From: Solirubrobacterales bacterium
GTDB lineage: Bacteria > Actinomycetota > Thermoleophilia > Solirubrobacterales > 70-9
DNA: 64,000 bases
Assembly (NCBI GenBank): GCA_020438355.1
Contig: JAGQUT010000001.1
Location: 62,001-126,000, forward strand
Direction of reading: 5' to 3'
The notes beneath the pieces were generated by a model, which saw only the letters and a list, made by a program, of their open reading frames with translations, searched no databases and was not told where the DNA came from. Below, one piece after another: positions 1 to 64,000 of the stretch; the stretch's first letter is position 1; every line of letters starts with the position of its first letter. A program made the position numbers and the translations under genes.

Positions 1-308
1 GCCAGGAACTGAGGGACGTCGAGAATCTGCGTGAGCACTACGCCCTGACCCTGCGCCACTGGGTCCAAAATCTTGCCGACAACCAGGAGGCGGCGATCGC
101 GGAAGTGGGCGAGGAACGCGAAAGGGTCTGGAGGCTTTACATGACGGCCAGTTTCCTCGCCTTCGAAAGAGGAGACATCGGCGTGAACCAGATCCTCGGC
201 GTCATTCCGGAGCCTGGAAACGTCTCGCTCTACAGGCCGTCACCAGGGTTGCCCCTGGCCCGACGGTCTTACGTGCGCGAGGAGGTCTCAGCCGATCAGG
301 TCGGGTAG
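1..308 (+). CDS. Cyclopropane-fatty-acyl-phospholipid synthase-like methyltransferase, C-terminal end (5' truncated)
   Basis: The frame is open from base 3 to a TAG at 306-308, giving about 101 residues of a protein that starts left of the window. Readable motifs are VENLREHYALTLRHW and RVWRLYMTASFLAFERG, which match the C-terminal helices of the CFA/mycolic acid cyclopropane synthase family. These SAM-dependent enzymes act on unsaturated acyl chains of membrane lipids. The SAM-binding and catalytic part is outside the window, so chemistry and activity cannot be judged. The last 21 bases overlap the end of the convergent GGDEF-EAL gene. Family assignment is fairly safe; the exact product (cyclopropanation or another methylation) is open. 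Confidence 0.8.
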   Translation, partial: QELRDVENLREHYALTLRHWVQNLADNQEAAIAEVGEERERVWRLYMTASFLAFERGDIGVNQILGVIPEPGNVSLYRPSPGLPLARRSYVREEVSADQVG

Positions 309-2990
309 CCCCGACCCTTTGACGAAATCGGTTGCCTGATCGACATCCAGCGGAGGTGCGATCAGGAAGCCCTGGGCCATGTCGCAGCCCAGGTCACGGA
401 CCATCTGGAGCTGGGCTTCCGTAGCCACCGCCTCGGCCACCACACTGAGGGAAAGCGCCCGGCCGATCTGGGTTATCGCGTCGGCAATCGCCGAGTTGCC
501 CGGATCGCCCCGTCCGAGCCCCTCGATGAAGGCCCGGTCGATCTTGATCATGTCGAGCGGAAATTCGCTCAGGTAGCTGAGCGACGAGTAGCCGGTCCCG
601 AAGTCATCAAGGGCCAGCCTCACACCGAACTCGTGGATCTCCCGAAGCACGTCGTCGATCACCGAGCTGCCGGCCAGCAGCACATTCTCGGTGATCTCGA
701 TCGCGAGGTTCTCCGGTCGGGTGTCATTGAGGACGAGCAACTCCGCGATCTCGGCCGCCAGTTCCGGCTTTCGAATCTGCCTCGAGGAAGCATTGACCGA
801 AACGGTGATCCTGTCTTCCTGTTCAAGGCCTTCGTTCCATTCCCTGACCTGGCGGATGGCTTCGGCCATGATCCAGCTGTCGATCCTCGAGATCAGGTCG
901 CTCTCTTCGGCGATCGGGATGAAGAGTTCAGGCTGAAGAGTTCCTTCCCGGGGATGCTCCCATCGGGTCAGTGCCTCGAACCCGGCCAGCTTGCCGTCGC
1001 GCAGGCTGATTATCGGCTGATAAACCGCCCTCAGTTCCTCGTTCTCGATTGCGCTGTGCAGCTGGCGTTCCACATCGAGCCGACGAAGGACCCGGTCCCT
1101 GATCGGCTTTCCGAAGGACTCCACCCGGGCGCGACCGGACTCCTTTGCCAGATACATCGCCGCATCTGCGTCCCGGATCAGGTCCTCAGCCGACTTGGGC
1201 TCTTCCCGGCCTGGCTGATACGTGGCAACACCGATGCTGGCGGTGACGAAACGCTCGGTTCCGGCGACCGGAATCGGTTCGGCGATGCTCTCCAGCATCC
1301 GCAGGCCGACCTCCTGGGCCTCCTCCACGGACTTGATCGAGGCGAGGACGATGCCGAACTCGTCTCCGCCGAAGCGGGCAACGGTATCTCCGCGCCGCAC
1401 GCTGGCCGAAAGCCTCGGGGCGATCTCGCGGAGCAGTTCGTCGCCGGCATGGTGGCCGATGCCGTCGTTGATCAGTTTGAAGTGATCGATGTCGAGGAAC
1501 AGGAGACCCACGATCCCTTCCCTCGAGCCGGCTTCGTCGATGGCTTCAGCCAGCCTCCGGGTGAAGAGCTGACGATTGGGAAGGTCGGTGAGCGGATCGT
1601 GGTTCAGTCGGTGCTCGAGAGACTGGTCGGTGCGGCTGCGCTCGATCGAGTTGCCGAGAACATTCGCGGCTGCCCGGAGGAAGTTCCCGTCCTGTTCAGA
1701 GAACGCACTGATGCGGTCGGAGTGGACGATGATCATCCCGAACTGGTCGACGGCCCCCATGATCGGAGCGATCATCGAACTGCGGACGGGATCAGGGAGA
1801 AAAGGCGTGAATCGGGCGAGCCGCGGATCGTCCTGCCAGGAGGGGAGGAGAACCACGTCCCCCTGGGCCAGGTGACTGTCCGGGTACTGCTCCGGGTCAT
1901 ATGGAAGCTCGTTCGACCAGCCGAGGTTGGCGGATCGGTGATGAAGGTGGAGCCGCTCGTAGTCTTCCTGCTCCCAGATCGATGCTTCGATGACGCCATC
2001 AAGCTTGCCGATCCAGTCGACCGCGTATTTGAGAAGCGAATCAGGGTCCTCTCCCCGGATCGCCATCTCGCCGAGTCTCGCTACGAGCACCTGTTGCTCT
2101 GCCTTCAGCTGAATCGCCGCCTCGGCAGCCTTCATTGCGGTGATGTCCTGCATCACCCCGTGCCAGACGGGGACGCCGTCCTCACGTCGCTTCAGCCTGG
2201 CCCTTTCAAGTATCCAGACATAGCTGCCCTCTTTCGTCTGAAGCCTGTATTCCGCCGGGGGATGAAGGTCGAGTCCGATCAGCCGCTCGTCCTCGTATGC
2301 GAGCGCGCCCTCGCGATCATCGGGGTGTATCGAGCGATACCAGAGGGTCGGGTCGGAGGTCCACTCCTGGGGCGTGTAACCGAGGATCTTCTCGATCTGG
2401 GGACTCGCGTAGGTCCACTTGCCTGACTCGCCCATCTCCGCCGTGTATAGGATCGCGGGGACCGAGTCGATCAGGTGCTCGAAGTCGGGGTCATCCATCT
2501 GCTCCCGTTCGATTTCGAAGCCGGCGGGAGCTGGCCCGGGTCCGGTGAATGACCGCTTGACCCCTTCGTCAGCAGGGTCGGCGTACTGGCGGAGCCAAAC
2601 ACCGAGAGTGTGCGCGGCCGCTTCAAGGTCGGCGACCCGGGCCGAGCTTTCGGGGGCCCAGGCAGCCGAGATCCGCAGTCCTTCCAGGTCCGGGTGCGAG
2701 AAGCACGCGGTCGTCATTCCGCTCAGCACGGAATCGGGCCTTCCGACGCCGACCCCGGCTGAAATCGAGGTCAACTCGGCGATCGTCATCGGGTCCAGCC
2801 GGGTTGGCCTGGCCGCGATCGGACCTTCCCGGTCACTCACCACCGCGCCGATCGCCCCGAACTGTTCCACTGCGGCTCTGGCAGTCACTTCGGCTGCCTC
2901 GCCGACAGACTGGGCCCGTCCAAGTTCCTTCCGGAGGGCTTCCTGGTCCGGGGTCGCGTTGTCGCGGGGCTGGCGTCTGTCGGGACTCAT
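288..2990 (-). CDS. PAS-GAF-GGDEF-EAL bifunctional c-di-GMP turnover protein
   Basis: A 900-residue cytoplasmic signalling protein without membrane segments. A weak GAF-like region covers about 30-135, PAS 170-290, GAF 300-455, GGDEF 460-625 and EAL 640-890. The cyclase signature RFGGDEFG is intact at 539-546 and is preceded by an RxxD inhibitory site (RRGD, 532-535), so product inhibition is expected. The phosphodiesterase half keeps EALTR (672-676), EITE, DDFGTG, the IKID lysine and the late glutamate in AEAVATEAQ, so both activities may be real. Its ATG overlaps the stop of the PatB-type gene in an ATGA, so it is the last gene of a three-gene operon. What the sensor domains bind is not visible. 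Confidence 0.95.
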   Translation of the reverse strand: MSPDRRQPRDNATPDQEALRKELGRAQSVGEAAEVTARAAVEQFGAIGAVVSDREGPIAARPTRLDPMTIAELTSISAGVGVGRPDSVLSGMTTACFSHPDLEGLRISAAWAPESSARVADLEAAAHTLGVWLRQYADPADEGVKRSFTGPGPAPAGFEIEREQMDDPDFEHLIDSVPAILYTAEMGESGKWTYASPQIEKILGYTPQEWTSDPTLWYRSIHPDDREGALAYEDERLIGLDLHPPAEYRLQTKEGSYVWILERARLKRREDGVPVWHGVMQDITAMKAAEAAIQLKAEQQVLVARLGEMAIRGEDPDSLLKYAVDWIGKLDGVIEASIWEQEDYERLHLHHRSANLGWSNELPYDPEQYPDSHLAQGDVVLLPSWQDDPRLARFTPFLPDPVRSSMIAPIMGAVDQFGMIIVHSDRISAFSEQDGNFLRAAANVLGNSIERSRTDQSLEHRLNHDPLTDLPNRQLFTRRLAEAIDEAGSREGIVGLLFLDIDHFKLINDGIGHHAGDELLREIAPRLSASVRRGDTVARFGGDEFGIVLASIKSVEEAQEVGLRMLESIAEPIPVAGTERFVTASIGVATYQPGREEPKSAEDLIRDADAAMYLAKESGRARVESFGKPIRDRVLRRLDVERQLHSAIENEELRAVYQPIISLRDGKLAGFEALTRWEHPREGTLQPELFIPIAEESDLISRIDSWIMAEAIRQVREWNEGLEQEDRITVSVNASSRQIRKPELAAEIAELLVLNDTRPENLAIEITENVLLAGSSVIDDVLREIHEFGVRLALDDFGTGYSSLSYLSEFPLDMIKIDRAFIEGLGRGDPGNSAIADAITQIGRALSLSVVAEAVATEAQLQMVRDLGCDMAQGFLIAPPLDVDQATDFVKGSGLPDLIG

Positions 2991-4141
2991 GTGATCTCCG
3001 CTATTGACATTACGGCAGCTTCGATCAGATTCGGCGAAGTTCCTATGTTCAGGCGAAAGTACCCGGCGCCTTCCCGCCCGAACCCCGGTCCGCTGGAGAC
3101 TGCCACCCGGGCTTCATCGAGGATCGGGATCGACGGGTCCGGCCCGAGTCCGAGGTCCCTCGCGTCGATCCAGGCGAGATAGCCAGCTTCAGGGGCCTGG
3201 TAGGTCGCTCCGGGCAGCCGGTCGGCCAGCAGGTCGGCGAGAAAACTCCGATTGAAGTCAAGCTGCCCGACGACCTGGTCAAGCCAGTTGTCTCCGTGCT
3301 TGAAGGCGGCGCGGGAAGCGATCACTCCCAGATGTCCGGGATGGGTAGCGCCGGCAGGAAGCCTCGAAACGACCCTCGCGGCACGATCGCTCGCGGTGAC
3401 AATCACCGCGCAGCCAAGGCCCGCGATGTTGAACGCCTTGGACGCGGAGGTCACGCAAATGCCGCACTCTCGGGCTGCTTCGGAAACCGAAAGGAACGGG
3501 ACGTGAGTGGCGCCGGGAAGGGTGAGTGGTGCGTGGATCTCGTCTGCCAGCACCCAGGCATCTGCTTCGGCGGCCGCCTCGGCCAGGCGTTCGAGGTCGG
3601 ACCGCGAGGCGACAGTGCCCGCCGGGTTGTGGGGATTGCACAGGATCATGGCCCGCGCGCCTGCCCGGAATGCCTCTTCGATCGCGGGCAGATCGAGACG
3701 GCCTTCTGGATCGATCGGAACTTCTACGATCTCGCTGCCGACTTCAGGGATGATCGAAAAGAAGGGGAAGTAGACGGGGGGATTGATGATCACTCCCTCA
3801 AGCGGGCCGGTGACCAGATCAAGCAGGGCTCGAAGTCCGCCGACCACGTCCGTGGTGGCGGTCACCTGTTCCGGGTCAACAGTCCAGTCCCAGTGACGGG
3901 CAGCGAAACCGGCGAAAGCACTTGCGAGGTCCGAGTCGGTTGCGTTGGAGTAGCCGGTGTCATCGACATCGATTGCTTCGACAAGCGCTTCCTTGACGGG
4001 CCGGGCGAGGGGAAAGTCCATCTCGGCGACGAACGCCGGCAGCACATCGGGCGGGAACGAGGTCCACTTGGCCGAGCTGCGGCGGCGCAGCCTCTCCAGC
4101 GGCAGGTCCCTCAGCTCATATCTCTCCCGGTCCTCGGTCAA
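2987..4141 (-). CDS. PLP-dependent C-S lyase/aminotransferase, MalY/PatB type
   Basis: A 384-residue fold-type I PLP enzyme. The PLP lysine lies in SASKAFNIAGL, the cofactor-binding Asp in VLADEIHAPL, the Asn in CNPHNPAGT, and the carboxylate-binding Arg near the end in YFRLNIGTS. Early residues KWTSFPPDVLPAFVAEMDF are typical of the MalY/PatB group. Those enzymes act as cystathionine beta-lyases, cleaving cystathionine to homocysteine, pyruvate and ammonia; some members act on other S-conjugates. It overlaps the upstream MFS gene and the downstream GGDEF-EAL gene by 4 bases each. A transport or sulfur-metabolite role linked to the exporter is inference. Confidence 0.9.
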   Translation of the reverse strand: MTEDRERYELRDLPLERLRRRSSAKWTSFPPDVLPAFVAEMDFPLARPVKEALVEAIDVDDTGYSNATDSDLASAFAGFAARHWDWTVDPEQVTATTDVVGGLRALLDLVTGPLEGVIINPPVYFPFFSIIPEVGSEIVEVPIDPEGRLDLPAIEEAFRAGARAMILCNPHNPAGTVASRSDLERLAEAAAEADAWVLADEIHAPLTLPGATHVPFLSVSEAARECGICVTSASKAFNIAGLGCAVIVTASDRAARVVSRLPAGATHPGHLGVIASRAAFKHGDNWLDQVVGQLDFNRSFLADLLADRLPGATYQAPEAGYLAWIDARDLGLGPDPSIPILDEARVAVSSGPGFGREGAGYFRLNIGTSPNLIEAAVMSIAEIT

Positions 4142-5310
4142 CTCAGCTCCTGGGTGCTTGTTCCAGGTTCATTCTCCCCGGGCAGGAGCAGGCTGATCAG
4201 GAACGCCGGCACCGGCAACGCCGCTATCACGATCATCACCGTGGTCAGGCTGGTCTGGTCGGCCAGTAGTCCCAGAAGCCATGCGACGAATCCACCGAAT
4301 CCGATCGCGGCTCCCAGCGTCACTCCCGAGGCGACCCCGATCCTGTTCGGAAGGAACTCCTGTCCCATCACGACGGCGATCGAGAAGGTCCCGAAGAGGA
4401 AGAACCCGATCAGTGAGACCAGAATGAAGGCCCCGGCGACGCCTGCGGCGAGGAGGGCGAGGACAAGGGGGCAGACCATGGCCAGCGATACGACGAGCAC
4501 CGGACGGTTCCCCAGCCGGTCGGCGAGGCTGCCGCCGATGAGCGTTCCCGCAATCCCGGCTGCGAGCAGAACGGAGAGGGCCGCGTTGCCGATCGCGTCC
4601 GAGGTGCCGAGCCCGGTGATGAGGAAGATCGGAACGAAGGCCTGGAGTCCAAAGTAGGCGGAGGATCGGAAGCCGGCGACGGTCGCGATGCCGGCAAACG
4701 GGATCCAGCGGTCCCTTCCACTGGCGCCGCGGGCTGCGGACCTGCCAAGAGCGGCGAGTCTCAGGGCATCGATGCGGGGCATTTCGCTGGCCAGCCAGAT
4801 CGCACCGATGGTCATCGGGAGCGCAAACCAGACGATCCCGTCGAGTCCGAAGGCCAGTACCAGCAGAGTGATCAGGACCGGTCCGATTGCGAAGCCGATG
4901 TTCCCGCCGACCCCGTAGAAGCTCATCGCTGTCGCTCTCCGCTTCGTGCCCGCCACGTAGTTCGCGTTCCTTGCCCCTTCGGGATGGTAGGCGCCGACCC
5001 CCAGTCCCGCGAGCCCCACGGCCACCAGGGTCATCGTGTGGGAATCAACCAGACCCACCATGGCGATGCCCAACCCACCGGCCAGTACCCCGCCCGGGAG
5101 CAGCCAGGAGATCGACCGGCTGTCGGTGATGTAGCCGAATAGTGGTTGAAGCAGGGAGGAGCAGATCGTCATGACAAGGAGAAGCGACGTCGCTTCCGCG
5201 TAGCTGTATCCCCTTCGGGAGATCAGAAATGGAAGGAGGGCGGGCACGGCACCCTGACAGGCATCCACCATCGCGTGACCGGAGGCAAGGACTGAAATTG
5301 AACGACGGTC
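4138..5310 (-). CDS. MFS transporter, fosmidomycin-resistance (Fsr)-like
   Basis: A polytopic membrane protein of about 390 residues with roughly 12 hydrophobic segments. N-terminal residues SGHAMVDACQGAVPALLPFL and the segment GAYHPEGARNANYVAG resemble the Fsr branch of the major facilitator superfamily, which are drug or small-molecule exporters. I chose the ATG at 5310 because GGAGG lies 5 bases before it; an upstream in-frame ATG at 5343 has no ribosome binding site. It is the first gene of the operon with the PatB-type lyase and the c-di-GMP enzyme, and its stop overlaps the next start (ATGA). The substrate is unknown. Confidence 0.9.
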   Translation of the reverse strand, partial: DRRSISVLASGHAMVDACQGAVPALLPFLISRRGYSYAEATSLLLVMTICSSLLQPLFGYITDSRSISWLLPGGVLAGGLGIAMVGLVDSHTMTLVAVGLAGLGVGAYHPEGARNANYVAGTKRRATAMSFYGVGGNIGFAIGPVLITLLVLAFGLDGIVWFALPMTIGAIWLASEMPRIDALRLAALGRSAARGASGRDRWIPFAGIATVAGFRSSAYFGLQAFVPIFLITGLGTSDAIGNAALSVLLAAGIAGTLIGGSLADRLGNRPVLVVSLAMVCPLVLALLAAGVAGAFILVSLIGFFLFGTFSIAVVMGQEFLPNRIGVASGVTLGAAIGFGGFVAWLLGLLADQTSLTTVMIVIAALPVPAFLISLLLPGENEPGTSTQELS

Positions 5311-5388
5311 CATCTCGTCCTCCGGTGTTTCTTGCCCTGGCATCGCTGAAGCCTGTCAGAAGCTGGTCCGACTATCGACTCTCTGGCC

Positions 5389-6087
5389 GTGAGCGACTAC
5401 CCCGACCATGGATCTCCCGTACGCCGCTCGAGGGAAGCAGCAAGAGCGCGAATGCCCTGCGCAAGATGCGGCAGCCGTGGCGAGCCGGCGCTGAGGAAAC
5501 CGCGTCCATACTCGGCCGCCTGGAGTAACGATCCCGGCACCTATTTCGGCTGCCCGGAATGCGGTCACCTCCTGGCCCGGCTCTCCGGGCCGGCGGCCAA
5601 CCGCCCCTCCGACGTGCCTTCGGATCGTCTGCCCGAGCCGTCCGGTCTGCTCCGGGAGGAATTTCTTCCTGAACTCGGGCGTTCGCTGTGCGGATGGATG
5701 GGGAGCCAAAAGGGCGGCCTCGAACTTGGCGACCGGTTCGGTGCCGCCGCCAAAGCGATCGCGAGGCGTCTTGAGATACCTGTCCTGAACGGTTTGAGGC
5801 TGCCGGGCCGGGTGACTGTCGTCCCTTCCTTCGTGCTGGCGGGCCTTGGCAGCCCGTGGATCGTTGCGTTCTGTGAAATACCGGGCAGCAGCTTCACCTT
5901 TGCGGAGGCGAAGGTTTCCGGGGTGCTGGAGGTCGAAACGGTGGAGACGGTCGTGATCGTCTCGGTGGTCGAGTTTCGCGGGACGGCGAGGGTTCGCCTG
6001 AGACTGATCGGTCCGGAGGGGGAGGACCCGGTGCCGCTGGAAGGCAGCCCGATCCAGGTCAGGCAGCGTCGGAGAGCTGACCGCTGA
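5389..6087 (+). CDS. Hypothetical protein with an N-terminal zinc-ribbon-like motif
   Basis: A frame of 232 residues starting at GTG 5389; an ATG at 5452 is an alternative. Two Cys pairs, CARCG and, some 30 residues later, CPECG, could bind zinc. The rest is mixed alpha/beta with a valine-rich stretch near 175-205 (VETVETVVIVSVVEF). No family is recognised. Codon choice is G/C-rich at third positions like the neighbours, and antisense frames look less protein-like. It starts divergently from the MFS operon and its last 29 bases overlap the convergent hydrolase. Real gene probable but not certain. Confidence 0.5.
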   Translation: MSDYPDHGSPVRRSREAARARMPCARCGSRGEPALRKPRPYSAAWSNDPGTYFGCPECGHLLARLSGPAANRPSDVPSDRLPEPSGLLREEFLPELGRSLCGWMGSQKGGLELGDRFGAAAKAIARRLEIPVLNGLRLPGRVTVVPSFVLAGLGSPWIVAFCEIPGSSFTFAEAKVSGVLEVETVETVVIVSVVEFRGTARVRLRLIGPEGEDPVPLEGSPIQVRQRRRADR

Positions 6088-7078
6088 TCCGGGCCTGCTC
6101 GGCGTTCAGGCCTGCGAGGTTGAGCCAGGTCGGGCTGACCGCTTCGAGGTCCCGACGGACCGAGGGCGCGATCGGTTCAAGCGTTGCTTCGAGGCAGGCA
6201 TTGAACTGGCGGGATAGATCTTCCTCGCTGTCAGTCTGCTCCTTCTTCTTCAGGAACGACTGGTGCCAGCGCTCCAGCGCGTCTGACGCCTGACTGAAGA
6301 TTCCATCCGGTCCGCTACGGGCCGCCCCGTAATGAGCCAGAAAAACGTTCTCGGCACCTATCTGCTCGAGCTTGTCGATCGAATCGAGCGAATCCGGGAG
6401 CGAGAAGTCCCAGGGCGGAGTGGAGGGCCTGACCACGCTGCTCCCCGGAAGCTGGACACCCAGCGCGTCGCCGCAGAAAAGCGAGGAGCTCGACGGATCG
6501 AAGAAGGACATGTGGGCCTCGGTATGCCCGGGGGTGGCGATCGCTTCGACCGGCCGCTCACCAAGGTCGACCTTGTCGCCGTCCTCGAGCGGGGTGATTC
6601 TCCGGGCATCGATCGGTGCTGGAAGCCCGTAGATGCGTTCGACCCGGTCCCCGTAAACCTTCTGCATGTCAGAGACCAGGGCGGCGGGGTCGGCAAGCCT
6701 CTCGGTCGATCCGGCCGGGGCAGCGATTTCTGCGCCGGGGAACTGGTCTGCGATGACCCCCGCGCCTGCCGCAGCGTCGGGATGGATGTGTGTGAGGAGG
6801 ATCAGGTCGACCTTTATCCGTCTCGACTTCAGGGCTTCGAGGATTCGAGGGGCGGCATTGGCGGAGCCGGGGTCGATCAGGGTGGTGCGGCTGCCAGGCA
6901 GAAGGTAGGAAGATGACTTGCCCGGGTTGTCATCCAGCATCGGGTCGATCAGGACCGGGTCCGAGCCAGAGAAGGAGGCGGGAGGAGCGGAGGGAGTTCC
7001 GGCGTCACCTTCGGTCCGTTCGCCGCGGCTGCGGCGAGCGCCAAAGACCTTGGTCGGGACGTGGAAGCGTGTGTTCAT
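6059..7078 (-). CDS. Metallo-beta-lactamase-fold hydrolase
   Basis: A 339-residue MBL-fold protein. The metal motif is THIHPDAAAG, so HxHxD is intact, but the histidine that usually follows Asp is Ala. Further ligands are ATPGHTEAHM, the bridging Asp in FCGDALG, and the histidine of FLAHYGAAR. The fold begins near residue 40 after a charged N-terminal segment. Such proteins are often thioesterases, glyoxalase II-like enzymes or lactonases; the substrate cannot be named. The ATG at 7078 follows AGAGGTGAG. It overlaps the zinc-ribbon gene convergently by 29 bases. Confidence 0.85.
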   Translation of the reverse strand: MNTRFHVPTKVFGARRSRGERTEGDAGTPSAPPASFSGSDPVLIDPMLDDNPGKSSSYLLPGSRTTLIDPGSANAAPRILEALKSRRIKVDLILLTHIHPDAAAGAGVIADQFPGAEIAAPAGSTERLADPAALVSDMQKVYGDRVERIYGLPAPIDARRITPLEDGDKVDLGERPVEAIATPGHTEAHMSFFDPSSSSLFCGDALGVQLPGSSVVRPSTPPWDFSLPDSLDSIDKLEQIGAENVFLAHYGAARSGPDGIFSQASDALERWHQSFLKKKEQTDSEEDLSRQFNACLEATLEPIAPSVRRDLEAVSPTWLNLAGLNAEQARISGQLSDAA

Positions 7079-7239
7079 CTCACCTCTGGTTCTCTAACCA
7101 GTCATCTTCCAGATGGATGCGGTCATCCCTTCAATTCCCCCTGAAAATCATTCGTGGAACCGAACAATGCCGAGCCGCCCGGACGCTCCGGTAAACGGCG
7201 TGTGAACCCGGGGGGCCGCCGAAGCCAAAGAACTTCGGT

Positions 7240-9594
7240 TCAGGGCCGTACGATGTCGCGGTCTCCGGGGGCCCGCGTCAGGTGAAACCTGAGCAGTCCG
7301 GTACGGCACTTGAACGAGCCGTCCTCGCCATAGGAGAAGTCCTCCTTGCCCCAGTAGGTGACGTAGATGTGACGGTCCGTCTTCCTCGCCTTCATCCAGC
7401 CATCGGCGTAGAACCCGAACCCGTCCCAAAGATCGAACTCCACTTCCGCCCTGCCCCGACGGTCGAAGGCGAGACTCTCGTCGAAGGTTGACGATTCGTG
7501 GAAGCCGTCCCGAACTGCCCCGTGATTCCAGCCCGAGCACCTGTACCAGACCGATACGCGGCCGGCCGCCCAGCGGTTACCGTCCATCCAGACCTTGCCC
7601 CGGGCCTTTCGGTTATCGACCGTGTAGGTCTGCCGGGCGGCGATCGGAGGCCCGGGATCGATCGAGTCATCGCCCTTGCCTCCGACCAGGAGGTCGGGAC
7701 CTTTGCCGCCGCTCAGATAGTCATCGCCGTCCCTGCCGAAAAGCCGGTCCGGGAGCGAGTTGCCTTCCAGGATGTCGTCCCCGGGCCCTCCGTCGAGAAC
7801 ATCGGCCAGCCTTCCGCCGATCAGTCGGTCGTCCCCGGGGCCTCCCCTAAGCCGCGCTTTGGTTGCGTAGTTTCGAAGAACATCGGCACCAGGCCCGCCA
7901 TCCACGACCGAGTCCCCCGTGGCTACCGCGGTGACAACGTAATCGGCTCCGGCACCGGCGAGGACCCTGGCCGAGCTGGCGTGAATCGTGCGAATCGTGT
8001 CCCTGCCCGGTCCGGCTTCGATCCTTCCACCGGCCCTGATCGAGTCGTCGCCGGTACCCCCATGCACCGAGGTCCAGTTGCCGCCGCCGCGCATCTCGTC
8101 ATTTCCGGGGCCGAGGCATACCAGGGACTTCAGGCCGGCCCTCACCTTGTCGTCACCGGGGCCGGCGACGATCACCGAGTCGAAACCTCCCTCGATGACG
8201 TCGTCTCCACTGGTCCCGACGATCGTGGCGCGCCTTCCCTTGCAGTACTGAGGCTCGCCTTCACCCCCCGCGAAGCGCCGCAACTCGATCTGCCACCGTC
8301 CGTCCCTGATCGACGTTGCCGCCACGGTGACGCCGCCATCCGGTTCGATCACGGACGTAGCCTCGATGATCCCGCGACGCTGTCTCATCAGGTCGTTGGA
8401 CAGCCGATCGCCCAGTCCTGCGGTAGCGACCCCGTCCCTGGTCCAGGTGGCATCGAGGGTGCCGTCCCGCTCGTACCGGGAAACGACGAACTGCCTCTTG
8501 CCTCCGGAGTTGGCGGTTCCGGAGATGATCATCCGGCCCCGACCATCCAATTCGACGTCGCTCATGCTGAGAGAACGTGATTTAGAGATCTCCGCGACCG
8601 CCCAGGTTTGTTCACTCGGGAAGAGCCGGCCGGTCCGGCCAACCCGTCTGAAGAAGCTTGTCGTCACCAGGTAGGTCCGGTCCGGTGCCTCGATGATTCG
8701 GCCGCGATTGGTAACCGCCACCTCACCGGCCCAGATTCCCAGGGAGACCAGGCCGTCGTCCCCGAATCCGCGGTCGTATTCGCCGGTGGCCGAGAACCTC
8801 TGAAGTACGTCATCCCGGGTTGGCTGGGGCTCTCCGTAGAACACGCTGTCGCGGCTCCGCACCAGGATCCGGTCCTTGCGATCCATGCCCAGGGCGCTGG
8901 GTCTTTCGCCCGGGTTCCGGCCCGCGGCGATGGTGACCAAACCACCATCCCCGTAGCTCTCGTCGGTCAGGCCGTCAGGGGAGAGTCGAAACAGGAGAAC
9001 ATTGCCGCAACGGTGGCGGCCCTGCGCGGGTGCCGCGGGCCGCTTCGTCGTACATCCCAGGACGGTCACACCGGCAACGATCCGGCCCTGACTGTCGATA
9101 CCCGGTCCGGTCGTTTCAAGAGTCTGCTCTTCGAGTTCTCCGAATCTGGAGAGTACATCCAGTGAGGCGATCCCCTGGTCAGCGAAGCTCTCATCCAGGG
9201 TCCCGTTCGCTTCGAACCTCGCCACTGCCGCGTTCGGTCCGACTCGCCCGAAGGCGATGATCCTGTCGTCCTGGAAGGAGAGCTTCGACCACTGCGAAGT
9301 GGGAGTGAGCACGAGGCCATCGCCATCCCCGAAGGCCGGATCGGGGCTTCCGTCGGGTAGTAGCCGGTAAAGGAAGCCGTTCTGGTCCGGGGTCGCGCCT
9401 CCGGAGAGGAGAAGCTTCCCGTCGGGCGTGCGGACCATGTCCCTCACGACCATCTTCTGGCCGGGGCTCGGTGAAAGGACGACGCGCCCATTCGTCCCGA
9501 ATCCTGCGTCGACCGAACCAGGCGCGGCCTCTGCAACGGCCGAAGTGGAGAACGCGAGAGCCGCAGCTGCAGCGCAGGTGACCAGTAACTTCAT
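7240..9594 (-). CDS. Secreted delta-60 repeat and RTX (calcium-binding) protein
   Basis: I start it at ATG 9594, which has a strong GGAGG 5 bases upstream; this gives about 784 residues with a signal peptide (MKLLVTCAAAAALAFSTSAVA). Residues about 25-430 are delta-60 repeats (GSVDAGFGTNGRVV and variants), which form a beta-propeller. About 440-660 hold degenerate haemolysin-type nonapeptides such as GGPGDDRLIGG and GRDGDDYLSGG, which bind calcium in beta-rolls. The last 130 residues are a separate Trp/Tyr-rich domain (WYRCSGWNHGAV, YVTYWGKEDFSYG) that I do not recognise. Probably extracellular or surface-bound; no enzymatic motif was seen. Confidence 0.85.
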   Translation of the reverse strand: MKLLVTCAAAAALAFSTSAVAEAAPGSVDAGFGTNGRVVLSPSPGQKMVVRDMVRTPDGKLLLSGGATPDQNGFLYRLLPDGSPDPAFGDGDGLVLTPTSQWSKLSFQDDRIIAFGRVGPNAAVARFEANGTLDESFADQGIASLDVLSRFGELEEQTLETTGPGIDSQGRIVAGVTVLGCTTKRPAAPAQGRHRCGNVLLFRLSPDGLTDESYGDGGLVTIAAGRNPGERPSALGMDRKDRILVRSRDSVFYGEPQPTRDDVLQRFSATGEYDRGFGDDGLVSLGIWAGEVAVTNRGRIIEAPDRTYLVTTSFFRRVGRTGRLFPSEQTWAVAEISKSRSLSMSDVELDGRGRMIISGTANSGGKRQFVVSRYERDGTLDATWTRDGVATAGLGDRLSNDLMRQRRGIIEATSVIEPDGGVTVAATSIRDGRWQIELRRFAGGEGEPQYCKGRRATIVGTSGDDVIEGGFDSVIVAGPGDDKVRAGLKSLVCLGPGNDEMRGGGNWTSVHGGTGDDSIRAGGRIEAGPGRDTIRTIHASSARVLAGAGADYVVTAVATGDSVVDGGPGADVLRNYATKARLRGGPGDDRLIGGRLADVLDGGPGDDILEGNSLPDRLFGRDGDDYLSGGKGPDLLVGGKGDDSIDPGPPIAARQTYTVDNRKARGKVWMDGNRWAAGRVSVWYRCSGWNHGAVRDGFHESSTFDESLAFDRRGRAEVEFDLWDGFGFYADGWMKARKTDRHIYVTYWGKEDFSYGEDGSFKCRTGLLRFHLTRAPGDRDIVRP

Positions 9595-9699
9595 TGTTCC
9601 TCCCGGGGTTGGCGCGGAATCCTGTCCGCGATGCAGCATGAAACCGCCGAAACTGCCCGGGTTGCGGTCAGACTCGCCAACGGCAGGCGATTCGGTTTC

Positions 9700-9733
9700 C
9701 TTAAAGCGAAACGCCCGCCGGATGGCGGGCGCG
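9700..9733 (-). terminator. Intrinsic terminator downstream of the cold-shock gene
   Basis: CGCCCGCC (9712-9719) pairs with GGCGGGCG (9724-9731) over a 4-base loop. On the minus strand the stem is followed by TTTCGCTTTAA. A second hairpin, CAAGGGG with CCCCTTG, lies nearer the stop codon at 9748-9766. Confidence 0.7.
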
Positions 9734-9773
9734 CTCGCATTGCTTCAAGGGGCGGGGCCCCTTGTGGTCCGTT

Positions 9774-9977
9774 CTAGACGGCCTCGACTGAAGCGGCGGC
9801 CGGACCCTTGGGTCCGTCCTCTGCTTCGTAGCTCACCTTGGCGCCTTCCGCGAGGGTGCGGAAGCCGTCCGACTGGATGGCGGTGTGATGGACGAATACG
9901 TCCTTCGAACCGTCGTCCGGGGTGATGAAGCCGAAGCCCTTTTCGTCACTGAACCACTTGACTGTGCCAGTAGGCAT
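9774..9977 (-). CDS. cspA: Cold-shock protein (CspA family)
   Basis: A 67-residue single cold-shock domain, the usual family length. RNP1 is KGFGFI and RNP2 is VFVHHTAI; the N-terminus [14 protein letters not shown] is standard. It binds single-stranded RNA and DNA and acts as an RNA chaperone. GGAGG lies 6 bases before the ATG. The long leader reaching back to a candidate promoter at 10093 is typical of cold-shock mRNAs. It lies just downstream of a DEAD-box RNA helicase on the same strand, a pairing that fits a joint role in unfolding mRNA. The family call is firm; paralogue-level naming is not. Confidence 0.95.
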
Positions 9978-10092
9978 TTAGTCCTCCAACATCGGTGCTG
10001 CAAACGCGGAGGATGCTGGTAAAGCAACGACTGCGAGCGCTACACACGTCTTTGCCGGGTTTTCATTCCCGACCCTGTTTCGGGACCGTAGC

Positions 10093-10098
10093 ATTATC
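10093..10098 (-). promoter_or_regulatory. Candidate -10 element for the cold-shock gene
   Basis: The minus strand reads GATAAT here, about 110 bases upstream of the cold-shock ATG and just past the helicase stop. No convincing -35 is seen at 17 bases. A start here would give the roughly 110-nt leader usual for csp mRNAs. Confidence 0.4.
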
Positions 10099-10131
10099 TG
10101 CCCGATCTCGCTTGTTTTGTTACAAGGTTGT

Positions 10132-11385
10132 CTATCTCTCGTTGCGTCGGCGCGAACGGTTCTGCTGCCGCTTGCGATTGCCGCCCTGTCCCTTTGAACG
10201 GTTGCCCTGACGGCTGCTTGAGCGCGAGTGCTTCTTCGGGTGGCTCTCGGAATGGATCGAAACCGGCCCGCCACTCGCTTCCCACTCCTTGTGGAGTCCC
10301 AGCGACCTGGCGATCTTTCCGAACTCCCTGGTCTGGTCGGCCTGGACGAAGCTGATCCCGTTGCCGTCGGCCCCGGCGCGTCCGGTGCGGCCGACCCGGT
10401 GGACGAAGGTGTCCTGGTCTTCAGGCATGTCGAAGTTGATCACGTGGGTGACGTCGGCGACATCGATGCCGCGTGCCGCGACATCGGTGGCGACCAGGGT
10501 GTCAACCCGTCCATCCTCGAAATCGGCGAGTGCGCGCTGACGCTGATTCTGGGACTTGTTTCCGTGCATCGCCACGGCCCGGACCTGGCGGGAGCGCTTG
10601 CCCAGCTTCTTCACCAGTCGGTCGGCGCCGTGCTTGGTCCTGACAAAAACGAGGGTGCGGCCACGGTCAGGGTTCTCGAGCTCGCCAACGAGGGTCTCCA
10701 GCTTGGCTTCATGGGATACGTGGATGAAGCGATGCTCGATCTTTCCCTGCTTTTCGGGTGAGGGTTTGTTCACACGGGTTTTCGGATCGATCGTGTAGGC
10801 ATTGGCCAGTTTGCCTGCCGCACCTTCGAGAGTGGCCGAGAAGAACAGGGTCTGACGGCTGTCATCAACCTGGCGGACGATCCGGTCCACGGCCGGCTTG
10901 AAGCCCATGTCCAGCATGCGGTCCGCCTCGTCGAGGACGAGGTAGCGGACGTTCTTCAGCGAGAAGGCTCCTCGCTGGAGCTGGTCTTCCAGGCGCCCGG
11001 GGCAGGCGACGATGATGTGAGCCCTGGCGGCGCGCCTGGCCTGCTGCTGCAGGCCGACACCGCCGTAGACGGCGGCAATCGAGAGGGCGCGGGCGTGGCA
11101 GATCGCTTCCATCTCGTCGACGATCTGACTGGCGAGTTCGCGGGTCGGCGCGAGGATGAGGGCGGAAGGTCGCGGATCCTCGGCCTGGACCAGATCGACC
11201 AGGGGAACGCCGAAGGCGAGGGTCTTGCCGGAACCGGTCGGGGACTGGACCAGCACGTCGTCGCCCTCGAGGATGTCCTCGATGACCTGTCGCTGGATCG
11301 GGAAGGGTGCTTCGATTCCGCGTTCGCGGAGGGAATTGACCACGGCGTTTGACACGCCGAGATCGGCAAAGGACTGCTTGGACAT
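10132..11385 (-). CDS. DEAD-box ATP-dependent RNA helicase
   Basis: A 417-residue protein from ATG 11385, chosen because AGGAAG lies 8 bases upstream and the Q-motif region begins directly (SFADLGVSNAVV); a longer frame to 11451 lacks homology. Motifs in order are the Q motif PFPIQRQ, Walker A SPTGSGKT, VLDEADRMLDMGF, FFSATLE, and VI HRVGRTGRAG. The C-terminus is a basic, low-complexity RNA-binding tail (KKHSRSSSRQGNRSKGQGG). It unwinds short RNA duplexes, as in ribosome assembly or mRNA decay, and resembles the RhlE/CsdA type. The neighbouring cold-shock gene suggests induction in the cold. Confidence 0.93.
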   Translation of the reverse strand: MSKQSFADLGVSNAVVNSLRERGIEAPFPIQRQVIEDILEGDDVLVQSPTGSGKTLAFGVPLVDLVQAEDPRPSALILAPTRELASQIVDEMEAICHARALSIAAVYGGVGLQQQARRAARAHIIVACPGRLEDQLQRGAFSLKNVRYLVLDEADRMLDMGFKPAVDRIVRQVDDSRQTLFFSATLEGAAGKLANAYTIDPKTRVNKPSPEKQGKIEHRFIHVSHEAKLETLVGELENPDRGRTLVFVRTKHGADRLVKKLGKRSRQVRAVAMHGNKSQNQRQRALADFEDGRVDTLVATDVAARGIDVADVTHVINFDMPEDQDTFVHRVGRTGRAGADGNGISFVQADQTREFGKIARSLGLHKEWEASGGPVSIHSESHPKKHSRSSSRQGNRSKGQGGNRKRQQNRSRRRNER

Positions 11386-11530
11386 TCTGTTCAACTTCCT
11401 GTGAGGGGGTAAGAGGGGAGATCCGGTAACCCCAAAACGCCGAGAAACCAAGCGAAAACAGGAAGGAACTGAACCTCGATCGCGTCCGAACGGGACAACG
11501 ACCAGAAAAGAACATAACAGGCGGGATAAA

Positions 11531-11557
11531 GAAAACCTCTGCTCCCTGCGGGTTTTC
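11531..11557. other. Inverted repeat in the helicase/fad divergent region
   Basis: GAAAACC (11531-11537) and GGTTTTC (11551-11557) form a perfect 7-bp dyad over 13 bases. The 300-base gap 11386-11686 otherwise holds the long helicase leader and the operator-like palindrome at 11599. The dyad could be a leader hairpin or a protein site. Confidence 0.35.
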
Positions 11558-11598
11558 CCGTACTTCGCGGCACCTCGACCACAGTCCCTATACCCTTA

Positions 11599-11614
11599 TT
11601 GACCCGCGAGTCAA
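11599..11614. promoter_or_regulatory. Operator-like palindrome upstream of the beta-oxidation gene
   Basis: TTGACCCGCGAGTCAA is a 16-base palindrome with one mismatched pair. It lies 72 bases before the start of the dehydrogenase/hydratase and just after a -10-like TATACC (11589-11594). Size and position fit a TetR- or FadR-type repressor site; the regulator is not identified. Confidence 0.4.
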
Positions 11615-11686
11615 CTTCTCGCATCCGCAGCGGGCAAGCCGCCCGCAAGGCTCTCAACTCAACGCTCCGGAGGACCAAGAAACCTC

Positions 11687-13693
11687 ATGTTCGTACACAA
11701 GGCAGCCGTCGTCGGCGGCGGCACCATGGGCGGTCAGATCGCCCAGGCGATCGCCGCGTCAGACATTCCGGTCGTGATCAAGGACGTCGACCAGAAGTTC
11801 GTCGACCACGCGATCGAAGAAGTAAAGAACGTAACCACCGGTCAGCTTGCTGGCAAGGTCAAGAAGGAAAAGATCACCCAGGAGCAGGCCGATGCCCGCC
11901 TGGCCGAAGTTCTGGCCAATGTGACCGGCACCGTCAGCTACGACGAGTTCGGTGATGTCGACTTCGTGATCGAGGCCGTCCCGGAGAAGATGGAGATCAA
12001 GCAGGCGGTATTCGCCGAGCTCGACGCCGTCACTCCCGGCCACGCGATTCTGTCCTCGAACACCTCCGCTCTCTCGATTTCCGAGATCGGCGAGGCCACC
12101 CTCCGTCCGGACAAGGTCGTTGGTTTCCATTTCTTCTACCCGGCTTCAGTGATGCCGCTGGTCGAAGTGATCATCGGGGATGACACCTCCTCGGAGACCG
12201 CCCAGACCGCTTCCAACTTCGCCCAGGCCATCGGCAAGCAGCCGATCACCTGCGGAGAGGTTCCCGGCTTCGTCGTCAACCGCATCCTCAACTCGGCCGT
12301 CGGCGAGATCTGGCGCGCCCAGGAAGAGCGCGGCCTCTCGATCCAGAAGATCGACGAAGGCGTTGGCGCCGCGAACGTTGCCCCGATGGGTCCGTTCATC
12401 CTGGTCGACCTGCTCGGCCTCGACACCGTCTACCACGTCGCCGACCACCTCAATAACTCCTACGGCGAGCGCTTCTACGTCCACCAGGGCATGAAGCAGC
12501 TGGTTGCCGACGGAAAGCTCGGTGCCAAGACCGGCGGTGAGGGTCTCTACAAGGACGGCGCCCCGAACATTCCGGGTGATGCCGATGCCGACGCCCAGGA
12601 ACTGGCAGATCTCTTCCTCGGCAAGGCTCTCGTCGAGGCCTGTCTGATCCTCGAGGAAGGCGTCTGCTCCGTCCGTGACATCGACGTTGGAATGATGGCC
12701 GGTGCCGGTCTCGACCCCCGGCGCGGTCTCTTCCCGCCTTTCTGGAAGGCCGACATCGAAGGACTCGACGTTTCGCTCGAGCGGATCGAGAAGCTCAACG
12801 AGAAGTACGGAGACGAGCGCTTCCCCGTCCCTGTCACTCTCAAGCGCCTGGTCGCGCAGGGCCGCCTCGGCTTCAACGCCGGCCAGGGCTTCTACCCCTA
12901 CCCGCAGCCCGACGAGGGCGATCAGCCCGAAAAGGTCAAGCTGGAAACCCGCGGTGACGTCGCGATCGCCTGGCTGGCCAACCCGCCGATGAACGCGATC
13001 TCCCCCCAGGTCATCCAGGATCTCGGAACCATCTGGGAGAAGGTCAACGCCAACCCGGAGATCGGCGCGATGGTCATCGCTTCGACGATGCCGATCGTGT
13101 TCTCCGCCGGCGCTGACATCAAGGCGTTCACCCAGATGGACACCGAAGGTGGTGCCGAGCTCATCAACAACGGGCATGAGCTGCTCAAGGGCTTCGGCAA
13201 CGGACGCATCGCGACCATCGCCGCAGTCAACTCGCTCGCCTTCGGTGGCGGTTGTGAGCTGGCTATGGCCTGTGATTTCCGGATTGCCGCCGAGTCGGCC
13301 GTTTTCGGTCAGCCCGAAATCAAGCTGGGAATCATCCCCGGATTCGGTGGAACCCAGCGCCTGCCGCGTCTCGTCGGTTGGGGCAAGGCCCTCGAGATGA
13401 ACACGGTCGGTGATCCGATCTCCTCGATCGAGGCACTCGAGGCCGGACTGGTCAACGAACTGGTCCCGGATCAGGAGCTGTTCGACGTCGCTCTCAACTG
13501 GGCGAAGCGTCTGGCCGGCCAGGCCCCGCTCGCGATCGAGCAGGTCAAGCAGGTCAGCTTCCGTGGAGGCGACCCGGACGCCGGGATCGACGCCGAGAAG
13601 CAGGGCTTCGCAACCGTCTTCTTCAGCGAGGACGGCAAGGAGGGCATCAGCGCCTTCCTGGGCAAGCGCAAGCCAAACTGGCAGGGTAAGTAG
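11687..13693 (+). CDS. Fused 3-hydroxyacyl-CoA dehydrogenase / enoyl-CoA hydratase
   Basis: A 668-residue beta-oxidation enzyme. The dehydrogenase comes first: Rossmann motif [15 protein letters not shown] at 5-19, SNTSALSI, and the catalytic His in VGFHFFYPA. The hydratase domain fills about residues 420-668, with the oxyanion loop [10 protein letters not shown] and both catalytic Glu in [12 protein letters not shown] and [16 protein letters not shown]. Domain order is the reverse of E. coli FadB and matches Bacillus FadN and archaeal fusions. It converts trans-2-enoyl-CoA through L-3-hydroxyacyl-CoA to 3-ketoacyl-CoA. The thiolase partner is not in the window. GGAGG lies 13 bases from the ATG, a little far. 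A strong terminator follows. Confidence 0.93.
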
Positions 13694-13721
13694 ACGCTGC
13701 CCCGCAGCAACCCGTTACTCG

Positions 13722-13749
13722 AAAGGGCGGCCTCCGGGCCGCCCTTTTT
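13722..13749 (+). terminator. Strong intrinsic terminator after the beta-oxidation gene
   Basis: AAAGGGCGGCC (13722-13732) pairs perfectly with GGCCGCCCTTT (13737-13747) around the loop TCCG and runs into a T5 tract. It lies 28 bases after the stop codon. Confidence 0.9.
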
Positions 13750-13839
13750 GCTTCGAGGTGGCCGAAGTTAGTCGTATAGGACCAAAAGAGACACCTCAAC
13801 CTCCCCGTGAGGGCTGCGGACCGCGCGGTATCTGGCGGG

Positions 13840-15534
13840 TTATCTCCGGACTACCTTGATGCGGTAGCGGGTGTCGTTGCCTGCCTGGGTGCTGCTGGGA
13901 GCGAGGGCAAGCCAGATCGTCTGGGCCCGCTTCTTCAGGTTCCGCACCACGATTCCCTCGGTCTTGGGGTAAGGCCGGTTAGAGCGGACGATCAGATTAT
14001 TCCCGGGCTTGCTGATCGTCTTTGCCTGGGGCTTGAGGGCCGACAGGACGATGTCGCCCTCGAGCTGGCCAACGTTGACGACGATCCTCCGCCTCGCAGG
14101 AATCATCACCCGGTAGACATCCGCCGGATCCTTGGCGCGGGAAAGCGTTGCGTTGAGAAGTCGCCGCTTGCCCACCCCTGCCTTCCACAGGAAAGGTGAC
14201 TTCGGCTTGACCAGGGTGCCGTTTATCCACTTGATGTCGTCATTTGGCTCGTAGGGGTCAAGCGGAGGATTCGGTGCCGTGAGGCTCGACTCGATGCTGA
14301 GCAGGCCTTCTCCATAGTCGGAGTCGCGCCCCGGCTCGCCGAGGTCGGTGGCCGAGGAGGTCAGGAGGCTCGCGATCTGGAGGTTTCCAAGCTCGGGTCG
14401 CGCCTGCTTGAGCCATGCGGCCGTGGCCGAAACCATTGGTGCGGCGAAGCTCGTTCCGCTCAGATAATCCCAGGTGCGTTCGATGCCTCCGGCGTTCTGC
14501 CTGACGTTCGGGGCGTACACCGATGCGCCCGGCGCAACTATGTCCACTCCTGCGTTCCGGGTCGAGAAAGGTGCGAGCACCGACTTGTCGTCGACGGCAC
14601 CTACCGAGATCACATGAGGATCGACTGCCGGTCGCATCGGGGCGTTGCCCGAGTCCCCGGAGTTGCCGGCCGCGGCCACCGGGATCGACCCCTTCCGGAC
14701 CGCGTACTGGGTGGCGACGAAATGAGTGAAACAGGACCTGGCGGGCAGTGTGTAGCTCATGTTGATCACAGCCGCCCCCTTGTTTGCGGCCTTGGTCACG
14801 GCCTTCGATGCGGTCGAGCAGGTCAGGCCCGAGGCAAACAGCTGCATCCTTGCACCGGGCCATACGCCGCGGATTCCTTGATCCTCGCCGGGCGAACCGA
14901 TGATCCCGGCGATTGCGGTGCCGTGCCAGTCGGCATCCGGGCCGAGGGACTTCGATCCGGTCAGGTTGGCCGCCAGAAGGTCCGGGTGAAGCGGGTCGAG
15001 GGATTCCTCGACTACGGCGATCAGCGGGCTCTGGCCGGTGACTGCAGGGGGAGTCACATCACCCGGGTTGACGATCCGGTCGAGCCACCACTGCTCCGCA
15101 GAATATTTGTCTGTTGGGTAGCCGCTGCGAGTGACCGGCACATCCGGCTCGGCGTAGACGAGCTGGCCGGCCGACCTGAGGCGGCTGGCCAGCCGGTTTG
15201 CCCTGTTCCTGGGCACCCGATAGCTGCCCAGGCGAGCGCCGATCTCCCTGGCACCAACCGATTCCGCGATGCGGTCTGTGGTCGGCCCCGGGATGCCGCC
15301 AACGATCCAGCCGCTGCTGCCGGCGCCAGCGCCGGTGGAACTGGCGCTCGCATTGGAGGGAAGGATCATCGGTGGCTGGGAGCCCGAGGAGGCCCGGGCA
15401 TTACCGCCCGTGACAAGCCCGAGAAAGACCAGTCCGAGGAGCACGGACAGCAGGAGGTATCCCGGCAGGCTGCCGATACCCCCGGCCAGCCTCGCTGGCC
15501 GACCTTCCCCAGTCTGATTCTCGAAAAGATGCAT
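13840..15534 (-). CDS. Secreted or membrane-anchored subtilase (S8) with Asp-to-Glu change in the triad
   Basis: From ATG 15534 this is a 564-residue protein with one N-terminal hydrophobic segment (GYLLLSVLLGLVFLGLV, about 25-41), then an I9-like propeptide (about 75-135) and a subtilisin domain (150-400). His is in DWHGTAIAG (H204), the oxyanion Asn in AAGNSGD (N291) and Ser in SGTSFAAPM (S362). Where DTG or DSG should follow IAVV the protein reads EES, so the catalytic Asp is Glu176, with an unaltered LDPLHPDL after it. The C-terminal 160 residues resemble a pre-peptidase beta domain. An upstream ATG at 15579 is possible. Whether it is active is uncertain. Confidence 0.88.
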   Translation of the reverse strand: MHLFENQTGEGRPARLAGGIGSLPGYLLLSVLLGLVFLGLVTGGNARASSGSQPPMILPSNASASSTGAGAGSSGWIVGGIPGPTTDRIAESVGAREIGARLGSYRVPRNRANRLASRLRSAGQLVYAEPDVPVTRSGYPTDKYSAEQWWLDRIVNPGDVTPPAVTGQSPLIAVVEESLDPLHPDLLAANLTGSKSLGPDADWHGTAIAGIIGSPGEDQGIRGVWPGARMQLFASGLTCSTASKAVTKAANKGAAVINMSYTLPARSCFTHFVATQYAVRKGSIPVAAAGNSGDSGNAPMRPAVDPHVISVGAVDDKSVLAPFSTRNAGVDIVAPGASVYAPNVRQNAGGIERTWDYLSGTSFAAPMVSATAAWLKQARPELGNLQIASLLTSSATDLGEPGRDSDYGEGLLSIESSLTAPNPPLDPYEPNDDIKWINGTLVKPKSPFLWKAGVGKRRLLNATLSRAKDPADVYRVMIPARRRIVVNVGQLEGDIVLSALKPQAKTISKPGNNLIVRSNRPYPKTEGIVVRNLKKRAQTIWLALAPSSTQAGNDTRYRIKVVRR

Positions 15535-15627
15535 GCCTGTCTGTAACCCGCAAACCCGCTCGTGGTATCGGATGACCATCGAAATATTCCAGACCCGGTC
15601 CTGACATCCCTGCCGGCCCTGGCCCTC

Positions 15628-15633
15628 TAGGCT
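15628..15633 (+). promoter_or_regulatory. Leaderless -10 element (HAD gene)
   Basis: TAGGCT ends 6 bases before the ATG at 15640, so the transcript should begin at or next to the start codon. No ribosome binding site is present. Confidence 0.5.
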
Positions 15634-15639
15634 CCCTGC

Positions 15640-16299
15640 ATGCCATATCCCGAAGCAGTCCTGTTCGACAACGACGGCCTCCTGCTGGACACCGAGGCTG
15701 TCTGGAGCAGGGCGGAGCAGAAGCTCTTCGAGCTTCGAGGCAGGGAATTCACGATCGAGCACAAGCGCAGCCTGGTTGGCTCATCGGCACGAATCGCCGG
15801 GCAGAAGCTGGCCAGATTCCTTGACGAGCCAGGCCACGAAGTCGAGCTGATGGATGAACTCAACGAGCTCGTCCTGGCCGAACTGGAGGGCGGGGTCGAC
15901 GCGATGGTAGGGGCCCGGGAGCTGGTTGAGCTCTTGCGACTGGCCGGGGTTCCCGTGGCACTGGTCTCAAACTCGCCGCGCCGCTTCATCGAGCGCTCAC
16001 ACGAAGTGGCTGGAACAGGATCGCCTTTTGACGCTGTGATCAGCGGACACGAGGTGCCCGAGGCGAAGCCCGCTCCCGACGCCTATCTGGAGGGCTGCCG
16101 GCAACTGGGGGTCGAACCTGGAAAGAGGGTGATCGCTCTCGAGGACTCTCCCTCGGGCGTCACCGCTGCGGTCTCGGCCGGCCTCTTCACGATTGGCATC
16201 CCTTCGGTTCCCGGGATCGACCTGAGGCATGCGGACCTCGTGGCCTCCTCACTGGAGGATGAAGCGGTCCTTCACGCCCTCGGCATAGAGACCCGTTAG
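15640..16299 (+). CDS. HAD-superfamily phosphatase (beta-phosphoglucomutase/GPH-like)
   Basis: A 219-residue haloacid dehalogenase-fold enzyme. Motif I is LFDNDGLLLDTE with both aspartates. An alpha-helical cap covers about 20-85. Motif II is ALVSNSPRRF, motif III lysine is in EAKPAPDAYL, and motif IV acidic residues are in ALEDSPSGV. This is the beta-phosphoglucomutase-like subfamily, which dephosphorylates or isomerises small phosphosugars; the substrate cannot be assigned. The gene is divergent from the subtilase and followed within 2 bases by the end of a convergent gene. Confidence 0.9.
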   Translation: MPYPEAVLFDNDGLLLDTEAVWSRAEQKLFELRGREFTIEHKRSLVGSSARIAGQKLARFLDEPGHEVELMDELNELVLAELEGGVDAMVGARELVELLRLAGVPVALVSNSPRRFIERSHEVAGTGSPFDAVISGHEVPEAKPAPDAYLEGCRQLGVEPGKRVIALEDSPSGVTAAVSAGLFTIGIPSVPGIDLRHADLVASSLEDEAVLHALGIETR

Positions 16300-16301
16300 G
16301 G

Positions 16302-17147
16302 CTACAGACTGAGAATCCGGCGGCGCCGGATCACCCGCTCGGCGACGTTCAGCGCCTCTTCAAGCAGTTCGACGTCGCCGTCCTGGGTCTTACCCTCGGC
16401 GGCGCGACCTGACACCCCTTCAAGACCGGGAATGAGCTCTTCGAGCCTGTCCAGGTCCTTTTCGTGACCTTCGTCCTCGACCGCGAACTCGAGTTCGCTG
16501 ATCGTCGCCCCCACTGCTCCGGCGATCGCGAGGCGTGCTGCAGCACCGTTTCCGTTGGTGAGGTCGAATCTGATTCTGGGTATGGCAACCTCGCAGGCGG
16601 TGGCTGGTTCCCGTCCTCCGAGGACTGCTGCGGTGCGGGCGAGGGGGCCGTTCCGGGCAAGCTTCTCCCGGCGCTTTTCGCCGGTTCCGCCTCTCGCGTC
16701 GACATCGACCGCTTCGAGATAGCGGCCTGATGCCACCTGGTCGCCATCGCCGTAGCCGATTCGCGCCGCCAGGATCGAAGCGATCTCGGTAGGCGTGCCG
16801 AAAGGGATGCCCGAGGAAGCTGCGTCAGCGGCCCGGACACGGTCAAGGGTCTGAATGGCGTCGTCGAGAACTTCGCCGGTCACTTCCGACTCCTCCATCG
16901 TCCTGAGCCAGGAGTCAGCGTCGTTTTCGGCGCTGAACGGTTCATCGGCCCTGATCACTGTCACCACGGCGATGCTCACTGTCACCGGCTGCTCTCGCTG
17001 GGTCGCTTTACGCGGTCGACGCCGGCGCCGCCGTGCCGGGGGCAGGGCTCCTTCCGTCTCGGTCACCAGGACCCTCTCGGCCGGTCCCGAGCGGACCATG
17101 TAGCGACCATCGTCGATTGGCAGGCTGCCCGCCAACTCGAACTGCAC
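16302..17147 (-). CDS. Hypothetical protein downstream of the cell-wall hydrolase
   Basis: A 281-residue soluble protein with a GTG start at 17147. Residues 37-46 are an Arg-rich patch (ARRRRRRPRK), followed by a beta strand TVSIAVVTVIRADEPF and a mostly helical remainder rich in Glu and Ala. The end is basic (ERVIRRRRILSL). I recognise no family or catalytic motif. It begins 26 bases after the multidomain hydrolase on the same strand and is probably co-transcribed. Composition is like its neighbours, with no sign of transfer. Confidence 0.7.
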   Translation of the reverse strand: MQFELAGSLPIDDGRYMVRSGPAERVLVTETEGALPPARRRRRRPRKATQREQPVTVSIAVVTVIRADEPFSAENDADSWLRTMEESEVTGEVLDDAIQTLDRVRAADAASSGIPFGTPTEIASILAARIGYGDGDQVASGRYLEAVDVDARGGTGEKRREKLARNGPLARTAAVLGGREPATACEVAIPRIRFDLTNGNGAAARLAIAGAVGATISELEFAVEDEGHEKDLDRLEELIPGLEGVSGRAAEGKTQDGDVELLEEALNVAERVIRRRRILSL

Positions 17148-17173
17148 GAAGCCGAAAACCGGGCTGATGGCGG

Positions 17174-19762
17174 CTAGTTGCCTTCGTCCTCGTCCGACTT
17201 GACCGGAAGTGAGTCATCGGAGGGGACGGTCGGGACGTCGGGGTTCGTGATCTGGCCGAGGCGTTCGGTCAGCTGTTCCCACTGCTCGGCTCCGAGCGTG
17301 GAGGCGATCGAGCCGCCCGGCTCATCAGAGCCAGCCATCGGGCTGAAACCAACGTGGAGGTGGTCGCCGTGGTCGCCCATCGCGAAGCCGGCCGGCTGCG
17401 GGTACTCCATCAATGAGATCACTTCGTCCGGGGCCATGGTGCCCTGCAGCGTGAGCACGAGGCGGGCGACCTGGTCGGTGAGCGATCCGGGGCCCTGGGT
17501 GGCCGGGGTGACGACTTCCCCGTTGATCGCGGCGATGTCGATCGCTGATCCGCGGGTGTGGTTGGAAACGTTGCCGGAAGTTGTTATTGATGATTCACGG
17601 CCGCAGAGCATGGAGGTGATCAGCATCGAGTAGCCGTTGGCGGTGATGAACTCGATGGTCGCGAGGATGCGGCGGTCGATCGAGCCGCTGGCGATGTAGT
17701 CACGGTCGCACTGCTGGCTGAACTCGACTTCCTGATTGTTCAGGACACGCTTCTGGAGCGCCGACTTGGAGAGGAGCAGGATGCCGCCGACTCCGAGGCG
17801 GCTTGAGAACCTGTCCTTGCCGGTGGCGCTGTAGATGTTGGTTTCAGCAAGGAGCTTCCAGCCGTCCAGGAAGGGCTTGGGGTCGATCTGCGGGGTGTCT
17901 TCTCCACCCGGCTTGATCGAGAAGTTCACCGAGGCAACGGAGGTTTCGGCGAGCCGGCCGAGCACGGTACCGGCGATCACGTGGGCACCCTTCTTCAGTT
18001 CGAAGAGGTCGGTGGTCTCGGGGTCGAACCGGTAGATGCCGGACTTGCTGCCGTCATAAATCAGGTAGTCACCGGGCTTGCCTTCGATCCCGATGCCTTC
18101 CGACTGGCGGACCGAGTTCTCAAGCGACTGGCCGTCGGTGCTGGCCCGCTTCTGGTTGCTTGGACGCAGCGGACTGGCGTAAACCCGGCCGCGAATGTCC
18201 TCGGAATTGTTCTCCGAGGAGTCGGGCACCTGGGCGATCTGTTCCTGTTCGCTGCGCCGCTCATCGGCAGCGGCCACCATCGGGTCTTCAGGCTGGTCGG
18301 CGGTCGCGGCGTCGGTCGCTGCCGCATCGGCTGCGTTGGGGTCGACCAGGACCTCGCTGATGTTCTCCTTTTCCTTCTCGGTCGGCGGACGGGAAGTCTC
18401 ATCCTCTACCTGAGGGTTAGCTCCAGCATCCTCTCCAGGGGGAGCGACCGGCTGGTCGGTCGCCTTTTCCTCTCCCATTTCAGCATCCGGGTCTGGCTTC
18501 GGTTCAGCCCCGTCGTCCGTCGTGTCATCCGTGTAACCGAGATCCGATTCCTCGGAAACCAGTGAGGAAGTCTGCTTCGGCTGCGGGACCGGGTAGACGG
18601 TGGAGACTGATCCGAGTCCCGCGTACGAGTAACGGTTGCCGTATGCGTCCTCGAGGACGACGGTGCCGGTTTCCTGGTTGATCTCGACGATCCGCCCGTC
18701 GTTGACCGCGATCACGGGAGATCCCCCGGAAGCCGAGATGGCGATGGTGCGCCGATCCGCAGAAGACTCGATGTTCTGGGAGGCGGTTCCGTTCTGCCTG
18801 GCGGCTTCGGTGGAGACCTGACCCTCGTAATTGGCATCCGCCGAGGCAACCGGGAAGCGGGCCCCTTCAGTCAGTCCGGTTAGCGCACTGATCATCTCCT
18901 GCGGAATCTGGGAGTAGATCTTGGCGTACTTGAGGATCTTCTGGACGTACCAGTCGGCGTGGTTGTAAGCGAAGATCGCGTCGTAGGGACTCTCTTCGTA
19001 GCCGAAGTAGTCGAGGTAGTTCGCGGCGGAGCAGATTGCGTCGACCGGGTTGTACGGGTCCCGTACCTTGTCGCCGTTGGCATCAACGCCCCACTCGGCC
19101 CAGGAGGCGGGCATGAAGGCCATCCATCCGTTGGCGCCAGCGGACGAGGTGGCCACGTTGGTACCGAAGCTGGTCTCGTTGCGATTGATCGAAGCGAGCA
19201 CATACCAGGGAATTCCGTACTGGCTTCCGCAGGCCTGGTAGATGGGGAGGAGGAAGGGCGGGATCTCGAACTGATCAATCACGAAGTTGGGCACGGTCAG
19301 CGCATCCGACTCCATCGGGTCGGAACTCACGTTGCTGCCGGGGCCGACCCCGCCGTTCAGGTTCGGGTCTTCTTCGACGAAGTCAGGCTCGCTTCCGTCG
19401 GGGGTGATTTCGCCGCCGCTCTGGTCGGGATCGATGACCCCGTTGGTGCCGGTTCCCCCAGTCGGCGCCGGAGCCACTCCGCCGGTCCCACCAGTCCCGG
19501 ATCCGGTGTTTCCGGTGCTCCCGGTTTGGCCCTGTCCGGAAGGTGCCGGGGTTGTGGCGGGGGCGGCGGTCTGAAGGTCGGTCGCAGCGGGAGTGGTCTC
19601 GTTCCCGTTCGCGGCGTAACAGGACGCCGAGCCGGGAGCGCAGGGGACGGGTGTCGAACGGGCGACCGAAGAGTTGGCCGCAAACCAAGTCAGGGAGCCG
19701 AAAAACAGCGCGAAAAACAGGACCGCGAATTTGGCGGTCGGCGCGATGCGGCGTGTAGTCAT
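17174..19762 (-). CDS. Multidomain cell-wall hydrolase: lytic transglycosylase, two M23-like and one M15/VanY-like domain
   Basis: 862 residues from ATG 19762 (AGGTGGA upstream), beginning with a signal anchor (FAVLFFALFFGSLTWFAA). A Gly/Thr/Pro linker (about 50-140) precedes a goose-lysozyme/SLT-type domain at about 160-290: the catalytic Glu is in INRNETSFG, followed by SSAGANGWMAFMPASW. Two LytM/M23-like modules follow (GSPVIAVNDGRIVEI; KKGAHVIAGTVLG) that appear to lack zinc ligands, separated by a long acidic linker. The C-terminus has HTRGSAID and GDHGDHLHVGF, the metal motifs of M15/VanY carboxypeptidases. It should cut both glycan strands and peptide stems outside the membrane. Confidence 0.85.
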   Translation of the reverse strand: MTTRRIAPTAKFAVLFFALFFGSLTWFAANSSVARSTPVPCAPGSASCYAANGNETTPAATDLQTAAPATTPAPSGQGQTGSTGNTGSGTGGTGGVAPAPTGGTGTNGVIDPDQSGGEITPDGSEPDFVEEDPNLNGGVGPGSNVSSDPMESDALTVPNFVIDQFEIPPFLLPIYQACGSQYGIPWYVLASINRNETSFGTNVATSSAGANGWMAFMPASWAEWGVDANGDKVRDPYNPVDAICSAANYLDYFGYEESPYDAIFAYNHADWYVQKILKYAKIYSQIPQEMISALTGLTEGARFPVASADANYEGQVSTEAARQNGTASQNIESSADRRTIAISASGGSPVIAVNDGRIVEINQETGTVVLEDAYGNRYSYAGLGSVSTVYPVPQPKQTSSLVSEESDLGYTDDTTDDGAEPKPDPDAEMGEEKATDQPVAPPGEDAGANPQVEDETSRPPTEKEKENISEVLVDPNAADAAATDAATADQPEDPMVAAADERRSEQEQIAQVPDSSENNSEDIRGRVYASPLRPSNQKRASTDGQSLENSVRQSEGIGIEGKPGDYLIYDGSKSGIYRFDPETTDLFELKKGAHVIAGTVLGRLAETSVASVNFSIKPGGEDTPQIDPKPFLDGWKLLAETNIYSATGKDRFSSRLGVGGILLLSKSALQKRVLNNQEVEFSQQCDRDYIASGSIDRRILATIEFITANGYSMLITSMLCGRESSITTSGNVSNHTRGSAIDIAAINGEVVTPATQGPGSLTDQVARLVLTLQGTMAPDEVISLMEYPQPAGFAMGDHGDHLHVGFSPMAGSDEPGGSIASTLGAEQWEQLTERLGQITNPDVPTVPSDDSLPVKSDEDEGN

Positions 19763-19911
19763 TGAACCCTGGTCCACCTTTGGCTTCCCAACTAAAACAG
19801 ACGCGGCCGACGCCCTCCCGTGACGCGGCAAGAGAACCGTATCGCAACGGCTTTCGCCGGCACTCCGACACTTCCTGCCGGGCTCTGCCGGCACCCCTCC
19901 GGTTTCCCCTT

Positions 19912-19917
19912 TAAGAT
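19912..19917 (+). promoter_or_regulatory. Leaderless -10 element (coiled-coil gene 1)
   Basis: TAAGAT ends 6 bases before the ATG at 19924, and no ribosome binding site is seen. The divergent hydrolase promoter must lie in the same 160-base gap. Confidence 0.5.
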
Positions 19918-19923
19918 CGTGTC

Positions 19924-20277
19924 ATGTCAGCTGAAAACGATGGCAACGAAGGAATAAGGGACCGGGTCCAGTCGAAGGGCGAGAAGGCCGCTGCGGACAT
20001 CGCTCAGGCGCTGATCGGGAGCCCCGCTTTTGGCCAGGCAGTCTCGGCGGCTGTGTCCGCAAGGGATCGCGCCGCCGACGCCCAGCGGGCAGCGATGGGA
20101 GCGATGGGAGTCTCCTCGCAGGATGAGGCCGAGCGTCTCGAACGAAGGGTGAGGGTGCTCTCGGACCGCCTCGAAGAGACCGAAGACCGCCTGGATGCCG
20201 CCCTCGACCAGATCCGTGAGCTGCGGGCAGAGATCAAGGACCTCCGGACTCCATCAGGGCGCAGCAAGAGCAAGTAG
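19924..20277 (+). CDS. Small coiled-coil (phasin-like) protein
   Basis: A 117-residue charged, helical protein. The first part (about 20-60) is Ala-rich and amphipathic (AADIAQALIGSPAFGQAV). About 65-108 is a clear coiled coil with leucine heptads (ERLERRVRVLSDRLEETEDR). The tail is Ser/Lys (GRSKSK). It resembles phasin-like granule or nucleoid-associated coiled-coil proteins, but that is a general resemblance. A second protein of the same style lies at 21043, on the other side of a nucleoside phosphorylase. Function unknown. Confidence 0.75.
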   Translation: MSAENDGNEGIRDRVQSKGEKAAADIAQALIGSPAFGQAVSAAVSARDRAADAQRAAMGAMGVSSQDEAERLERRVRVLSDRLEETEDRLDAALDQIRELRAEIKDLRTPSGRSKSK

Positions 20278-20305
20278 ACTAAACCTCAACCTCAGGTTTA
20301 GACTT
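20272..20305. terminator. Bidirectional hairpin between the coiled-coil gene and the phosphorylase
   Basis: CTAAACCT (20279-20286) pairs with AGGTTTAG (20294-20301) over 7 bases, and AAGT/ACTT can extend the stem. The hairpin includes the stop codons or tails of both convergent genes. Its minus-strand sequence closely matches the hairpin at 21338. Confidence 0.55.
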
Positions 20306-21001
20306 GGGCTTCGACTGCTGTCCGACAGGAGCCGGCAAGGCAGCGATCACGCTTCGTCCGACTGCCCTGAAAATCTCGGTGAGCCGGTCCTCGTCGAGCC
20401 GGGCTCCGGACTCGTCTTCAGCCACGACGACGATGGCTGCGGCAGGAATTTTCAGCCGGTGGGCCATCGCCAGCACCGTCGCCGTCTGCAGGTCTCTGGC
20501 AGACGCACCGGGAGCCTCCGGGCTCTTTTCCCCGAGCAGATCGAAACGGGCGACCAGATCATGGCTGCTTATGGTCGCGGCTTGCCCGACCTCCCGTAAC
20601 GCCTCCAGCAGGTCGGGGTTCGGAAGGCAGGCGGACGCTCCGGGCGCGATGGTCCCGGATGCTCCGTCCATCGGAATTGCCTTCTCGACGACGAGAATCG
20701 TTCCCGCCTTGATCGCGGGGTCAGCGGCAACGCAGGTGCCCAGCCGGATCAAGCGGGAAGCGCCCTGGTCGGCCAGGTCACCGATGATGGGTACCGCAGC
20801 GGGGCCGCCCGATCCGGTCGACTGAACGGTGAGCTGCCGCCCTCGCTCCGTCTCGCCACGGTAGCCCCAGAGGCCGCGGGCCTGATGAGACATCCGCGGC
20901 TGGACCGTCAGTTCCTGGGCCAGCGAGAACGCACGCCTTGGATCCCCGACGAGAATCGCATCTCCCGCCGACGGTTCGATCGGATTCATCTTTACGGGCA
21001 T
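20279..21001 (-). CDS. Nucleoside phosphorylase (PNP/UDP family)
   Basis: A 240-residue enzyme of the PNP/uridine phosphorylase superfamily. The N-terminus AILVGDPRRAFSLAQEL is the phosphate-binding start of the family; the core GSGGPAAVPIIGDLADQG and IRLGTCVA follow the usual VRVGT(C/S)G pattern. These enzymes split purine or pyrimidine nucleosides with phosphate to base and ribose-1-phosphate. The family's late MEA/MES substrate motif is not obvious; ISSHDLVARFD occupies that region, so specificity is uncertain. AGGA precedes the ATG at 21001. The C-terminal tail SKPKSKPEVEV is encoded by the hairpin shared with the 21043 gene. Confidence 0.8.
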   Translation of the reverse strand: MPVKMNPIEPSAGDAILVGDPRRAFSLAQELTVQPRMSHQARGLWGYRGETERGRQLTVQSTGSGGPAAVPIIGDLADQGASRLIRLGTCVAADPAIKAGTILVVEKAIPMDGASGTIAPGASACLPNPDLLEALREVGQAATISSHDLVARFDLLGEKSPEAPGASARDLQTATVLAMAHRLKIPAAAIVVVAEDESGARLDEDRLTEIFRAVGRSVIAALPAPVGQQSKPKSKPEVEV

Positions 21002-21030
21002 ATTCCTGTCCGGTCTGCGATGGCTGGAAG

Positions 21031-21036
21031 TAAACT
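21031..21036 (+). promoter_or_regulatory. Leaderless -10 element (coiled-coil gene 2)
   Basis: TAAACT ends 6 bases before the ATG at 21043. No ribosome binding site is visible. Confidence 0.5.
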
Positions 21037-21042
21037 AGTCCC

Positions 21043-21354
21043 ATGGCTGAAAGCGGATCAGACAAGTCAAGCGGTCGGGGGATGCCTGACGGCCTCAAGG
21101 AGGCCATCGAAGGCGCGTTCGCCGCGACGGAACGGACCCGGGCCCAGGCCCAGGGACTCTCCGAGAAGACCCGGAGCCGGGCTCAGGGCCTTGTCGACGA
21201 GGTGACGAAGCGTGGTTCGGACGCCCGGGGGACCCTCGAGGGCCTGCGGCTGGTCAGCCGGGACGAGTTGAAGCAGCTTGAGGACAAGATCGAAGAACTT
21301 TCGGGGCGCATCAGCGATCTGGAAGCAAAATCTAAGTCTGAACCTGAGGGTTAG
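21043..21354 (+). CDS. Small coiled-coil (phasin-like) protein
   Basis: A 103-residue helical, highly charged protein. The middle has two QAQGL/RAQGL-type repeats (about 33-50) and the C-terminal third is a coiled coil (RDELKQLEDKIEELSGRISD). The tail KSKSEPEG resembles the tail of the neighbouring phosphorylase. It is similar in build to the gene at 19924, and the two flank the phosphorylase. Polyhydroxyalkanoate phasin-like proteins look like this, but no granule genes are nearby. Function unknown. Confidence 0.75.
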   Translation: MAESGSDKSSGRGMPDGLKEAIEGAFAATERTRAQAQGLSEKTRSRAQGLVDEVTKRGSDARGTLEGLRLVSRDELKQLEDKIEELSGRISDLEAKSKSEPEG

Positions 21355-21369
21355 GGTTCAGGTCCTTAG
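21332..21369 (+). terminator. Hairpin overlapping the stop codon of coiled-coil gene 2
   Basis: CTGAACC (21338-21344) pairs with GGTTCAG (21355-21361), and CTAAG (21332-21336) with CTTAG (21365-21369). The stop codon lies in the loop. No T-tract follows, so terminator function is tentative. Confidence 0.45.
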
Positions 21370-21390
21370 CGGCTTCACAGAGCCGAATTC

Positions 21391-22416
21391 ATGAAGCTGG
21401 AAGGCAAGTCCAAACAACGCATCCTGATCGCCGGGGTTGCCACCCACTGGGGCTCGGAACTGGCCCGAGCCCTGCAGGGACAGCCGGGGGTCGGCGAAAT
21501 CATCGGGATCGATTCGAGTCCGCCCGGCGGTGACCTCGGACCGGTCAGGTTCGTGGAGGCGGATATTCGGGATCCCGCCATCTCGAAGATCGTTCCGGAA
21601 CTGGAACCCGACGTGCTCGTGCACTGCGGAATCGTCTGGTACCCGGAAAAAGGAAGGCCGTCGCGGGCCCTCCACGACATAAACGTGATCGGCACCCTCC
21701 AGCTTCTTGCCGCCTGCGAAAAGACCCCTGGCCTGAAGGCCCTGATAGGACGCGGCTCGGCCGCGATCTACGGGTCTGCGCCCGGGGCTCCCTCCTTCTT
21801 CACCGAGGACATGGCCCGACGCTACCCGTTGGTCACACGTTTCCAGCGTGACATCGGCGAACTTGAGGGCTACTTCGACAACTTCGCCAGAAGGCGCCCC
21901 GAGGTCACCTGCTGCATGCTGCGGTTCCAGGTCGAGATAGGGCCCGATCTCGATACACCGTTCAATCGCTACCTGAGCCTGCCGGTGGTACCGACCCGGA
22001 TGGGCTTCGACCCCCGGCTCCAGCTGCTTCACGTGAAGGACGCCACCGGTGCCCTCGCAGCAGCAACCCTGAACCCGGTCCGGGGGCCAGTCAACGTTGC
22101 GCCCGACGGCGCGATCTCCCTGAGCCGCCTGCTGCGGCTCTGCGGCAAGGCCGTGGTCGGCCTGCCGCCGGTGATCGACGGGTTCATCAACCGGCGAGTG
22201 GGCGGGTACCTAGGGTCGGCAGACCTCTACCGCGATGGAGAGTTGCTTCTGAAGTACGGCCGTGGATGTGACAACCATCGCCTGCGAGAGGAAGTCGGCT
22301 ACGAACTTGCCTTCGACTCAGAGGGTGCCGCGAGGGATTTCGCCCGCAGTTCGGGCGGGCTTCCGACTCTCTTTCCCTCTCCGCATCCCGGATCGCCAGT
22401 AAGGGTCTCGCGATGA
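21391..22416 (+). CDS. Atypical extended SDR (NAD-dependent epimerase-like)
   Basis: A 341-residue Rossmann-fold protein of the extended short-chain dehydrogenase class. The nucleotide loop is GVATHWGSELA instead of a plain GxxGxxG, and FVEADIRDPAI gives the usual DxxD. There is no YxxxK; the region reads RFQRDIGELEGYF, which I believe is a trait of the mycobacterial GalE2 (Rv0501)-like branch. Its stop overlaps the next ATG (ATGA), and that gene is an acyltransferase, the same pairing as Rv0501-Rv0502 from memory. The substrate is unknown; a lipid or sugar-lipid role is inferred from the partner. Confidence 0.8.
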   Translation: MKLEGKSKQRILIAGVATHWGSELARALQGQPGVGEIIGIDSSPPGGDLGPVRFVEADIRDPAISKIVPELEPDVLVHCGIVWYPEKGRPSRALHDINVIGTLQLLAACEKTPGLKALIGRGSAAIYGSAPGAPSFFTEDMARRYPLVTRFQRDIGELEGYFDNFARRRPEVTCCMLRFQVEIGPDLDTPFNRYLSLPVVPTRMGFDPRLQLLHVKDATGALAAATLNPVRGPVNVAPDGAISLSRLLRLCGKAVVGLPPVIDGFINRRVGGYLGSADLYRDGELLLKYGRGCDNHRLREEVGYELAFDSEGAARDFARSSGGLPTLFPSPHPGSPVRVSR

Positions 22417-23288
22417 ACGTGCCATCTGCGCCGGATCCCGAGACAGTTCTGGAATGGGCGAACACCGTCCAGTCGACCTCGGACAAGATCCTCCGGCGGC
22501 TGGCCGGCGAATACCACGAAGACGAATGGGGATTCGACGAGGAATTCACCGAGACCGTGTTTCCCATCTTCGAGTTTCTTTATTCGACCTGGTGGCGAGT
22601 TCAGGTCGAGGGTGCCTCCAACGTTCCCGCCCACGGGAGAACCCTGCTCGTGGCAAATCACTCGGGCGTAATCTTCCCCTTCGACGGGGCAATGATCGCC
22701 ACTGCCATCCAGAAGGAGCATCCATTGCCACGCTGGATGCGGGCGATGGTCCTGAACTGGGCCTTCGACGTGCCGTTCGTGAGCTTCATCCTTCGCCGCC
22801 TCGGGGGAGTGGCCGCCAACCCCGCAAACCTGACCCGTCTGCTTGAAGCAGACCAGCCGGTCATGGTCTTCCCCGAAGGCCAGAAGGGATTCGGAAAGTC
22901 GTTCGCCGACCGTTACAGGCTGCAGCGATTCGGGCGGGGAGGCTTTGTCGAAGTGGCGCTGGAGACCGCTTCCCCGATCGTCCCGGTCGCCGTTGTCGGA
23001 GCCGAGGAGATCTATCCGAAGCTCGGAGAGTCGAAGCCGCTGGCCAGGCTGATCGGTTCTCCGTATGTGCCGATTACTCCGACCTTCCCCTGGCTGGGTC
23101 CCCTCGGCCTGCTTCCCCTGCCTTCACGATGGCGGATCGAGTTCCTCGAGCCGATCGACCTTTCCGGTTACGGGCCCGGTTCAAGCGAAGACCGGTCCCT
23201 CGTCTTCGATCTTTCAGAGCAGGTTCGGGAGCAGATCCAGGACGCTGTCTACCGCGGCCTCGTCGAGCGCGGTCCGGCCTTCATCTGA
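22413..23288 (+). CDS. Lysophospholipid acyltransferase (PlsC/LPLAT family)
   Basis: A 291-residue LPLAT-family protein. The catalytic block reads LLVANHSGVIFPFDGAM, so His and Asp are separated by 7 residues instead of the canonical 4; related actinobacterial proteins have NHSGxLPxDG with 6. The second motif VFPEGQKGFGK matches the glycerophosphate-binding FPEGxR. A hydrophobic stretch around WWRVQV and LGPLGLLPLP suggests membrane association. It transfers an acyl chain to a lipid acceptor. It is translationally coupled to the SDR gene upstream and is followed by a 140-base gap. Confidence 0.83.
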   Translation: MNVPSAPDPETVLEWANTVQSTSDKILRRLAGEYHEDEWGFDEEFTETVFPIFEFLYSTWWRVQVEGASNVPAHGRTLLVANHSGVIFPFDGAMIATAIQKEHPLPRWMRAMVLNWAFDVPFVSFILRRLGGVAANPANLTRLLEADQPVMVFPEGQKGFGKSFADRYRLQRFGRGGFVEVALETASPIVPVAVVGAEEIYPKLGESKPLARLIGSPYVPITPTFPWLGPLGLLPLPSRWRIEFLEPIDLSGYGPGSSEDRSLVFDLSEQVREQIQDAVYRGLVERGPAFI

Positions 23289-23360
23289 GCATTCGCGGTC
23301 TCCGCTGACCTTTCGCCGAGGCCTGTCCTGTTATCTCCGAGCGATTCCCTGTGAATTGAG

Positions 23361-23374
23361 TTAGGGTACCCGAA
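23361..23374. promoter_or_regulatory. Palindrome upstream of the iron-uptake operon
   Basis: TTAGGGTACCCGAA is a 14-base near-perfect palindrome (one mismatched pair) 56 bases before the EfeO-like start. It resembles half of a DtxR/IdeR-type iron box in its TTAGG start, but it is not the full consensus. Confidence 0.35.
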
Positions 23375-23430
23375 GTATTTCGTCCCGACGGCCCGGCAGG
23401 CCGTGAAAGTCCTAGCAGCGAGGTAGACAG

Positions 23431-24528
23431 TTGACCAGGAAGTTTCCGGGGGCAGCACGCTCCGTTCTCGCCCTCCCCTTGGTGGCCGCGGCGCTCCTCT
23501 CTGGCTGTGGCAGCAATGACTCTGCCGCTGAAGAGGACCAGCCCGACGTCGGCCTGACCTCGGTCAAGTCCTACCTGACCGAGCACACCGCGGAACTGGT
23601 TGAACAGACCGACGCACTACAGACCGCGGCCGACTCCTACTACGACCTCGCCAAGTCCCACGACTTCAATTACGCCTCGATGCTTCGTAAAGAGTGCAAG
23701 GCGGTTGACGCGGCCCTGACCGACGCCAAGAACGCGTTCGTAAAGGCCAACCCGGCCTACGAGGAGATGGAAGGCATCGTCGCCGGCATTCCCAGAACCG
23801 CCCAGTACGACACTGACATTGACGCCGGCTCCGACGCCTCGGATCCGGCCAGTGCGGTCTCCTTCAATCTCAAGCTGCCCAACGGCGAGGTCATGATGCA
23901 GCCGGGCAACCTCTTCTTCCTGATCGAGACGTCCCTGTACGGCACCAATGAGGATCTCGTCGTCAAGGGGGTCAAGCCGGATGTCAACTGTGATGGAAAG
24001 GTGAGCTTCGGTGAGGGGCTACCCGACGCGAACGTCCTGAAGGCATCCGCCGACGAGATCAACAGGCAGGCCCGGGACCTCGACCAGGACGCCCAGGAGA
24101 TAGTCATCACCCCGTCGGATGCGTTCACCGCGATCACGGTCATGACCCCGACGATGAGCGAGTACTTCGAACAGTGGAAGCTGTCCTCGTTCGTGGCCGG
24201 AGAAGGCAAGGCGGACGAAGAGGGATTCGTTGCGACGTCCCGGCTTTCAGACATCGCCGACATCCTCACCGGCATCGATTTCACCTACGAAGAGATCGAA
24301 CCTCTGATCGCCGAGAAGAACGCCGACCAGGCAGAACAGACGGCGGTCGAGCTATCGAACCTCCTCGGGACCGCAGAAGACCTCCGTGATCGGGAAGCCG
24401 CCGGCGAGAAGTTCACCGCCCGCCAGGCCGACCAGCTCGGTGCCGAGATGCAGGCCCGCGCCGAGCGGATAGCCGGCCAGGTGGCACAGGCGGCCAAGGA
24501 TCTCGATATCGAGATCCAGGAAGGCTGA
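23431..24528 (+). CDS. efeO: EfeO-like imelysin-domain lipoprotein (iron uptake)
   Basis: A 365-residue secreted lipoprotein with a TTG start and GAGG 10 bases before it. The signal peptide ends in the lipobox LLSGC. The mature part is one imelysin-like (peptidase_M75) helical domain, beginning VKSYLTEHTAELVEQ. It lacks the N-terminal cupredoxin domain of E. coli EfeO, so it is the shorter EfeM type. It is thought to bind iron outside the membrane and hand it to the permease. The FTR1-type permease begins 7 bases later. No EfeB peroxidase is present in the window. Confidence 0.85.
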   Translation: MTRKFPGAARSVLALPLVAAALLSGCGSNDSAAEEDQPDVGLTSVKSYLTEHTAELVEQTDALQTAADSYYDLAKSHDFNYASMLRKECKAVDAALTDAKNAFVKANPAYEEMEGIVAGIPRTAQYDTDIDAGSDASDPASAVSFNLKLPNGEVMMQPGNLFFLIETSLYGTNEDLVVKGVKPDVNCDGKVSFGEGLPDANVLKASADEINRQARDLDQDAQEIVITPSDAFTAITVMTPTMSEYFEQWKLSSFVAGEGKADEEGFVATSRLSDIADILTGIDFTYEEIEPLIAEKNADQAEQTAVELSNLLGTAEDLRDREAAGEKFTARQADQLGAEMQARAERIAGQVAQAAKDLDIEIQEG

Positions 24529-24535
24529 TCACAAG

Positions 24536-27013
24536 TTGGCGCCGGCTTCGACCAAATCAGGTTCTGCCAGAAGCCGCGTCAGAGCGGCCGTCGCGACTTT
24601 CATCGCGGCGGCCGCACTCTTTCTCTCCGTCTCCCCGGCAGCGGCAGCGCCAACACCTCCCTGGCAGGCTGCTGACCAGATCACCAACAGCCTCTCTGAC
24701 GCGCAGATCGACCTGATCCTGCGCGACTCAACGGCTGGATCCATTGACCAGGCCCGATCGGCTCTGGCGGGTCCGCTGCGGCAGGGCCTCGCCGCAAGTG
24801 CGCCCGCTGAACTCCGGGAAATCGAAGGTCAGCTCGACCTCGCCGCCCGCGCCGTCTCCGAGGGTGACGCCGTTTCACTTGCTGCGGCCCGGGGCACCAT
24901 CACGGCCGCCCTGCGGCGAGGAGCATTCGATCGAACCGTTGAGCTCACAGCTGCGGACCGGCCCGTCGCCGCCAGGCAGTGGCTCCAGATCCGCGATTTC
25001 CGCCAAAGCACAAGGTTCACCAGGGTCGGCACCGGCGCCACCGAAGCCCTGATCGCGTTGTCGACAGGAGATCTGTCCCCCGGCGAGGCAGTGCTGCAGG
25101 TTCGGAAGGACTTACTGGATACCTATCAGTCCAGGCTCGCGACCAACAAGGCCGAAGCAGATCAGGCGGCCGATCGCGGCTTTCCCGAGCGCCTTGCGGA
25201 GACGGCTGCGGTCGTAGCCGGCTACTGGCAGATATTGAGTCCCGAGTACCGGGAGCAGCGAGGGGCGGTGGAGACCGCTCGCTCAAGCCGTGACTTCTCC
25301 AGTCTCGCGACGACGGCGGCCCGCACCGATCTTCCGGGCTTCAGGGCGGCATCGGCGGCTACTGCGGATGACCTTGACGGCTTCGTCGCCGCGCCGTTCA
25401 CCGACGAGGAGCTTGCCCGCCGGGCGGCCCAGCTGACCCGATTCCTCGACCTGATTCCGATCGAGTACAGGGACGGGACCGAGGACGGGCGCGTGACCAT
25501 CCCCTTCGAACTCCAGGAGGCCACCGCCTTCCACGAAGGAGTGACCCAGGCCTTCACTGACCTCGAAGCGGCCCTGCTCGAAATCGACCCGGTCGCCACC
25601 GGGCGCCTTGACGCCGAGATCGAACAGCTTGGTCAGCTGGTGAACGACGCAAACGAGCGGACCAGGGTCGTTCCGGAAGCGGAAGTCGAGCAGCTTCACG
25701 AACAGATCTCCGCCGGTCTTGAGCGACTGTTCCCTGGAGCCTGGAAAGAATCCGACGACGAAGCCGACTTCGACCTTGTCCAGATCAGCCTCGATCAGCT
25801 GGTCGCAGCGGCAAGCGCCGGCGAAGAGGGACAGGCAGAGCAAGCCAGGCTCTCCGCTTACGCTTTCTTCGAGTTCGGTCCCGAGCTCAAACTGAACGCC
25901 TTCGACCCCCAGCTCGTAGCCGAGATTGAAGGTCTCTTCTGGTACGGCGCCCGGGGAGTCCCGGGTCTGGCAAACCTGATCCAGAGTGGGGCGCCAGCTT
26001 CCGAGGTGCGGGAGACCAGCCTCGTACTCGAGGAGGCTCTGGCAGAAGCCCGCGACAAGACGGGGGAGGGGGTCAGTGATGCCACGGCCATAACGAACGC
26101 CTCGCTGATCGTCTTCCGTGAAGGTCTCGAGGCGATCCTGATCATCGCCGCGATCACTGCTTCGATGATCGGAGCCAGGGCTGCCCTCCGAAGGCCGATC
26201 TACCGGGGGGCCCTGCTCGCGCTACCGGCTAGCGTGCTCGGCTTCGTCCTTGCCGTGGCCATCCTCGGCTCGCTTGCCGCCTACGGCGAGAAGCTCGAGG
26301 CGGTCGTGGGGGTGATCGCGATCGCGGTCCTTGTCGTGGTCCTCAACTGGTTCTTTCACCGGGTCTACTGGACCGAGTGGATCGCCAGCCACCGGAAACG
26401 CGGCAAGGAGCTGACCGGAGATGTTGCTGCCGGTGCGGTGGCAGGTACCGCCACGATCGCGGGGCTGTACGTGCTCGGCTTCACCTCTGTCTTCCGGGAG
26501 GGAATGGAGACAGTTCTCTTCCTTCAGGCCCTCCAGCTCTCCTCCGGGGTAGGAGTGGTTGCGGCCGGGGTGGCGTTCGGGCTAGCCGGTACCGCGATCG
26601 TCGGGTTCCTCACTTTCAAGGCCGAGCGGAAGCTTCCCTACAAGAAGATGCTCATCGTGACCGGCGTTCTCATCGCCCTGGTCCTTTTCACCATGGTCGG
26701 CAACACGGTCCGCACCCTTCAGGGCGTCGGCTGGTTCCCGATTCACCCGATCGACATCGAAATACCACTGTGGATGGGCACCTGGCTCGGGATACATCCC
26801 TCCGTGGAAACACTGGTCGCGCAGTTCCTGGCCCTGGTCTTTGTGATTGGCAGCTACTGGGCGGCCGGCTGGTACTCCAAACGGCAGATGCGGATCCAGC
26901 GGGAGCAGTACGAAGCGAGCCTGGCAGCTGAGCTGGCGGGCAGTGATGCAACCTCGATCGATGACGAATTGACTGTCCCGGAGGCCGAAAAGTCGCCTGA
27001 ACCGGTCGCCTGA
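24536..27013 (+). CDS. efeU: FTR1-type iron permease with a long extracytoplasmic N-terminal domain
   Basis: An 825-residue protein with a TTG start 7 bases after the EfeO stop (AAGG upstream). A signal peptide (AAALFLSVSPAAAA) is followed by about 490 soluble, helical residues outside the membrane. The last 300 residues form about seven membrane segments with both FTR1 signatures, FREGLEAILII (about 528) and FREGMETVLFL (about 650). Classical EfeU has no large N-terminal domain; the arrangement recalls FTR1 proteins such as the Campylobacter type. It transports iron across the membrane using the EfeO partner. The extra domain may be a second metal-binding module (inference). Confidence 0.88.
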   Translation: MAPASTKSGSARSRVRAAVATFIAAAALFLSVSPAAAAPTPPWQAADQITNSLSDAQIDLILRDSTAGSIDQARSALAGPLRQGLAASAPAELREIEGQLDLAARAVSEGDAVSLAAARGTITAALRRGAFDRTVELTAADRPVAARQWLQIRDFRQSTRFTRVGTGATEALIALSTGDLSPGEAVLQVRKDLLDTYQSRLATNKAEADQAADRGFPERLAETAAVVAGYWQILSPEYREQRGAVETARSSRDFSSLATTAARTDLPGFRAASAATADDLDGFVAAPFTDEELARRAAQLTRFLDLIPIEYRDGTEDGRVTIPFELQEATAFHEGVTQAFTDLEAALLEIDPVATGRLDAEIEQLGQLVNDANERTRVVPEAEVEQLHEQISAGLERLFPGAWKESDDEADFDLVQISLDQLVAAASAGEEGQAEQARLSAYAFFEFGPELKLNAFDPQLVAEIEGLFWYGARGVPGLANLIQSGAPASEVRETSLVLEEALAEARDKTGEGVSDATAITNASLIVFREGLEAILIIAAITASMIGARAALRRPIYRGALLALPASVLGFVLAVAILGSLAAYGEKLEAVVGVIAIAVLVVVLNWFFHRVYWTEWIASHRKRGKELTGDVAAGAVAGTATIAGLYVLGFTSVFREGMETVLFLQALQLSSGVGVVAAGVAFGLAGTAIVGFLTFKAERKLPYKKMLIVTGVLIALVLFTMVGNTVRTLQGVGWFPIHPIDIEIPLWMGTWLGIHPSVETLVAQFLALVFVIGSYWAAGWYSKRQMRIQREQYEASLAAELAGSDATSIDDELTVPEAEKSPEPVA

Positions 27014-27046
27014 GACCGCTCACAGAGCCGAATACATCAGGCTTTT

Positions 27047-27065
27047 TGGCTTTGTGAAGCCATTT
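27047..27065 (+). terminator. Weak terminator-like hairpin after the iron operon
   Basis: TGGCTT (27047-27052) pairs with AAGCCA (27057-27062) over TGTG, with TTT after it. Short stem and short T-run. Confidence 0.4.
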
Positions 27066-27076
27066 GGTCCTGATTT

Positions 27077-27092
27077 AACAATCGAACAATCG
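27077..27092. repeat. Tandem 8-mer upstream of the ammonium channel gene
   Basis: AACAATCG occurs twice back to back, about 130 bases before the amt start. Such a repeat could be a regulator site for nitrogen control, but no known consensus (GlnR, AmtR) is matched. Confidence 0.35.
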
Positions 27093-27219
27093 GAGTGGGG
27101 GCATTTCCTCCGAGCGGCCAAAATTCTGCCTGCTCCCTGTTTCTAGATTTGCCCGGTCAGCTAAACGCTAATCGCGACCGGTGGGTCTGGGCCCGTCGGA
27201 AACAGGAGGAATCACTCGT

Positions 27220-28695
27220 ATGAGTTTCAAGAAACTCGGTATAGCGTCATTCTTGACGCTTCTTGCCGCCCTGGTTGCGCCAGGTATCGCGGCTGCTGAG
27301 CCGGTGCAGCTCGAAGCCTTCACGGCCAAGGCGCTGGAACTGGACATGGTGTGGGTCGCTTTCGCGACCGTCCTCGTCTTCTTCATGCAGGCGGGATTCA
27401 TGTTCCTAGAGATCGGCTTCTCGCGCATGAAGAATGCCGGTGCCGGCGTGGCGAAGATCCTCGTCAACCTGGGCATCGTCACTCTCGCCTGGTGGGCAGT
27501 CGGTTACGGAATCAGCGGCTTCGGTGAAGGTGGCCTGGCCGACTTCGTCGGTACCGACGGGTTCTTCTTCCACTTCGATCAGGACATCCTCGGAACGGCA
27601 GTAACCGCTGATACGGCAATGCTGATGCTCTTCGGGTTGGCCTTCTGCGCCGTCTCGCTGGCCATCGTCTGGGGTACCACGCTCGAGCGCATCAAGTTCA
27701 GCTCGTACGTGATCTACGCGATCGTCTTCGGCGCGATCATCTACCCGATGGTTGCCCACTCCGTTTGGGGTGGCGGCCTGCTGTCCGACGTTGGCGGCAA
27801 GCCGGTTATGGACTTCGCCGGATCCTCGGTCGTCCACCTCACCGGTGCTACCGGCGGCCTGGCAGCCCTTCTGCTGCTCGGCGCCCGCAAGGGCAAGTAC
27901 GCAGCCGACGGTTCGCCGCGAGCCATTCCGGGTCACTCGATGCCGCTGGTCGGCCTCGGGATCATGATCCTGTGGATCGGCTGGTTCGGCTTCAACGGAG
28001 GCTCGACCTTCGTCACCGAAGGTTCGTTCTTCGGCGAGGTCATGCTGAACACCCAGCTGGCAGCCGCCGCAGGTGTGCTCGGCGCATGCATCCTGGTCTA
28101 CATCAAGACCAAGGCGCTGGACGTCGGCATGGCCGGCAACGGCGCGATCGCCGGCCTGGTCGGCATCACCGCCGGCTGTGGTTTCGTCGAATACTGGGCA
28201 GCCCCGATCATCGGCTTCCTTGCCGGCCTGCTGGTCGTGGCCTGTGTTCTCGCGATCGAGAAGGTTCTCGACGATCCGATCGGAGCCCTCTCGGCTCACG
28301 GTGCCGCCGGAATCTGGGGCACCCTGGCCGTGGGTATCTTCGGCTCGCCCCGTCTCGTACTTGATGGCGCCGGTCCGGGCCTCTGGTACGCGATCTTCGG
28401 CGATGCCAGCTTCAGCGCTGCCCTCGGGCAGTTCGGAGTACAGACGCTGGCCGTCGTAGCGACGTTCACATTCGTCCTGGTCGTCTCGTACATCGTGTTC
28501 GCGATCGTCAAGGCGACCATTGGAATCAGGGTTACGGAAACCGAGGAAGACGCCGGACTCGACATTGCCTCCCATGGCATGTACGGGTACCCGGAAGCCT
28601 TCATCCCGCAGCCCGAACTGCCAGTCGGTGAGTACACCCCGTCGATGGCCGGTACGCCGGTTGCATCGCACGCGGATACCCCCGGCAAGGCCTGA
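27220..28695 (+). CDS. amt: Ammonium transporter (Amt family)
   Basis: A 491-residue channel from ATG 27220, with AGGAGG 8-9 bases upstream; a GTG-led longer frame is unsupported. An N-terminal signal-like helix (FLTLLAALVAPGIAAA) is followed by 11 membrane segments. Family residues include FSRMKNAGAGVAKIL, the pore region FAGSSVVHLTGATGG with the first channel His, and SAHGAAGIWGTL with the second. It conducts ammonium/ammonia into the cell. The PII gene follows 18 bases later, the usual amt-glnK pairing in which PII plugs the channel when nitrogen is plentiful. Confidence 0.95.
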   Translation: MSFKKLGIASFLTLLAALVAPGIAAAEPVQLEAFTAKALELDMVWVAFATVLVFFMQAGFMFLEIGFSRMKNAGAGVAKILVNLGIVTLAWWAVGYGISGFGEGGLADFVGTDGFFFHFDQDILGTAVTADTAMLMLFGLAFCAVSLAIVWGTTLERIKFSSYVIYAIVFGAIIYPMVAHSVWGGGLLSDVGGKPVMDFAGSSVVHLTGATGGLAALLLLGARKGKYAADGSPRAIPGHSMPLVGLGIMILWIGWFGFNGGSTFVTEGSFFGEVMLNTQLAAAAGVLGACILVYIKTKALDVGMAGNGAIAGLVGITAGCGFVEYWAAPIIGFLAGLLVVACVLAIEKVLDDPIGALSAHGAAGIWGTLAVGIFGSPRLVLDGAGPGLWYAIFGDASFSAALGQFGVQTLAVVATFTFVLVVSYIVFAIVKATIGIRVTETEEDAGLDIASHGMYGYPEAFIPQPELPVGEYTPSMAGTPVASHADTPGKA

Positions 28696-28713
28696 TAAGG
28701 AGAAGATGCTCAG

Positions 28714-29070
28714 ATGAAGAAGATCGAAGCATTCATTCGCCACGAGGCGTTCGAGCCGATCCGCACGGATCTCCTCGAGAAGGGCATCCCTTCAATGTCG
28801 ATCCTGGAGGCCAAGGGCTCCGGACGGCAGAAGGGAATCGTCGAGACCTACCGCGGTTCGACGGTCACGGTCAACGTTCGGCCGAAGCTCAAGATCGAGA
28901 TCGTGGTCGCGGATTCCGAAAAAGACCTCGTTGTCGAAACGATCCTGCGTCACGCTCGATCCGGAGAGATCGGAGACGGCAAGATCTTCGTTATTCCGGT
29001 CGAGGAATCGATCAGGATCAGGACCGGCGAGCGAGGAGACGAAGTAACACAGGTCCATCTCGACGAGTAG
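28714..29070 (+). CDS. glnK: PII nitrogen-regulatory protein lacking Tyr51
   Basis: A 118-residue PII trimer subunit. The T-loop starts with GRQKG at 37-41 and YRG at 46-48 exactly as in E. coli GlnB/GlnK, but position 51 is Val (YRGSTV) where Tyr is uridylylated in proteobacteria and adenylylated in actinobacteria. Ser49, the phosphorylation site of cyanobacterial PII, is present. The ATP-binding loop IRIRTGERGDE near the C-terminus is intact, so ATP/ADP and 2-oxoglutarate sensing should remain. It is in an operon with amt and followed by a strong terminator. Control by nucleotide binding alone, or by Ser49, is inference. Confidence 0.93.
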   Translation: MKKIEAFIRHEAFEPIRTDLLEKGIPSMSILEAKGSGRQKGIVETYRGSTVTVNVRPKLKIEIVVADSEKDLVVETILRHARSGEIGDGKIFVIPVEESIRIRTGERGDEVTQVHLDE

Positions 29071-29089
29071 CGATGGGCTGACACGGACT

Positions 29090-29121
29090 GGGCGGCGGCG
29101 CGAATGCGCTGCCGCCCTTTT
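29090..29121 (+). terminator. Strong intrinsic terminator of the amt-glnK operon
   Basis: A 12-bp stem (29090-29101 with 29106-29117, one G-T pair) closes the tetraloop GAAT and is followed by TTTT. It begins 20 bases after the PII stop. Confidence 0.9.
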
Positions 29122-29136
29122 CCGTTGTCTGGACAC

Positions 29137-30285
29137 ATGACCACAGCAACTCCCAAAGCTCCGGCCAGGGTGCTGGCCAGATACTCTGACCCGGTGGCCG
29201 ACCGGCGCAGAATCGGAGTCCTGGTGACAGGTGGCACCGTTGGCTCCCGATCCGAGGCGATGGGTGGCCGGGAACGGCTTGTGACCCTGAGTGGGTCCGA
29301 CGACCAGCTCGATGTCTTCTCTGGCCCCAATGTAAAGGGCGTCCTCGAGGAATCCGGCATCACCACGGTTCTGAGACAGCCTCTCAACATGCTCTCCGAG
29401 AACATGACCCCAGAGCACTGGGTGGTCATGGGTCGGGAGATCGAGGACTTGATCGAAACCGAAGGGGTGGACGGGGTCCTGGTCCTTCACGGGACAGACA
29501 CGATGTCTTTCACCTCGACCGCTCTTGCTTTCATGCTGGCGGGCATCCAGATACCGGTGGTCCTGACCGGGTCCAATCGCCCGCCCAACGAGCCGGAGTC
29601 CGACGCAGACAAGAACATCGCCGACGCGCTGATCGCCCTTCAGCACCTGACTCCCGGTGTGTTTCTGTCCTTCGCCGGCAGGCCGAACGCCAAGAGCAGG
29701 GTTCACGACGGCGTATCGGTACGAAAGGCCCGCGGTTCAGGCCCGGCATTCGTTTCCGCCGGAAGGGTCCACGCCGCCGAGGTGGACTGGGGCTCCTTCG
29801 AGTGGGTGCTGAAGACGCGGGAGCCGGAGTCGATCAAGGACCTGATCCCCGAAATCGCGTCGGCTCCATTTCGAATCGCGGCTGATGACCGGGCGCTACG
29901 GATCGACCTTCATCCCGGCATTGACCTGGACCTGATGTTCGAAATGATGCTCCGGGGTGGTTACAGGGGCGCCTGCCTGACCCTTTACCCCGCGCTGACC
30001 GCGCCGACCGAGCCCGCCGAGGCTTCCGTGCCGGAATTCGCCCGGCGTTGCGCCGAAAACGAAGTAGTTCTGGCCCTCACGATGAACGCCCGGCCTGTAG
30101 GGATGCGGAATCACTACGAATCCAAGTTTCAGCTTGAAGATGCGGGGGCTGTGCTGCTGCCAGTCATTCCTGAAGTCGCCCTGGTCAAGATGATGTGGGC
30201 GCTCGGCCTGAGCGAGAACTACGCCGACGTGCGGAGCATCCTCGAGACCGAGGTCGCATGGGAGTTCGGCGGCAGACCTGCCTGA
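29137..30285 (+). CDS. L-asparaginase family protein
   Basis: A 382-residue protein from ATG 29137; an upstream ATG at 29104 lies within the terminator and is rejected. Both asparaginase threonine motifs are present: VTGGTVGSRS (usually TGGTIxS) and LVLHGTDTMSF. The third feature, a Lys in the catalytic core, fits DADKNIADALIAL. It hydrolyses asparagine to aspartate and ammonia, or belongs to the related GatD-like amidohydrolases. Position after amt-glnK fits nitrogen supply. It is longer at the N-terminus than type I enzymes by about 30 residues. No signal peptide, so cytoplasmic. Confidence 0.87.
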   Translation: MTTATPKAPARVLARYSDPVADRRRIGVLVTGGTVGSRSEAMGGRERLVTLSGSDDQLDVFSGPNVKGVLEESGITTVLRQPLNMLSENMTPEHWVVMGREIEDLIETEGVDGVLVLHGTDTMSFTSTALAFMLAGIQIPVVLTGSNRPPNEPESDADKNIADALIALQHLTPGVFLSFAGRPNAKSRVHDGVSVRKARGSGPAFVSAGRVHAAEVDWGSFEWVLKTREPESIKDLIPEIASAPFRIAADDRALRIDLHPGIDLDLMFEMMLRGGYRGACLTLYPALTAPTEPAEASVPEFARRCAENEVVLALTMNARPVGMRNHYESKFQLEDAGAVLLPVIPEVALVKMMWALGLSENYADVRSILETEVAWEFGGRPA

Positions 30286-30294
30286 CTTAACTGC

Positions 30295-30383
30295 AAGTCG
30301 GCGAGCTTCGCCCCGCCTCCATGATCCACCCGTCCGTTCACAGAACAAGAAAATTGATGAACGGACTCCGTCCACTGTCGACC
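30295..30383 (+). ncRNA. Copy 1 of a structured intergenic element (conserved blocks plus covarying stem)
   Basis: This 89-base stretch and 42613-42704 match at 33 of the first 37 positions (AAGTCGGCGAGCTTCGC onward). At the same offset comes a perfect 9-bp stem, GTCCGTTCA (30332-30340) with TGAACGGAC (30358-30366), around a 17-base loop; the other copy has a different perfect stem there. Five bases later both share CCACTGTYGAYC (here from 30372). A first, imperfect hairpin GGCGAGC-TTC-GCCCCGCC lies in the 5' block. It sits between the asparaginase and cyclase genes. RNA or single-stranded DNA structure is strongly suggested; function, strand and transcription are unknown. Confidence 0.6.
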
Positions 30384-30391
30384 ATGCCCAA

Positions 30392-30397
30392 TACGAT
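30392..30397 (+). promoter_or_regulatory. Leaderless -10 element (cyclase gene)
   Basis: TACGAT ends 7 bases before the ATG at 30405. It lies 8 bases after the structured element, which would then be upstream DNA and not part of this mRNA. Confidence 0.45.
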
Positions 30398-30404
30398 CTG
30401 AACT

Positions 30405-31592
30405 ATGCCCGGTGAAGAACGCATCAGTCTTAATGAGGCGGCTCGTCGGGCGGGTGTTTCCCCGGCGACGCTGACCCGATGGGCGGACGAGAAGATCGTC
30501 CCGGTCCGCAAAGGCAGATGGACTGCTGCGGCAGCTGCCCAGGCGCGTATCGTCGCCCGGATGCGGGAGCGCGGCCACTCGCTGGACGAACTCAAGGAGG
30601 CCGGCAAGGAGGGAAAGCTCTCCTTCGGCATGGCCGAAGACATCTTCATCGACACCAGTGACCGGCTCACTCTCGAGGAAGCCTCTGAACAGATCGGCCT
30701 CGACGTCGAGGTGATCGAGCGGATCATGACCGTGCTCGGCACGCCGATCGAACGGGAACCCACCCTGTCTGGACGGGACGTCGAAGCCTTCAGGCTCGTG
30801 GGTGACGTGGCAGAGGCGGGACTTCCAGTCGAGGCGCTGCTTCAGTTGACCCGGGTCTATGCCCAGGCGGTCCGGAGAATCGCCGACGCCGAGGTCCGCC
30901 TGTTTCACCTCTTCGTTCACGAGCCGATGATCCGGGACGGTCTCAGCGAGATCGAAATGGCCGAGGAACTCGGCGACCTCGCTCGCCGAACATCTCCCAC
31001 AGCCGTGCCCCTCTTCTCGTACCTTCACGACCGCTACGTCAGCTACTTCCTCGAGCAGGATGTGGTCGGTCACATGGAGTCCGACTTTGGTGGCGACACC
31101 AATCTGGACCAGGTCCGGACCACGCTCTGTTTCATCGACCTGACCGGCTTCACGAAGTTCACCGAGCAGGAGGGTGACTCGACTGCTTTCTCGGTGATCG
31201 AACAGTTCACCGAGACTGTCGAAGCGACGCTCCCGCCGGACGCAAGCATCGTCAAGACGATCGGCGACGAGGTGATGGTCGTCTCGCCGGACCCGGCCTC
31301 CCTCACCGAATGGGCAGCCGGATTCCTTGCGCTCTTCACAGACCGTCCGAAGCCGAGGGCAGGCATCCACCACGGCGCAGTGGTTTTCCGCGACGGGGAC
31401 TACTTCGGAAGCCAGGTGAACCTTGCTCATCGAGTGGTCAACCGGGCTCTGGGGGGCGAGGTTCTGATCACCGACGCCGTCGCGACCTCGATCGCCGATC
31501 ACCCGGACCTTGAAACCGACCCGATCGGTGAAGTCGATCTCAAGGGCTTCCCGGCCCCGACTCCCCTTTTTCTCGTTCGTGCCCGGATCTGA
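30405..31592 (+). CDS. MerR-like HTH fused to a class III adenylate cyclase
   Basis: 395 residues. Residues 6-70 look like a MerR-type winged helix (ISLNEAARRAGVSPATLTRW). About 85-225 resembles the regulatory domain of Rv1264-type cyclases. From 238 on is a class III catalytic domain: metal-binding D245 in FIDLTGF and D288 in TIGDEV, adenine-selecting K284 and D332 (GDYFG), and the transition-state N339 and R343 in NLAHRVV. All key residues are present, so it should make cAMP from ATP as a dimer. No membrane segment. A DNA-binding cyclase could tie cAMP output to promoter occupancy, which is inference. Confidence 0.9.
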   Translation: MPGEERISLNEAARRAGVSPATLTRWADEKIVPVRKGRWTAAAAAQARIVARMRERGHSLDELKEAGKEGKLSFGMAEDIFIDTSDRLTLEEASEQIGLDVEVIERIMTVLGTPIEREPTLSGRDVEAFRLVGDVAEAGLPVEALLQLTRVYAQAVRRIADAEVRLFHLFVHEPMIRDGLSEIEMAEELGDLARRTSPTAVPLFSYLHDRYVSYFLEQDVVGHMESDFGGDTNLDQVRTTLCFIDLTGFTKFTEQEGDSTAFSVIEQFTETVEATLPPDASIVKTIGDEVMVVSPDPASLTEWAAGFLALFTDRPKPRAGIHHGAVVFRDGDYFGSQVNLAHRVVNRALGGEVLITDAVATSIADHPDLETDPIGEVDLKGFPAPTPLFLVRARI

Positions 31593-33015
31593 CCCGGATT
31601 TCGAGGGGCATCCTTTCCAGGGCAAACCGTCCGCGGTGATCGGGCGAGCGATCGAGGATTCCGGACTCGTCAATGAAGGCGACAGGGGCCTGGTGATGGT
31701 GTCCGGGGGAGCCGATTCAGTCGCACTTCTCCATGGCCTTCACTGGATGCTGGGCGGCCAGGCCCTGATCGCTCTGCACGTGAACTACGGGCTGCGTAAA
31801 GAAGCAGACTCCGACGAAGGGCTGGTCGCGGACATCTGCGAGCGGCTCGGCGTGGAACTCGTGGTCCACAAGGCTGGCCGGCCAGAGGGAAACGTCCAGG
31901 CCTGGGCAAGGTCGGTCCGCTTCACCGAGGCAGAAAGGATCCTCGAAGAGCGTGACCTCGACTGGATCGCGGTTGGCCACAACCGGAGCGACCAGGCCGA
32001 AACCTTCATCTACCGGCTTGCTTCCTCGCCGGGAGTCAGGTCTCTGCTGGCGATGCCGGCCCGTTCGGGGACGGTGATCCGGCCGCTGCTGGAGCTGGAT
32101 CGGGATGTCATCCGCAGGATGATCCAGCCGGTCTCCCGGTTCGCCGAAGACGCGACCAACGATGACATCTCTTTCGCCCGCAACCGGATCAGGAAGCAGC
32201 TGATCACCGAGATGGAAGCCGTCAACTCCGGTGCCGAGCTCAACATCGCCCGGACGAGGGCGGAGCTGGAAGAGGACGAGGAGGTGCTCGCTGACCTGGC
32301 CACCGGGGCACTCGGGCAGGCCGGTTACCTGCCCGGGCAAGGTCTCGACGGGAGGGAGCTGGTCCGCCAGCCCCCGGCGGTGCGCCGCCGGATGCTTCGT
32401 CTGGTCACGGAAGAAGAGCTGGGAAGACCGGTCGCCATCAACAGAAAGATCGCCTCCGACGCGGCACGACTCGTTGAGGAACCGGAGGGTGGAGAGCTTG
32501 AGTTGGGCGGCGGCGACCGGCTGCTGATCCGCCGCGGCCGGATCAGCGTGAAATCGGGCGGAGGCACAGGTGGCGAAGAGATTCCGATGCCGGAAACCGT
32601 GCCGCTGGATGGCGGAACTGTCCGGTTCGGAGACTGGAAGATCAAGTCCTCCGTGATCACCAGAGCCGAGGCAGGGTCGGGGCTCGGCAACCGGCGGATG
32701 GCCTTCCTGGACCAGGAGAGCCTTCTCCTCTGGCTGATCGAGACATCGCCCGGCCCCGATGACCTGCTGCTCACGGTCCGCGAATGGCGTCACGGCGACC
32801 GGGTTCAGCCGCTGGGGATGGAAGGCAGCAAGAAGCTCCAGGATGTATTCACTGACGCACTGGTGCCAGCCGAAAACCGACGCACCTGGCCTGTCATCGC
32901 GATCGGCGAAACCGTGATCTGGCTGCCGGGCCTGGTGCGCTCCCGGCACCTCTTGCTGGAGGCAGGCAGCGGTCCCGTGATTCGCCTGGAAGCCACGCCG
33001 CCGTTTCCTATCTAG
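31579..33015 (+). CDS. tilS: tRNA(Ile)-lysidine synthase
   Basis: An N-type ATP pyrophosphatase that attaches lysine to C34 of tRNA-Ile(CAU). The P-loop is VSGGADSVALLHGL (family SGGxDS). GHNRSDQAETFIYRL and the ARNRIRKQLI block are standard for TilS, and the C-terminal domain HGDRVQPLGMEGSKKLQDVF makes it full length (about 478 residues). The start is uncertain: GTG 31579 overlaps the cyclase stop by 14 bases, while GTG 31636 would give the more usual 22 residues before the P-loop; neither has a clear ribosome binding site. tilS-hpt-ftsH is a widely conserved order. Confidence 0.9.
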   Translation: MPGSDPDFEGHPFQGKPSAVIGRAIEDSGLVNEGDRGLVMVSGGADSVALLHGLHWMLGGQALIALHVNYGLRKEADSDEGLVADICERLGVELVVHKAGRPEGNVQAWARSVRFTEAERILEERDLDWIAVGHNRSDQAETFIYRLASSPGVRSLLAMPARSGTVIRPLLELDRDVIRRMIQPVSRFAEDATNDDISFARNRIRKQLITEMEAVNSGAELNIARTRAELEEDEEVLADLATGALGQAGYLPGQGLDGRELVRQPPAVRRRMLRLVTEEELGRPVAINRKIASDAARLVEEPEGGELELGGGDRLLIRRGRISVKSGGGTGGEEIPMPETVPLDGGTVRFGDWKIKSSVITRAEAGSGLGNRRMAFLDQESLLLWLIETSPGPDDLLLTVREWRHGDRVQPLGMEGSKKLQDVFTDALVPAENRRTWPVIAIGETVIWLPGLVRSRHLLLEAGSGPVIRLEATPPFPI

Positions 33016-33018
33016 ACT
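33013..33018 (+). promoter_or_regulatory. Leaderless -10 element (hpt)
   Basis: TAGACT ends 7 bases before the ATG at 33026 and overlaps the tilS stop codon. It suggests hpt can be transcribed separately from tilS. Confidence 0.45.
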
Positions 33019-33025
33019 CAGGCCA

Positions 33026-33589
33026 ATGGCTGCGACGCCTCCGAACCATCTGAAATCCGTCGGGGAAGTGCTGATCACCGCAGAGGAGCTGCAGGCAAAG
33101 GTTTCCGAACTGGGTGCCCAGGTTAGCCGCGACTACGTCGGAAAGGACCTGGTGATGGTCGGTGTTCTGAGGGGCGCGGTCGTCTTCATCGCTGACTTGC
33201 TGCGCCACCTCACGGTGCCGTGCGAGATCGACTTCATGGCCGTCTCCAGTTACGGGTCGAGGCGTGACTCGTCTGGCGTGGTGCGCATCCTCAAGGACCT
33301 TGACGAACCGATAACGGGCCGGGACGTGCTCATCGTCGAGGACATCGTCGACTCGGGGCTGACCCTCAATTACCTGATGAGAAACCTCCGTGCCCGCGAT
33401 CCCGCCTCACTCGAAGTCTGTTCTCTTCTCACCAAGCCCGAGAGGCGCCGGGTGGACATCCCGATCCGCTACACCGGATTCGAGATTCCGAACGAGTTCG
33501 TGGTCGGATACGGCCTCGACTTCGACCAGCAGTACCGCAATCTCGATCATGTGGCGCTGTTACCCGAGGACGCGGTTCCCGACCGCTGA
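33026..33589 (+). CDS. hpt: Hypoxanthine phosphoribosyltransferase
   Basis: A 187-residue type I phosphoribosyltransferase. The PRPP loop is VLIVEDIVDSGLTLNYL, the flexible loop carries VSSYGSRRDSSG, and the early VGVLRGAVVFIADLL is typical of bacterial Hpt. It salvages hypoxanthine (and often guanine) with PRPP to IMP/GMP in the cytoplasm. It lies 10 bases after tilS and 116 bases before ftsH, the usual neighbourhood. No unusual residue was seen. Confidence 0.95.
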   Translation: MAATPPNHLKSVGEVLITAEELQAKVSELGAQVSRDYVGKDLVMVGVLRGAVVFIADLLRHLTVPCEIDFMAVSSYGSRRDSSGVVRILKDLDEPITGRDVLIVEDIVDSGLTLNYLMRNLRARDPASLEVCSLLTKPERRRVDIPIRYTGFEIPNEFVVGYGLDFDQQYRNLDHVALLPEDAVPDR

Positions 33590-33642
33590 TAATTCTTCGT
33601 TCCCCGACCGCTCTCCCATGCCGACTGAAGGGTTCTCCCTGC

Positions 33643-33694
33643 TAGTCTGATCTTTCGGCCCTGCGGTGGTAAATCCCCGTTCGGCCGCAGAAAG
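33643..33694 (+). promoter_or_regulatory. Candidate ftsH promoter and leader hairpin
   Basis: A -10-like TAGTCT (33643-33648) would start a leader of about 50 nt. In it CTGCGG (33661-33666) pairs with CCGCAG (33685-33690), and CTTT/AAAG can extend the stem past a bulge. Confidence 0.35.
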
Positions 33695-33705
33695 CGACCC
33701 TAGAT

Positions 33706-35685
<1,980 letters not shown>

Positions 35686-35699
35686 CGAGCCGACATTGA

Positions 35700-35726
35700 A
35701 TTCGATCGCGCCATTTGCGATCGAAT
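35700..35726. terminator. Hairpin between convergent ftsH and amine oxidase
   Basis: ATTCGATCGC (35700-35709) and GCGATCGAAT (35717-35726) form a perfect 10-bp stem with a 7-base loop. There is no T-tract on either strand, so it may need help to terminate, or it may protect 3' ends. Confidence 0.55.
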
Positions 35727-35747
35727 CCGATCTCGATGCCTTTCGAA

Positions 35748-37151
35748 TCAGGTACCGGCGGCGATTTCGCTGGCGGCCCGGGTTCCCGAGCTGATCGCGC
35801 CGTCCATGTAGCCGGCCCAGACCGTGGCCGTCTCGGCTCCGGCCCAGTGGAGGGGACCGACCGGTCTGCGCAACGCCTCGCCATAGGTCATCCAGGCACC
35901 TGGCGGCAGGTATCCGCCGTAACAGCCGCGGGCAAACTCGTCGGCCGCCCAGGCCTTGTCAACAAAGTGTTCCGGCTTGCCGGCCTTCGGGCCGAACAGC
36001 CTGACCAGACAATCCAGAACGATGTGGCGTCGTTCATCCGGAGGCAGGTCTGTAGCGCGGCGCGCCGCATTGCCTTCCAGAAAGGCCAGGAGCACACCGG
36101 GGCTGCCCGAAGGCGGGGAATTGTCGAAGGTGACCGAGACCGGACCGTCAGCGCTGGTTGCCTGCCCCGACAGACCTTCGGCTCTCCAGAAAGGCTCGGA
36201 GTAGATCGCGTGGCACTTGACCACGGTTCCCTGGACCATCCGCTGGGTCAGGCCATCACGCACGGCCGGCAAGATCGGGTCGTACTCGAGCCTGCCCGCT
36301 ACCGCCGGAGGAAGCGCGACCACCGCGGCCCGCGCGGAAACCGTAAGTTCATCGGATTCAACCGACACCGGATGCGGCCCCACTTCCATCGGCTGCTCCT
36401 CGACATCGCCCGGCATCTGGCGCCAGCGGATGCGGCGGACAGGGAAACCGAGGTGGACGCGGTCGCCGAGTTCGGCTGCCATTCGTTCGGCGATCAGCTG
36501 GGTTCCGCCAACCACGCGGGAGTCCTGGGCCCCGTCGGCCGCGTCGAGCATCAGTTCCAGCGAACCGCCCCCCGACTTCACGTAGAAGAGGGCGTGAAGA
36601 AGCGAGACGTCCTCGGGTTCCGCCGCCCAGACCGCCTGGATCGCGAGACGGAGCAGGTCTCTCGCGGCAGGTGTCTTCGAGTTCCTTTTCATCCACGTTG
36701 CGAAAGTCTCCGCGTCCCAGTCGGCTAGCTCGAGCTGCTTCCACGGCTGCTCGACGTCGACCCGGGCGGCCATCTTTTCCAGGCGCTTCAGGGCCATCCC
36801 GACTTCGGCCAGAGAGATCGGATTCAGCTTGGGGATGGTCCCGTCGTACCGGCGGGCCTTGCCCGCCCTCTCGAACAGGTTGCTTCCCTGACACCACGTC
36901 GGAAATGTCTCGAGTCCCAGATCGGAAATGAGATCGAGAACACGGTCCTGGGTCGGGCCGACCCATTGGCCTCCAAGCTCAACAATCTCGCCGTCGCCGA
37001 TCGGTTCATTCAGTAGCCGGCCCCCGACCCTGTCCCGGGCTTCCACAACCTGGCAGTCAATGCCGAGGCGCGTCAGCTCCCTTGCTGCCGAAAGCCCCGC
37101 CAGTCCGGCACCCACAACCACGACTTCGGTTTCGATCCTTTCTCCACCCAC
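35748..37151 (-). CDS. Flavin-containing monoamine oxidase family protein
   Basis: 467 residues from GTG 37151, which has GATACT 7 bases upstream and avoids overlapping folP; longer frames start inside folP. The dinucleotide fold is VVVVGAGLAGLSAARELT, then VEARDRVGGRL and GGQWVGPTQDRV. Near the C-terminus come RGCYGGYLPPGAW and WAGAETATVWAGYMDGAI, the FAD-binding end of monoamine oxidases. It oxidises amines (substrate unknown) with FAD and oxygen, giving aldehyde, ammonia and peroxide. It lies on the opposite strand between ftsH and folP, at the place where folE is often found. Confidence 0.88.
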   Translation of the reverse strand: MGGERIETEVVVVGAGLAGLSAARELTRLGIDCQVVEARDRVGGRLLNEPIGDGEIVELGGQWVGPTQDRVLDLISDLGLETFPTWCQGSNLFERAGKARRYDGTIPKLNPISLAEVGMALKRLEKMAARVDVEQPWKQLELADWDAETFATWMKRNSKTPAARDLLRLAIQAVWAAEPEDVSLLHALFYVKSGGGSLELMLDAADGAQDSRVVGGTQLIAERMAAELGDRVHLGFPVRRIRWRQMPGDVEEQPMEVGPHPVSVESDELTVSARAAVVALPPAVAGRLEYDPILPAVRDGLTQRMVQGTVVKCHAIYSEPFWRAEGLSGQATSADGPVSVTFDNSPPSGSPGVLLAFLEGNAARRATDLPPDERRHIVLDCLVRLFGPKAGKPEHFVDKAWAADEFARGCYGGYLPPGAWMTYGEALRRPVGPLHWAGAETATVWAGYMDGAISSGTRAASEIAAGT

Positions 37152-37158
37152 CGCGTGA

Positions 37159-37164
37159 AGTATC
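37159..37164 (-). promoter_or_regulatory. Leaderless -10 element (amine oxidase)
   Basis: On the minus strand GATACT ends 7 bases before the GTG at 37151. It supports that GTG as the start. Confidence 0.45.
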
Positions 37165-37184
37165 CCTGACCGGCGGGCGCCGAA

Positions 37185-37190
37185 TAGAGT
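37185..37190 (+). promoter_or_regulatory. Leaderless -10 element (folP)
   Basis: TAGAGT ends 7 bases before the ATG at 37198. The folate genes thus seem to have their own promoter, back to back with that of the amine oxidase. Confidence 0.5.
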
Positions 37191-37197
37191 CAATGCC

Positions 37198-37989
37198 ATG
37201 AAGGTCATGGGGATCGTCAATGTCACTCCGGACTCTTTCTCTGATGGAGGTCTCTTCTTCGATCACGAGAAGGCGATTGAACGTGGCCTCCAGCTGGTCT
37301 CGGAGGGTGCGGATGTACTTGACATCGGAGGCGAATCCACCCGCCCGGGCGCCGACGCAGGGCCCCTGGAGGAAGAGCTCAGGAGAGTCATTCCGGTGGT
37401 TGAAGGCCTGGCTGGCGCGGCACCGGTTTCCATTGACACGACCAAGGCGGAGGTTGCGAGGCAGGCAATCGAGGCCGGAGCGAAGATCGTCAATGACGTC
37501 ACGGCGCTCCGGGGTGATCCGGAGATGGTCGGGGTTGTGGCCGAAACCGGGGTTGAACTGGTCCTCATGCATATGCTCGGAACCCCTCGGACCATGCAGG
37601 ACGACCCTCGCTATGACGACGTTGTCGCCGAGGTGGCGGAGTTTCTGGCGGTTCAGGCCGGGGTCGCGGAAGCGGCCGGGGTCGAGCGCGACAAGATCTG
37701 GATCGACCCCGGAATCGGGTTCGGCAAGACCGTAGAGCACAACCTGCTGCTCTTGAGGTCCACATCAAGATTCGTGGAGATGAAGCTGCCGGTGCTGGTT
37801 GGTGCCTCCCGGAAACGCTTCATCGGCGAGCTTGGTGGTGGTGCCCCCGAGGGCCGTCGACTCGGCGGGACGATCGCAGCCTGCCTTGCCGCCCGCGAAC
37901 GTGGAGCGGCGATGGTCAGGGTTCACGACGTAGCACCGGTGGTCCAGGCGATCCTTGTTGCCTCCGCCATCGAAGAGGTCGGTGAGTAG
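37198..37989 (+). CDS. folP: Dihydropteroate synthase
   Basis: A 263-residue TIM-barrel enzyme joining p-aminobenzoate to dihydropterin pyrophosphate. Signatures are GIVNVTPDSFSDGG near the start, DIGGESTRPGA, and the catalytic-pterin region DPGIGFGKT and VGASRKRFIG. The length is normal and there is no sulfonamide-resistance insertion. It begins the folP-folB-folK operon. The leaderless -10 element fixes the ATG at 37198. folB begins 5 bases after its stop. Confidence 0.96.
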   Translation: MKVMGIVNVTPDSFSDGGLFFDHEKAIERGLQLVSEGADVLDIGGESTRPGADAGPLEEELRRVIPVVEGLAGAAPVSIDTTKAEVARQAIEAGAKIVNDVTALRGDPEMVGVVAETGVELVLMHMLGTPRTMQDDPRYDDVVAEVAEFLAVQAGVAEAAGVERDKIWIDPGIGFGKTVEHNLLLLRSTSRFVEMKLPVLVGASRKRFIGELGGGAPEGRRLGGTIAACLAARERGAAMVRVHDVAPVVQAILVASAIEEVGE

Positions 37990-37993
37990 CGCC

Positions 37994-38377
37994 ATGGAAC
38001 GCCCCGGCACCGGTGACGTGATCATCGCCCTGACCGGTGTGGAACTCCACACCAACCACGGCGTGACGGACGCCGAACAGGAACTCGGCCAGCGAATGCT
38101 GTTCGACGTCGAGATGGTGCCCGAAGACGTCCCCGCAACGGAGGACGACAAGATCGAAGGAACTGTCGATTACGGCGCGGTGACTGAATTCGTCGCTGCG
38201 GCTGCGACATCCGTCCGGTACCGGACCTTGGAGCGCCTGGTTACGGTAATCGCCGACGGTCTGCTCGAGAGGTTTCCGGTGGTCGAGGTCCGGGTCCGCG
38301 CTACCAAGCCCGAGCCGCCGGTCCCGTTCAGCATGGACGGAGCTTCGGTCGAGGTCTTCAGAAGCCGTGAGTTCTGA
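37994..38377 (+). CDS. folB: Dihydroneopterin aldolase
   Basis: About 127 residues. The family start DVIIALTGVELHTNHGVTDAE, shifted slightly from the usual GVxxYxxHGV, is followed by GQRMLFDVEM, TVDYGAVTEFV, RTLERLVTVIADGLLE and the end VRATKPEPPVPFSMDGASV. It cleaves dihydroneopterin to 6-hydroxymethyl-dihydropterin and glycolaldehyde. A GTG at 37982, overlapping folP, is an alternative start in the same frame. Its stop overlaps folK by 11 bases. Confidence 0.93.
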   Translation: MERPGTGDVIIALTGVELHTNHGVTDAEQELGQRMLFDVEMVPEDVPATEDDKIEGTVDYGAVTEFVAAAATSVRYRTLERLVTVIADGLLERFPVVEVRVRATKPEPPVPFSMDGASVEVFRSREF

Positions 38378-38930
38378 ACGCCAGGTTTACCTGGGTCTCG
38401 GCTCCAACATCGGGGACCGTTACGGCCATCTGGCCGATGCGATCGACCGGCTCGCGGAAAAGGGACTCGTTATCGAGGCTGTCTCTTCAGCCTGGGAGAC
38501 CGAGCCGGTGGGCGAGATCCTTGATCAGCCTGACTTCTTGAACGCGGCGATCCGGGTTCGCTCCGACCTTGATCCCGAACCGCTGCTCGACCTGCTCAAG
38601 TCGGTCGAAGCCGACCTGGGGAGGGAAACCGGCAGACCGAGGCATTCGCCACGGGTAATCGACGTCGACCTGCTCCTGATGGGTGGCCTCGTGTACGAAT
38701 CAGACCGTCTCCGGCTGCCACACCGGGAAACAACCTCAAGAAGGTTCGTGCTCGCCCCGCTGCTCGAGCTTGACCCGGACCTGGCCCTGCCGGACGGCAC
38801 GAAGCTCGCCGACGCCATGGCGGAACTGGAAGCTGATCCTGGCGGGGCGGGGGCCGGCCAGCAAATTCGAAGGGCCGGACCGGTGAAACGCGATGCAACA
38901 GATTCGGGTGATGCAACAGGGAGCAGGTAA
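38367..38930 (+). CDS. folK: 2-amino-4-hydroxy-6-hydroxymethyldihydropteridine pyrophosphokinase
   Basis: 187 residues with a GTG start inside the end of folB. The HPPK signature RPRHSPRVIDVDLLLMGG binds ATP-magnesium; VYLGLGSNIGDRYGHL and LPHRETTSRRFVLAPLLEL are standard. It pyrophosphorylates hydroxymethyl-dihydropterin to make the FolP substrate. The last 30 residues are a low-complexity Gly/Ala/Arg tail beyond the usual end. It is the final gene of the folate operon, and the next gene has its own leaderless promoter. Confidence 0.95.
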   Translation: MSSERQVYLGLGSNIGDRYGHLADAIDRLAEKGLVIEAVSSAWETEPVGEILDQPDFLNAAIRVRSDLDPEPLLDLLKSVEADLGRETGRPRHSPRVIDVDLLLMGGLVYESDRLRLPHRETTSRRFVLAPLLELDPDLALPDGTKLADAMAELEADPGGAGAGQQIRRAGPVKRDATDSGDATGSR

Positions 38931-38933
38931 TCT
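38928..38933 (+). promoter_or_regulatory. Leaderless -10 element (DUF2855 gene)
   Basis: TAATCT ends 7 bases before the ATG at 38941 and overlaps the end of folK. It supports 38941 as the start. Confidence 0.5.
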
Positions 38934-38940
38934 CCCCCGC

Positions 38941-40029
38941 ATGTCCGACTCCTACGACTTCGCTGTAAGCCGCGACGACCTGCGGGACATCACGATTCTC
39001 AAGGCTCCGGGACCGGAAACGGAGCTTTCCGATGGTCAGGTTCTGGTCGAGATCGACCACTTCTCCCTCACCGCGAACAACGTCACTTACGGCGCGATGG
39101 GCGAGGCCATGAGTTACTGGAACTTCTATCCGGCCCCCGAAGGCCTCGGCCGGATTCCGGTCTGGGGCTATGCCAAAGTTGTCGCCTCGGAAGCCGACGG
39201 GGTTGAAGCCGGGACCAGGGTTTTCGGCTACTTCCCGATGTCGACCCATGCCGTGCTTGAACCAGGACGGCTACGCGAGTCCGGTTTCACCGACGTGACC
39301 GACTACCGCACGGAACTCCCCGCCGTTTACAACGAGTACCGCTTTGTCCGAGGCGACAAGGACGAGGAGCGGGAGCGGCTGGTCGCGATCTTCATGCCGC
39401 TGTACGGGACCTCCTGGCTTCTCGCTGACTGGCTCAACGAGATCGAGTTCGCCGGCGCCTCGCAACTGGTGGCCTCTAGTGCCTCCAGCAAGACGGCTCT
39501 TGGCCTGGGCCACGCCCTCCAGGTCGATTTCGACTCTCCGATCGACACTATCGGCCTCACCTCTGAGGGGAACCTCGAGTTCACGAAGGGAACGGGACAT
39601 TGGGATGAGGTCTTCACCTACGACCAGTTGGACCGGATCGATCCTTCCACCCCGACCATCTACGTCGACTTCGGTGGCAACGCGAAGCTGAGGCACCGGG
39701 TCCACAGCCACTTCGGGGACGGCTTGATCGCATCCGTTGCCGTCGGCATCGCCGACTGGGAGTCCATGGTCCCAGAGGAGGGTGCTTCACTCCCCGGTCC
39801 CCAGCCACAGTTCTTCTTCGCTCCCGACCGCGTGGTAAAGCGAAACGCAGACTGGGGCGAGGACGGGCTCGGAGAGCGACTCGCGAAAAGCCAGGACCGC
39901 TTCACCGACCGCAGCCGGGACTGGATGGAAGTTCAGATCGGCAGCGGGCCAGACGCAATCCGGGATTCCCTGAACGCCCTGATGGACGGTCAGGTGCCCC
40001 CGGACCGCGGCATCTCGGTCGAACCCTGA
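38941..40029 (+). CDS. DUF2855 family protein (MDR-like fold)
   Basis: A 362-residue cytoplasmic protein. The N-terminus resembles the GroES-like part of medium-chain dehydrogenases (DGQVLVEIDHFSLTANNVTYG; GYAKVVASEADGVEAGTRVFGY), followed by a nucleotide-fold-like middle (ASQLVASSASSKTALGLGHAL). Zinc ligands of alcohol dehydrogenases are absent. This is the pattern of DUF2855, found in actinobacteria and proteobacteria, without a firm function to my knowledge. Its 3' end overlaps the convergent membrane protein by 40 bases. Confidence 0.82.
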   Translation: MSDSYDFAVSRDDLRDITILKAPGPETELSDGQVLVEIDHFSLTANNVTYGAMGEAMSYWNFYPAPEGLGRIPVWGYAKVVASEADGVEAGTRVFGYFPMSTHAVLEPGRLRESGFTDVTDYRTELPAVYNEYRFVRGDKDEERERLVAIFMPLYGTSWLLADWLNEIEFAGASQLVASSASSKTALGLGHALQVDFDSPIDTIGLTSEGNLEFTKGTGHWDEVFTYDQLDRIDPSTPTIYVDFGGNAKLRHRVHSHFGDGLIASVAVGIADWESMVPEEGASLPGPQPQFFFAPDRVVKRNADWGEDGLGERLAKSQDRFTDRSRDWMEVQIGSGPDAIRDSLNALMDGQVPPDRGISVEP

Positions 40030-40508
40030 GTCATCCGGGTCCAGCGGCGAGCAGAAAGTCCGCCCGCCGTGGCTGATGCCAGTCCGCTTGCAGCGAGAAC
40101 GAGCCCGAGCGCAGTCACGTCTATGCGGGATGTGTCATCCGGAGTTGCCAGGAGCACGGCGAAGGCCATTGCAACAAGTGAAAGCCCCAGCACCATGAGT
40201 GTGATTCCCGCGGCCAGCATCCACGGGTTGTCCGGTTCGTCACCCTGGCTTCGCGAGTGCCTCAACCGGAATACGGCGTGGACCGCCAGCAAGGTCGCCA
40301 TGAAGAAGAGCCCGGTGCCGACAAGCAGAAAGATGACCCCGACACCAATGTAGAAGCTGGGCTGGCTGTCGTTGTAGCCCCAGACGGTGACGCCGATGAA
40401 CCCGAGGCCCTGGTACATCAGGACAAGGGCGCAGAGCCCGATGCCGACTGACAGGAGCGTCATGGCTACCCCGCCAGGTGTGAGACGCCCTTCGCTGCTG
40501 TCGCTCAT
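39990..40508 (-). CDS. Four-helix membrane protein of unknown function
   Basis: A 172-residue protein with four hydrophobic segments: VAMTLLSVGIGLCALVLMY, FYIGVGVIFLLVGTGLFFM, AAGITLMVLGLSLVAMAFAV and LGLVLAASGLASATAGGL. The loop between helices 2 and 3 is Arg/His-rich. No known motif. GGGAG is 8 bases before the ATG. It is divergent from the reductase gene and overlaps the DUF2855 gene convergently. Confidence 0.75.
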   Translation of the reverse strand: MSDSSEGRLTPGGVAMTLLSVGIGLCALVLMYQGLGFIGVTVWGYNDSQPSFYIGVGVIFLLVGTGLFFMATLLAVHAVFRLRHSRSQGDEPDNPWMLAAGITLMVLGLSLVAMAFAVLLATPDDTSRIDVTALGLVLAASGLASATAGGLSARRWTRMTQGSTEMPRSGGT

Positions 40509-40618
40509 CGCTTCGACTCCCGGGGTTCGTGTTCGCCAACACCCCGTTTACCCGCAGTTGGCGTTCGAGTTACCCCTTGCTGGGTACCTGCGAGACATGG
40601 TCGCTGACTGGAGGCATT

Positions 40619-41917
40619 GTGAGTGAGGAAAGAATCGTCATCGTCGGGGCGAGCCTGGCCGGGGCCCGGGCCGCGGAAGGTGCGCGCGATGCGGGCTTCG
40701 AAGGGGAAATCCTGCTGATCGGGGAGGAGCCCGACGATCCGTATGAAAGACCGCCACTCTCGAAGGACTATCTGCGTGGAGAAAAAGACCAACTCACCTG
40801 GGTTCACGACGCCGGCTACTACGGGGAGAGGGGCATTGACCTCCGACTCTCGACCTTCGTTTCCGGGATAGACCCTTCGAGCAGGACCGTCCAGCTAGAT
40901 GGTGCGAACCCCGAGCCGTACGACCGCCTGCTCCTGGCCACCGGCTGCGAACCCGTAAGTCTCGATCTCCCCGGAAGCGGACTTTCCGGAATTCATTACC
41001 TGCGGTCAGTGGCTGACTCCGCGGCGTTGCGGGACCAGCTGGGAGAGGGAACAAGGGTCGTAGTGGTTGGGGCAGGCTGGATCGGGTCGGAGGTTGCGGC
41101 CTCGGCCCGGCAGAAGGGGTGCGAGGTCGTCCTGATCGAGCCCCGGGAGGTTCCTCTCCAGACCGTTCTGGGGACGCGGTTGGGTGGGGTGTACAGGGAT
41201 CTCCACATCGAACACGGGGTTGACTACAAGTCGGGCACCAAAGTCGAGGCATTCCTCGGCGAAGACCGGGTGACATCGGTGGGCACAACGGCCGGCGAGA
41301 TCCCCGCCGACCTGGTCGTCGTTGGCATCGGCGCGACACCCCGCACAGGGCTTGCCCAACTCGCCGGGCTCGAACTCAACGACGGCGTGCCTGTAGATGC
41401 GGGAATGCGAACCGAGGGCGAATGCATCTACGCCGCAGGAGACATCGCCAACCAGTATCACCCCTTCTACGGCGAGCGCATCCGGGTGGAGCACTGGGCC
41501 AACGCACGCCGCCAGGGGTACGCGGCTGGCCGCTCGATGGCTGGCGAAGAAACCTTCTACGACGATCTGCCCTACTTCTTTTCCGACCAGTACGACCTCG
41601 GAATGGAATACATCGGGCACGCCGAAGGCTCGGACGAGGTCGTGATCCGGGGGGACGCGGAGTCCCGGGAGTTCATCGCCTTCTGGTTGCGCGAAGGAAG
41701 GGTCCTTGCCGGAATGAACGTCAACGTCTGGGACGTAAACGAACGGATCGGCGACCTGATCCGGTCAAAGCAAGCGATCGATACTGCAGCCCTGGCCGAT
41801 CCCGAAACGGATCTGGCCACGATTGCCGACCCGGTTCAGGCGGCAGCGGATGAGGCTGATTCGCGTAGCGGCGCGAGCCATTCGGCCGGCAGGGCCGGCG
41901 GCACATCACCAGAGTAA
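40619..41917 (+). CDS. FAD/NAD(P)H-dependent ferredoxin (rubredoxin)-type reductase
   Basis: 432 residues from GTG 40619, with GGAGG 5 bases before it; a longer frame is rejected. FAD fold IVIVGASLAGARAAEGARD, PPLSKDYLRG, LLLATGCEP, NAD fold VVVVGAGWIGSEVAASA, second FAD motif CIYAAGDIAN, and a reductase C-terminal domain (FWLREGRVLAGMNVNVWD). No redox-active CxxC, so it belongs to the oxygenase-coupled reductases (BphA4/putidaredoxin-reductase-like). It passes electrons from NAD(P)H to a ferredoxin or rubredoxin; no such partner is nearby. It overlaps the convergent GST-like gene by 82 bases. Confidence 0.88.
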   Translation: MSEERIVIVGASLAGARAAEGARDAGFEGEILLIGEEPDDPYERPPLSKDYLRGEKDQLTWVHDAGYYGERGIDLRLSTFVSGIDPSSRTVQLDGANPEPYDRLLLATGCEPVSLDLPGSGLSGIHYLRSVADSAALRDQLGEGTRVVVVGAGWIGSEVAASARQKGCEVVLIEPREVPLQTVLGTRLGGVYRDLHIEHGVDYKSGTKVEAFLGEDRVTSVGTTAGEIPADLVVVGIGATPRTGLAQLAGLELNDGVPVDAGMRTEGECIYAAGDIANQYHPFYGERIRVEHWANARRQGYAAGRSMAGEETFYDDLPYFFSDQYDLGMEYIGHAEGSDEVVIRGDAESREFIAFWLREGRVLAGMNVNVWDVNERIGDLIRSKQAIDTAALADPETDLATIADPVQAAADEADSRSGASHSAGRAGGTSPE

Positions 41918-42600
41918 TCGGGGCAGGCCCTGAAGGCGGCCTTGCCGATCGGTCGGTCCACGATGAACGGTTTCAAATCCTGCAGGGTGCAGGCGAGCCG
42001 AATGCTCGTCGCGATCTGGAAATCGGCGGCGTTGAGGCTCTCGCCATCCAGTACACCTTCCGCGACCCAGCCATCGAGCCGGTCGAGCCAGCCAGGCAGC
42101 GCGGACAGGTTGGCCCTGGCGTTCTCGTCAGTCGAGTTGTTCACCTTGTACTCGCCCCAGATGATCGGTCCGCTCGTGTAGGAGGCCACGGACGGGGGCA
42201 GGGGAAGGTTTGAACCCTTGAGGAAGGTGCCGATCGAGCGCGGCTTCCGGCGAACCGCATTCCAGAGGATCTGCCGGACCGCGTGCTGGAGCTCGGCCTC
42301 ACCGAAAGCCTCGGCGATCAGGACCTTCTTCCGGGCCTCCTCGTCGGCAGGCAGAAGCGGCGGTTCGGGCACCATCCGGTCCAGGGCCCGGGCGATCTCG
42401 ACAGAACCCTGCAGGCTTTCGCCGTTGAACTTGAGTGCCGGAACCGTGGTTCCCGGAAAACCCAGTGCCCGGACCGCGGCCTTGTGCATCAGCGGCATGA
42501 TGTCGACGGTGCGGTACTCGATGCCCTTGAAGTCCAGCATCAGCTTGACCGTCATCGCGGGATGGGAACCGGGCAGTGAGAACAGCGTCGCCTTGCTCAT
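41836..42600 (-). CDS. Glutathione S-transferase-like protein
   Basis: 254 residues from ATG 42600, supported by a leaderless TAAGAT 7 bases upstream; an ATG at 42609 is the alternative. Thioredoxin-like N-domain KATLFSLPGSHPAMTVKLML, with the cis-Pro in TTVPALKFNGESLQGSVEIA, then an all-helical C-domain with DFQIATSIRLA. This is the GST fold. Most actinobacteria use mycothiol instead of glutathione, so the thiol partner and the reaction are uncertain. Convergent with the reductase and divergent from coaX. Confidence 0.78.
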   Translation of the reverse strand: MSKATLFSLPGSHPAMTVKLMLDFKGIEYRTVDIMPLMHKAAVRALGFPGTTVPALKFNGESLQGSVEIARALDRMVPEPPLLPADEEARKKVLIAEAFGEAELQHAVRQILWNAVRRKPRSIGTFLKGSNLPLPPSVASYTSGPIIWGEYKVNNSTDENARANLSALPGWLDRLDGWVAEGVLDGESLNAADFQIATSIRLACTLQDLKPFIVDRPIGKAAFRACPDYSGDVPPALPAEWLAPLRESASSAAA

Positions 42601-42607
42601 GGGGGAC

Positions 42608-42613
42608 ATCTTA
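42608..42613 (-). promoter_or_regulatory. Leaderless -10 element (GST-like gene)
   Basis: TAAGAT on the minus strand ends 7 bases before the ATG at 42600. Its upstream edge touches the first base of structured element copy 2. Confidence 0.5.
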
Positions 42614-42704
42614 AGTCGGCGAGCTTCGCTCCGCCTCCACGTTCAACCCGCCCCTCCCGGTTGAAGCAAGGGATGGTCGGGAGGGGCTCTCGCCACTGTT
42701 GATC
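42613..42704 (+). ncRNA. Copy 2 of the structured intergenic element (conserved blocks plus covarying stem)
   Basis: The second copy of the element at 30295, 92 bases long. It has the conserved 5' block (42613-42649), then a perfect 10-bp stem GCCCCTCCCG (42650-42659) with CGGGAGGGGC (42678-42687) around an 18-base loop containing GAAGCAAGGGA, then CCACTGTTGATC (from 42693). Offsets from block to stem (37) and from stem to 3' block (5) equal those of copy 1, while the stem bases are unrelated. The 5' hairpin GGCGAGC-TTC-GCTCCGCC pairs better here. It lies between the GST-like gene and coaX, 79 bases before the coaX ATG. Confidence 0.6.
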
Positions 42705-42783
42705 CGGTCAGCGCTTGCTCTCGGGCGGATTAGTGATTGGCGGGCGGCCCGCATTGGGGTGTTCCTGCCACACTTTCTGACTC

Positions 42784-43551
42784 ATGCTTCTTGCAATCGA
42801 CGTCGGCAACACCCAGACCCATCTCGGGGCCTTCGAGGGCACCGAGCTGACCAGGCATTGGCGGTTTCAGACGAGGGCCGGGGCCACAAGCGACGAGCTG
42901 GCTGAACGCATCTCCGGCCTGATGGAGCTGCGGGGGACCGGGTTCGGGGACCTCGACGGTCTGGTCGTTTCATCAGTGGTGCCCCCACTGGGGTCCGAGT
43001 ACACCCGCTTCGCGGAGCAGTACCTGGATGTCGATTGCCTGCTGGTCGGGCCGGGTATCCGCACCGGCATGGCGATCGAGATCGACAACCCTGCGGAAGT
43101 GGGCGCCGACCGGCTCGTGAACGCGATCGCCGCATATGAGGAAGTAGGCGATGTCTGCGTTGGCGTCGATTTCGGAACCGGAATCAACTTTGATGCCGTC
43201 TCCGCGGATGGTGCCTACCTGGGTGGCGCGATCGCTCCAGGCGTCGAGATTTCGCTCACAGCACTGACCGAGCGTGCTGCCCGGATCTCCCGCATCGACC
43301 TGGGCGAGCCGAAGAAGGCGATCGGAACCTCCTCGAGAGAGGCGATCCAGGTGGGAGTCATCTACGGGTTTGCGGGGCTGGTCGACGGCATAGCCAGAAG
43401 GATCAACACCGAGCTCGGCGGCAGCGCCCGTTTCATCGCGACCGGCGGATACGCGAAGTCGATCGTGCCGTACTCCGAAGAGATCGACGAGATCGACGAA
43501 CTCCTTACGCTCAAGGGGCTTCGGATAATTCATGAGCGGAACCGTGGCTGA
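42784..43551 (+). CDS. coaX: Type III pantothenate kinase
   Basis: 255 residues of the ASKHA fold. The phosphate loop is LLAIDVGNTQTHLGAF, then GADRLVNAIAAYE, the second phosphate region CVGVDFGTGINFDAV (usually DFGTATTFD), and GGAIAPGVEISLTAL. It phosphorylates pantothenate, the first step of coenzyme A synthesis. The residues around the second loop differ slightly from the consensus but Asp is kept. Its end overlaps the dus gene by 20 bases, so the two are one operon. The upstream gap carries the structured element. Confidence 0.92.
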   Translation: MLLAIDVGNTQTHLGAFEGTELTRHWRFQTRAGATSDELAERISGLMELRGTGFGDLDGLVVSSVVPPLGSEYTRFAEQYLDVDCLLVGPGIRTGMAIEIDNPAEVGADRLVNAIAAYEEVGDVCVGVDFGTGINFDAVSADGAYLGGAIAPGVEISLTALTERAARISRIDLGEPKKAIGTSSREAIQVGVIYGFAGLVDGIARRINTELGGSARFIATGGYAKSIVPYSEEIDEIDELLTLKGLRIIHERNRG

Positions 43552-44563
43552 AGTTCCTGCGCCCACGAACGAATCACAGCCCGCACTCACTGAACCTTTC
43601 GAGATTGGCGGGGTGGAGATTTCCAACCGCGTCCTGCTGGCGCCGCTTGCCAGCATCGGCAACTGGTTCGTGCGCCTTCAGGCCCGGCGCTTCGGTGCCG
43701 GATTGGCCGTTTCGGAAATGGTCTCCAGCTTCGGTCTTCACTACGGCAACGACAAGACGATGAACGAGCTGCTCCGGATTCATCCCGATGAACATCCGGT
43801 CTCGATCCAGCTTTTCGGCCAGTCCCCGGAAGCGATGGAGTCAGGCGCGAGAATCGCAGCCGAAGCGGGTGCCGATCTGATCGACATCAATATGGGCTGC
43901 CCGGTCCCCAAAGTCAGAAAGACGGGTGCCGGGGCAGAGCTGCTCTCGGATCCGGACCTTGCGCTGGATCTTGCCCGGGCTGCACGGGAAGGCAGTGGGC
44001 TGCCGGTTACCGTGAAGATCCGCTCCGGCCTGATGCCGGGGGACCGCTCCGGTTTTGATCTGGCTGTCCGACTCGTCCGGGAAGCCGGTGTCGCCGGGAT
44101 CGGCTTTCACCCGAGAGTCGCGAAGCAGGGACACAAGGGAAAGCCCGATTACGCAATGGCCAGAGAACTTTCGGGCGAAATCGATGTCCCGATGATCATC
44201 TCGGGTGGTCTCAGCAGCGCTGAAGCGGCCCGTACGGCATACGAGGAATCGAATGCAGACGCGGTGATGATCGCCAGGGGCTCGCTGGGCTATCCGTGGG
44301 TCTTTGCCGAATTGACCGGGCAGGAAGTGAATCCGCCTTCACGCGAAAGCGTCATGGACGAGCTGCGCTGGGTCATGGACCGGGCCGAGGAACACCTCGG
44401 GGAGGAAAGGGCCGGGCGCTACCTTCGAAAGTTCTATCCCTGGTACCTGGATCAGCTCGACGTTTCCAAGGTGGTCCGCAACGAGCTCTGCCAGACCGCA
44501 GGCCTCGAACGGGCCCGCGAGATCGTTTCGGAAATCCGGAACGGCGAACCGGTGATCGCGTGA
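43532..44563 (+). CDS. dus: tRNA-dihydrouridine synthase
   Basis: 343 residues, starting inside the end of coaX. FMN TIM-barrel: NRVLLAPLASIGNWFVR at the start, the catalytic Cys in INMGCPVPKVRKTGAG, the phosphate-binding GGLSSAEAA and MIARGSLGYPWVF, and a helical tRNA-binding C-domain (GRYLRKFYPWYLDQL). It reduces uridines in the tRNA D-loop with NADPH. DusB-like by overall layout. Its TGA overlaps the GTG of the next gene. Confidence 0.93.
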   Translation: MSGTVAEVPAPTNESQPALTEPFEIGGVEISNRVLLAPLASIGNWFVRLQARRFGAGLAVSEMVSSFGLHYGNDKTMNELLRIHPDEHPVSIQLFGQSPEAMESGARIAAEAGADLIDINMGCPVPKVRKTGAGAELLSDPDLALDLARAAREGSGLPVTVKIRSGLMPGDRSGFDLAVRLVREAGVAGIGFHPRVAKQGHKGKPDYAMARELSGEIDVPMIISGGLSSAEAARTAYEESNADAVMIARGSLGYPWVFAELTGQEVNPPSRESVMDELRWVMDRAEEHLGEERAGRYLRKFYPWYLDQLDVSKVVRNELCQTAGLERAREIVSEIRNGEPVIA

Positions 44564-45456
44564 CCCCGACAACCCTCTCGGACCGGGTCGAGACCTGGAA
44601 GCTGAAGGGCAGCCTGGAGGAGTTCAGGGGACGCCAGATCCATACCTACTTCCAGGATGGGGAGGGACCCCTGCTCGTCCTGCTTCACGGTTTCCCCACC
44701 TGCTCATACGACTGGCGATACCTGGTTGATCTGATGCCTGACCGGGCCATCCTCGCCTTCGACTTCATCGGGTTCGGCTTCTCGGACAAACCCCGGGATC
44801 ACGCCTACACCTTGTCCTGGCAGGCGGACCTGACCGAGGAGCTGATCGTCCGGCACTGGGAAGGAAAACCCGCATTCGTCTGCGCCCATGACCTCGGGAC
44901 CTCTGTCGCGACCGAACTGCTGGCCCGCGACCTTGCCGACGAACTCAGGTTTGACCTGGCCGGGCTTCTGCTCTTCAACGGCTCGATTCTGGTCGAACGG
45001 TCCAACCCGACGCTGGCCCAGAAGCTGCTGCGGGGTCCGCTCGGACCGCTAGCTGCCCGTTTCTCCAACGAAGCGTTCTTCCGCCGTCAATTCGCTTCGG
45101 TTTTCGGCAACGCGCGCCCGATGACCGATGCCGATGCGACCGACTACTGGAGCCTGATGACCCACAACGACGGCAACCGGCTCGGCCACAAGCTCGTCTC
45201 GTACATGGATGAGCGGGTCATCTACGCAGATCGCTGGCATGGTGCCCTTTCACGCTGGCAGGGTGACCTTCACCTAGCCTGGGGCATGCAGGATCCAGTC
45301 GCGGTCCCGGACATCCTCGACGGACTTCTCGAGATGAGACCAGAGCTTCCGGTCGTCAGGATGCCGGAAATCGGTCATTACCCGCAGGTCGAGGATCCGG
45401 AGCGCTTCGCCCGTGTCGTCTCCGAGTGCGTGGACAAGACGCGGTCCTCGTTATAA
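44560..45456 (+). CDS. Alpha/beta hydrolase, epoxide hydrolase/haloalkane dehalogenase-like
   Basis: 298 residues from GTG 44560, overlapping the dus stop (GTGA). The oxyanion loop is LLHGFPTCSYDWR and the nucleophile elbow CAHDLGTSVA, so the nucleophile is Asp, as in epoxide hydrolases and haloalkane dehalogenases, not Ser. The acid is likely in WGMQDPVAV and the base is His in IGHYPQVEDPE. The Asn after HG that binds halide in dehalogenases is Phe here, favouring an epoxide hydrolase. The natural substrate is unknown. Last gene of the coaX-dus operon. Confidence 0.85.
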   Translation: MTPTTLSDRVETWKLKGSLEEFRGRQIHTYFQDGEGPLLVLLHGFPTCSYDWRYLVDLMPDRAILAFDFIGFGFSDKPRDHAYTLSWQADLTEELIVRHWEGKPAFVCAHDLGTSVATELLARDLADELRFDLAGLLLFNGSILVERSNPTLAQKLLRGPLGPLAARFSNEAFFRRQFASVFGNARPMTDADATDYWSLMTHNDGNRLGHKLVSYMDERVIYADRWHGALSRWQGDLHLAWGMQDPVAVPDILDGLLEMRPELPVVRMPEIGHYPQVEDPERFARVVSECVDKTRSSL

Positions 45457-45457
45457 T
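45431..45457 (+). promoter_or_regulatory. Candidate promoter of greA
   Basis: TGGACA (45431-45436), 15 bases, then a perfect TATAAT (45452-45457) across the end of the hydrolase gene. It would give a leader of about 98 nt containing a GGCCGG/CCGGCC hairpin. Confidence 0.5.
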
Positions 45458-45561
45458 CGCCCGTCCGCTGCCCTGCCGGTGCCCTCTGGTGCCGCTCAGG
45501 GCGTTCGTTATTTTCAGGGCCGGGCAGGTCATGCCGGCCGTCCCAAGAGAGGTTGATACCT

Positions 45562-46041
45562 GTGAGTCGCCAGTCTGAAATCACGCCAGAAGGTCTGAAG
45601 AAGCTCGAGGAGGAAATCGAGTATCTGTCGACGGTTCGCCGTCGGGAGGTGGCCGACCGGATCAAGGAGGCCCGTGACTTCGGTGACATCTCCGAGAACG
45701 CCGAGTACGACGATGCCAAGAACGAGCAGGCACAGCTCGAGGCCCAGATCGTCCAGCTCGAGGAGCGCCTGCGCCGTTCGACCGTTGTCGAAGAAGGTAC
45801 CGCCGAGAAGGGCGAAGTCGCCTTCGGGTCGATCGTCCACATCAAGGATCAGGACTCCGGGGATTCCAGGAAGTTCCAGATCGTCGGCTCGACCGAGGCT
45901 GATCTCGCCGGGGGCAAGCTTTCGAGCGAGTCTCCGATCGGCGCTGCCCTGATCGGCGGCAAGGTCAATCAGATCGTCACGATTCCGGCGCCGCGCGGCC
46001 CGGAAAAGAAGTTCAAGATCACCAAGATCGAAGCCGCCTGA
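45562..46041 (+). CDS. greA: Transcription elongation factor GreA
   Basis: 159 residues from GTG 45562 (AGAGAGG upstream). N-terminal antiparallel coiled coil with the acidic tip DFGDISENAEYDDAKN, which reaches the polymerase active site through the secondary channel and stimulates cleavage of backtracked RNA. The C-terminal FKBP-like domain (GSIVHIKDQDSGDSRKFQIV; SPIGAALIGGKV) is complete. Followed 25 bases later by lysS, the common greA-lysS pairing. Confidence 0.96.
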   Translation: MSRQSEITPEGLKKLEEEIEYLSTVRRREVADRIKEARDFGDISENAEYDDAKNEQAQLEAQIVQLEERLRRSTVVEEGTAEKGEVAFGSIVHIKDQDSGDSRKFQIVGSTEADLAGGKLSSESPIGAALIGGKVNQIVTIPAPRGPEKKFKITKIEAA

Positions 46042-46066
46042 GGCCCGGGTCGGGGGAGAGCCGGCG

Positions 46067-47563
46067 ATGACCGAGAACGGGAAGCAGGAGAAGCCCGACG
46101 AAGGGTCGGTCGAAGGTTTTGCCGGGATCCTCGCCGAGCGACGGGAGAAGCTCGATCGCCTGAGGGCGGGAGGGGTCAACCCCTTTCCACCTTCGTTCCC
46201 TGACCGGGAGGAAATCGGTTCGGTAATCACCCGTCATGAGGGTCTCGAACCGGGGGCGGAGACCGAGTCGGTCCATCGGGTTGCTGGCCGGATAACCGGT
46301 AGGCGGGGTCATGGCAAGGCCGCCTTCATCGACCTTCGTGATGCCTCTGGTCAGATCCAGATTCACGCCAAGGCAGACGTGCTCGGCGATGCGTACGACC
46401 TGCTTGAAGACCTTGATCTCGGTGATTTCATCGGTGTCGAAGGAAGGGCGATCGTCACCCGCCGGGGGCAGCTCTCGCTCGAGGCCAGTGACTGGGATGT
46501 CCTTTCCAAAGCCTTGCGTCCGCCGCCCGACAAGTTCCACGGTCTCGAAGACACAGAGACGCGTTACCGGCGGCGTGAGCTTGACCTGATTGCGAACGAG
46601 GAGTCAAGGGAGATCTTCCGGGTTCGTGCCCGGACGGTCAGCGAGGTCCGGCGCTGGCTTGACGACCACGGGTTCTTCGAGGTCGAGACCCCGGTTCTCC
46701 AGCCGCTCTACGGCGGTGCCCTGGCCCGTCCATTCACCACCCACCACAACGCCCTTGACCGCCAGCTCTATCTGCGGATCGCCACCGAGCTCTACCTGAA
46801 GCGCTGTGTGGTCGGAGGAATAGACAAGGTCTACGAGCTGGGCAAGGACTTCCGTAACGAAGGCATCTCGATGAAGCACAACCCCGAGTTCACGATGCTC
46901 GAGTGGTACGAGGCCTACGCTGACTACAACGACACTGCCGCCGAACTCGAGGAACTGGTTTCCAGCGTCGCGACCACGGTTCTGGGCAAGCCGGAGATCG
47001 AGCGCGACGGTCGCACCATAAGCCTCGAGGCGCCCTGGCACCGGATCACGCTTCGCGACTCGATCCTCGAGAACTCCGGCATCGACATCGACGAACTTTC
47101 CGACCGCGATGCGCTCTCCGAAGCAATCGGCAACGAAGATGAAACCGCCGGCTGGGGCAAGCTGGTTGACACGATCTTTTCGAAAAGGGTGGAACCGACC
47201 CTGATCGAGCCCACGTTCATTCTTGATTACCCGGAGGAGCTTTCCCCGTTCGCCAAGCAGCACCGCGAAAAGCCCGGCAAGGTCGAACGCTGGGAAGCGT
47301 TCATCGGCGGGGTGGAGATCGCCAACTCTTTTACCGAACTGAACGATCCCGACGAGCAGAGGCGCCGCTTTGAGCAGCAGGCCGCCGAGATCGACCGGGG
47401 GGACGAAGAGGCACAGCCTTTCGACGAGTCCTTCATCGAGGCGCTGGAGCAGGGCATGCCGCCAACCGGCGGAGTCGGGCTCGGCATCGATCGACTCGTG
47501 ATGATGCTGACGGGCTCATCGAGTCTCCGGGAAGTGGTTCTCTTCCCGGCCATGCGCGACTGA
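46067..47563 (+). CDS. lysS: Lysine-tRNA ligase (class II)
   Basis: 498 residues. OB-fold anticodon domain about 60-150 (VAGRITGRRGHGKAAFIDLRD). Catalytic class II core: motif 2 FRNEGISMKHNPEFTMLEWY, motif 3 GVGLGIDRLVMMLTG, and ELYLKRCVVGGIDKVYELG. Charges tRNA-Lys. GGGGGAG is 8 bases before the ATG. The N-terminal 30 residues are a charged extension. No second synthetase or MprF-like membrane domain is attached. Confidence 0.96.
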   Translation: MTENGKQEKPDEGSVEGFAGILAERREKLDRLRAGGVNPFPPSFPDREEIGSVITRHEGLEPGAETESVHRVAGRITGRRGHGKAAFIDLRDASGQIQIHAKADVLGDAYDLLEDLDLGDFIGVEGRAIVTRRGQLSLEASDWDVLSKALRPPPDKFHGLEDTETRYRRRELDLIANEESREIFRVRARTVSEVRRWLDDHGFFEVETPVLQPLYGGALARPFTTHHNALDRQLYLRIATELYLKRCVVGGIDKVYELGKDFRNEGISMKHNPEFTMLEWYEAYADYNDTAAELEELVSSVATTVLGKPEIERDGRTISLEAPWHRITLRDSILENSGIDIDELSDRDALSEAIGNEDETAGWGKLVDTIFSKRVEPTLIEPTFILDYPEELSPFAKQHREKPGKVERWEAFIGGVEIANSFTELNDPDEQRRRFEQQAAEIDRGDEEAQPFDESFIEALEQGMPPTGGVGLGIDRLVMMLTGSSSLREVVLFPAMRD

Positions 47564-47591
47564 GCTCCCGTCGCCGGTCCCGAGGGACCGA

Positions 47592-48209
47592 TCAGAGGTT
47601 GCGGGAGGTGATCGTCGACTGGACGGTCCTGAGGAGACGGATGCTGCGGGCATTGTTGCGGGCCGGGGCGCCCCGGGACTGGAAACGCTGGCCGCAGACC
47701 CCACTGGTCGAATCGACCGCGAATATGTCCATGACCAGCTCGCCACGGATGCGCTGGCCGTTGCCGCGCCGGCCGGACCATTCGAGGCGTTGACGGAAAT
47801 AGAACTGGCCCAGTTGCCTGACCGGACCGCGGCTGGTGTAGCGCGCCCCGCGGAGAGGCTTCGAGTAGAGGCCCTGGCCCGAGCCGGCGGTCTGTCTGAA
47901 GTTTCCGCTCACGAACTGGAACCACTGGGCGGCTGTCTGGGGGCAGATGGCGCCCCCCGCCCCGTAGTTGTTCCAGAGGGTCCCGGTCGGTGAAGAGATC
48001 TGCAGGTCGTTCTTGCCGGATGCGGCTATCCAGTCCCGGGGCCCGAACCACACCCAGAACGTCTCGACGTGTCGCCGGAAGTTCGAGGGGATGGCGCCAT
48101 CCGAGGGTGGGGGAGCGAACATCGGAATCAGCATGCCAAGGCTCACCACGAGGCCAGCGGCCAATGCTGCGAACCGGTTCCTGCTCCACTGCCCCCCGAT
48201 CACCTGCAT
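47592..48209 (-). CDS. Secreted protein of unknown function
   Basis: 205 residues from ATG 48209, supported by TAGAGT 7 bases upstream. A signal segment (FAALAAGLVVSLGMLIPMFA) is followed by a Trp/Phe-rich domain (FWVWFGPRDWIAASGKNDL) with two Cys (AICPQ; GVCGQ) that could pair outside the cell, then an Arg-rich tail. I do not recognise the family. It is convergent with lysS and divergent from clpC. Confidence 0.7.
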   Translation of the reverse strand: MQVIGGQWSRNRFAALAAGLVVSLGMLIPMFAPPPSDGAIPSNFRRHVETFWVWFGPRDWIAASGKNDLQISSPTGTLWNNYGAGGAICPQTAAQWFQFVSGNFRQTAGSGQGLYSKPLRGARYTSRGPVRQLGQFYFRQRLEWSGRRGNGQRIRGELVMDIFAVDSTSGVCGQRFQSRGAPARNNARSIRLLRTVQSTITSRNL

Positions 48210-48216
48210 GCCTGCG

Positions 48217-48222
48217 ACTCTA
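48217..48222 (-). promoter_or_regulatory. Leaderless -10 element (secreted protein)
   Basis: On the minus strand TAGAGT ends 7 bases before the ATG at 48209. It decides between this start and an upstream in-frame codon. Confidence 0.5.
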
Positions 48223-48282
48223 ACCTCGCTGCAGCCCACGATCAAGCGATCGCAGGCCGTCAGGCCGGAGCAGGCGCCCCGT

Positions 48283-48485
48283 TATACTGGCTTATTCGCT
48301 CGATCCCTCAAGACCGGAGGTCAGATCCCAAGGAGTTTCACGACTGAAACAGGGGGATAGGGCACCCGGCGCTTTGCCGACTCGGAAAGCCCCGAAACCA
48401 GTAAGCCGTCAGGATTCATCGCAGTAACCGACCGACCGATCACCGATACTCAACCAACCGTCGAGGTTTGAGGTAGAAGAGAAAC
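48283..48485 (+). promoter_or_regulatory. Candidate clpC promoter with a long leader
   Basis: TATACT at 48283-48288 is a good -10 without a clear -35. Transcription from it would give a leader of about 190 nt with small hairpins (GTTTC/GAAAC near 48336; CTTTGCCG paired with CGGAAAG near 48372). It matches no riboswitch I know. A ClgR or CIRCE site is not evident. Confidence 0.4.
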
Positions 48486-51116
48486 TTGTTCGAGAGATTC
48501 ACAGAACGCGCACGCCAGGTAGTCGTCCTTGCCCAGGAAGAAGCACGGACGCTCAAGCACAACTACATCGGCACCGAGCACATCCTGCTCGGTCTGCTGC
48601 GCGAGGAGGAGGGCCTCGCCGCGAGAGTCCTCGAGTCTCTCGAGATAACGGTCGAAAGGGTCCGGGCCCAGGTGGTCCGCATCGTCGGCTCCGGAGAGGA
48701 AGTCACCTCGGGCCAGATTCCGTTCACCCCCCGGGCCAAGAAGGTCCTCGAACTCGCATTGCGCGAAGCGCTCAGCCTCGGCCACAACTACATCGGCACC
48801 GAGCACATCCTGCTCGGCCTGGTCCGCGAGAATGAGGGCGTTGCCGCCCGCATCCTGCTCGACTTCGACGCCGACTCGGACAAGATCCGCAACGAGGTCA
48901 TCCGCATGCTCTCCGGACCCGGCGGTCGCCGCCCCGGCCAGAGCGGAAGCAGCTCTTCCCCGGGCACCAGCCAGGGCGAGGGAAGTGGCAAGAAGTCTTC
49001 GAAGCTGCTCGACCAGTTCGGCCGGAACCTGACCAAGCTGGCCGAGGACGGCAAGCTCGATCCCGTGGTCGGTCGCGAAACGGAGATCGAACGGATCATG
49101 CAGATCCTCTCCCGCCGCACCAAGAACAACCCTGTGCTGCTCGGCGAACCCGGAGTCGGCAAGACCGCGGTAGTCGAGGGACTGGCCGCCCGAATCATCA
49201 AGGGCGAAGTTCCCGAGATGCTTCGGAACAAGCAGATCTACACCCTGGATCTCGCCGCCCTGGTCGCCGGTTCCAAGTACCGCGGCGAGTTCGAGGAACG
49301 TCTCAAGAAGGTGATGAAGGAGATTGCCCAGCGCGGCGACATCGTTCTGTTCATCGACGAGATTCACAACCTGGTCGGTGCCGGTGCTGCCGAAGGCGCA
49401 ATCGATGCCGCGTCGATCCTCAAGCCGGCCCTGGCACGTGGCGAGATCCAGACCATCGGCGCAACCACACTCGACGAGTACCGCAAGTACCTCGAGCGGG
49501 ATTCAGCCCTTGAGCGACGCTTTCAGCAGATCCGCGTCGACCAGCCCACACCGGAGCAGACGGTGAAGATCCTCGAGGGACTTCGCGAGCGTTACGAGCA
49601 GCACCACAAGGTGCAGATCTCCGACGACGCGCTGGAGGCTGCCGCCGAACTGGCCGACCGCTACATCTCTGACCGCTTCCTCCCGGACAAGGCGATCGAC
49701 CTGATCGACGAAGCCGCATCACGCATGCGGATCAAGTCGATGACAGCGCCGCCCGTGTACCGCGATCTCGAAGAAGAGATCGAGACGGCCCGTCGCGAGA
49801 AGGAAGCCGCGATCGAGGCCCAGGAATTCGAGAAGGCCGCGAATCTTCGCGACACCGAACGTCAGCTCACCACCCGCAAGCGACAGCTCGAGGAAGAGTG
49901 GGCCGAAGGTGAAGAGGGCGAGCGTCCGGTGCTTGGCGAGGAAGAGATCGCCGACATCGTCTCGATGTGGACCGGTATCCCGGTCTTCAAGCTGACCGAA
50001 GCCGAGACCAAGAAGCTGATCGAGATGGAGGGGGAACTCCACAAGCGGGTGATCGGCCAGGAAGCTGCGATCGAGGCTGTCTCGAAGGCCATCCGCCGCT
50101 CCCGTGCCGGGATCAAGGATCCGAAGCGCCCCGCGGGATCATTCGTCTTCCTCGGCCCCTCGGGTGTAGGCAAGACCGAGCTCGCCAGGACTCTGGCCGA
50201 GTTCCTGTTCGGTGACGAGGACTCGATGGTCCGCATCGACATGTCGGAGTACATGGAGAAGCATGCGGTCAGTCGTCTGGTCGGATCGCCTCCCGGCTAC
50301 GTCGGTTACGACGAAGGCGGCCAGCTGACCGAGGCCGTGCGCCGCAAGCCCTACTCGGTCCTGCTGCTCGACGAGATCGAAAAGGCCCACCCGGATGTCT
50401 TCAACATCCTGCTTCAGATCCTGGAGGACGGTCGCCTGACCGATTCGCAGGGTCGCACTGTCGACTTCCGCAACGCGATCATCATCATGACCTCGAACAT
50501 CGGGGCGAACGAGATCGCACGCAATCAGGGCATCGGCTTCACGGTTTCCGATGACACCGGCATCACTTACGACGACATGAAGGGCCGCATCATGAGCGAG
50601 CTCCGGAAGGTCTTCCGGCCGGAGTTCCTCAATCGGATCGACGAAGTGATCGTCTTCCACAAGCTGAGCCGCGAGGAAGTTCGCGAGATCATCGAGCTGA
50701 TGCTGGCCCGGGTCCGAAACCAGGTTGCCGAGCACGAACTCATGCTCGAACTCGACAACGGCGCAAAGGATTTCCTCGCCGACAAGGGCTGGGATCCGTC
50801 AATGGGTGCGAGACCACTGCGTCGGGCGATTCAGCGCTACATCGAGGATCCGCTCGCCGACGAGGTACTGAAGGCTGGCGGAGGCGACTCCGTAGCCGGT
50901 TCACTTGTCACCGTGACCCGTAACGAGGCCGGCGACGAGGACGACGAGCCGCTCAAGCTGAAGATCACAAAGCCCCGTCGCAAGCCGAAGAAGAAGGATG
51001 ACGTCTCCGAGAAGGTGGGCGTCGGTGCCGGTTCGACCGGTACCACCACCCCGGAGCCACCGGCTTCAAAGCCTGAGGCGAGCGACGGCCCGGCCGCCGA
51101 ATCGGCAGCTGACTGA
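48486..51116 (+). CDS. clpC: ATP-dependent Clp protease ATP-binding subunit ClpC
   Basis: 876 residues with a TTG start (AGGTAGAAG upstream). N-domain with two Clp repeats ([31 protein letters not shown]), AAA module 1 with [14 protein letters not shown] and [12 protein letters not shown], a UVR-type middle region ([15 protein letters not shown]), and AAA module 2 with [14 protein letters not shown]. An extra basic then acidic Ser/Pro-rich tail of about 50 residues follows. It unfolds substrates for ClpP, which is not in the window. The ClpC form (not ClpA/B) follows from the N-domain and middle region. Confidence 0.96.
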
Positions 51117-51158
51117 TCCTCAACCGCGACCCTCGGTGTTTGCCGGTGTTCTTACGGC

Positions 51159-51164
51159 TAGACT
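51159..51164 (+). promoter_or_regulatory. Candidate -10 for the secreted repeat protein
   Basis: TAGACT lies 31 bases before the TTG start at 51196; the resulting short leader contains the GGAGGG ribosome binding site. No -35 is clear. Confidence 0.35.
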
Positions 51165-51195
51165 GACCCGACACTTCAAGGGACGGAGGGTTCTT

Positions 51196-53262
51196 TTGCG
51201 GCATGCCCGTGCAGTAAATGGTTTCATTCGAGTCGCTCTTGCGGCGACGGTAATCGCCTGCGCCGGGCTGATCATGCCTTCGCTCGCAGGTGCCGGATGG
51301 AGTACCCCCGTAACCGTCTCGGGGGCGGGCAGCAGCACCAGCCAGGTTGATATCGCCGGATCCACAGAGGCCACTTCATGGGTCGTCTGGAAGCGGGATG
51401 TTGGCGGGTTCGACGTGATCCAGGGGACCAGGGTCACTCCGGAAGGAACGCAAGGACCGATCGTCACGATTTCCTCTCCCTCCGAAGATGCGACCGATCC
51501 CGTGGTGGCCAGCCGGGCTGATGGTTCATCCCTGGTCGCATGGCTGAATCTCTCCGGTGTCGCACCAGCCGTTCAGACCGCTTCAATCGCGGCCGACGGT
51601 ACGGTCGGACCGGTCCAGACGCGCTCGGCCGTCGGGCCCGCAGGTCAGCCCGCCGACAACATCGCGATAGCGGTTGGCGGGGACGGCACGGCCGGGGTGA
51701 CCTGGCGGAAGTTTGACGGCGCGAACTGGGTGATCCAGGCCGTAAAGATTGCCGCAGACGGTACCTCGGGGACCATCCACGACGTTTCCGACCCTGCGGT
51801 CTCGGCCGCTCCTTCAGACATCAGCGCGGCGCCGCCTACGGTGGAAGGCGCCGGCTACGCCTACCGGGTCATCTGGACGCAGGGAGCCGCCGCAACAAGT
51901 GACGTCGGTACCAGGCTGATCAACCCTGACGACACGATGGACACGATTACCCTGCTGGTTACCGGACAGGGCGGCGACCCGTTCGATGCCCAGGTCGCTC
52001 ACGGTGTCGACGGATCGACGGTTGTTGCCTGGATCCGGTACCGAGAGGATCAGGCCATTGTGGGTCCACCCGGCATGGAAGTCGCCATTCCCTATTTCAA
52101 CTGGGCTGTTGAGTACATCCTTGCCAGTCCCGGCGCGGCCCCGATTGGACTGGTCCGGGCAGCGACGCCAACGGTCTACGGAACGACCTATGACACCAGC
52201 GCCCTGGAAGCAAACGGAGTCTTTGACGGCCAGCCTGTTATGGCCTGGGTTCACGACCTGAATGGAGGTGGCCAGCGGGTGGAGACCGGTCGCTTCATGT
52301 CCAACGAGACGTTCCAGATCTGGGCGAATACCCAGACCGAGGCCCTCGCGATCGAGGACCCCTCGATCGCCGCCAATGCTTCGGCCCAGGCCATCGCCGG
52401 GGGAACCGATGAGGGGGCCCTCCCAGGGCAGACCACTGCTTCCTGGACAAGGTTCTCTGACAACTCCCTTGAATCGACGGTGCCTTCGAACGGCTTCCTC
52501 TACAGCGACGATCCCGGCTATGCGATGGGAGATGACGGCAGGACGGTCGCTGCCTTCAACGGCATCGATGGCGGGAACGTGGGGTCCGTGAAGATCATGA
52601 CCTTCTCGGATCCGGGTATCCAGCTCGATCCCGGCACATTCAACTTTGGCAAGACCGACATCGGCATCGCCCGCCAGGGAGTGATCACGATCAGAAGTAC
52701 CGGGCAGACCACGAATGAGGTCACAGGCATTTCACTCTCCGGCCCTGACGCCAGCCGCTATGCGCTGGTCAGCCCGGAGAATTGCATTCGCAAGATGAAC
52801 CCCGGGACCGTGTGCACCATCCAGGTCAACTTCACCCCGGGATCGACGGCGACCCAGACGGCCAAGGTCACCGTTACCTCGCTCGCCGGGAACGTGGAGG
52901 CCAACCTGACCGGTTCCGGGCTCAACCAGACGAGGAACCGCATATCCGCCACACCGCGCAGCAAGGCGGTCCGCAAGGGCAAGGTGGTCAGGATCAAGGT
53001 CACGGCCTCGAACCGAGGCGGTGTCACCTCCAACAACACCCGGATCTGCGTGAACCTTCGCAAGAGGGCCCTGAAGCTGGCCGGAAACCGTTGCCGTTCA
53101 CTCGGCAACCTGCCGGTCGGGGTGAACCGGACCCTCAACTACAGAGTCCGCGTCACCTGGAGGGCCCAGCGCGGAGTCAACCTGCCTGTGACCTTCGTGA
53201 TGCGATCGAACAACTCGGTCGTGCGCCAGGCCGTTGTTCAGGTGCGTCGCAAGGGCAACTGA
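51196..53262 (+). CDS. Secreted protein with a choice-of-anchor D (HYDIN/ASPM-like) domain
   Basis: 688 residues from TTG 51196, chosen for GGAGGG 5 bases upstream and the signal peptide that follows (VALAATVIACAGLIMPSLAGA). Residues about 30-470 are repeated beta blades of the type VVAWxxxxG, propeller-like. About 475-580 is an Ig-like choice-of-anchor D domain (FNFGKTDIGIARQGVITI; VNFTPGSTATQTAKVTV) with a Cys pair. The last 105 residues are a CARDB-like basic beta domain (KVVRIKVTASNRGG). No enzyme motif, so an extracellular or surface structural role is likely. Confidence 0.82.
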   Translation: MRHARAVNGFIRVALAATVIACAGLIMPSLAGAGWSTPVTVSGAGSSTSQVDIAGSTEATSWVVWKRDVGGFDVIQGTRVTPEGTQGPIVTISSPSEDATDPVVASRADGSSLVAWLNLSGVAPAVQTASIAADGTVGPVQTRSAVGPAGQPADNIAIAVGGDGTAGVTWRKFDGANWVIQAVKIAADGTSGTIHDVSDPAVSAAPSDISAAPPTVEGAGYAYRVIWTQGAAATSDVGTRLINPDDTMDTITLLVTGQGGDPFDAQVAHGVDGSTVVAWIRYREDQAIVGPPGMEVAIPYFNWAVEYILASPGAAPIGLVRAATPTVYGTTYDTSALEANGVFDGQPVMAWVHDLNGGGQRVETGRFMSNETFQIWANTQTEALAIEDPSIAANASAQAIAGGTDEGALPGQTTASWTRFSDNSLESTVPSNGFLYSDDPGYAMGDDGRTVAAFNGIDGGNVGSVKIMTFSDPGIQLDPGTFNFGKTDIGIARQGVITIRSTGQTTNEVTGISLSGPDASRYALVSPENCIRKMNPGTVCTIQVNFTPGSTATQTAKVTVTSLAGNVEANLTGSGLNQTRNRISATPRSKAVRKGKVVRIKVTASNRGGVTSNNTRICVNLRKRALKLAGNRCRSLGNLPVGVNRTLNYRVRVTWRAQRGVNLPVTFVMRSNNSVVRQAVVQVRRKGN

Positions 53263-53268
53263 TCCGAG

Positions 53269-53991
53269 TCAGTTTCCGGTGTAGGCGATGAAGTCCGGGT
53301 GCTTCCAGATCTTCTCGGCGCGCCGCTGGTCGATCCAGCCCAGGTAGGGCTCGATCGGCCGTTCCGGCGGTCCCCACCAACGGCCCGAGTACCAGGCGCC
53401 CATGCTGCCCTTCAGGTCGCCAGCCCTGTAGCGCTTGCCATTGCCGGTGACCGTGTTCAGCCAGGTCTGCTTTCCGTCGTAGTAGGAGCGGACGATCGCG
53501 CCGTAATAGTCGGCGTTGAAGGCAGTGAAATACCTGGCGATCTTGCACTTGCCCCAGCAGTGGTAGGGGCGCCTCACCTGGTAGAGCCCGAACGAGTCTC
53601 CGTTGTCGCCGAGAGTGTCCATGTCCCACCATGACTCGACCGCGGCGACGGCCCGCATCGTGTTGGTGTCGATACCCCACTTGAGAGAGGCCCACTGGAT
53701 GATCTCGTCGGTGGTGCCCCTGAATCGTCCGTCGACGAACTGCTTGTAGGGCATCTCGCTTCGTTTGCGCCATTCGCGAAGAAGCTTCCGGCCAGGAACC
53801 CGGTAGTTGTCCCTGCGGTTCATGCGGCGCGGCTCGAACCCGTTGCGGGTCACCAGCTTCGCGGCCGCCTTGCTGGTCCGTGGACCCCAGCCAACCGGCT
53901 TTGTCTTCTGGTACTTCGCATGTACCGCGGTCGGGAGACCGACCAGGGTCACGAGCAGGACGACCGCGAACCCAAGACTCAGCCGCCTCAT
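53269..53991 (-). CDS. Secreted lytic transglycosylase-like protein
   Basis: 240 residues with a signal peptide (LGFAVVLLVTLVGLPTAVHA). A basic linker precedes an SLT-like domain from about 95: catalytic Glu in MRAVAAVESWWDMD, then the Gly-Leu-Tyr-Gln block DSFGLYQV, and Trp/Tyr-rich sequence to the end (MGAWYSGRWWG). It would cleave the glycan backbone of peptidoglycan. Its start overlaps the TetR stop by 4 bases, so it is expressed with that regulator. Usual transglycosylases continue further; here the protein ends soon after the core. Confidence 0.8.
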   Translation of the reverse strand: MRRLSLGFAVVLLVTLVGLPTAVHAKYQKTKPVGWGPRTSKAAAKLVTRNGFEPRRMNRRDNYRVPGRKLLREWRKRSEMPYKQFVDGRFRGTTDEIIQWASLKWGIDTNTMRAVAAVESWWDMDTLGDNGDSFGLYQVRRPYHCWGKCKIARYFTAFNADYYGAIVRSYYDGKQTWLNTVTGNGKRYRAGDLKGSMGAWYSGRWWGPPERPIEPYLGWIDQRRAEKIWKHPDFIAYTGN

Positions 53992-54539
53992 AGCTGGTCC
54001 TCCGGAGTCACCTGGAGCAGGGTGAACATTTCGAAAGGCTCGTCCAGCGCCGCCAGGGCATTGAGGAGAACTCCCGAGGCAAAGAATTTCGCGACTTCCT
54101 CGCGGGTGCCGCCGCTGATCTCAACCACGTCATTGAAAAGCCTGTCGAACCCTTCCCGCACCGGTTCCCGCAGGTCGGCGCTCCCTGCGGCGGCGAAGAT
54201 CTGAAGGTGACAGAGCATCCTGGGATCATCGTGAAGCAGCCCCAGATAGGCAAGACCCATCTTCCTGAGCCGCTCGTACGGTGAATCACCCGGGTCGAAG
54301 GACTGCCGGAACGTTTCCCTGATCTGATCGTTCAGGACGTCATGGCAGGCAAGAAAAAGTGCCCGCTTGTTCTCGAAGAGGGCGTAGATGTAGGGCTGGC
54401 GGATGCCGGCCCGTGACGCGATCATCGAGGTGGATGTCCCCGAGTATCCGTACTGACCGAACTCGACGAGCGCTGCGTCGATCACCTCGGCGCGACGCGC
54501 CGCCTGCGAAACCCTTGCCTTTTTTTCCTGCTCCGACAT
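53988..54539 (-). CDS. TetR-family transcriptional regulator
   Basis: 183 residues from ATG 54539, chosen because AAGGA lies 7 bases before it; an ATG at 54554 lacks a ribosome binding site. HTH domain AEVIDAALVEFGQYGYSGTSTSMIASRAGIRQPYIYALFENK (positions about 17-59) is typical. The ligand domain is all-helical and unassigned. A palindrome (54558-54581) lies directly upstream, so autoregulation is likely. Co-transcribed with the lytic transglycosylase, which may be under its control. Confidence 0.9.
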   Translation of the reverse strand: MSEQEKKARVSQAARRAEVIDAALVEFGQYGYSGTSTSMIASRAGIRQPYIYALFENKRALFLACHDVLNDQIRETFRQSFDPGDSPYERLRKMGLAYLGLLHDDPRMLCHLQIFAAAGSADLREPVREGFDRLFNDVVEISGGTREEVAKFFASGVLLNALAALDEPFEMFTLLQVTPEDQL

Positions 54540-54557
54540 CCGTGTGTCCTTCATTTA

Positions 54558-54581
54558 CCGGGTAGTACGTCCAATACCCGG
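54558..54581. promoter_or_regulatory. Operator-like inverted repeat at the TetR gene
   Basis: CCGGGTA (54558-54564) and TACCCGG (54575-54581) are perfect 7-bp arms 10 bases apart, ending 19 bases before the TetR start. The size fits a TetR dimer-pair site. Confidence 0.55.
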
Positions 54582-54655
54582 ATATGGATGTTTTCGTAAC
54601 GGCCCGCCGCTTCAGGGAAACCGGACCGGACGCAAGAGATGGATCAGGTGCCGCT

Positions 54656-56476
54656 TCAGTCTCCGGCTCGCGCCTGGAGCACCTCGTCGGCCGCCGCCTG
54701 TGCGGCTCCGATCTGTCCGGCAACAAGATCCAGTCCGTTGTCCCAGAAACTGGGGTCACTGAGATCAACCCCGACCAGGGCTCCGAGTTGCTCAGGTGAC
54801 TTCGATCCGCCGGCGGAGAGCATCTCCAGATAGCCCGGCACGATCGCCTCGCCCTGCTCTTCGTACAGCCTGTAAACCGAGAGGGCGAGCAGCTGCCCGT
54901 ATGCGTAGGCGTATACGTAGCCGGGCGAACCGATGAAGTGGGGAACGTAGGACCACCACGATCGGTATCCGTCGGTCACCTCGACCGAGTCTCCGAGCAG
55001 ATCCTCCTGGGTTCCTGCCCAGAGTTCGCCGAAGCGTTCGACCGAGAGTTCGCCTTCTTCACGCCGTGCCGTGTGAACACTGTCCTCGAACTGGTTCATG
55101 GAGATTTGCCTGAAAATGGTCGCGATCTGGCCTTCGACCGACTCTGAGAGAAGCCCGAGGCGTGATGCCGGGTCACGTTCGGCATCGAGCAGGCGTCCGA
55201 AGACAAGTTCCTCGGCGAAGACGGACGCCGTCTCGGCGACCGTCAGCGGGGTGTCCTGATGGAAGATTCCCTGCTTCGCTGCGAGGGCCTGGTGGAGGCC
55301 GTGACCGAGCTCGTGGGCGAGGGTGAGCACGTCGCGACGCCGGTCGGTGTAGTTGAGCATCACATACGGGTGTACCGAGGGGACGGTCGAAGCCGAGAAG
55401 GCTCCGCCGCGCTTGTTCGGGGCGGGTGGCGCATCAATCCATCGGCCCTCGAAGAAGCGACCGACCACCTCGCCGGCCTGTGGCGCAAGCGAATCGAACG
55501 CGCTCTGGACGATTTCCCTGCCCTCGTCCCATTCGATCGTGACGTCGTCGGTGGCGATAGCTGCCATCCGGTCGTAATCGGCCAGACGGTCGATGTCCAG
55601 GAGCTTCGCCTTTGTCCGGTACCACGAGCGGGCCAGGTCATATCGGCCCTTGACCGCCTCGATCAGGGCCTGAACAGACTCGTCGGAAGCTTCGTTGCTC
55701 AGGTTCCGGGTAGCGAGCCAGTGAGGGTAGGACCGCAGGCGGTCCTTGATCGCCTTGTCCTGAAGCAGCGTGTTGAAGACGTAGGCCCTTGTCCGAAGGC
55801 CCGGCTCCAGCGACTCTGTGACCGCTTCCGCGGTGGCTTTCCGGACTTCGCGGTCGGGGCTGTGGAGGCCGGAAAGCGCGATGTCCAGACTGACCGGTTC
55901 GTCCGCTTCAGGAAGATCGACCCTGATCGCGGAAGTCAGCTCATCGAATAGTCGGGACCAGGCGCCAGCCCCGGTCACCGAGAGCTCGGTTGCGATTTTC
56001 TCCTCCGGGGCGCTGAGCAGGTGGTCCCGGTAACGCCGCTCGCTGCGAAGGTGATGGGCGCAGAACTCGAGGCCCGGTGTTTCGAGGAGCTCCTCGGCCT
56101 TTTCGTCGTCGAGAGCGGCCCACTCGAGGTCGAAGAAGAGCAGGCGGGTCTGGATGACGGTTGCCCGCTCCGAGCCCATCTGGAGCAGGGCTCCGTTCTC
56201 GGGGTCGGCGGTGTCGGCCGCAAAGCGGAGATGCGCGTAGTTGAGGGCTCGGCCGGCGCGATCCGAGATGTCGGCCAGCTTGGTCATTGCCACGATCAGG
56301 CCCGGGCCGTCAAGTTCGGAAACCTTTCCTTCGTACTCGTCGGCGAACTTGTCCGAGGCCTTCTCCGCCTCGTCGAGCAGTGCGGTTACGGCTGCCGCCG
56401 GATCGGAGCTGTCACCGTCCAGCAGGTCATCAAGGTTCCAGGTGACTTCCTCGAGGGCAGCATCGCTGGCGCTCAC
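54656..56476 (-). CDS. pepF: M3-family oligoendopeptidase F
   Basis: 606 residues of the thimet/PepF family. The zinc motif is TLAHELGHGLHQAL (HExxH), with the third Glu about 25 residues on (TVAETASVFAEELVF). The N-terminal helical half (ITWNLDDLL-like start EEVTWNLDDLLDG) closes over the cleft. It cuts short peptides in the cytoplasm. It lies in an operon with a DUF3817 protein upstream (4-base overlap). No signal peptide. Length is normal. Confidence 0.93.
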   Translation of the reverse strand: MSASDAALEEVTWNLDDLLDGDSSDPAAAVTALLDEAEKASDKFADEYEGKVSELDGPGLIVAMTKLADISDRAGRALNYAHLRFAADTADPENGALLQMGSERATVIQTRLLFFDLEWAALDDEKAEELLETPGLEFCAHHLRSERRYRDHLLSAPEEKIATELSVTGAGAWSRLFDELTSAIRVDLPEADEPVSLDIALSGLHSPDREVRKATAEAVTESLEPGLRTRAYVFNTLLQDKAIKDRLRSYPHWLATRNLSNEASDESVQALIEAVKGRYDLARSWYRTKAKLLDIDRLADYDRMAAIATDDVTIEWDEGREIVQSAFDSLAPQAGEVVGRFFEGRWIDAPPAPNKRGGAFSASTVPSVHPYVMLNYTDRRRDVLTLAHELGHGLHQALAAKQGIFHQDTPLTVAETASVFAEELVFGRLLDAERDPASRLGLLSESVEGQIATIFRQISMNQFEDSVHTARREEGELSVERFGELWAGTQEDLLGDSVEVTDGYRSWWSYVPHFIGSPGYVYAYAYGQLLALSVYRLYEEQGEAIVPGYLEMLSAGGSKSPEQLGALVGVDLSDPSFWDNGLDLVAGQIGAAQAAADEVLQARAGD

Positions 56477-56814
56477 GATTCCGCTCCCTGACGCAGTTTC
56501 CGCCTGACGATGTAGTCACCGATCAGGGATCCTGGAGGTCCGAGGGTGATCACGGTGATGATCGGGAACCACCAGCCCCACCATTTCTGCAGGGAGCCAT
56601 AGGCACAGAGCCCGATAAGCACGATGAACAGGGTGCCGTGAATGGGCCCGAGTACAGAGACGATTTCGTGCCTGTCGGCGATGAACCGGGATGCCCACAC
56701 CAGCGGTATCAGCAGCAGGAAGTCGATGATCGCGACTATCGCAATGATGTTCAGGAAACGGATTTCCCGGGCGCCGCCCGGTGCCTCGGAGGCGAGGTCT
56801 TCAGAGGTGCTCAT
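56473..56814 (-). CDS. DUF3817 small membrane protein
   Basis: 113 residues from ATG 56814 (a TTG at 56820 is the alternative). Three hydrophobic segments: LNIIAIVAIIDFLLLIPLVW, the GPIHGTLFIVLIGLCAYGSL helix, and FPIITVITLGPPGSLIGDYIV. The HG in GPIHGTLF and the final GDYIVRRKL are typical of DUF3817. Function unknown. Its stop overlaps the pepF start. Confidence 0.8.
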   Translation of the reverse strand: MSTSEDLASEAPGGAREIRFLNIIAIVAIIDFLLLIPLVWASRFIADRHEIVSVLGPIHGTLFIVLIGLCAYGSLQKWWGWWFPIITVITLGPPGSLIGDYIVRRKLRQGAES

Positions 56815-56854
56815 GGGCAAGTGAAGCTATCAACACGCCGACCCCGCCCTGTGG

Positions 56855-57232
56855 TCAGTGGGTGAGGTTGACCCCGGAGTAGACCGTGGCCAGGGTGAGG
56901 ATGAAGGTGATCGCCATCAGCACGTGATTCTGGCCTCGCATCATGTGCAGGAATACGGCGATGATCGTCGCGACGACCAGGGCCATCTTCACCTGGAAGG
57001 GCCCGTAGTCCCAAAGCTGGAAGTGCGACGCAAGCGAAAGCCCCGTCAGCAGCAACACTCCCAGGGCGATCAGTGAACCCATCCCGAAGCGCTGCGCGAT
57101 CGCCCTGATCTTCTCCGGCTGTGCGGGCGTGGCCCGCATCACCGGTACCACGGTGAAAGCCAGCATGATCTGCCCGCCGAGGAAGAAAGCCATTGCCACG
57201 ACATGGAGGAAGATCAGAAAGGTCCAGTACAT
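56855..57232 (-). CDS. Small four-helix membrane protein (CopD/DUF4149-like)
   Basis: 125 residues from ATG 57232, supported by a leaderless TATCCT; longer frames run through radA and are rejected. Four membrane helices: FLIFLHVVAMAFFLGGQIML, GSLIALGVLLLTGLSLA, VKMALVVATIIAVFLHMM and AITFILTLATVYSGVNL. His residues in helix 1 (LHV) and helix 3 (LHMM) are placed like metal or haem ligands of the CopD superfamily. Function unproven. Confidence 0.75.
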   Translation of the reverse strand: MYWTFLIFLHVVAMAFFLGGQIMLAFTVVPVMRATPAQPEKIRAIAQRFGMGSLIALGVLLLTGLSLASHFQLWDYGPFQVKMALVVATIIAVFLHMMRGQNHVLMAITFILTLATVYSGVNLTH

Positions 57233-57239
57233 GCCTCGA

Positions 57240-57245
57240 AGGATA
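57240..57245 (-). promoter_or_regulatory. Leaderless -10 element (CopD-like gene)
   Basis: On the minus strand TATCCT ends 7 bases before the ATG at 57232. Confidence 0.45.
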
Positions 57246-57307
57246 TCGCCGGGCTGCTCGCGATGCTGACCGCTCCCGTAGGGGGCGAAGGCGTCCTCGA
57301 GCGTCCT

Positions 57308-57313
57308 TAGTCT
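57308..57313 (+). promoter_or_regulatory. Leaderless -10 element (radA)
   Basis: TAGTCT ends 6 bases before the GTG at 57320, with no ribosome binding site between. Confidence 0.5.
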
Positions 57314-57319
57314 GTTGCG

Positions 57320-58729
57320 GTGGCGAAGATCAGGTCCCAACATGTTTGCCAGAGCTGTGGCCACGTTGCAATGGCCTGGACCGGCCAGTGCCCCGATTGC
57401 CGTGAGTGGAACACCCTGGTCGAGCAGGCCGCGCCTCGTGCTGCCCGGAAGGCCGCTCCGGCCAAGGGAAACGGCAGGTCGCTTCCACCCGGCGAGCCCG
57501 GCCGGCCGGTGCGCCTGCGGGAGGTCAGGGCCGCCAGTGTCGAACGCCTTTCCACCGGAATCGGTGAGCTCGACCGTGTTCTTGGTGGCGGAGTCGTGCC
57601 CGGGTCGCTCGTGCTGCTGGGCGGCTCGCCCGGAATCGGCAAGAGCACCCTGACCGGGATGGCGCTGGCCAACCTTCAGGCCGACGGCAATCGCACGCTT
57701 TACGTCTCCGCCGAGGAATCGGCCGCGCAGGTCAGGATGAGGGCCGAACGCCTTGGCGAGGCCGCACTGGATGTGAGCGTTCTGGCCGAGAGCTCCCTCG
57801 AGACCGTGCTCGGAACCATCGATTCGGAACGTCCGGCTGTCTGCGTGATCGACTCGATCCAGACGATGCACAGCTCCGATCTGAGTGGCGCACCCGGTTC
57901 GGTGGGCCAGGTTCGCGAGGCGGCCAACGCCCTGGCCGAGCTCGCCAAGCGACTCGACGTCGCCGTGATCCTGGTCGGCCACGTGACAAAAGAGGGCAGC
58001 CTCGCCGGCCCGCGGGTCCTCGAGCACCTGGTCGACTGCGTGCTGAGGTTCGAGGGGGAACGGGAGCGCACCTGGCGCACCCTCCGGGCGGTGAAGAACC
58101 GGTTCGGTGCCACCTCGGAGGTCGGAGTGTTCGAGATGCGTTCAGGTGGCCTGACCGAGGTGCTGGACCCCTCTGCCCGTTTCGTTGAAGAGGCGACCGG
58201 GGCGCAGGGCTCCGTGGTGCTGGCCTCGATGGAGGGAACCCGGCCAGTGCTGGTCGAGGTGCAGGCCCTCGTCTCGCCATCCGAGCTGGAAGTCCCCCGA
58301 AGGGTCGTAAATGGAATCGACCGCAACCGCCTCAGCATGATCCTCGCCGTTCTGGCACGGCATGCCCGGCTCGGGCTCGGCTCAGCTGACGTTTTCGTCA
58401 ATGTGGTGGGTGGGGTGCGGGTCGACGAGCCCGGAGCGGACCTGGCGGTGGCCCTGGCTGTCGTTTCCGCCCAGCGCGGCGAGCCTCTGGTCGGGGCCGA
58501 CGGTCGTCCGGTCGCCTGCTTCGGAGAGCTGGGCCTTACCGGCGACCTCCGGTACGTCGCCCATGCCGACCGCAGGGTCGCGGAAGCGTCCAAATTCGGT
58601 CTTGCCCCGGTGATTGGACCGCGAGGTGGGGAGCGACTTTCAGGGCTCTCTCCATGCGCGACGGCGAGGCAGGCCCTGAAAGTCGCATTTTCCGGAAGTC
58701 GGGCAGGCCGGGACGCCGAGGCAGCCTGA
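57320..58729 (+). CDS. radA: DNA repair protein RadA
   Basis: 469 residues, GTG start. Order: C4 zinc finger (CQSCG, CPDC), RecA-like ATPase with GGSPGIGKST and VIDSIQTM, the RadA-specific KNRFG, and a C-terminal Lon-like domain (NVVGGVRVDEPGADLAVALA; the catalytic Ser of Lon is absent, as is normal for RadA). It drives branch migration in recombination. It is adjacent to disA, a conserved pairing in which RadA/Sms is reported to restrain DisA. Linker at about 40-65 is Ala/Pro/Arg-rich. Confidence 0.95.
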   Translation: MAKIRSQHVCQSCGHVAMAWTGQCPDCREWNTLVEQAAPRAARKAAPAKGNGRSLPPGEPGRPVRLREVRAASVERLSTGIGELDRVLGGGVVPGSLVLLGGSPGIGKSTLTGMALANLQADGNRTLYVSAEESAAQVRMRAERLGEAALDVSVLAESSLETVLGTIDSERPAVCVIDSIQTMHSSDLSGAPGSVGQVREAANALAELAKRLDVAVILVGHVTKEGSLAGPRVLEHLVDCVLRFEGERERTWRTLRAVKNRFGATSEVGVFEMRSGGLTEVLDPSARFVEEATGAQGSVVLASMEGTRPVLVEVQALVSPSELEVPRRVVNGIDRNRLSMILAVLARHARLGLGSADVFVNVVGGVRVDEPGADLAVALAVVSAQRGEPLVGADGRPVACFGELGLTGDLRYVAHADRRVAEASKFGLAPVIGPRGGERLSGLSPCATARQALKVAFSGSRAGRDAEAA

Positions 58730-58838
58730 GTTTCAGGCCCGTCTAAATTCCGCTCCCCCGGCCGGTTTCAGGCCGGTTCAGGCGACTGAAAAATGAGGCC
58801 CGCAAGCACGCTAGACCGCATTGGAATGCGAAATCTGG

Positions 58839-58844
58839 CATAAT
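58839..58844 (+). promoter_or_regulatory. Extended, leaderless -10 element (disA)
   Basis: TGGCATAAT: the -10 CATAAT ends 7 bases before the ATG at 58852, with an extended TGG before it. A CCGGCC/GGCCGG hairpin lies further upstream, after radA. Confidence 0.45.
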
Positions 58845-58851
58845 TCTTCGA

Positions 58852-59964
58852 ATGGCACCGGTAGTCGAGAGTGATCTCGCTCATCTTTCAGAGCGTCAGG
58901 ATCCCAGGCTGCTCCGTGCCATAGATGCGGTCGCGCCGGGCACTGAACTTCGCGAGGGGATTGACAACATCCTCCATGCCCGTACCGGCGGTTTGATCGT
59001 GGTCGGGGAGACCGAGGACTTCGCCTTCATGCTTTCAGGCGGAATCCGCCTCGACATCGACTACAGCCCGGCCATGCTCTACCAGGTGGCCAAGATGGAC
59101 GGTGCGATTCTGATCAACGCGGATGGCAGCAAGATCACATGGGCCAACGTCCAGATGATGCCGGACCCGACCATCCATTCGGTGGAAACCGGGACGCGCC
59201 ACCGGACCGCCGAGCGAATCTCGAAGCAGGTCGACGCCCTGGTGATCGCGATCTCGGAGCGTCGAGAGGTCGTTTCGCTCTACCTCGACGGCGTCAAGTA
59301 CATCCTTCAGGACATTCCGGCGGTGCTCGCCAAGTCGAACCAGGCCCTCGCGACCCTGAACAAGTACCGGACCCGGCTGGACGAGCTTTCCAGTCGCCTC
59401 ACCCGGGCCGAGTTCAGCGGCGGCGTGGTCCTTTACGACGCCCTCGCTGTCTTGCAGCGTTCCGAACTCGTTTCCCGAATGGCCACCGAGGTAGAGCGTT
59501 ACGTGATCGAGCTTGGTACCGAAGGGCGGCTGATCGAGATGCAGCTCGAGGAGACCATGGTCGGGGTGGCATCCGAACGCCAGGCCCTGATGCGCGACTA
59601 CGCGGTCGAGGACACCGAGGAGAACATCCAGTTCATGCTCGAGGAACTGGCCGGCCTGACTCATCAGGACGTCCTCGATTTCGGCCGCCTGGCCGAGCTG
59701 CTCGGCTACGACCGCAAGGTCAACACGCTGGACCTGGTCACCGAGCCCCGCGGTTACCGCCTGCTTTCTGGCGTTCCCCGCCTGCCGCGCCTGGTGGTCC
59801 AGAAGATCGTCCAGAGATTTGGCACCGTTGACGAGGCCCTCAGGGCTTCTGACGATGAGCTTGCCGCTGTCGATGGCGTTGGCCCGGCCCGGGCCAAGGA
59901 GATCCGCGAAGGGGTGCGGAGACTCCAGGAGTCCGTCATGGCAGACCGGTTTTTGCACACATGA
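58852..59964 (+). CDS. disA: DNA integrity scanning protein DisA (diadenylate cyclase)
   Basis: 370 residues. DAC domain 1-145 with DGAILINADG and GTRHRTAER, the catalytic DGA and RHR motifs. A helical spine (about 150-290) and a helix-hairpin-helix DNA-binding end (VDGVGPARAKEIREG). It makes c-di-AMP from two ATP and stops at branched DNA. All catalytic residues are present. Stands between radA and carD. It is probably the main c-di-AMP source, as most actinobacteria have only DisA (family knowledge). Confidence 0.96.
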   Translation: MAPVVESDLAHLSERQDPRLLRAIDAVAPGTELREGIDNILHARTGGLIVVGETEDFAFMLSGGIRLDIDYSPAMLYQVAKMDGAILINADGSKITWANVQMMPDPTIHSVETGTRHRTAERISKQVDALVIAISERREVVSLYLDGVKYILQDIPAVLAKSNQALATLNKYRTRLDELSSRLTRAEFSGGVVLYDALAVLQRSELVSRMATEVERYVIELGTEGRLIEMQLEETMVGVASERQALMRDYAVEDTEENIQFMLEELAGLTHQDVLDFGRLAELLGYDRKVNTLDLVTEPRGYRLLSGVPRLPRLVVQKIVQRFGTVDEALRASDDELAAVDGVGPARAKEIREGVRRLQESVMADRFLHT

Positions 59965-60020
59965 CGACCACGGTCGTCAGCTAAGAAACAAAGGAGCATC
60001 TGATTTCAGATTCAGAGGCA

Positions 60021-60587
60021 GTGAACGGCGAAGAAGTAATTGAGGAAGATCTCGACCTGGTTCCGTACGTGTGCGACTTCGAGGAAGGCGACAAGGTCGT
60101 CTACCCGCACCACGGTGCCGGAGTTGTGCTCAAGAAGGCCGACGCCGAGCTCATGGGAGAGACTCGCGAGTACCTGACGATCAAGATCCTGCACAACGAC
60201 CTCACGGTGAAGGTGCCGACCGAGAAGGCCGGCGAGGCCGGTCTGCGGCGCGTGATCGACGAGGACGAGATCAAGAAGGTCATCTCGGTTCTGTCGGACG
60301 AGGTTTCCGACATGCCCAAGAACTGGAACCGCCGGTTCAAGTACAACAAGGAAAAGATCAAGACGGGCGACGTCTTCGAACTTGCCGAAGTGGTCCGCAA
60401 CCTCGCGCTGCGCGAGATGGAAAAGGGCCTCTCGACGGGCGAGAAGCAGATGTACACCCGCGCCAAGAAGATCCTCGCCTCCGAGTTCATGTACGCGCTC
60501 GACAAGGACGAAGAGGGAGCCGAGAGCTACCTCGACGGGCTGCTCGAGGAGCGTTACGAAGCCTCGGTGGCGTCGGCTGCGGCCTAG
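60021..60587 (+). CDS. carD: CarD-family RNA polymerase-binding transcription factor
   Basis: 188 residues from GTG 60021, possibly six residues longer: AAGGAG (59991-59996) is 6 bases before an in-frame ATT at 60003, a better spacing than for the GTG. The RNAP-interacting Tudor-like domain has EGDKVVYPHHGAGVV and LTIKILHNDLTVKVPTE. The helical DNA-minor-groove domain has WNRRFKYNKEKI, with the key Trp, and GLSTGEKQMYTRAKKIL. It stabilises open promoter complexes. It has an acidic N-terminal extension of about 20 residues relative to mycobacterial CarD. Followed by ispD, as in mycobacteria. Confidence 0.95.
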   Translation: MNGEEVIEEDLDLVPYVCDFEEGDKVVYPHHGAGVVLKKADAELMGETREYLTIKILHNDLTVKVPTEKAGEAGLRRVIDEDEIKKVISVLSDEVSDMPKNWNRRFKYNKEKIKTGDVFELAEVVRNLALREMEKGLSTGEKQMYTRAKKILASEFMYALDKDEEGAESYLDGLLEERYEASVASAAA

Positions 60588-60609
60588 GCTGAGGCAGGGC
60601 TGACCCCGG

Positions 60610-61281
60610 ATGGGGTTTCCGGCACTTATAGTGGCCGCCGGTTCCGGGCAGAGACTCGGGGCCGGCGGGCCCAAAGCCCTTGTTCCGCTTTGCGGTCGGC
60701 CGCTTTATGCATGGTCGGTCGACGCGTTCAGGGTTGCCCGATCGGTGGACAGAGTAATTGTCGTCGTGCCGCCAGGCAAAGCGGACGAGTTCACCGAACC
60801 GGGCATCGAAACCGTGGACGGGGGAGAGGTACGCTCCGAATCGGTCGCCAACGGTCTTCGTCACCTGGCGTCCGGCGGCTCCGGAGACCTGATCGTGGTC
60901 CACGATGCCGCCCGCCCGCTGGTCACTCCTGATCTTGTCGATGCCGCCGTCGAAGCCCTGCAGTCGGCCCCCGACCTGGATGCCGTGATCGCTGCCGCTC
61001 AGGTCACCGACACGATCAAGCGAGTCGGGAGAGACGGCACGGTAGAGGAGACCCTCGACCGATCCGTTCTGATTTCGGTCCAGACCCCGCAGGTCTTCCG
61101 CCTGGGCGCGCTGGAGCGAGCGATCGAGACCGGCGACCTCGTCGCCGCCACCGACGACGCGTCGCTGATCGAAGCAGCCGGGGGATCGGTCGGCGTGATC
61201 GAGGCGCCATCAGGCAACATCAAGGTCACCGTTCCGGGCGACCTCGACCTGGCCGCCCGCCTACTCGAACCAGACAATTGA
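60610..61281 (+). CDS. ispD: 2-C-methyl-D-erythritol 4-phosphate cytidylyltransferase
   Basis: 223 residues. The CTP loop is IVAAGSGQRLGAGGPKAL, and later VVHDAARPLVTPDLVD, QVTDTIKRV and QTPQVFRLGAL are diagnostic. It makes CDP-methylerythritol in the non-mevalonate isoprenoid path. ispF, which usually follows, is replaced here by a PHP phosphatase whose TTG overlaps the ispD stop. Start ATG 60610, 22 bases after carD. Confidence 0.95.
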   Translation: MGFPALIVAAGSGQRLGAGGPKALVPLCGRPLYAWSVDAFRVARSVDRVIVVVPPGKADEFTEPGIETVDGGEVRSESVANGLRHLASGGSGDLIVVHDAARPLVTPDLVDAAVEALQSAPDLDAVIAAAQVTDTIKRVGRDGTVEETLDRSVLISVQTPQVFRLGALERAIETGDLVAATDDASLIEAAGGSVGVIEAPSGNIKVTVPGDLDLAARLLEPDN

Positions 61282-62180
61282 GCAACGAAGCCATCACCGA
61301 CTACCACCTGCACCTCCGGGGCGATGACCTTGGGGCGAGGGCAGACGAGTACTTCACCGCCGAGAACATCGAGCGATACCTCGAGGGGGCGAGGGCGGCG
61401 GGAGTTACCGATCTGGGCTGCGCTGAACACATGTATCGCTTCACGGAAGCCCTGACTGTCTGGCGCCACCCATTCTGGGACGAGTGGGCGATTGATGACA
61501 TCGACCAGTACGTGGAAGTCGTGAAGGCAAGCCCGATCAAGCTTGGCATCGAAGGCGACTTCATTGCCGGAGCAGAGGAGAAGCTTGAGGCAATGCTCGG
61601 CTCGAGGCCTTTCGACTACGTGGTCGGTTCGGTCCACTTCCTCGGCGACCGTTCCCTCGACACCGAGGAATACACGATCTGGGACGAAGCCCGGGATCCA
61701 GACGACATATGGCGTCGCTACTTCGAGACGCTTGCCGATGCGGCCAGATCCGGTCTTTTCGACATTCTCGCCCACCCTGACCTGGTCAAGGTGTGGGGCC
61801 GGGCGGGCAGGCTCCCATCGGTCGATCCCCGGAAGATGTACGAGCCGGCTATCGAAGCCATCGCCGAGTCCGACATCGCCGTCGAGGTTTCGACCGCCGG
61901 ACTGAGAAAAGGGGTGGGTGAGATCTACCCCTCTCCGGCCTTCATGGAGATGTGTGTCGAGGCGGGTGCAACCTTCGCCCTCTCATCCGACGCCCATGAA
62001 CCCGCCCAGATCGGTTTTCGGTACGAAGACGGTCTAGAATTCCTTGCCAGGCACGGTGTAACCGAGATAGCTACCTTCGAAGGTCGGGAAAGGACATCCC
62101 GGCCGATTGGTGTTCTCGGGACCCCGAACACGCAACGAAAATCCATTTTTGGGGCCGGTGAGGCTCCGGGGGAACAATGA
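61278..62180 (+). CDS. PHP-domain phosphoesterase (histidinol-phosphatase-like)
   Basis: 300 residues with a TTG start overlapping the ispD stop. PHP motifs: DYHLHLRGDD (first HxH), GCAEHMYRF, the Glu-containing LGIEGDFIAG, VVGSVHFLGD, DILAHPDLVKVWG, and SSDAHEPAQIG. These bind the trinuclear metal site. Nearest family is HisK-type histidinol-phosphatase, but no his genes are near, so another phosphoester is possible. Its stop overlaps the next ATG. Confidence 0.87.
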   Translation: MSNEAITDYHLHLRGDDLGARADEYFTAENIERYLEGARAAGVTDLGCAEHMYRFTEALTVWRHPFWDEWAIDDIDQYVEVVKASPIKLGIEGDFIAGAEEKLEAMLGSRPFDYVVGSVHFLGDRSLDTEEYTIWDEARDPDDIWRRYFETLADAARSGLFDILAHPDLVKVWGRAGRLPSVDPRKMYEPAIEAIAESDIAVEVSTAGLRKGVGEIYPSPAFMEMCVEAGATFALSSDAHEPAQIGFRYEDGLEFLARHGVTEIATFEGRERTSRPIGVLGTPNTQRKSIFGAGEAPGEQ

Positions 62181-64000
62181 ATCAGGATGCGCTGCCCGAC
62201 CGGACGTCGGGAAAGTACGGGGGCAATTGGTCCGATCGTTCGAAGGGCATGACGAGCAGGACTCTTGGTGGCCTGATCCTGGCTCTCCTCATGGTCCTTG
62301 CCGTACCTTCATGGGCTGGAGCGGCTGGCGTGCCAGACATTTCGCTAGACAAGTCAACCTCCGGGACCGTGCTGCTCGGCGGCAACTCGACGGTGACCCT
62401 CAGTGCGGCCAACCCGTCGGGTGAACCGACCGGATACAACCTGAGCTTTCGCGACGTGCTGCCGGCCGGCGTCAGTTACGTGTCGGGTTCGTCTCCCACC
62501 GCCACTGGCGAACCACAAGTAATCGCCAACGCACCTTCAGCGGGCCAGACAACCCTGATCTGGTCGAACGTCGCGGATCTCACACCCAACTCGACCTTCG
62601 AGTTCAGCTTCCAGGTTGCCAACGACCCGGGCCAGTTCAGCATCGGGGACAGCTACACCAATAACGCCGGGGCGTACCTGAACTGTGACCCCCGGTACGT
62701 ACCCAAATTCAACGCCCAGGGTCAGCCCGTTCAGAGCGGCGGCAACCCGAACTGCTCCGGGATCCCACCCGAGACTTCCTACACCGGTTCTGCCACTGAC
62801 AGCGCGAACACACAGATCAAGGCGATCGACATCGCCAAGTCGGAGCCTTCCCCGGAAGGGCAGCTGCTCCGCGGACTTCACGAGAACCAGACCGTCTACA
62901 CCCTGACCGTGACCAACAATGAAGTCGATCCGGACGACAACGTCATGGTCGAGGATTACCTGCCGGCGGGTCTCGAGTTCCTCGGTTGCGGAACCCTCGA
63001 CAACACGACGGATGCCCCCACCAATCCCGGAAGCAGCGAGGAGTATCCGGGGTCGGGTCCGATCAACCCGGGTAACGCTCCAGCCGCACCGTTCTGCGTG
63101 AATCCGGATGTCGTCGAAACCGTCCTTGACCCGCCGGGCCTGCCCGCAGGCGTCTACACCCACGTGGTCTGGAACAACCTCGGCAACCTCGCGCCGTCCT
63201 CCCAGCTGCAGATCCAGTACGTCGCGGCGATCCCGATCAGGGAGAACACGATGAGCTGGTCCGGCCCTGTTCCGGCGACCAACGGTCCGCAGGGCTCCAA
63301 TCTCGACAACAACTCTGGCGCGGAAACCACCCACGGGCAGGGCCTGACCAATCACGCAACGGTAAGCGCCGACTACCAGGGTCCCGGCGGTCCAACCGCC
63401 GTCACCGATACGGAGAGCCACACCGTTGAGGGGGTTGACCTTCGAATCGTCAAGTCGGTCAGCCCCGGCAATCTTTCGGTCGGGCAGATCAGCACCTGGT
63501 CGCTCGACATCTCGACCAGCGAATACCGCTACTTCGAGGATGTCGTGGTCACCGACACTCTCGGCAACGGATACTGCCCGCTCGGTCCTGTCAATTACGA
63601 GCACACACCGCCTCCGGCAAGTATCGACTGCGACCCGGTTTCGGGTCAGAACCCGTCGGCACCTTACACGTCGGCGGAGGAGCAGGTAAACGGCACCTGG
63701 GAAATCAGCTGGGATTCCAGTACTGCGCCGGCTCTTGGAACCATCGAGCCGAACTCGGACCTGACGATCACATTTCCGACCCGGACCCGCGAGTACTACC
63801 AGCAGAACTTTCAGCCCTCGGCACCTGTGCTGGCCAATGACGACGGCGAGAACGCCGTAAACATCGAAGGTGCCGCATCGGTCATCTGTTCGCCGGGGCC
63901 GCCATCTCCCTGTCCTCCCCTTGACCCCGACCGCATCGACAGTGACTTCATCAACGGTACGGTTCTCCAAGACGATTCGAGCGCGACCCAGGTCGGCTCG
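62177..64000 (+). CDS. Large secreted DUF11/isopeptide-type surface protein (3' truncated)
   Basis: Open in one frame for 608 codons to the window edge. ATG 62177 overlaps the PHP stop (ATGA) and has GGGGGAAC before it; an ATG at 62249 is the alternative. Signal peptide about LGGLILALLMVLAVPSWAGA. Then repeated DUF11-like beta domains: DISLDKSTSGTVLLGGNSTV, the second at about 215 (IDIAKSEPSPEG) and third at about 420 (VDLRIVKSVSPGNLSVG), each with DxLPAG- or DTLGNG-type cores. Cys pairs occur in the domains. Probably a long surface adhesin or coat protein; its C-terminal anchor is outside the window. Confidence 0.82.
   Translation, partial: MNQDALPDRTSGKYGGNWSDRSKGMTSRTLGGLILALLMVLAVPSWAGAAGVPDISLDKSTSGTVLLGGNSTVTLSAANPSGEPTGYNLSFRDVLPAGVSYVSGSSPTATGEPQVIANAPSAGQTTLIWSNVADLTPNSTFEFSFQVANDPGQFSIGDSYTNNAGAYLNCDPRYVPKFNAQGQPVQSGGNPNCSGIPPETSYTGSATDSANTQIKAIDIAKSEPSPEGQLLRGLHENQTVYTLTVTNNEVDPDDNVMVEDYLPAGLEFLGCGTLDNTTDAPTNPGSSEEYPGSGPINPGNAPAAPFCVNPDVVETVLDPPGLPAGVYTHVVWNNLGNLAPSSQLQIQYVAAIPIRENTMSWSGPVPATNGPQGSNLDNNSGAETTHGQGLTNHATVSADYQGPGGPTAVTDTESHTVEGVDLRIVKSVSPGNLSVGQISTWSLDISTSEYRYFEDVVVTDTLGNGYCPLGPVNYEHTPPPASIDCDPVSGQNPSAPYTSAEEQVNGTWEISWDSSTAPALGTIEPNSDLTITFPTRTREYYQQNFQPSAPVLANDDGENAVNIEGAASVICSPGPPSPCPPLDPDRIDSDFINGTVLQDDSSATQVGS

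Follow-up and report, generated by a model that had tools for sequence, protein, structure and literature searches.

Glu serves as the third member of the catalytic triad in other folds, namely, in acetylcholinesterase and in picornavirus 3C. Among prokaryotic subtilases, an E-H-S set was reportedly defined by Siezen et al. in 2007, and one subset is said to have Glu where the catalytic Asp would be. In our search of the literature on Glu-for-Asp subtilases, pseudoproteases, and sedolisins, in which the bacterial family was not sought by name, the only E-H-S enzyme met was SprP of Pseudomonas aeruginosa (PA1242; residues E262, H299, and S499). Citing Siezen et al. 2007, the available part of PMC3937732 places SprP in the "E-H-S family of subtilases." It reports that SprP made in E. 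coli is an active protease, which clears skim milk and hydrolyzes Suc-AAPF-pNA, and that the S499A substitution abolishes this activity; Ser was the residue mutated, and no mutation of the Glu appears in that part.

The term "E-H" occurs 0 times in the accessible text of PMC9549277, where the triads named are only D-H-S and S53, as they are in the accessible text of PMC11593635, and the portion seen of PMC2605481 has nothing on E-H-S enzymes. In the seen portion of PMC5371821, fungal genes that aligned ambiguously near the catalytic residues were treated as pseudogenes, and a filter of that type could remove E-H-S-like enzymes. Subtilase pseudoproteases with real functions are likewise on record, as excerpts of PMC6636752 describe.

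We analyzed a 64,000-nucleotide stretch of DNA from a Solirubrobacterales bacterium (positions 62,001 to 126,000 of contig JAGQUT010000001.1), referred to here as the window. It contains a subtilase gene with the following layout and neighbors:

13840..15534, minus strand: S8 subtilase gene, 564 amino acids, with ATG at 15534 and stop at 13840-13842
15391..15534, minus strand: putative signal peptide or membrane-anchor region, residues 1-48, judged by eye from a hydrophobic run at about 25-41 and A-R-A at 46-48
15115..15312, minus strand: predicted I9-like prodomain, residues 75-140, proposed from AlphaFold2 (AF2) elements and the conserved WIVGG...YAEPD
14275..15039, minus strand: S8 catalytic domain, residues 166-420, from PF00082 at 168-410 and Foldseek
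13843..14274, minus strand: beta-rich C-terminal domain with DPYEPNDDI, residues 421-564, from AF2 strands of low pLDDT
11687..13693, plus strand: 3-hydroxyacyl-CoA dehydrogenase/enoyl-CoA hydratase gene, a conserved neighbor
15640..16299, plus strand: HAD hydrolase gene, a conserved neighbor

The M1-H2 start is kept in the close homologues L033 (74%) and L034 (72%). An upstream GTG at 15762 was rejected as the start because it would overlap the HAD gene and the homologues retain M1-H2. Peptidase_S8 (PF00082) was the sole Pfam match, covering residues 168-410 with an E value of 5.2e-39 and 134.7 bits (cut-off, 21.8), and the PDB sequence matches listed for the protein were subtilisins and their kin. 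The AF2 model, computed from an 18-row alignment, had a mean pLDDT of 65.8, with a better value for the catalytic core. In Foldseek it matched fervidolysin and subtilisins, with TM-scores by target length of 0.74 to 0.78 for the single-domain subtilisins. Judged by its sequence, the window protein is an S8 homologue that lies outside the D-H-S set.

The flanking parts of the protein are less well defined. AF2 placed a helix of low pLDDT at residues 26-39 of the N-terminal region, and in the predicted prodomain it gave strand 75-80, helix 84-92, strand 104-108, helix 109-121, and strand 125-131. Pfam searches run separately on the prodomain and on the C-terminal domain yielded no match for either, and the names of both domains are ones that we infer; the C-terminal domain (residues 421-564, with DPYEPNDDI) may be PPC-like, to judge by its resemblance.

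The residues around the active site were assigned as follows:

15007..15009, minus strand: Glu176, codon GAG, at the subtilisin Asp32 position in alignments to Carlsberg and BPN'
14995..14997, minus strand: Asp180, the equivalent of BPN' Asp36 in the MAFFT alignment and not the triad acid
14923..14925, minus strand: His204 (His64), from the alignments
14662..14664, minus strand: Asn291 of the oxyanion hole (Asn155), from the alignments
14449..14451, minus strand: Ser362, the nucleophile (Ser221), from the alignments

The original prediction was that this gene has a single E-for-D change, with Glu at the position of the catalytic Asp, in an S8 core that is otherwise complete and retains His, Asn, Ser, and a trailing HPDL. 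The alignments bear this out. Against the PDB sequence of subtilisin Carlsberg, the first E of VVEES falls on the D of AVLDTG, which is D32; the MAFFT alignment with BPN' pairs E176 with D32, H204 with H64, N291 with N155, and S362 with S221. HPDL is common to D-H-S subtilases. In the AF2 model, strand 172-176 terminates on E176 and H204 opens helix 204-213, as expected for residues at these positions. The protein consequently departs from the classical Asp-His-Ser triad by the Glu in the Asp32 column, and it has the residues of an E-H-S subtilase, namely, Glu at that position with His and Ser retained. It is no pseudoprotease in the sense of having lost the nucleophile or the base: H204 and S362 are present in 16 of 16 sequences from the genus that carry the Glu and are both lost in two others, L020 and L021.

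An orthologue was found in 18 of the 18 genomes of the genus examined, in searches of 151 genomes and of the genus. Sixteen of these, the window included, have the Glu together with His, Asn, and Ser. In three of the sequences (L010, L014, and L018), which are cut by contig ends, all four positions are still visible. Ten of the 16 encode the Glu with GAA and 6 with GAG. A sequencing error or private mutation was ruled out, since 16 of 18 genomes share the Glu and use both codons. At the four catalytic positions, L020 (from G007) and L021 (from G016) read Ala, Phe, Asp, and Ala (AFDA); both occupy the same syntenic place.

The dehydrogenase and HAD genes flank the subtilase in 8 of 8 genomes of the genus inspected, both triad-less ones among them (G012, G009, G002, G016, G007, G014, G005, and that of L034, whose protein scores the same as the one of G006). 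Of 6 regions from outside the genus, 0 had the subtilase between these flanks, and one of the 6 (L259) is a short contig; in another region outside the genus, L262, a 30% dehydrogenase match lies some 4 kb from the subtilase. The two syntenic orthologues that have lost all four catalytic residues lie at L020:1017-2714 (plus strand) and L021:1483-3180 (minus strand), with a catalytic-domain dN/dS of 0.13 between them. It is credible that both are conserved pseudo-subtilases with a noncatalytic role.

Several other genes deserve mention. Two further S8 proteins of the same genome (L316 and L317) have an ordinary Asp (VIDTG and VIDSG) with His and Ser, among those that were readable. Within the window, a 799-amino-acid open reading frame (ORF) at 7240-9639 (minus strand) contains RTX calcium-binding repeats and DUF5122 propeller repeats. 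A 906-amino-acid transglycosylase (SLT) with a weak M23 match lies at 17174-19894 (minus strand) and is adjoined by a 281-amino-acid ORF without any Pfam match at 16302-17147 (minus strand). Homologues of the 906- and 281-amino-acid ORFs occur near the subtilase locus in several genomes of the genus.

Over the 16 sequences with Glu, 78 of the 256 domain columns are invariant, including E176, H204, N258, S260, N291, and S362, and 8 of the other 15 share just 46 to 57% identity with the window protein. N258 and S260 are the counterparts of Asn123 and Ser125, which the available part of PMC11593635 assigns to the acid-base zone, and they too are lost in L020 and L021. The fold alone does not keep His, Asn, and Ser in place, because they are gone together with the Glu in these two orthologues. 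Across the sequences with Glu and with Asp, 37 columns are invariant, 10 of which are broken in both triad-less sequences. For the core catalytic columns the figure is 5 of 8 versus the overall 10 of 37 (P = 0.02), a modest excess in columns that were picked afterwards.

Pairwise dN/dS (Nei-Gojobori, catalytic domain) was 0.12 to 0.19 in seven pairs with Glu, 0.13 in the triad-less pair, and 0.15 to 0.38 in four pairs with Asp, values that are rough, as dS was often near 1. Purifying selection shows that a gene is in use and says nothing for catalysis. The AFDA pair lacks the triad and is equally constrained. Thus, the protein can serve a purpose without being a catalyst, and a low dN/dS is no argument for activity.

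The rarity of the Glu form was assessed in 396 genomes of the phylum with a DNA motif encoding E-x-x-[VIL]-D-x-x-H-P-[DE] preceded by two T-centered codons. This motif is limited to subtilases that have Asp36 and HP[DE], so that other E-H-S enzymes, perhaps SprP, escape it; on these terms it matched at 22 places in 21 of the 396 genomes. Three places lay in S8 frames: one in the window, one in G002, which belongs to the same genus, and one in G191. Against the remaining 19 stand 11 matches of a reversed-pattern control. In S8 frames, therefore, the motif was confined to the genus of the window and a second lineage with Glu. The Asp version matched in 107 of 198 genomes, and 28 of 30 such loci that were fetched had HGT or HGS and AGN downstream, 26 of them with GTS as well.

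A profile search of 399 genomes of the class matched 254 at E ≤ 1e-30; the loci returned were supplemented with 100 of the listed places. One hundred forty-nine nonviral sequences were distinct over residues 166-420. At the four catalytic positions 113 of them read DHNS, 18 EHNS, 2 AFDA, and 2 ARDH, and 14 were incomplete. Thirty-six of 63 viral sequences were DHNS; in another 2, Asp, His, and Asn were present and the Ser lay out of reach; the Asp column was missing from 25; Glu at the Asp32 position was found in none of the 63.

Two of the 18 EHNS sequences (L164 and L169) came from another order-level group (f5 g61). Their genus had the gene at E ≤ 1e-40 in 2 of 20 genomes. When the phylum sample was queried with one of the two, 11 of 396 genomes yielded relatives at E ≤ 1e-30, and the ones listed belonged to the same class. 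An apparent Asp-Trp before the His of L164 and L169 proved, from the full sequences, to be an artifact of insert columns. Inspected by eye, L164, L169 (the frame of which runs to the contig end), and L185 showed no prodomain, and L143 has one. A second, separate loss of the whole triad (to Ala, Arg, Asp, and His) is found beside L164 and L169, in L185:269-1885 (plus strand) and L202:1-1500 (minus strand).

In tree A, L164 and L169 grouped with this ARDH pair at 100/99, and the Asp form L143 stood outside at 95/81; in tree B the values were 99/96 and a weaker 89/74. The 16 Glu sequences from the genus of the window grouped with the AFDA pair at 100/99 in both trees; the Asp form L019 branched outside them at 94/90 in tree A and at a weaker 86/64 in tree B. 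Taken alone, the 16 formed one group at 100/97 (tree A), 96/95 (tree B), and 70/29 (another tree). In AU tests of groups named after the first tree was seen, a single clade of all 18 Glu sequences was rejected (p = 0.031), as was one of all four triad-less sequences (p = 0.0013). As far as the sequences indicate, the simplest count would be two changes to Glu and two whole-triad losses in the class. A single origin of Glu followed by two reversions to Asp is compatible with the AU test and less simple, since it needs more changes.

We consider it probable that the gene encodes a secreted, prodomain-bearing S8 protease with a putative Glu176-His204-Ser362 triad and Asn291 in the oxyanion hole; secretion, prodomain processing, and peptide-bond cleavage by the window protein are steps that we infer. 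Glu176 would do the work of Asp32 by orienting His204 and compensating its charge, and His204 would activate Ser362. The Asp-to-Glu change may have arisen in a common ancestor of the genus, or of most of it, with selection maintaining it ever after. This reading is favored because the E-H-N-S combination occurs in 16 of 18 genomes and is invariant even though eight of the sequences have diverged to 46 to 57% identity, because the Glu is kept through synonymous change, and because both lineages pair Glu plus His, Asn, and Ser with triad-less forms that have Ala. The dN/dS of the seven Glu pairs and, by analogy, the precedent of SprP, active with its Glu and dead as S499A in the part of PMC3937732 cited above, point the same way. 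Other observations count against an active enzyme. Both Glu lineages are sisters of triad-less lineages, which would also fit weakened catalysis; the second Glu lineage shows no prodomain; the triad-less AFDA pair is equally constrained; and the excess of broken catalytic columns is modest.

It is possible, if rather unlikely, that the protein is instead a weakened or noncatalytic subtilase kept mainly for binding, like CspA and CspC, in which Glu176 would allow at most residual activity, e.g., a single prodomain cleavage. Such a role would suit a locus where two orthologues have lost the whole triad and still evolve under purifying selection, as well as the sister relation of both Glu lineages to triad-less ones; functional subtilase pseudoproteases are known (PMC6636752, in the part seen). 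However, His, Asn, Ser, and the equivalents of Asn123 and Ser125 are intact in 16 of 16 Glu sequences from the genus and in both from f5, and are lost in the triad-less ones. CspC and CspA are mutated at two catalytic residues, unlike the window protein, according to the same portion of PMC6636752. The original prediction had suggested an altered pH range, weak activity, or a binding role; none of these follows from E-for-D alone, SprP being active with its Glu (PMC3937732, available part).

A doubtful proposal is that the Asp-to-Glu change detunes the triad while His, Asn, and Ser stay, after which the same locus can give rise to a conserved triad-less protein, the Glu forms being snapshots on the way to pseudoenzymes. 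This overlaps both the active and the weakened readings, and the likelihoods of readings that overlap in this way do not add up to one. The twofold sister grouping of Glu and triad-less lineages, the Asp form next outside each pair, and the rejection of single clades of either kind agree with it. However, changes from Asp to Glu and from Asp to Ala on two separate branches fit equally well, and the Ala codons (GCT, GCG, GCG, and GCG) do not decide the state at the fork. There are two cases only, with AU-test groups chosen after the first tree. If the proposal were true, the genus would be a natural enzyme-to-pseudoenzyme series at one syntenic locus.

That another carboxylate is the triad acid and Glu176 incidental is very improbable and was rejected on the alignment columns and the AF2 strand position: Asp180 is near Glu176 in sequence but falls in the Asp36 column and is Asn in L015 and L018, so that the outcome named beforehand as refuting the prediction did not occur; Asp202 is invariant over the 16 Glu sequences but corresponds to BPN' residue 62, two before His64, and is no replacement acid, because 52 of 164 ordinary D-H sequences (duplicates and viral ones included) have Asp in that column as well; and in the model neither lies on the end of strand 172-176, where Asp32 belongs.

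With the favored reading of an active Glu triad, the window protein can be set beside the known systems. It shares its fold, His64, Asn155, Ser221, and HPDL with the D-H-S subtilases (BPN', Carlsberg, and fervidolysin, 1r6v) and differs from them by Glu for Asp32 and by E-S for T/S-G at positions 33-34. T7SS mycosins were ruled out, since the best NCBIfam match, TIGR03921, scored 138.4 bits, about half of its cut-off of 278.75; Pfam scans of seven neighboring ORFs of the window found no type VII secretion parts. In S53 sedolisins, too, a Glu takes part in the triad, and the original prediction had drawn that analogy. It is misplaced, since the S53 Glu is the base in place of His rather than of Asp, with the acid on the same helix (PMC11593635, as far as available). 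His204 of the window protein is intact and PF00082 is its sole Pfam match, so that membership in S53 was ruled out. CspC and CspA of Clostridioides difficile resemble L020 and L021 as subtilase scaffolds able to lose catalysis; they have two mutated catalytic residues and a jelly-roll insert (PMC6636752, part seen), whereas the window protein retains His and Ser.

The closest likeness is to the E-H-S set and SprP: an S8 protein with an N-terminal signal, putative in the window protein, and Glu for the catalytic Asp, His and Ser being retained. SprP differs in having a DUF domain between the signal and the S8 domain and in the spacing of its E-H-S residues (262-299-499 versus 176-204-362). The Glu of the window protein probably has an origin separate from that of the E-H-S set, because it sits in a clade whose next relatives have Asp. 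Its spread through most of the genus and its recurrence in a second lineage suggest that the swap is evolutionarily stable, and the variation is probably compatible with the protease activity predicted for the window protein. Since triad-less orthologues occupy the same syntenic locus, close homologues can be used to test how an enzyme becomes a pseudoenzyme. Glu for Asp in subtilases is not new in kind but a rare and already described variation, to which the present analysis adds a probable second origin of the Glu and natural triad-less controls at the same locus.
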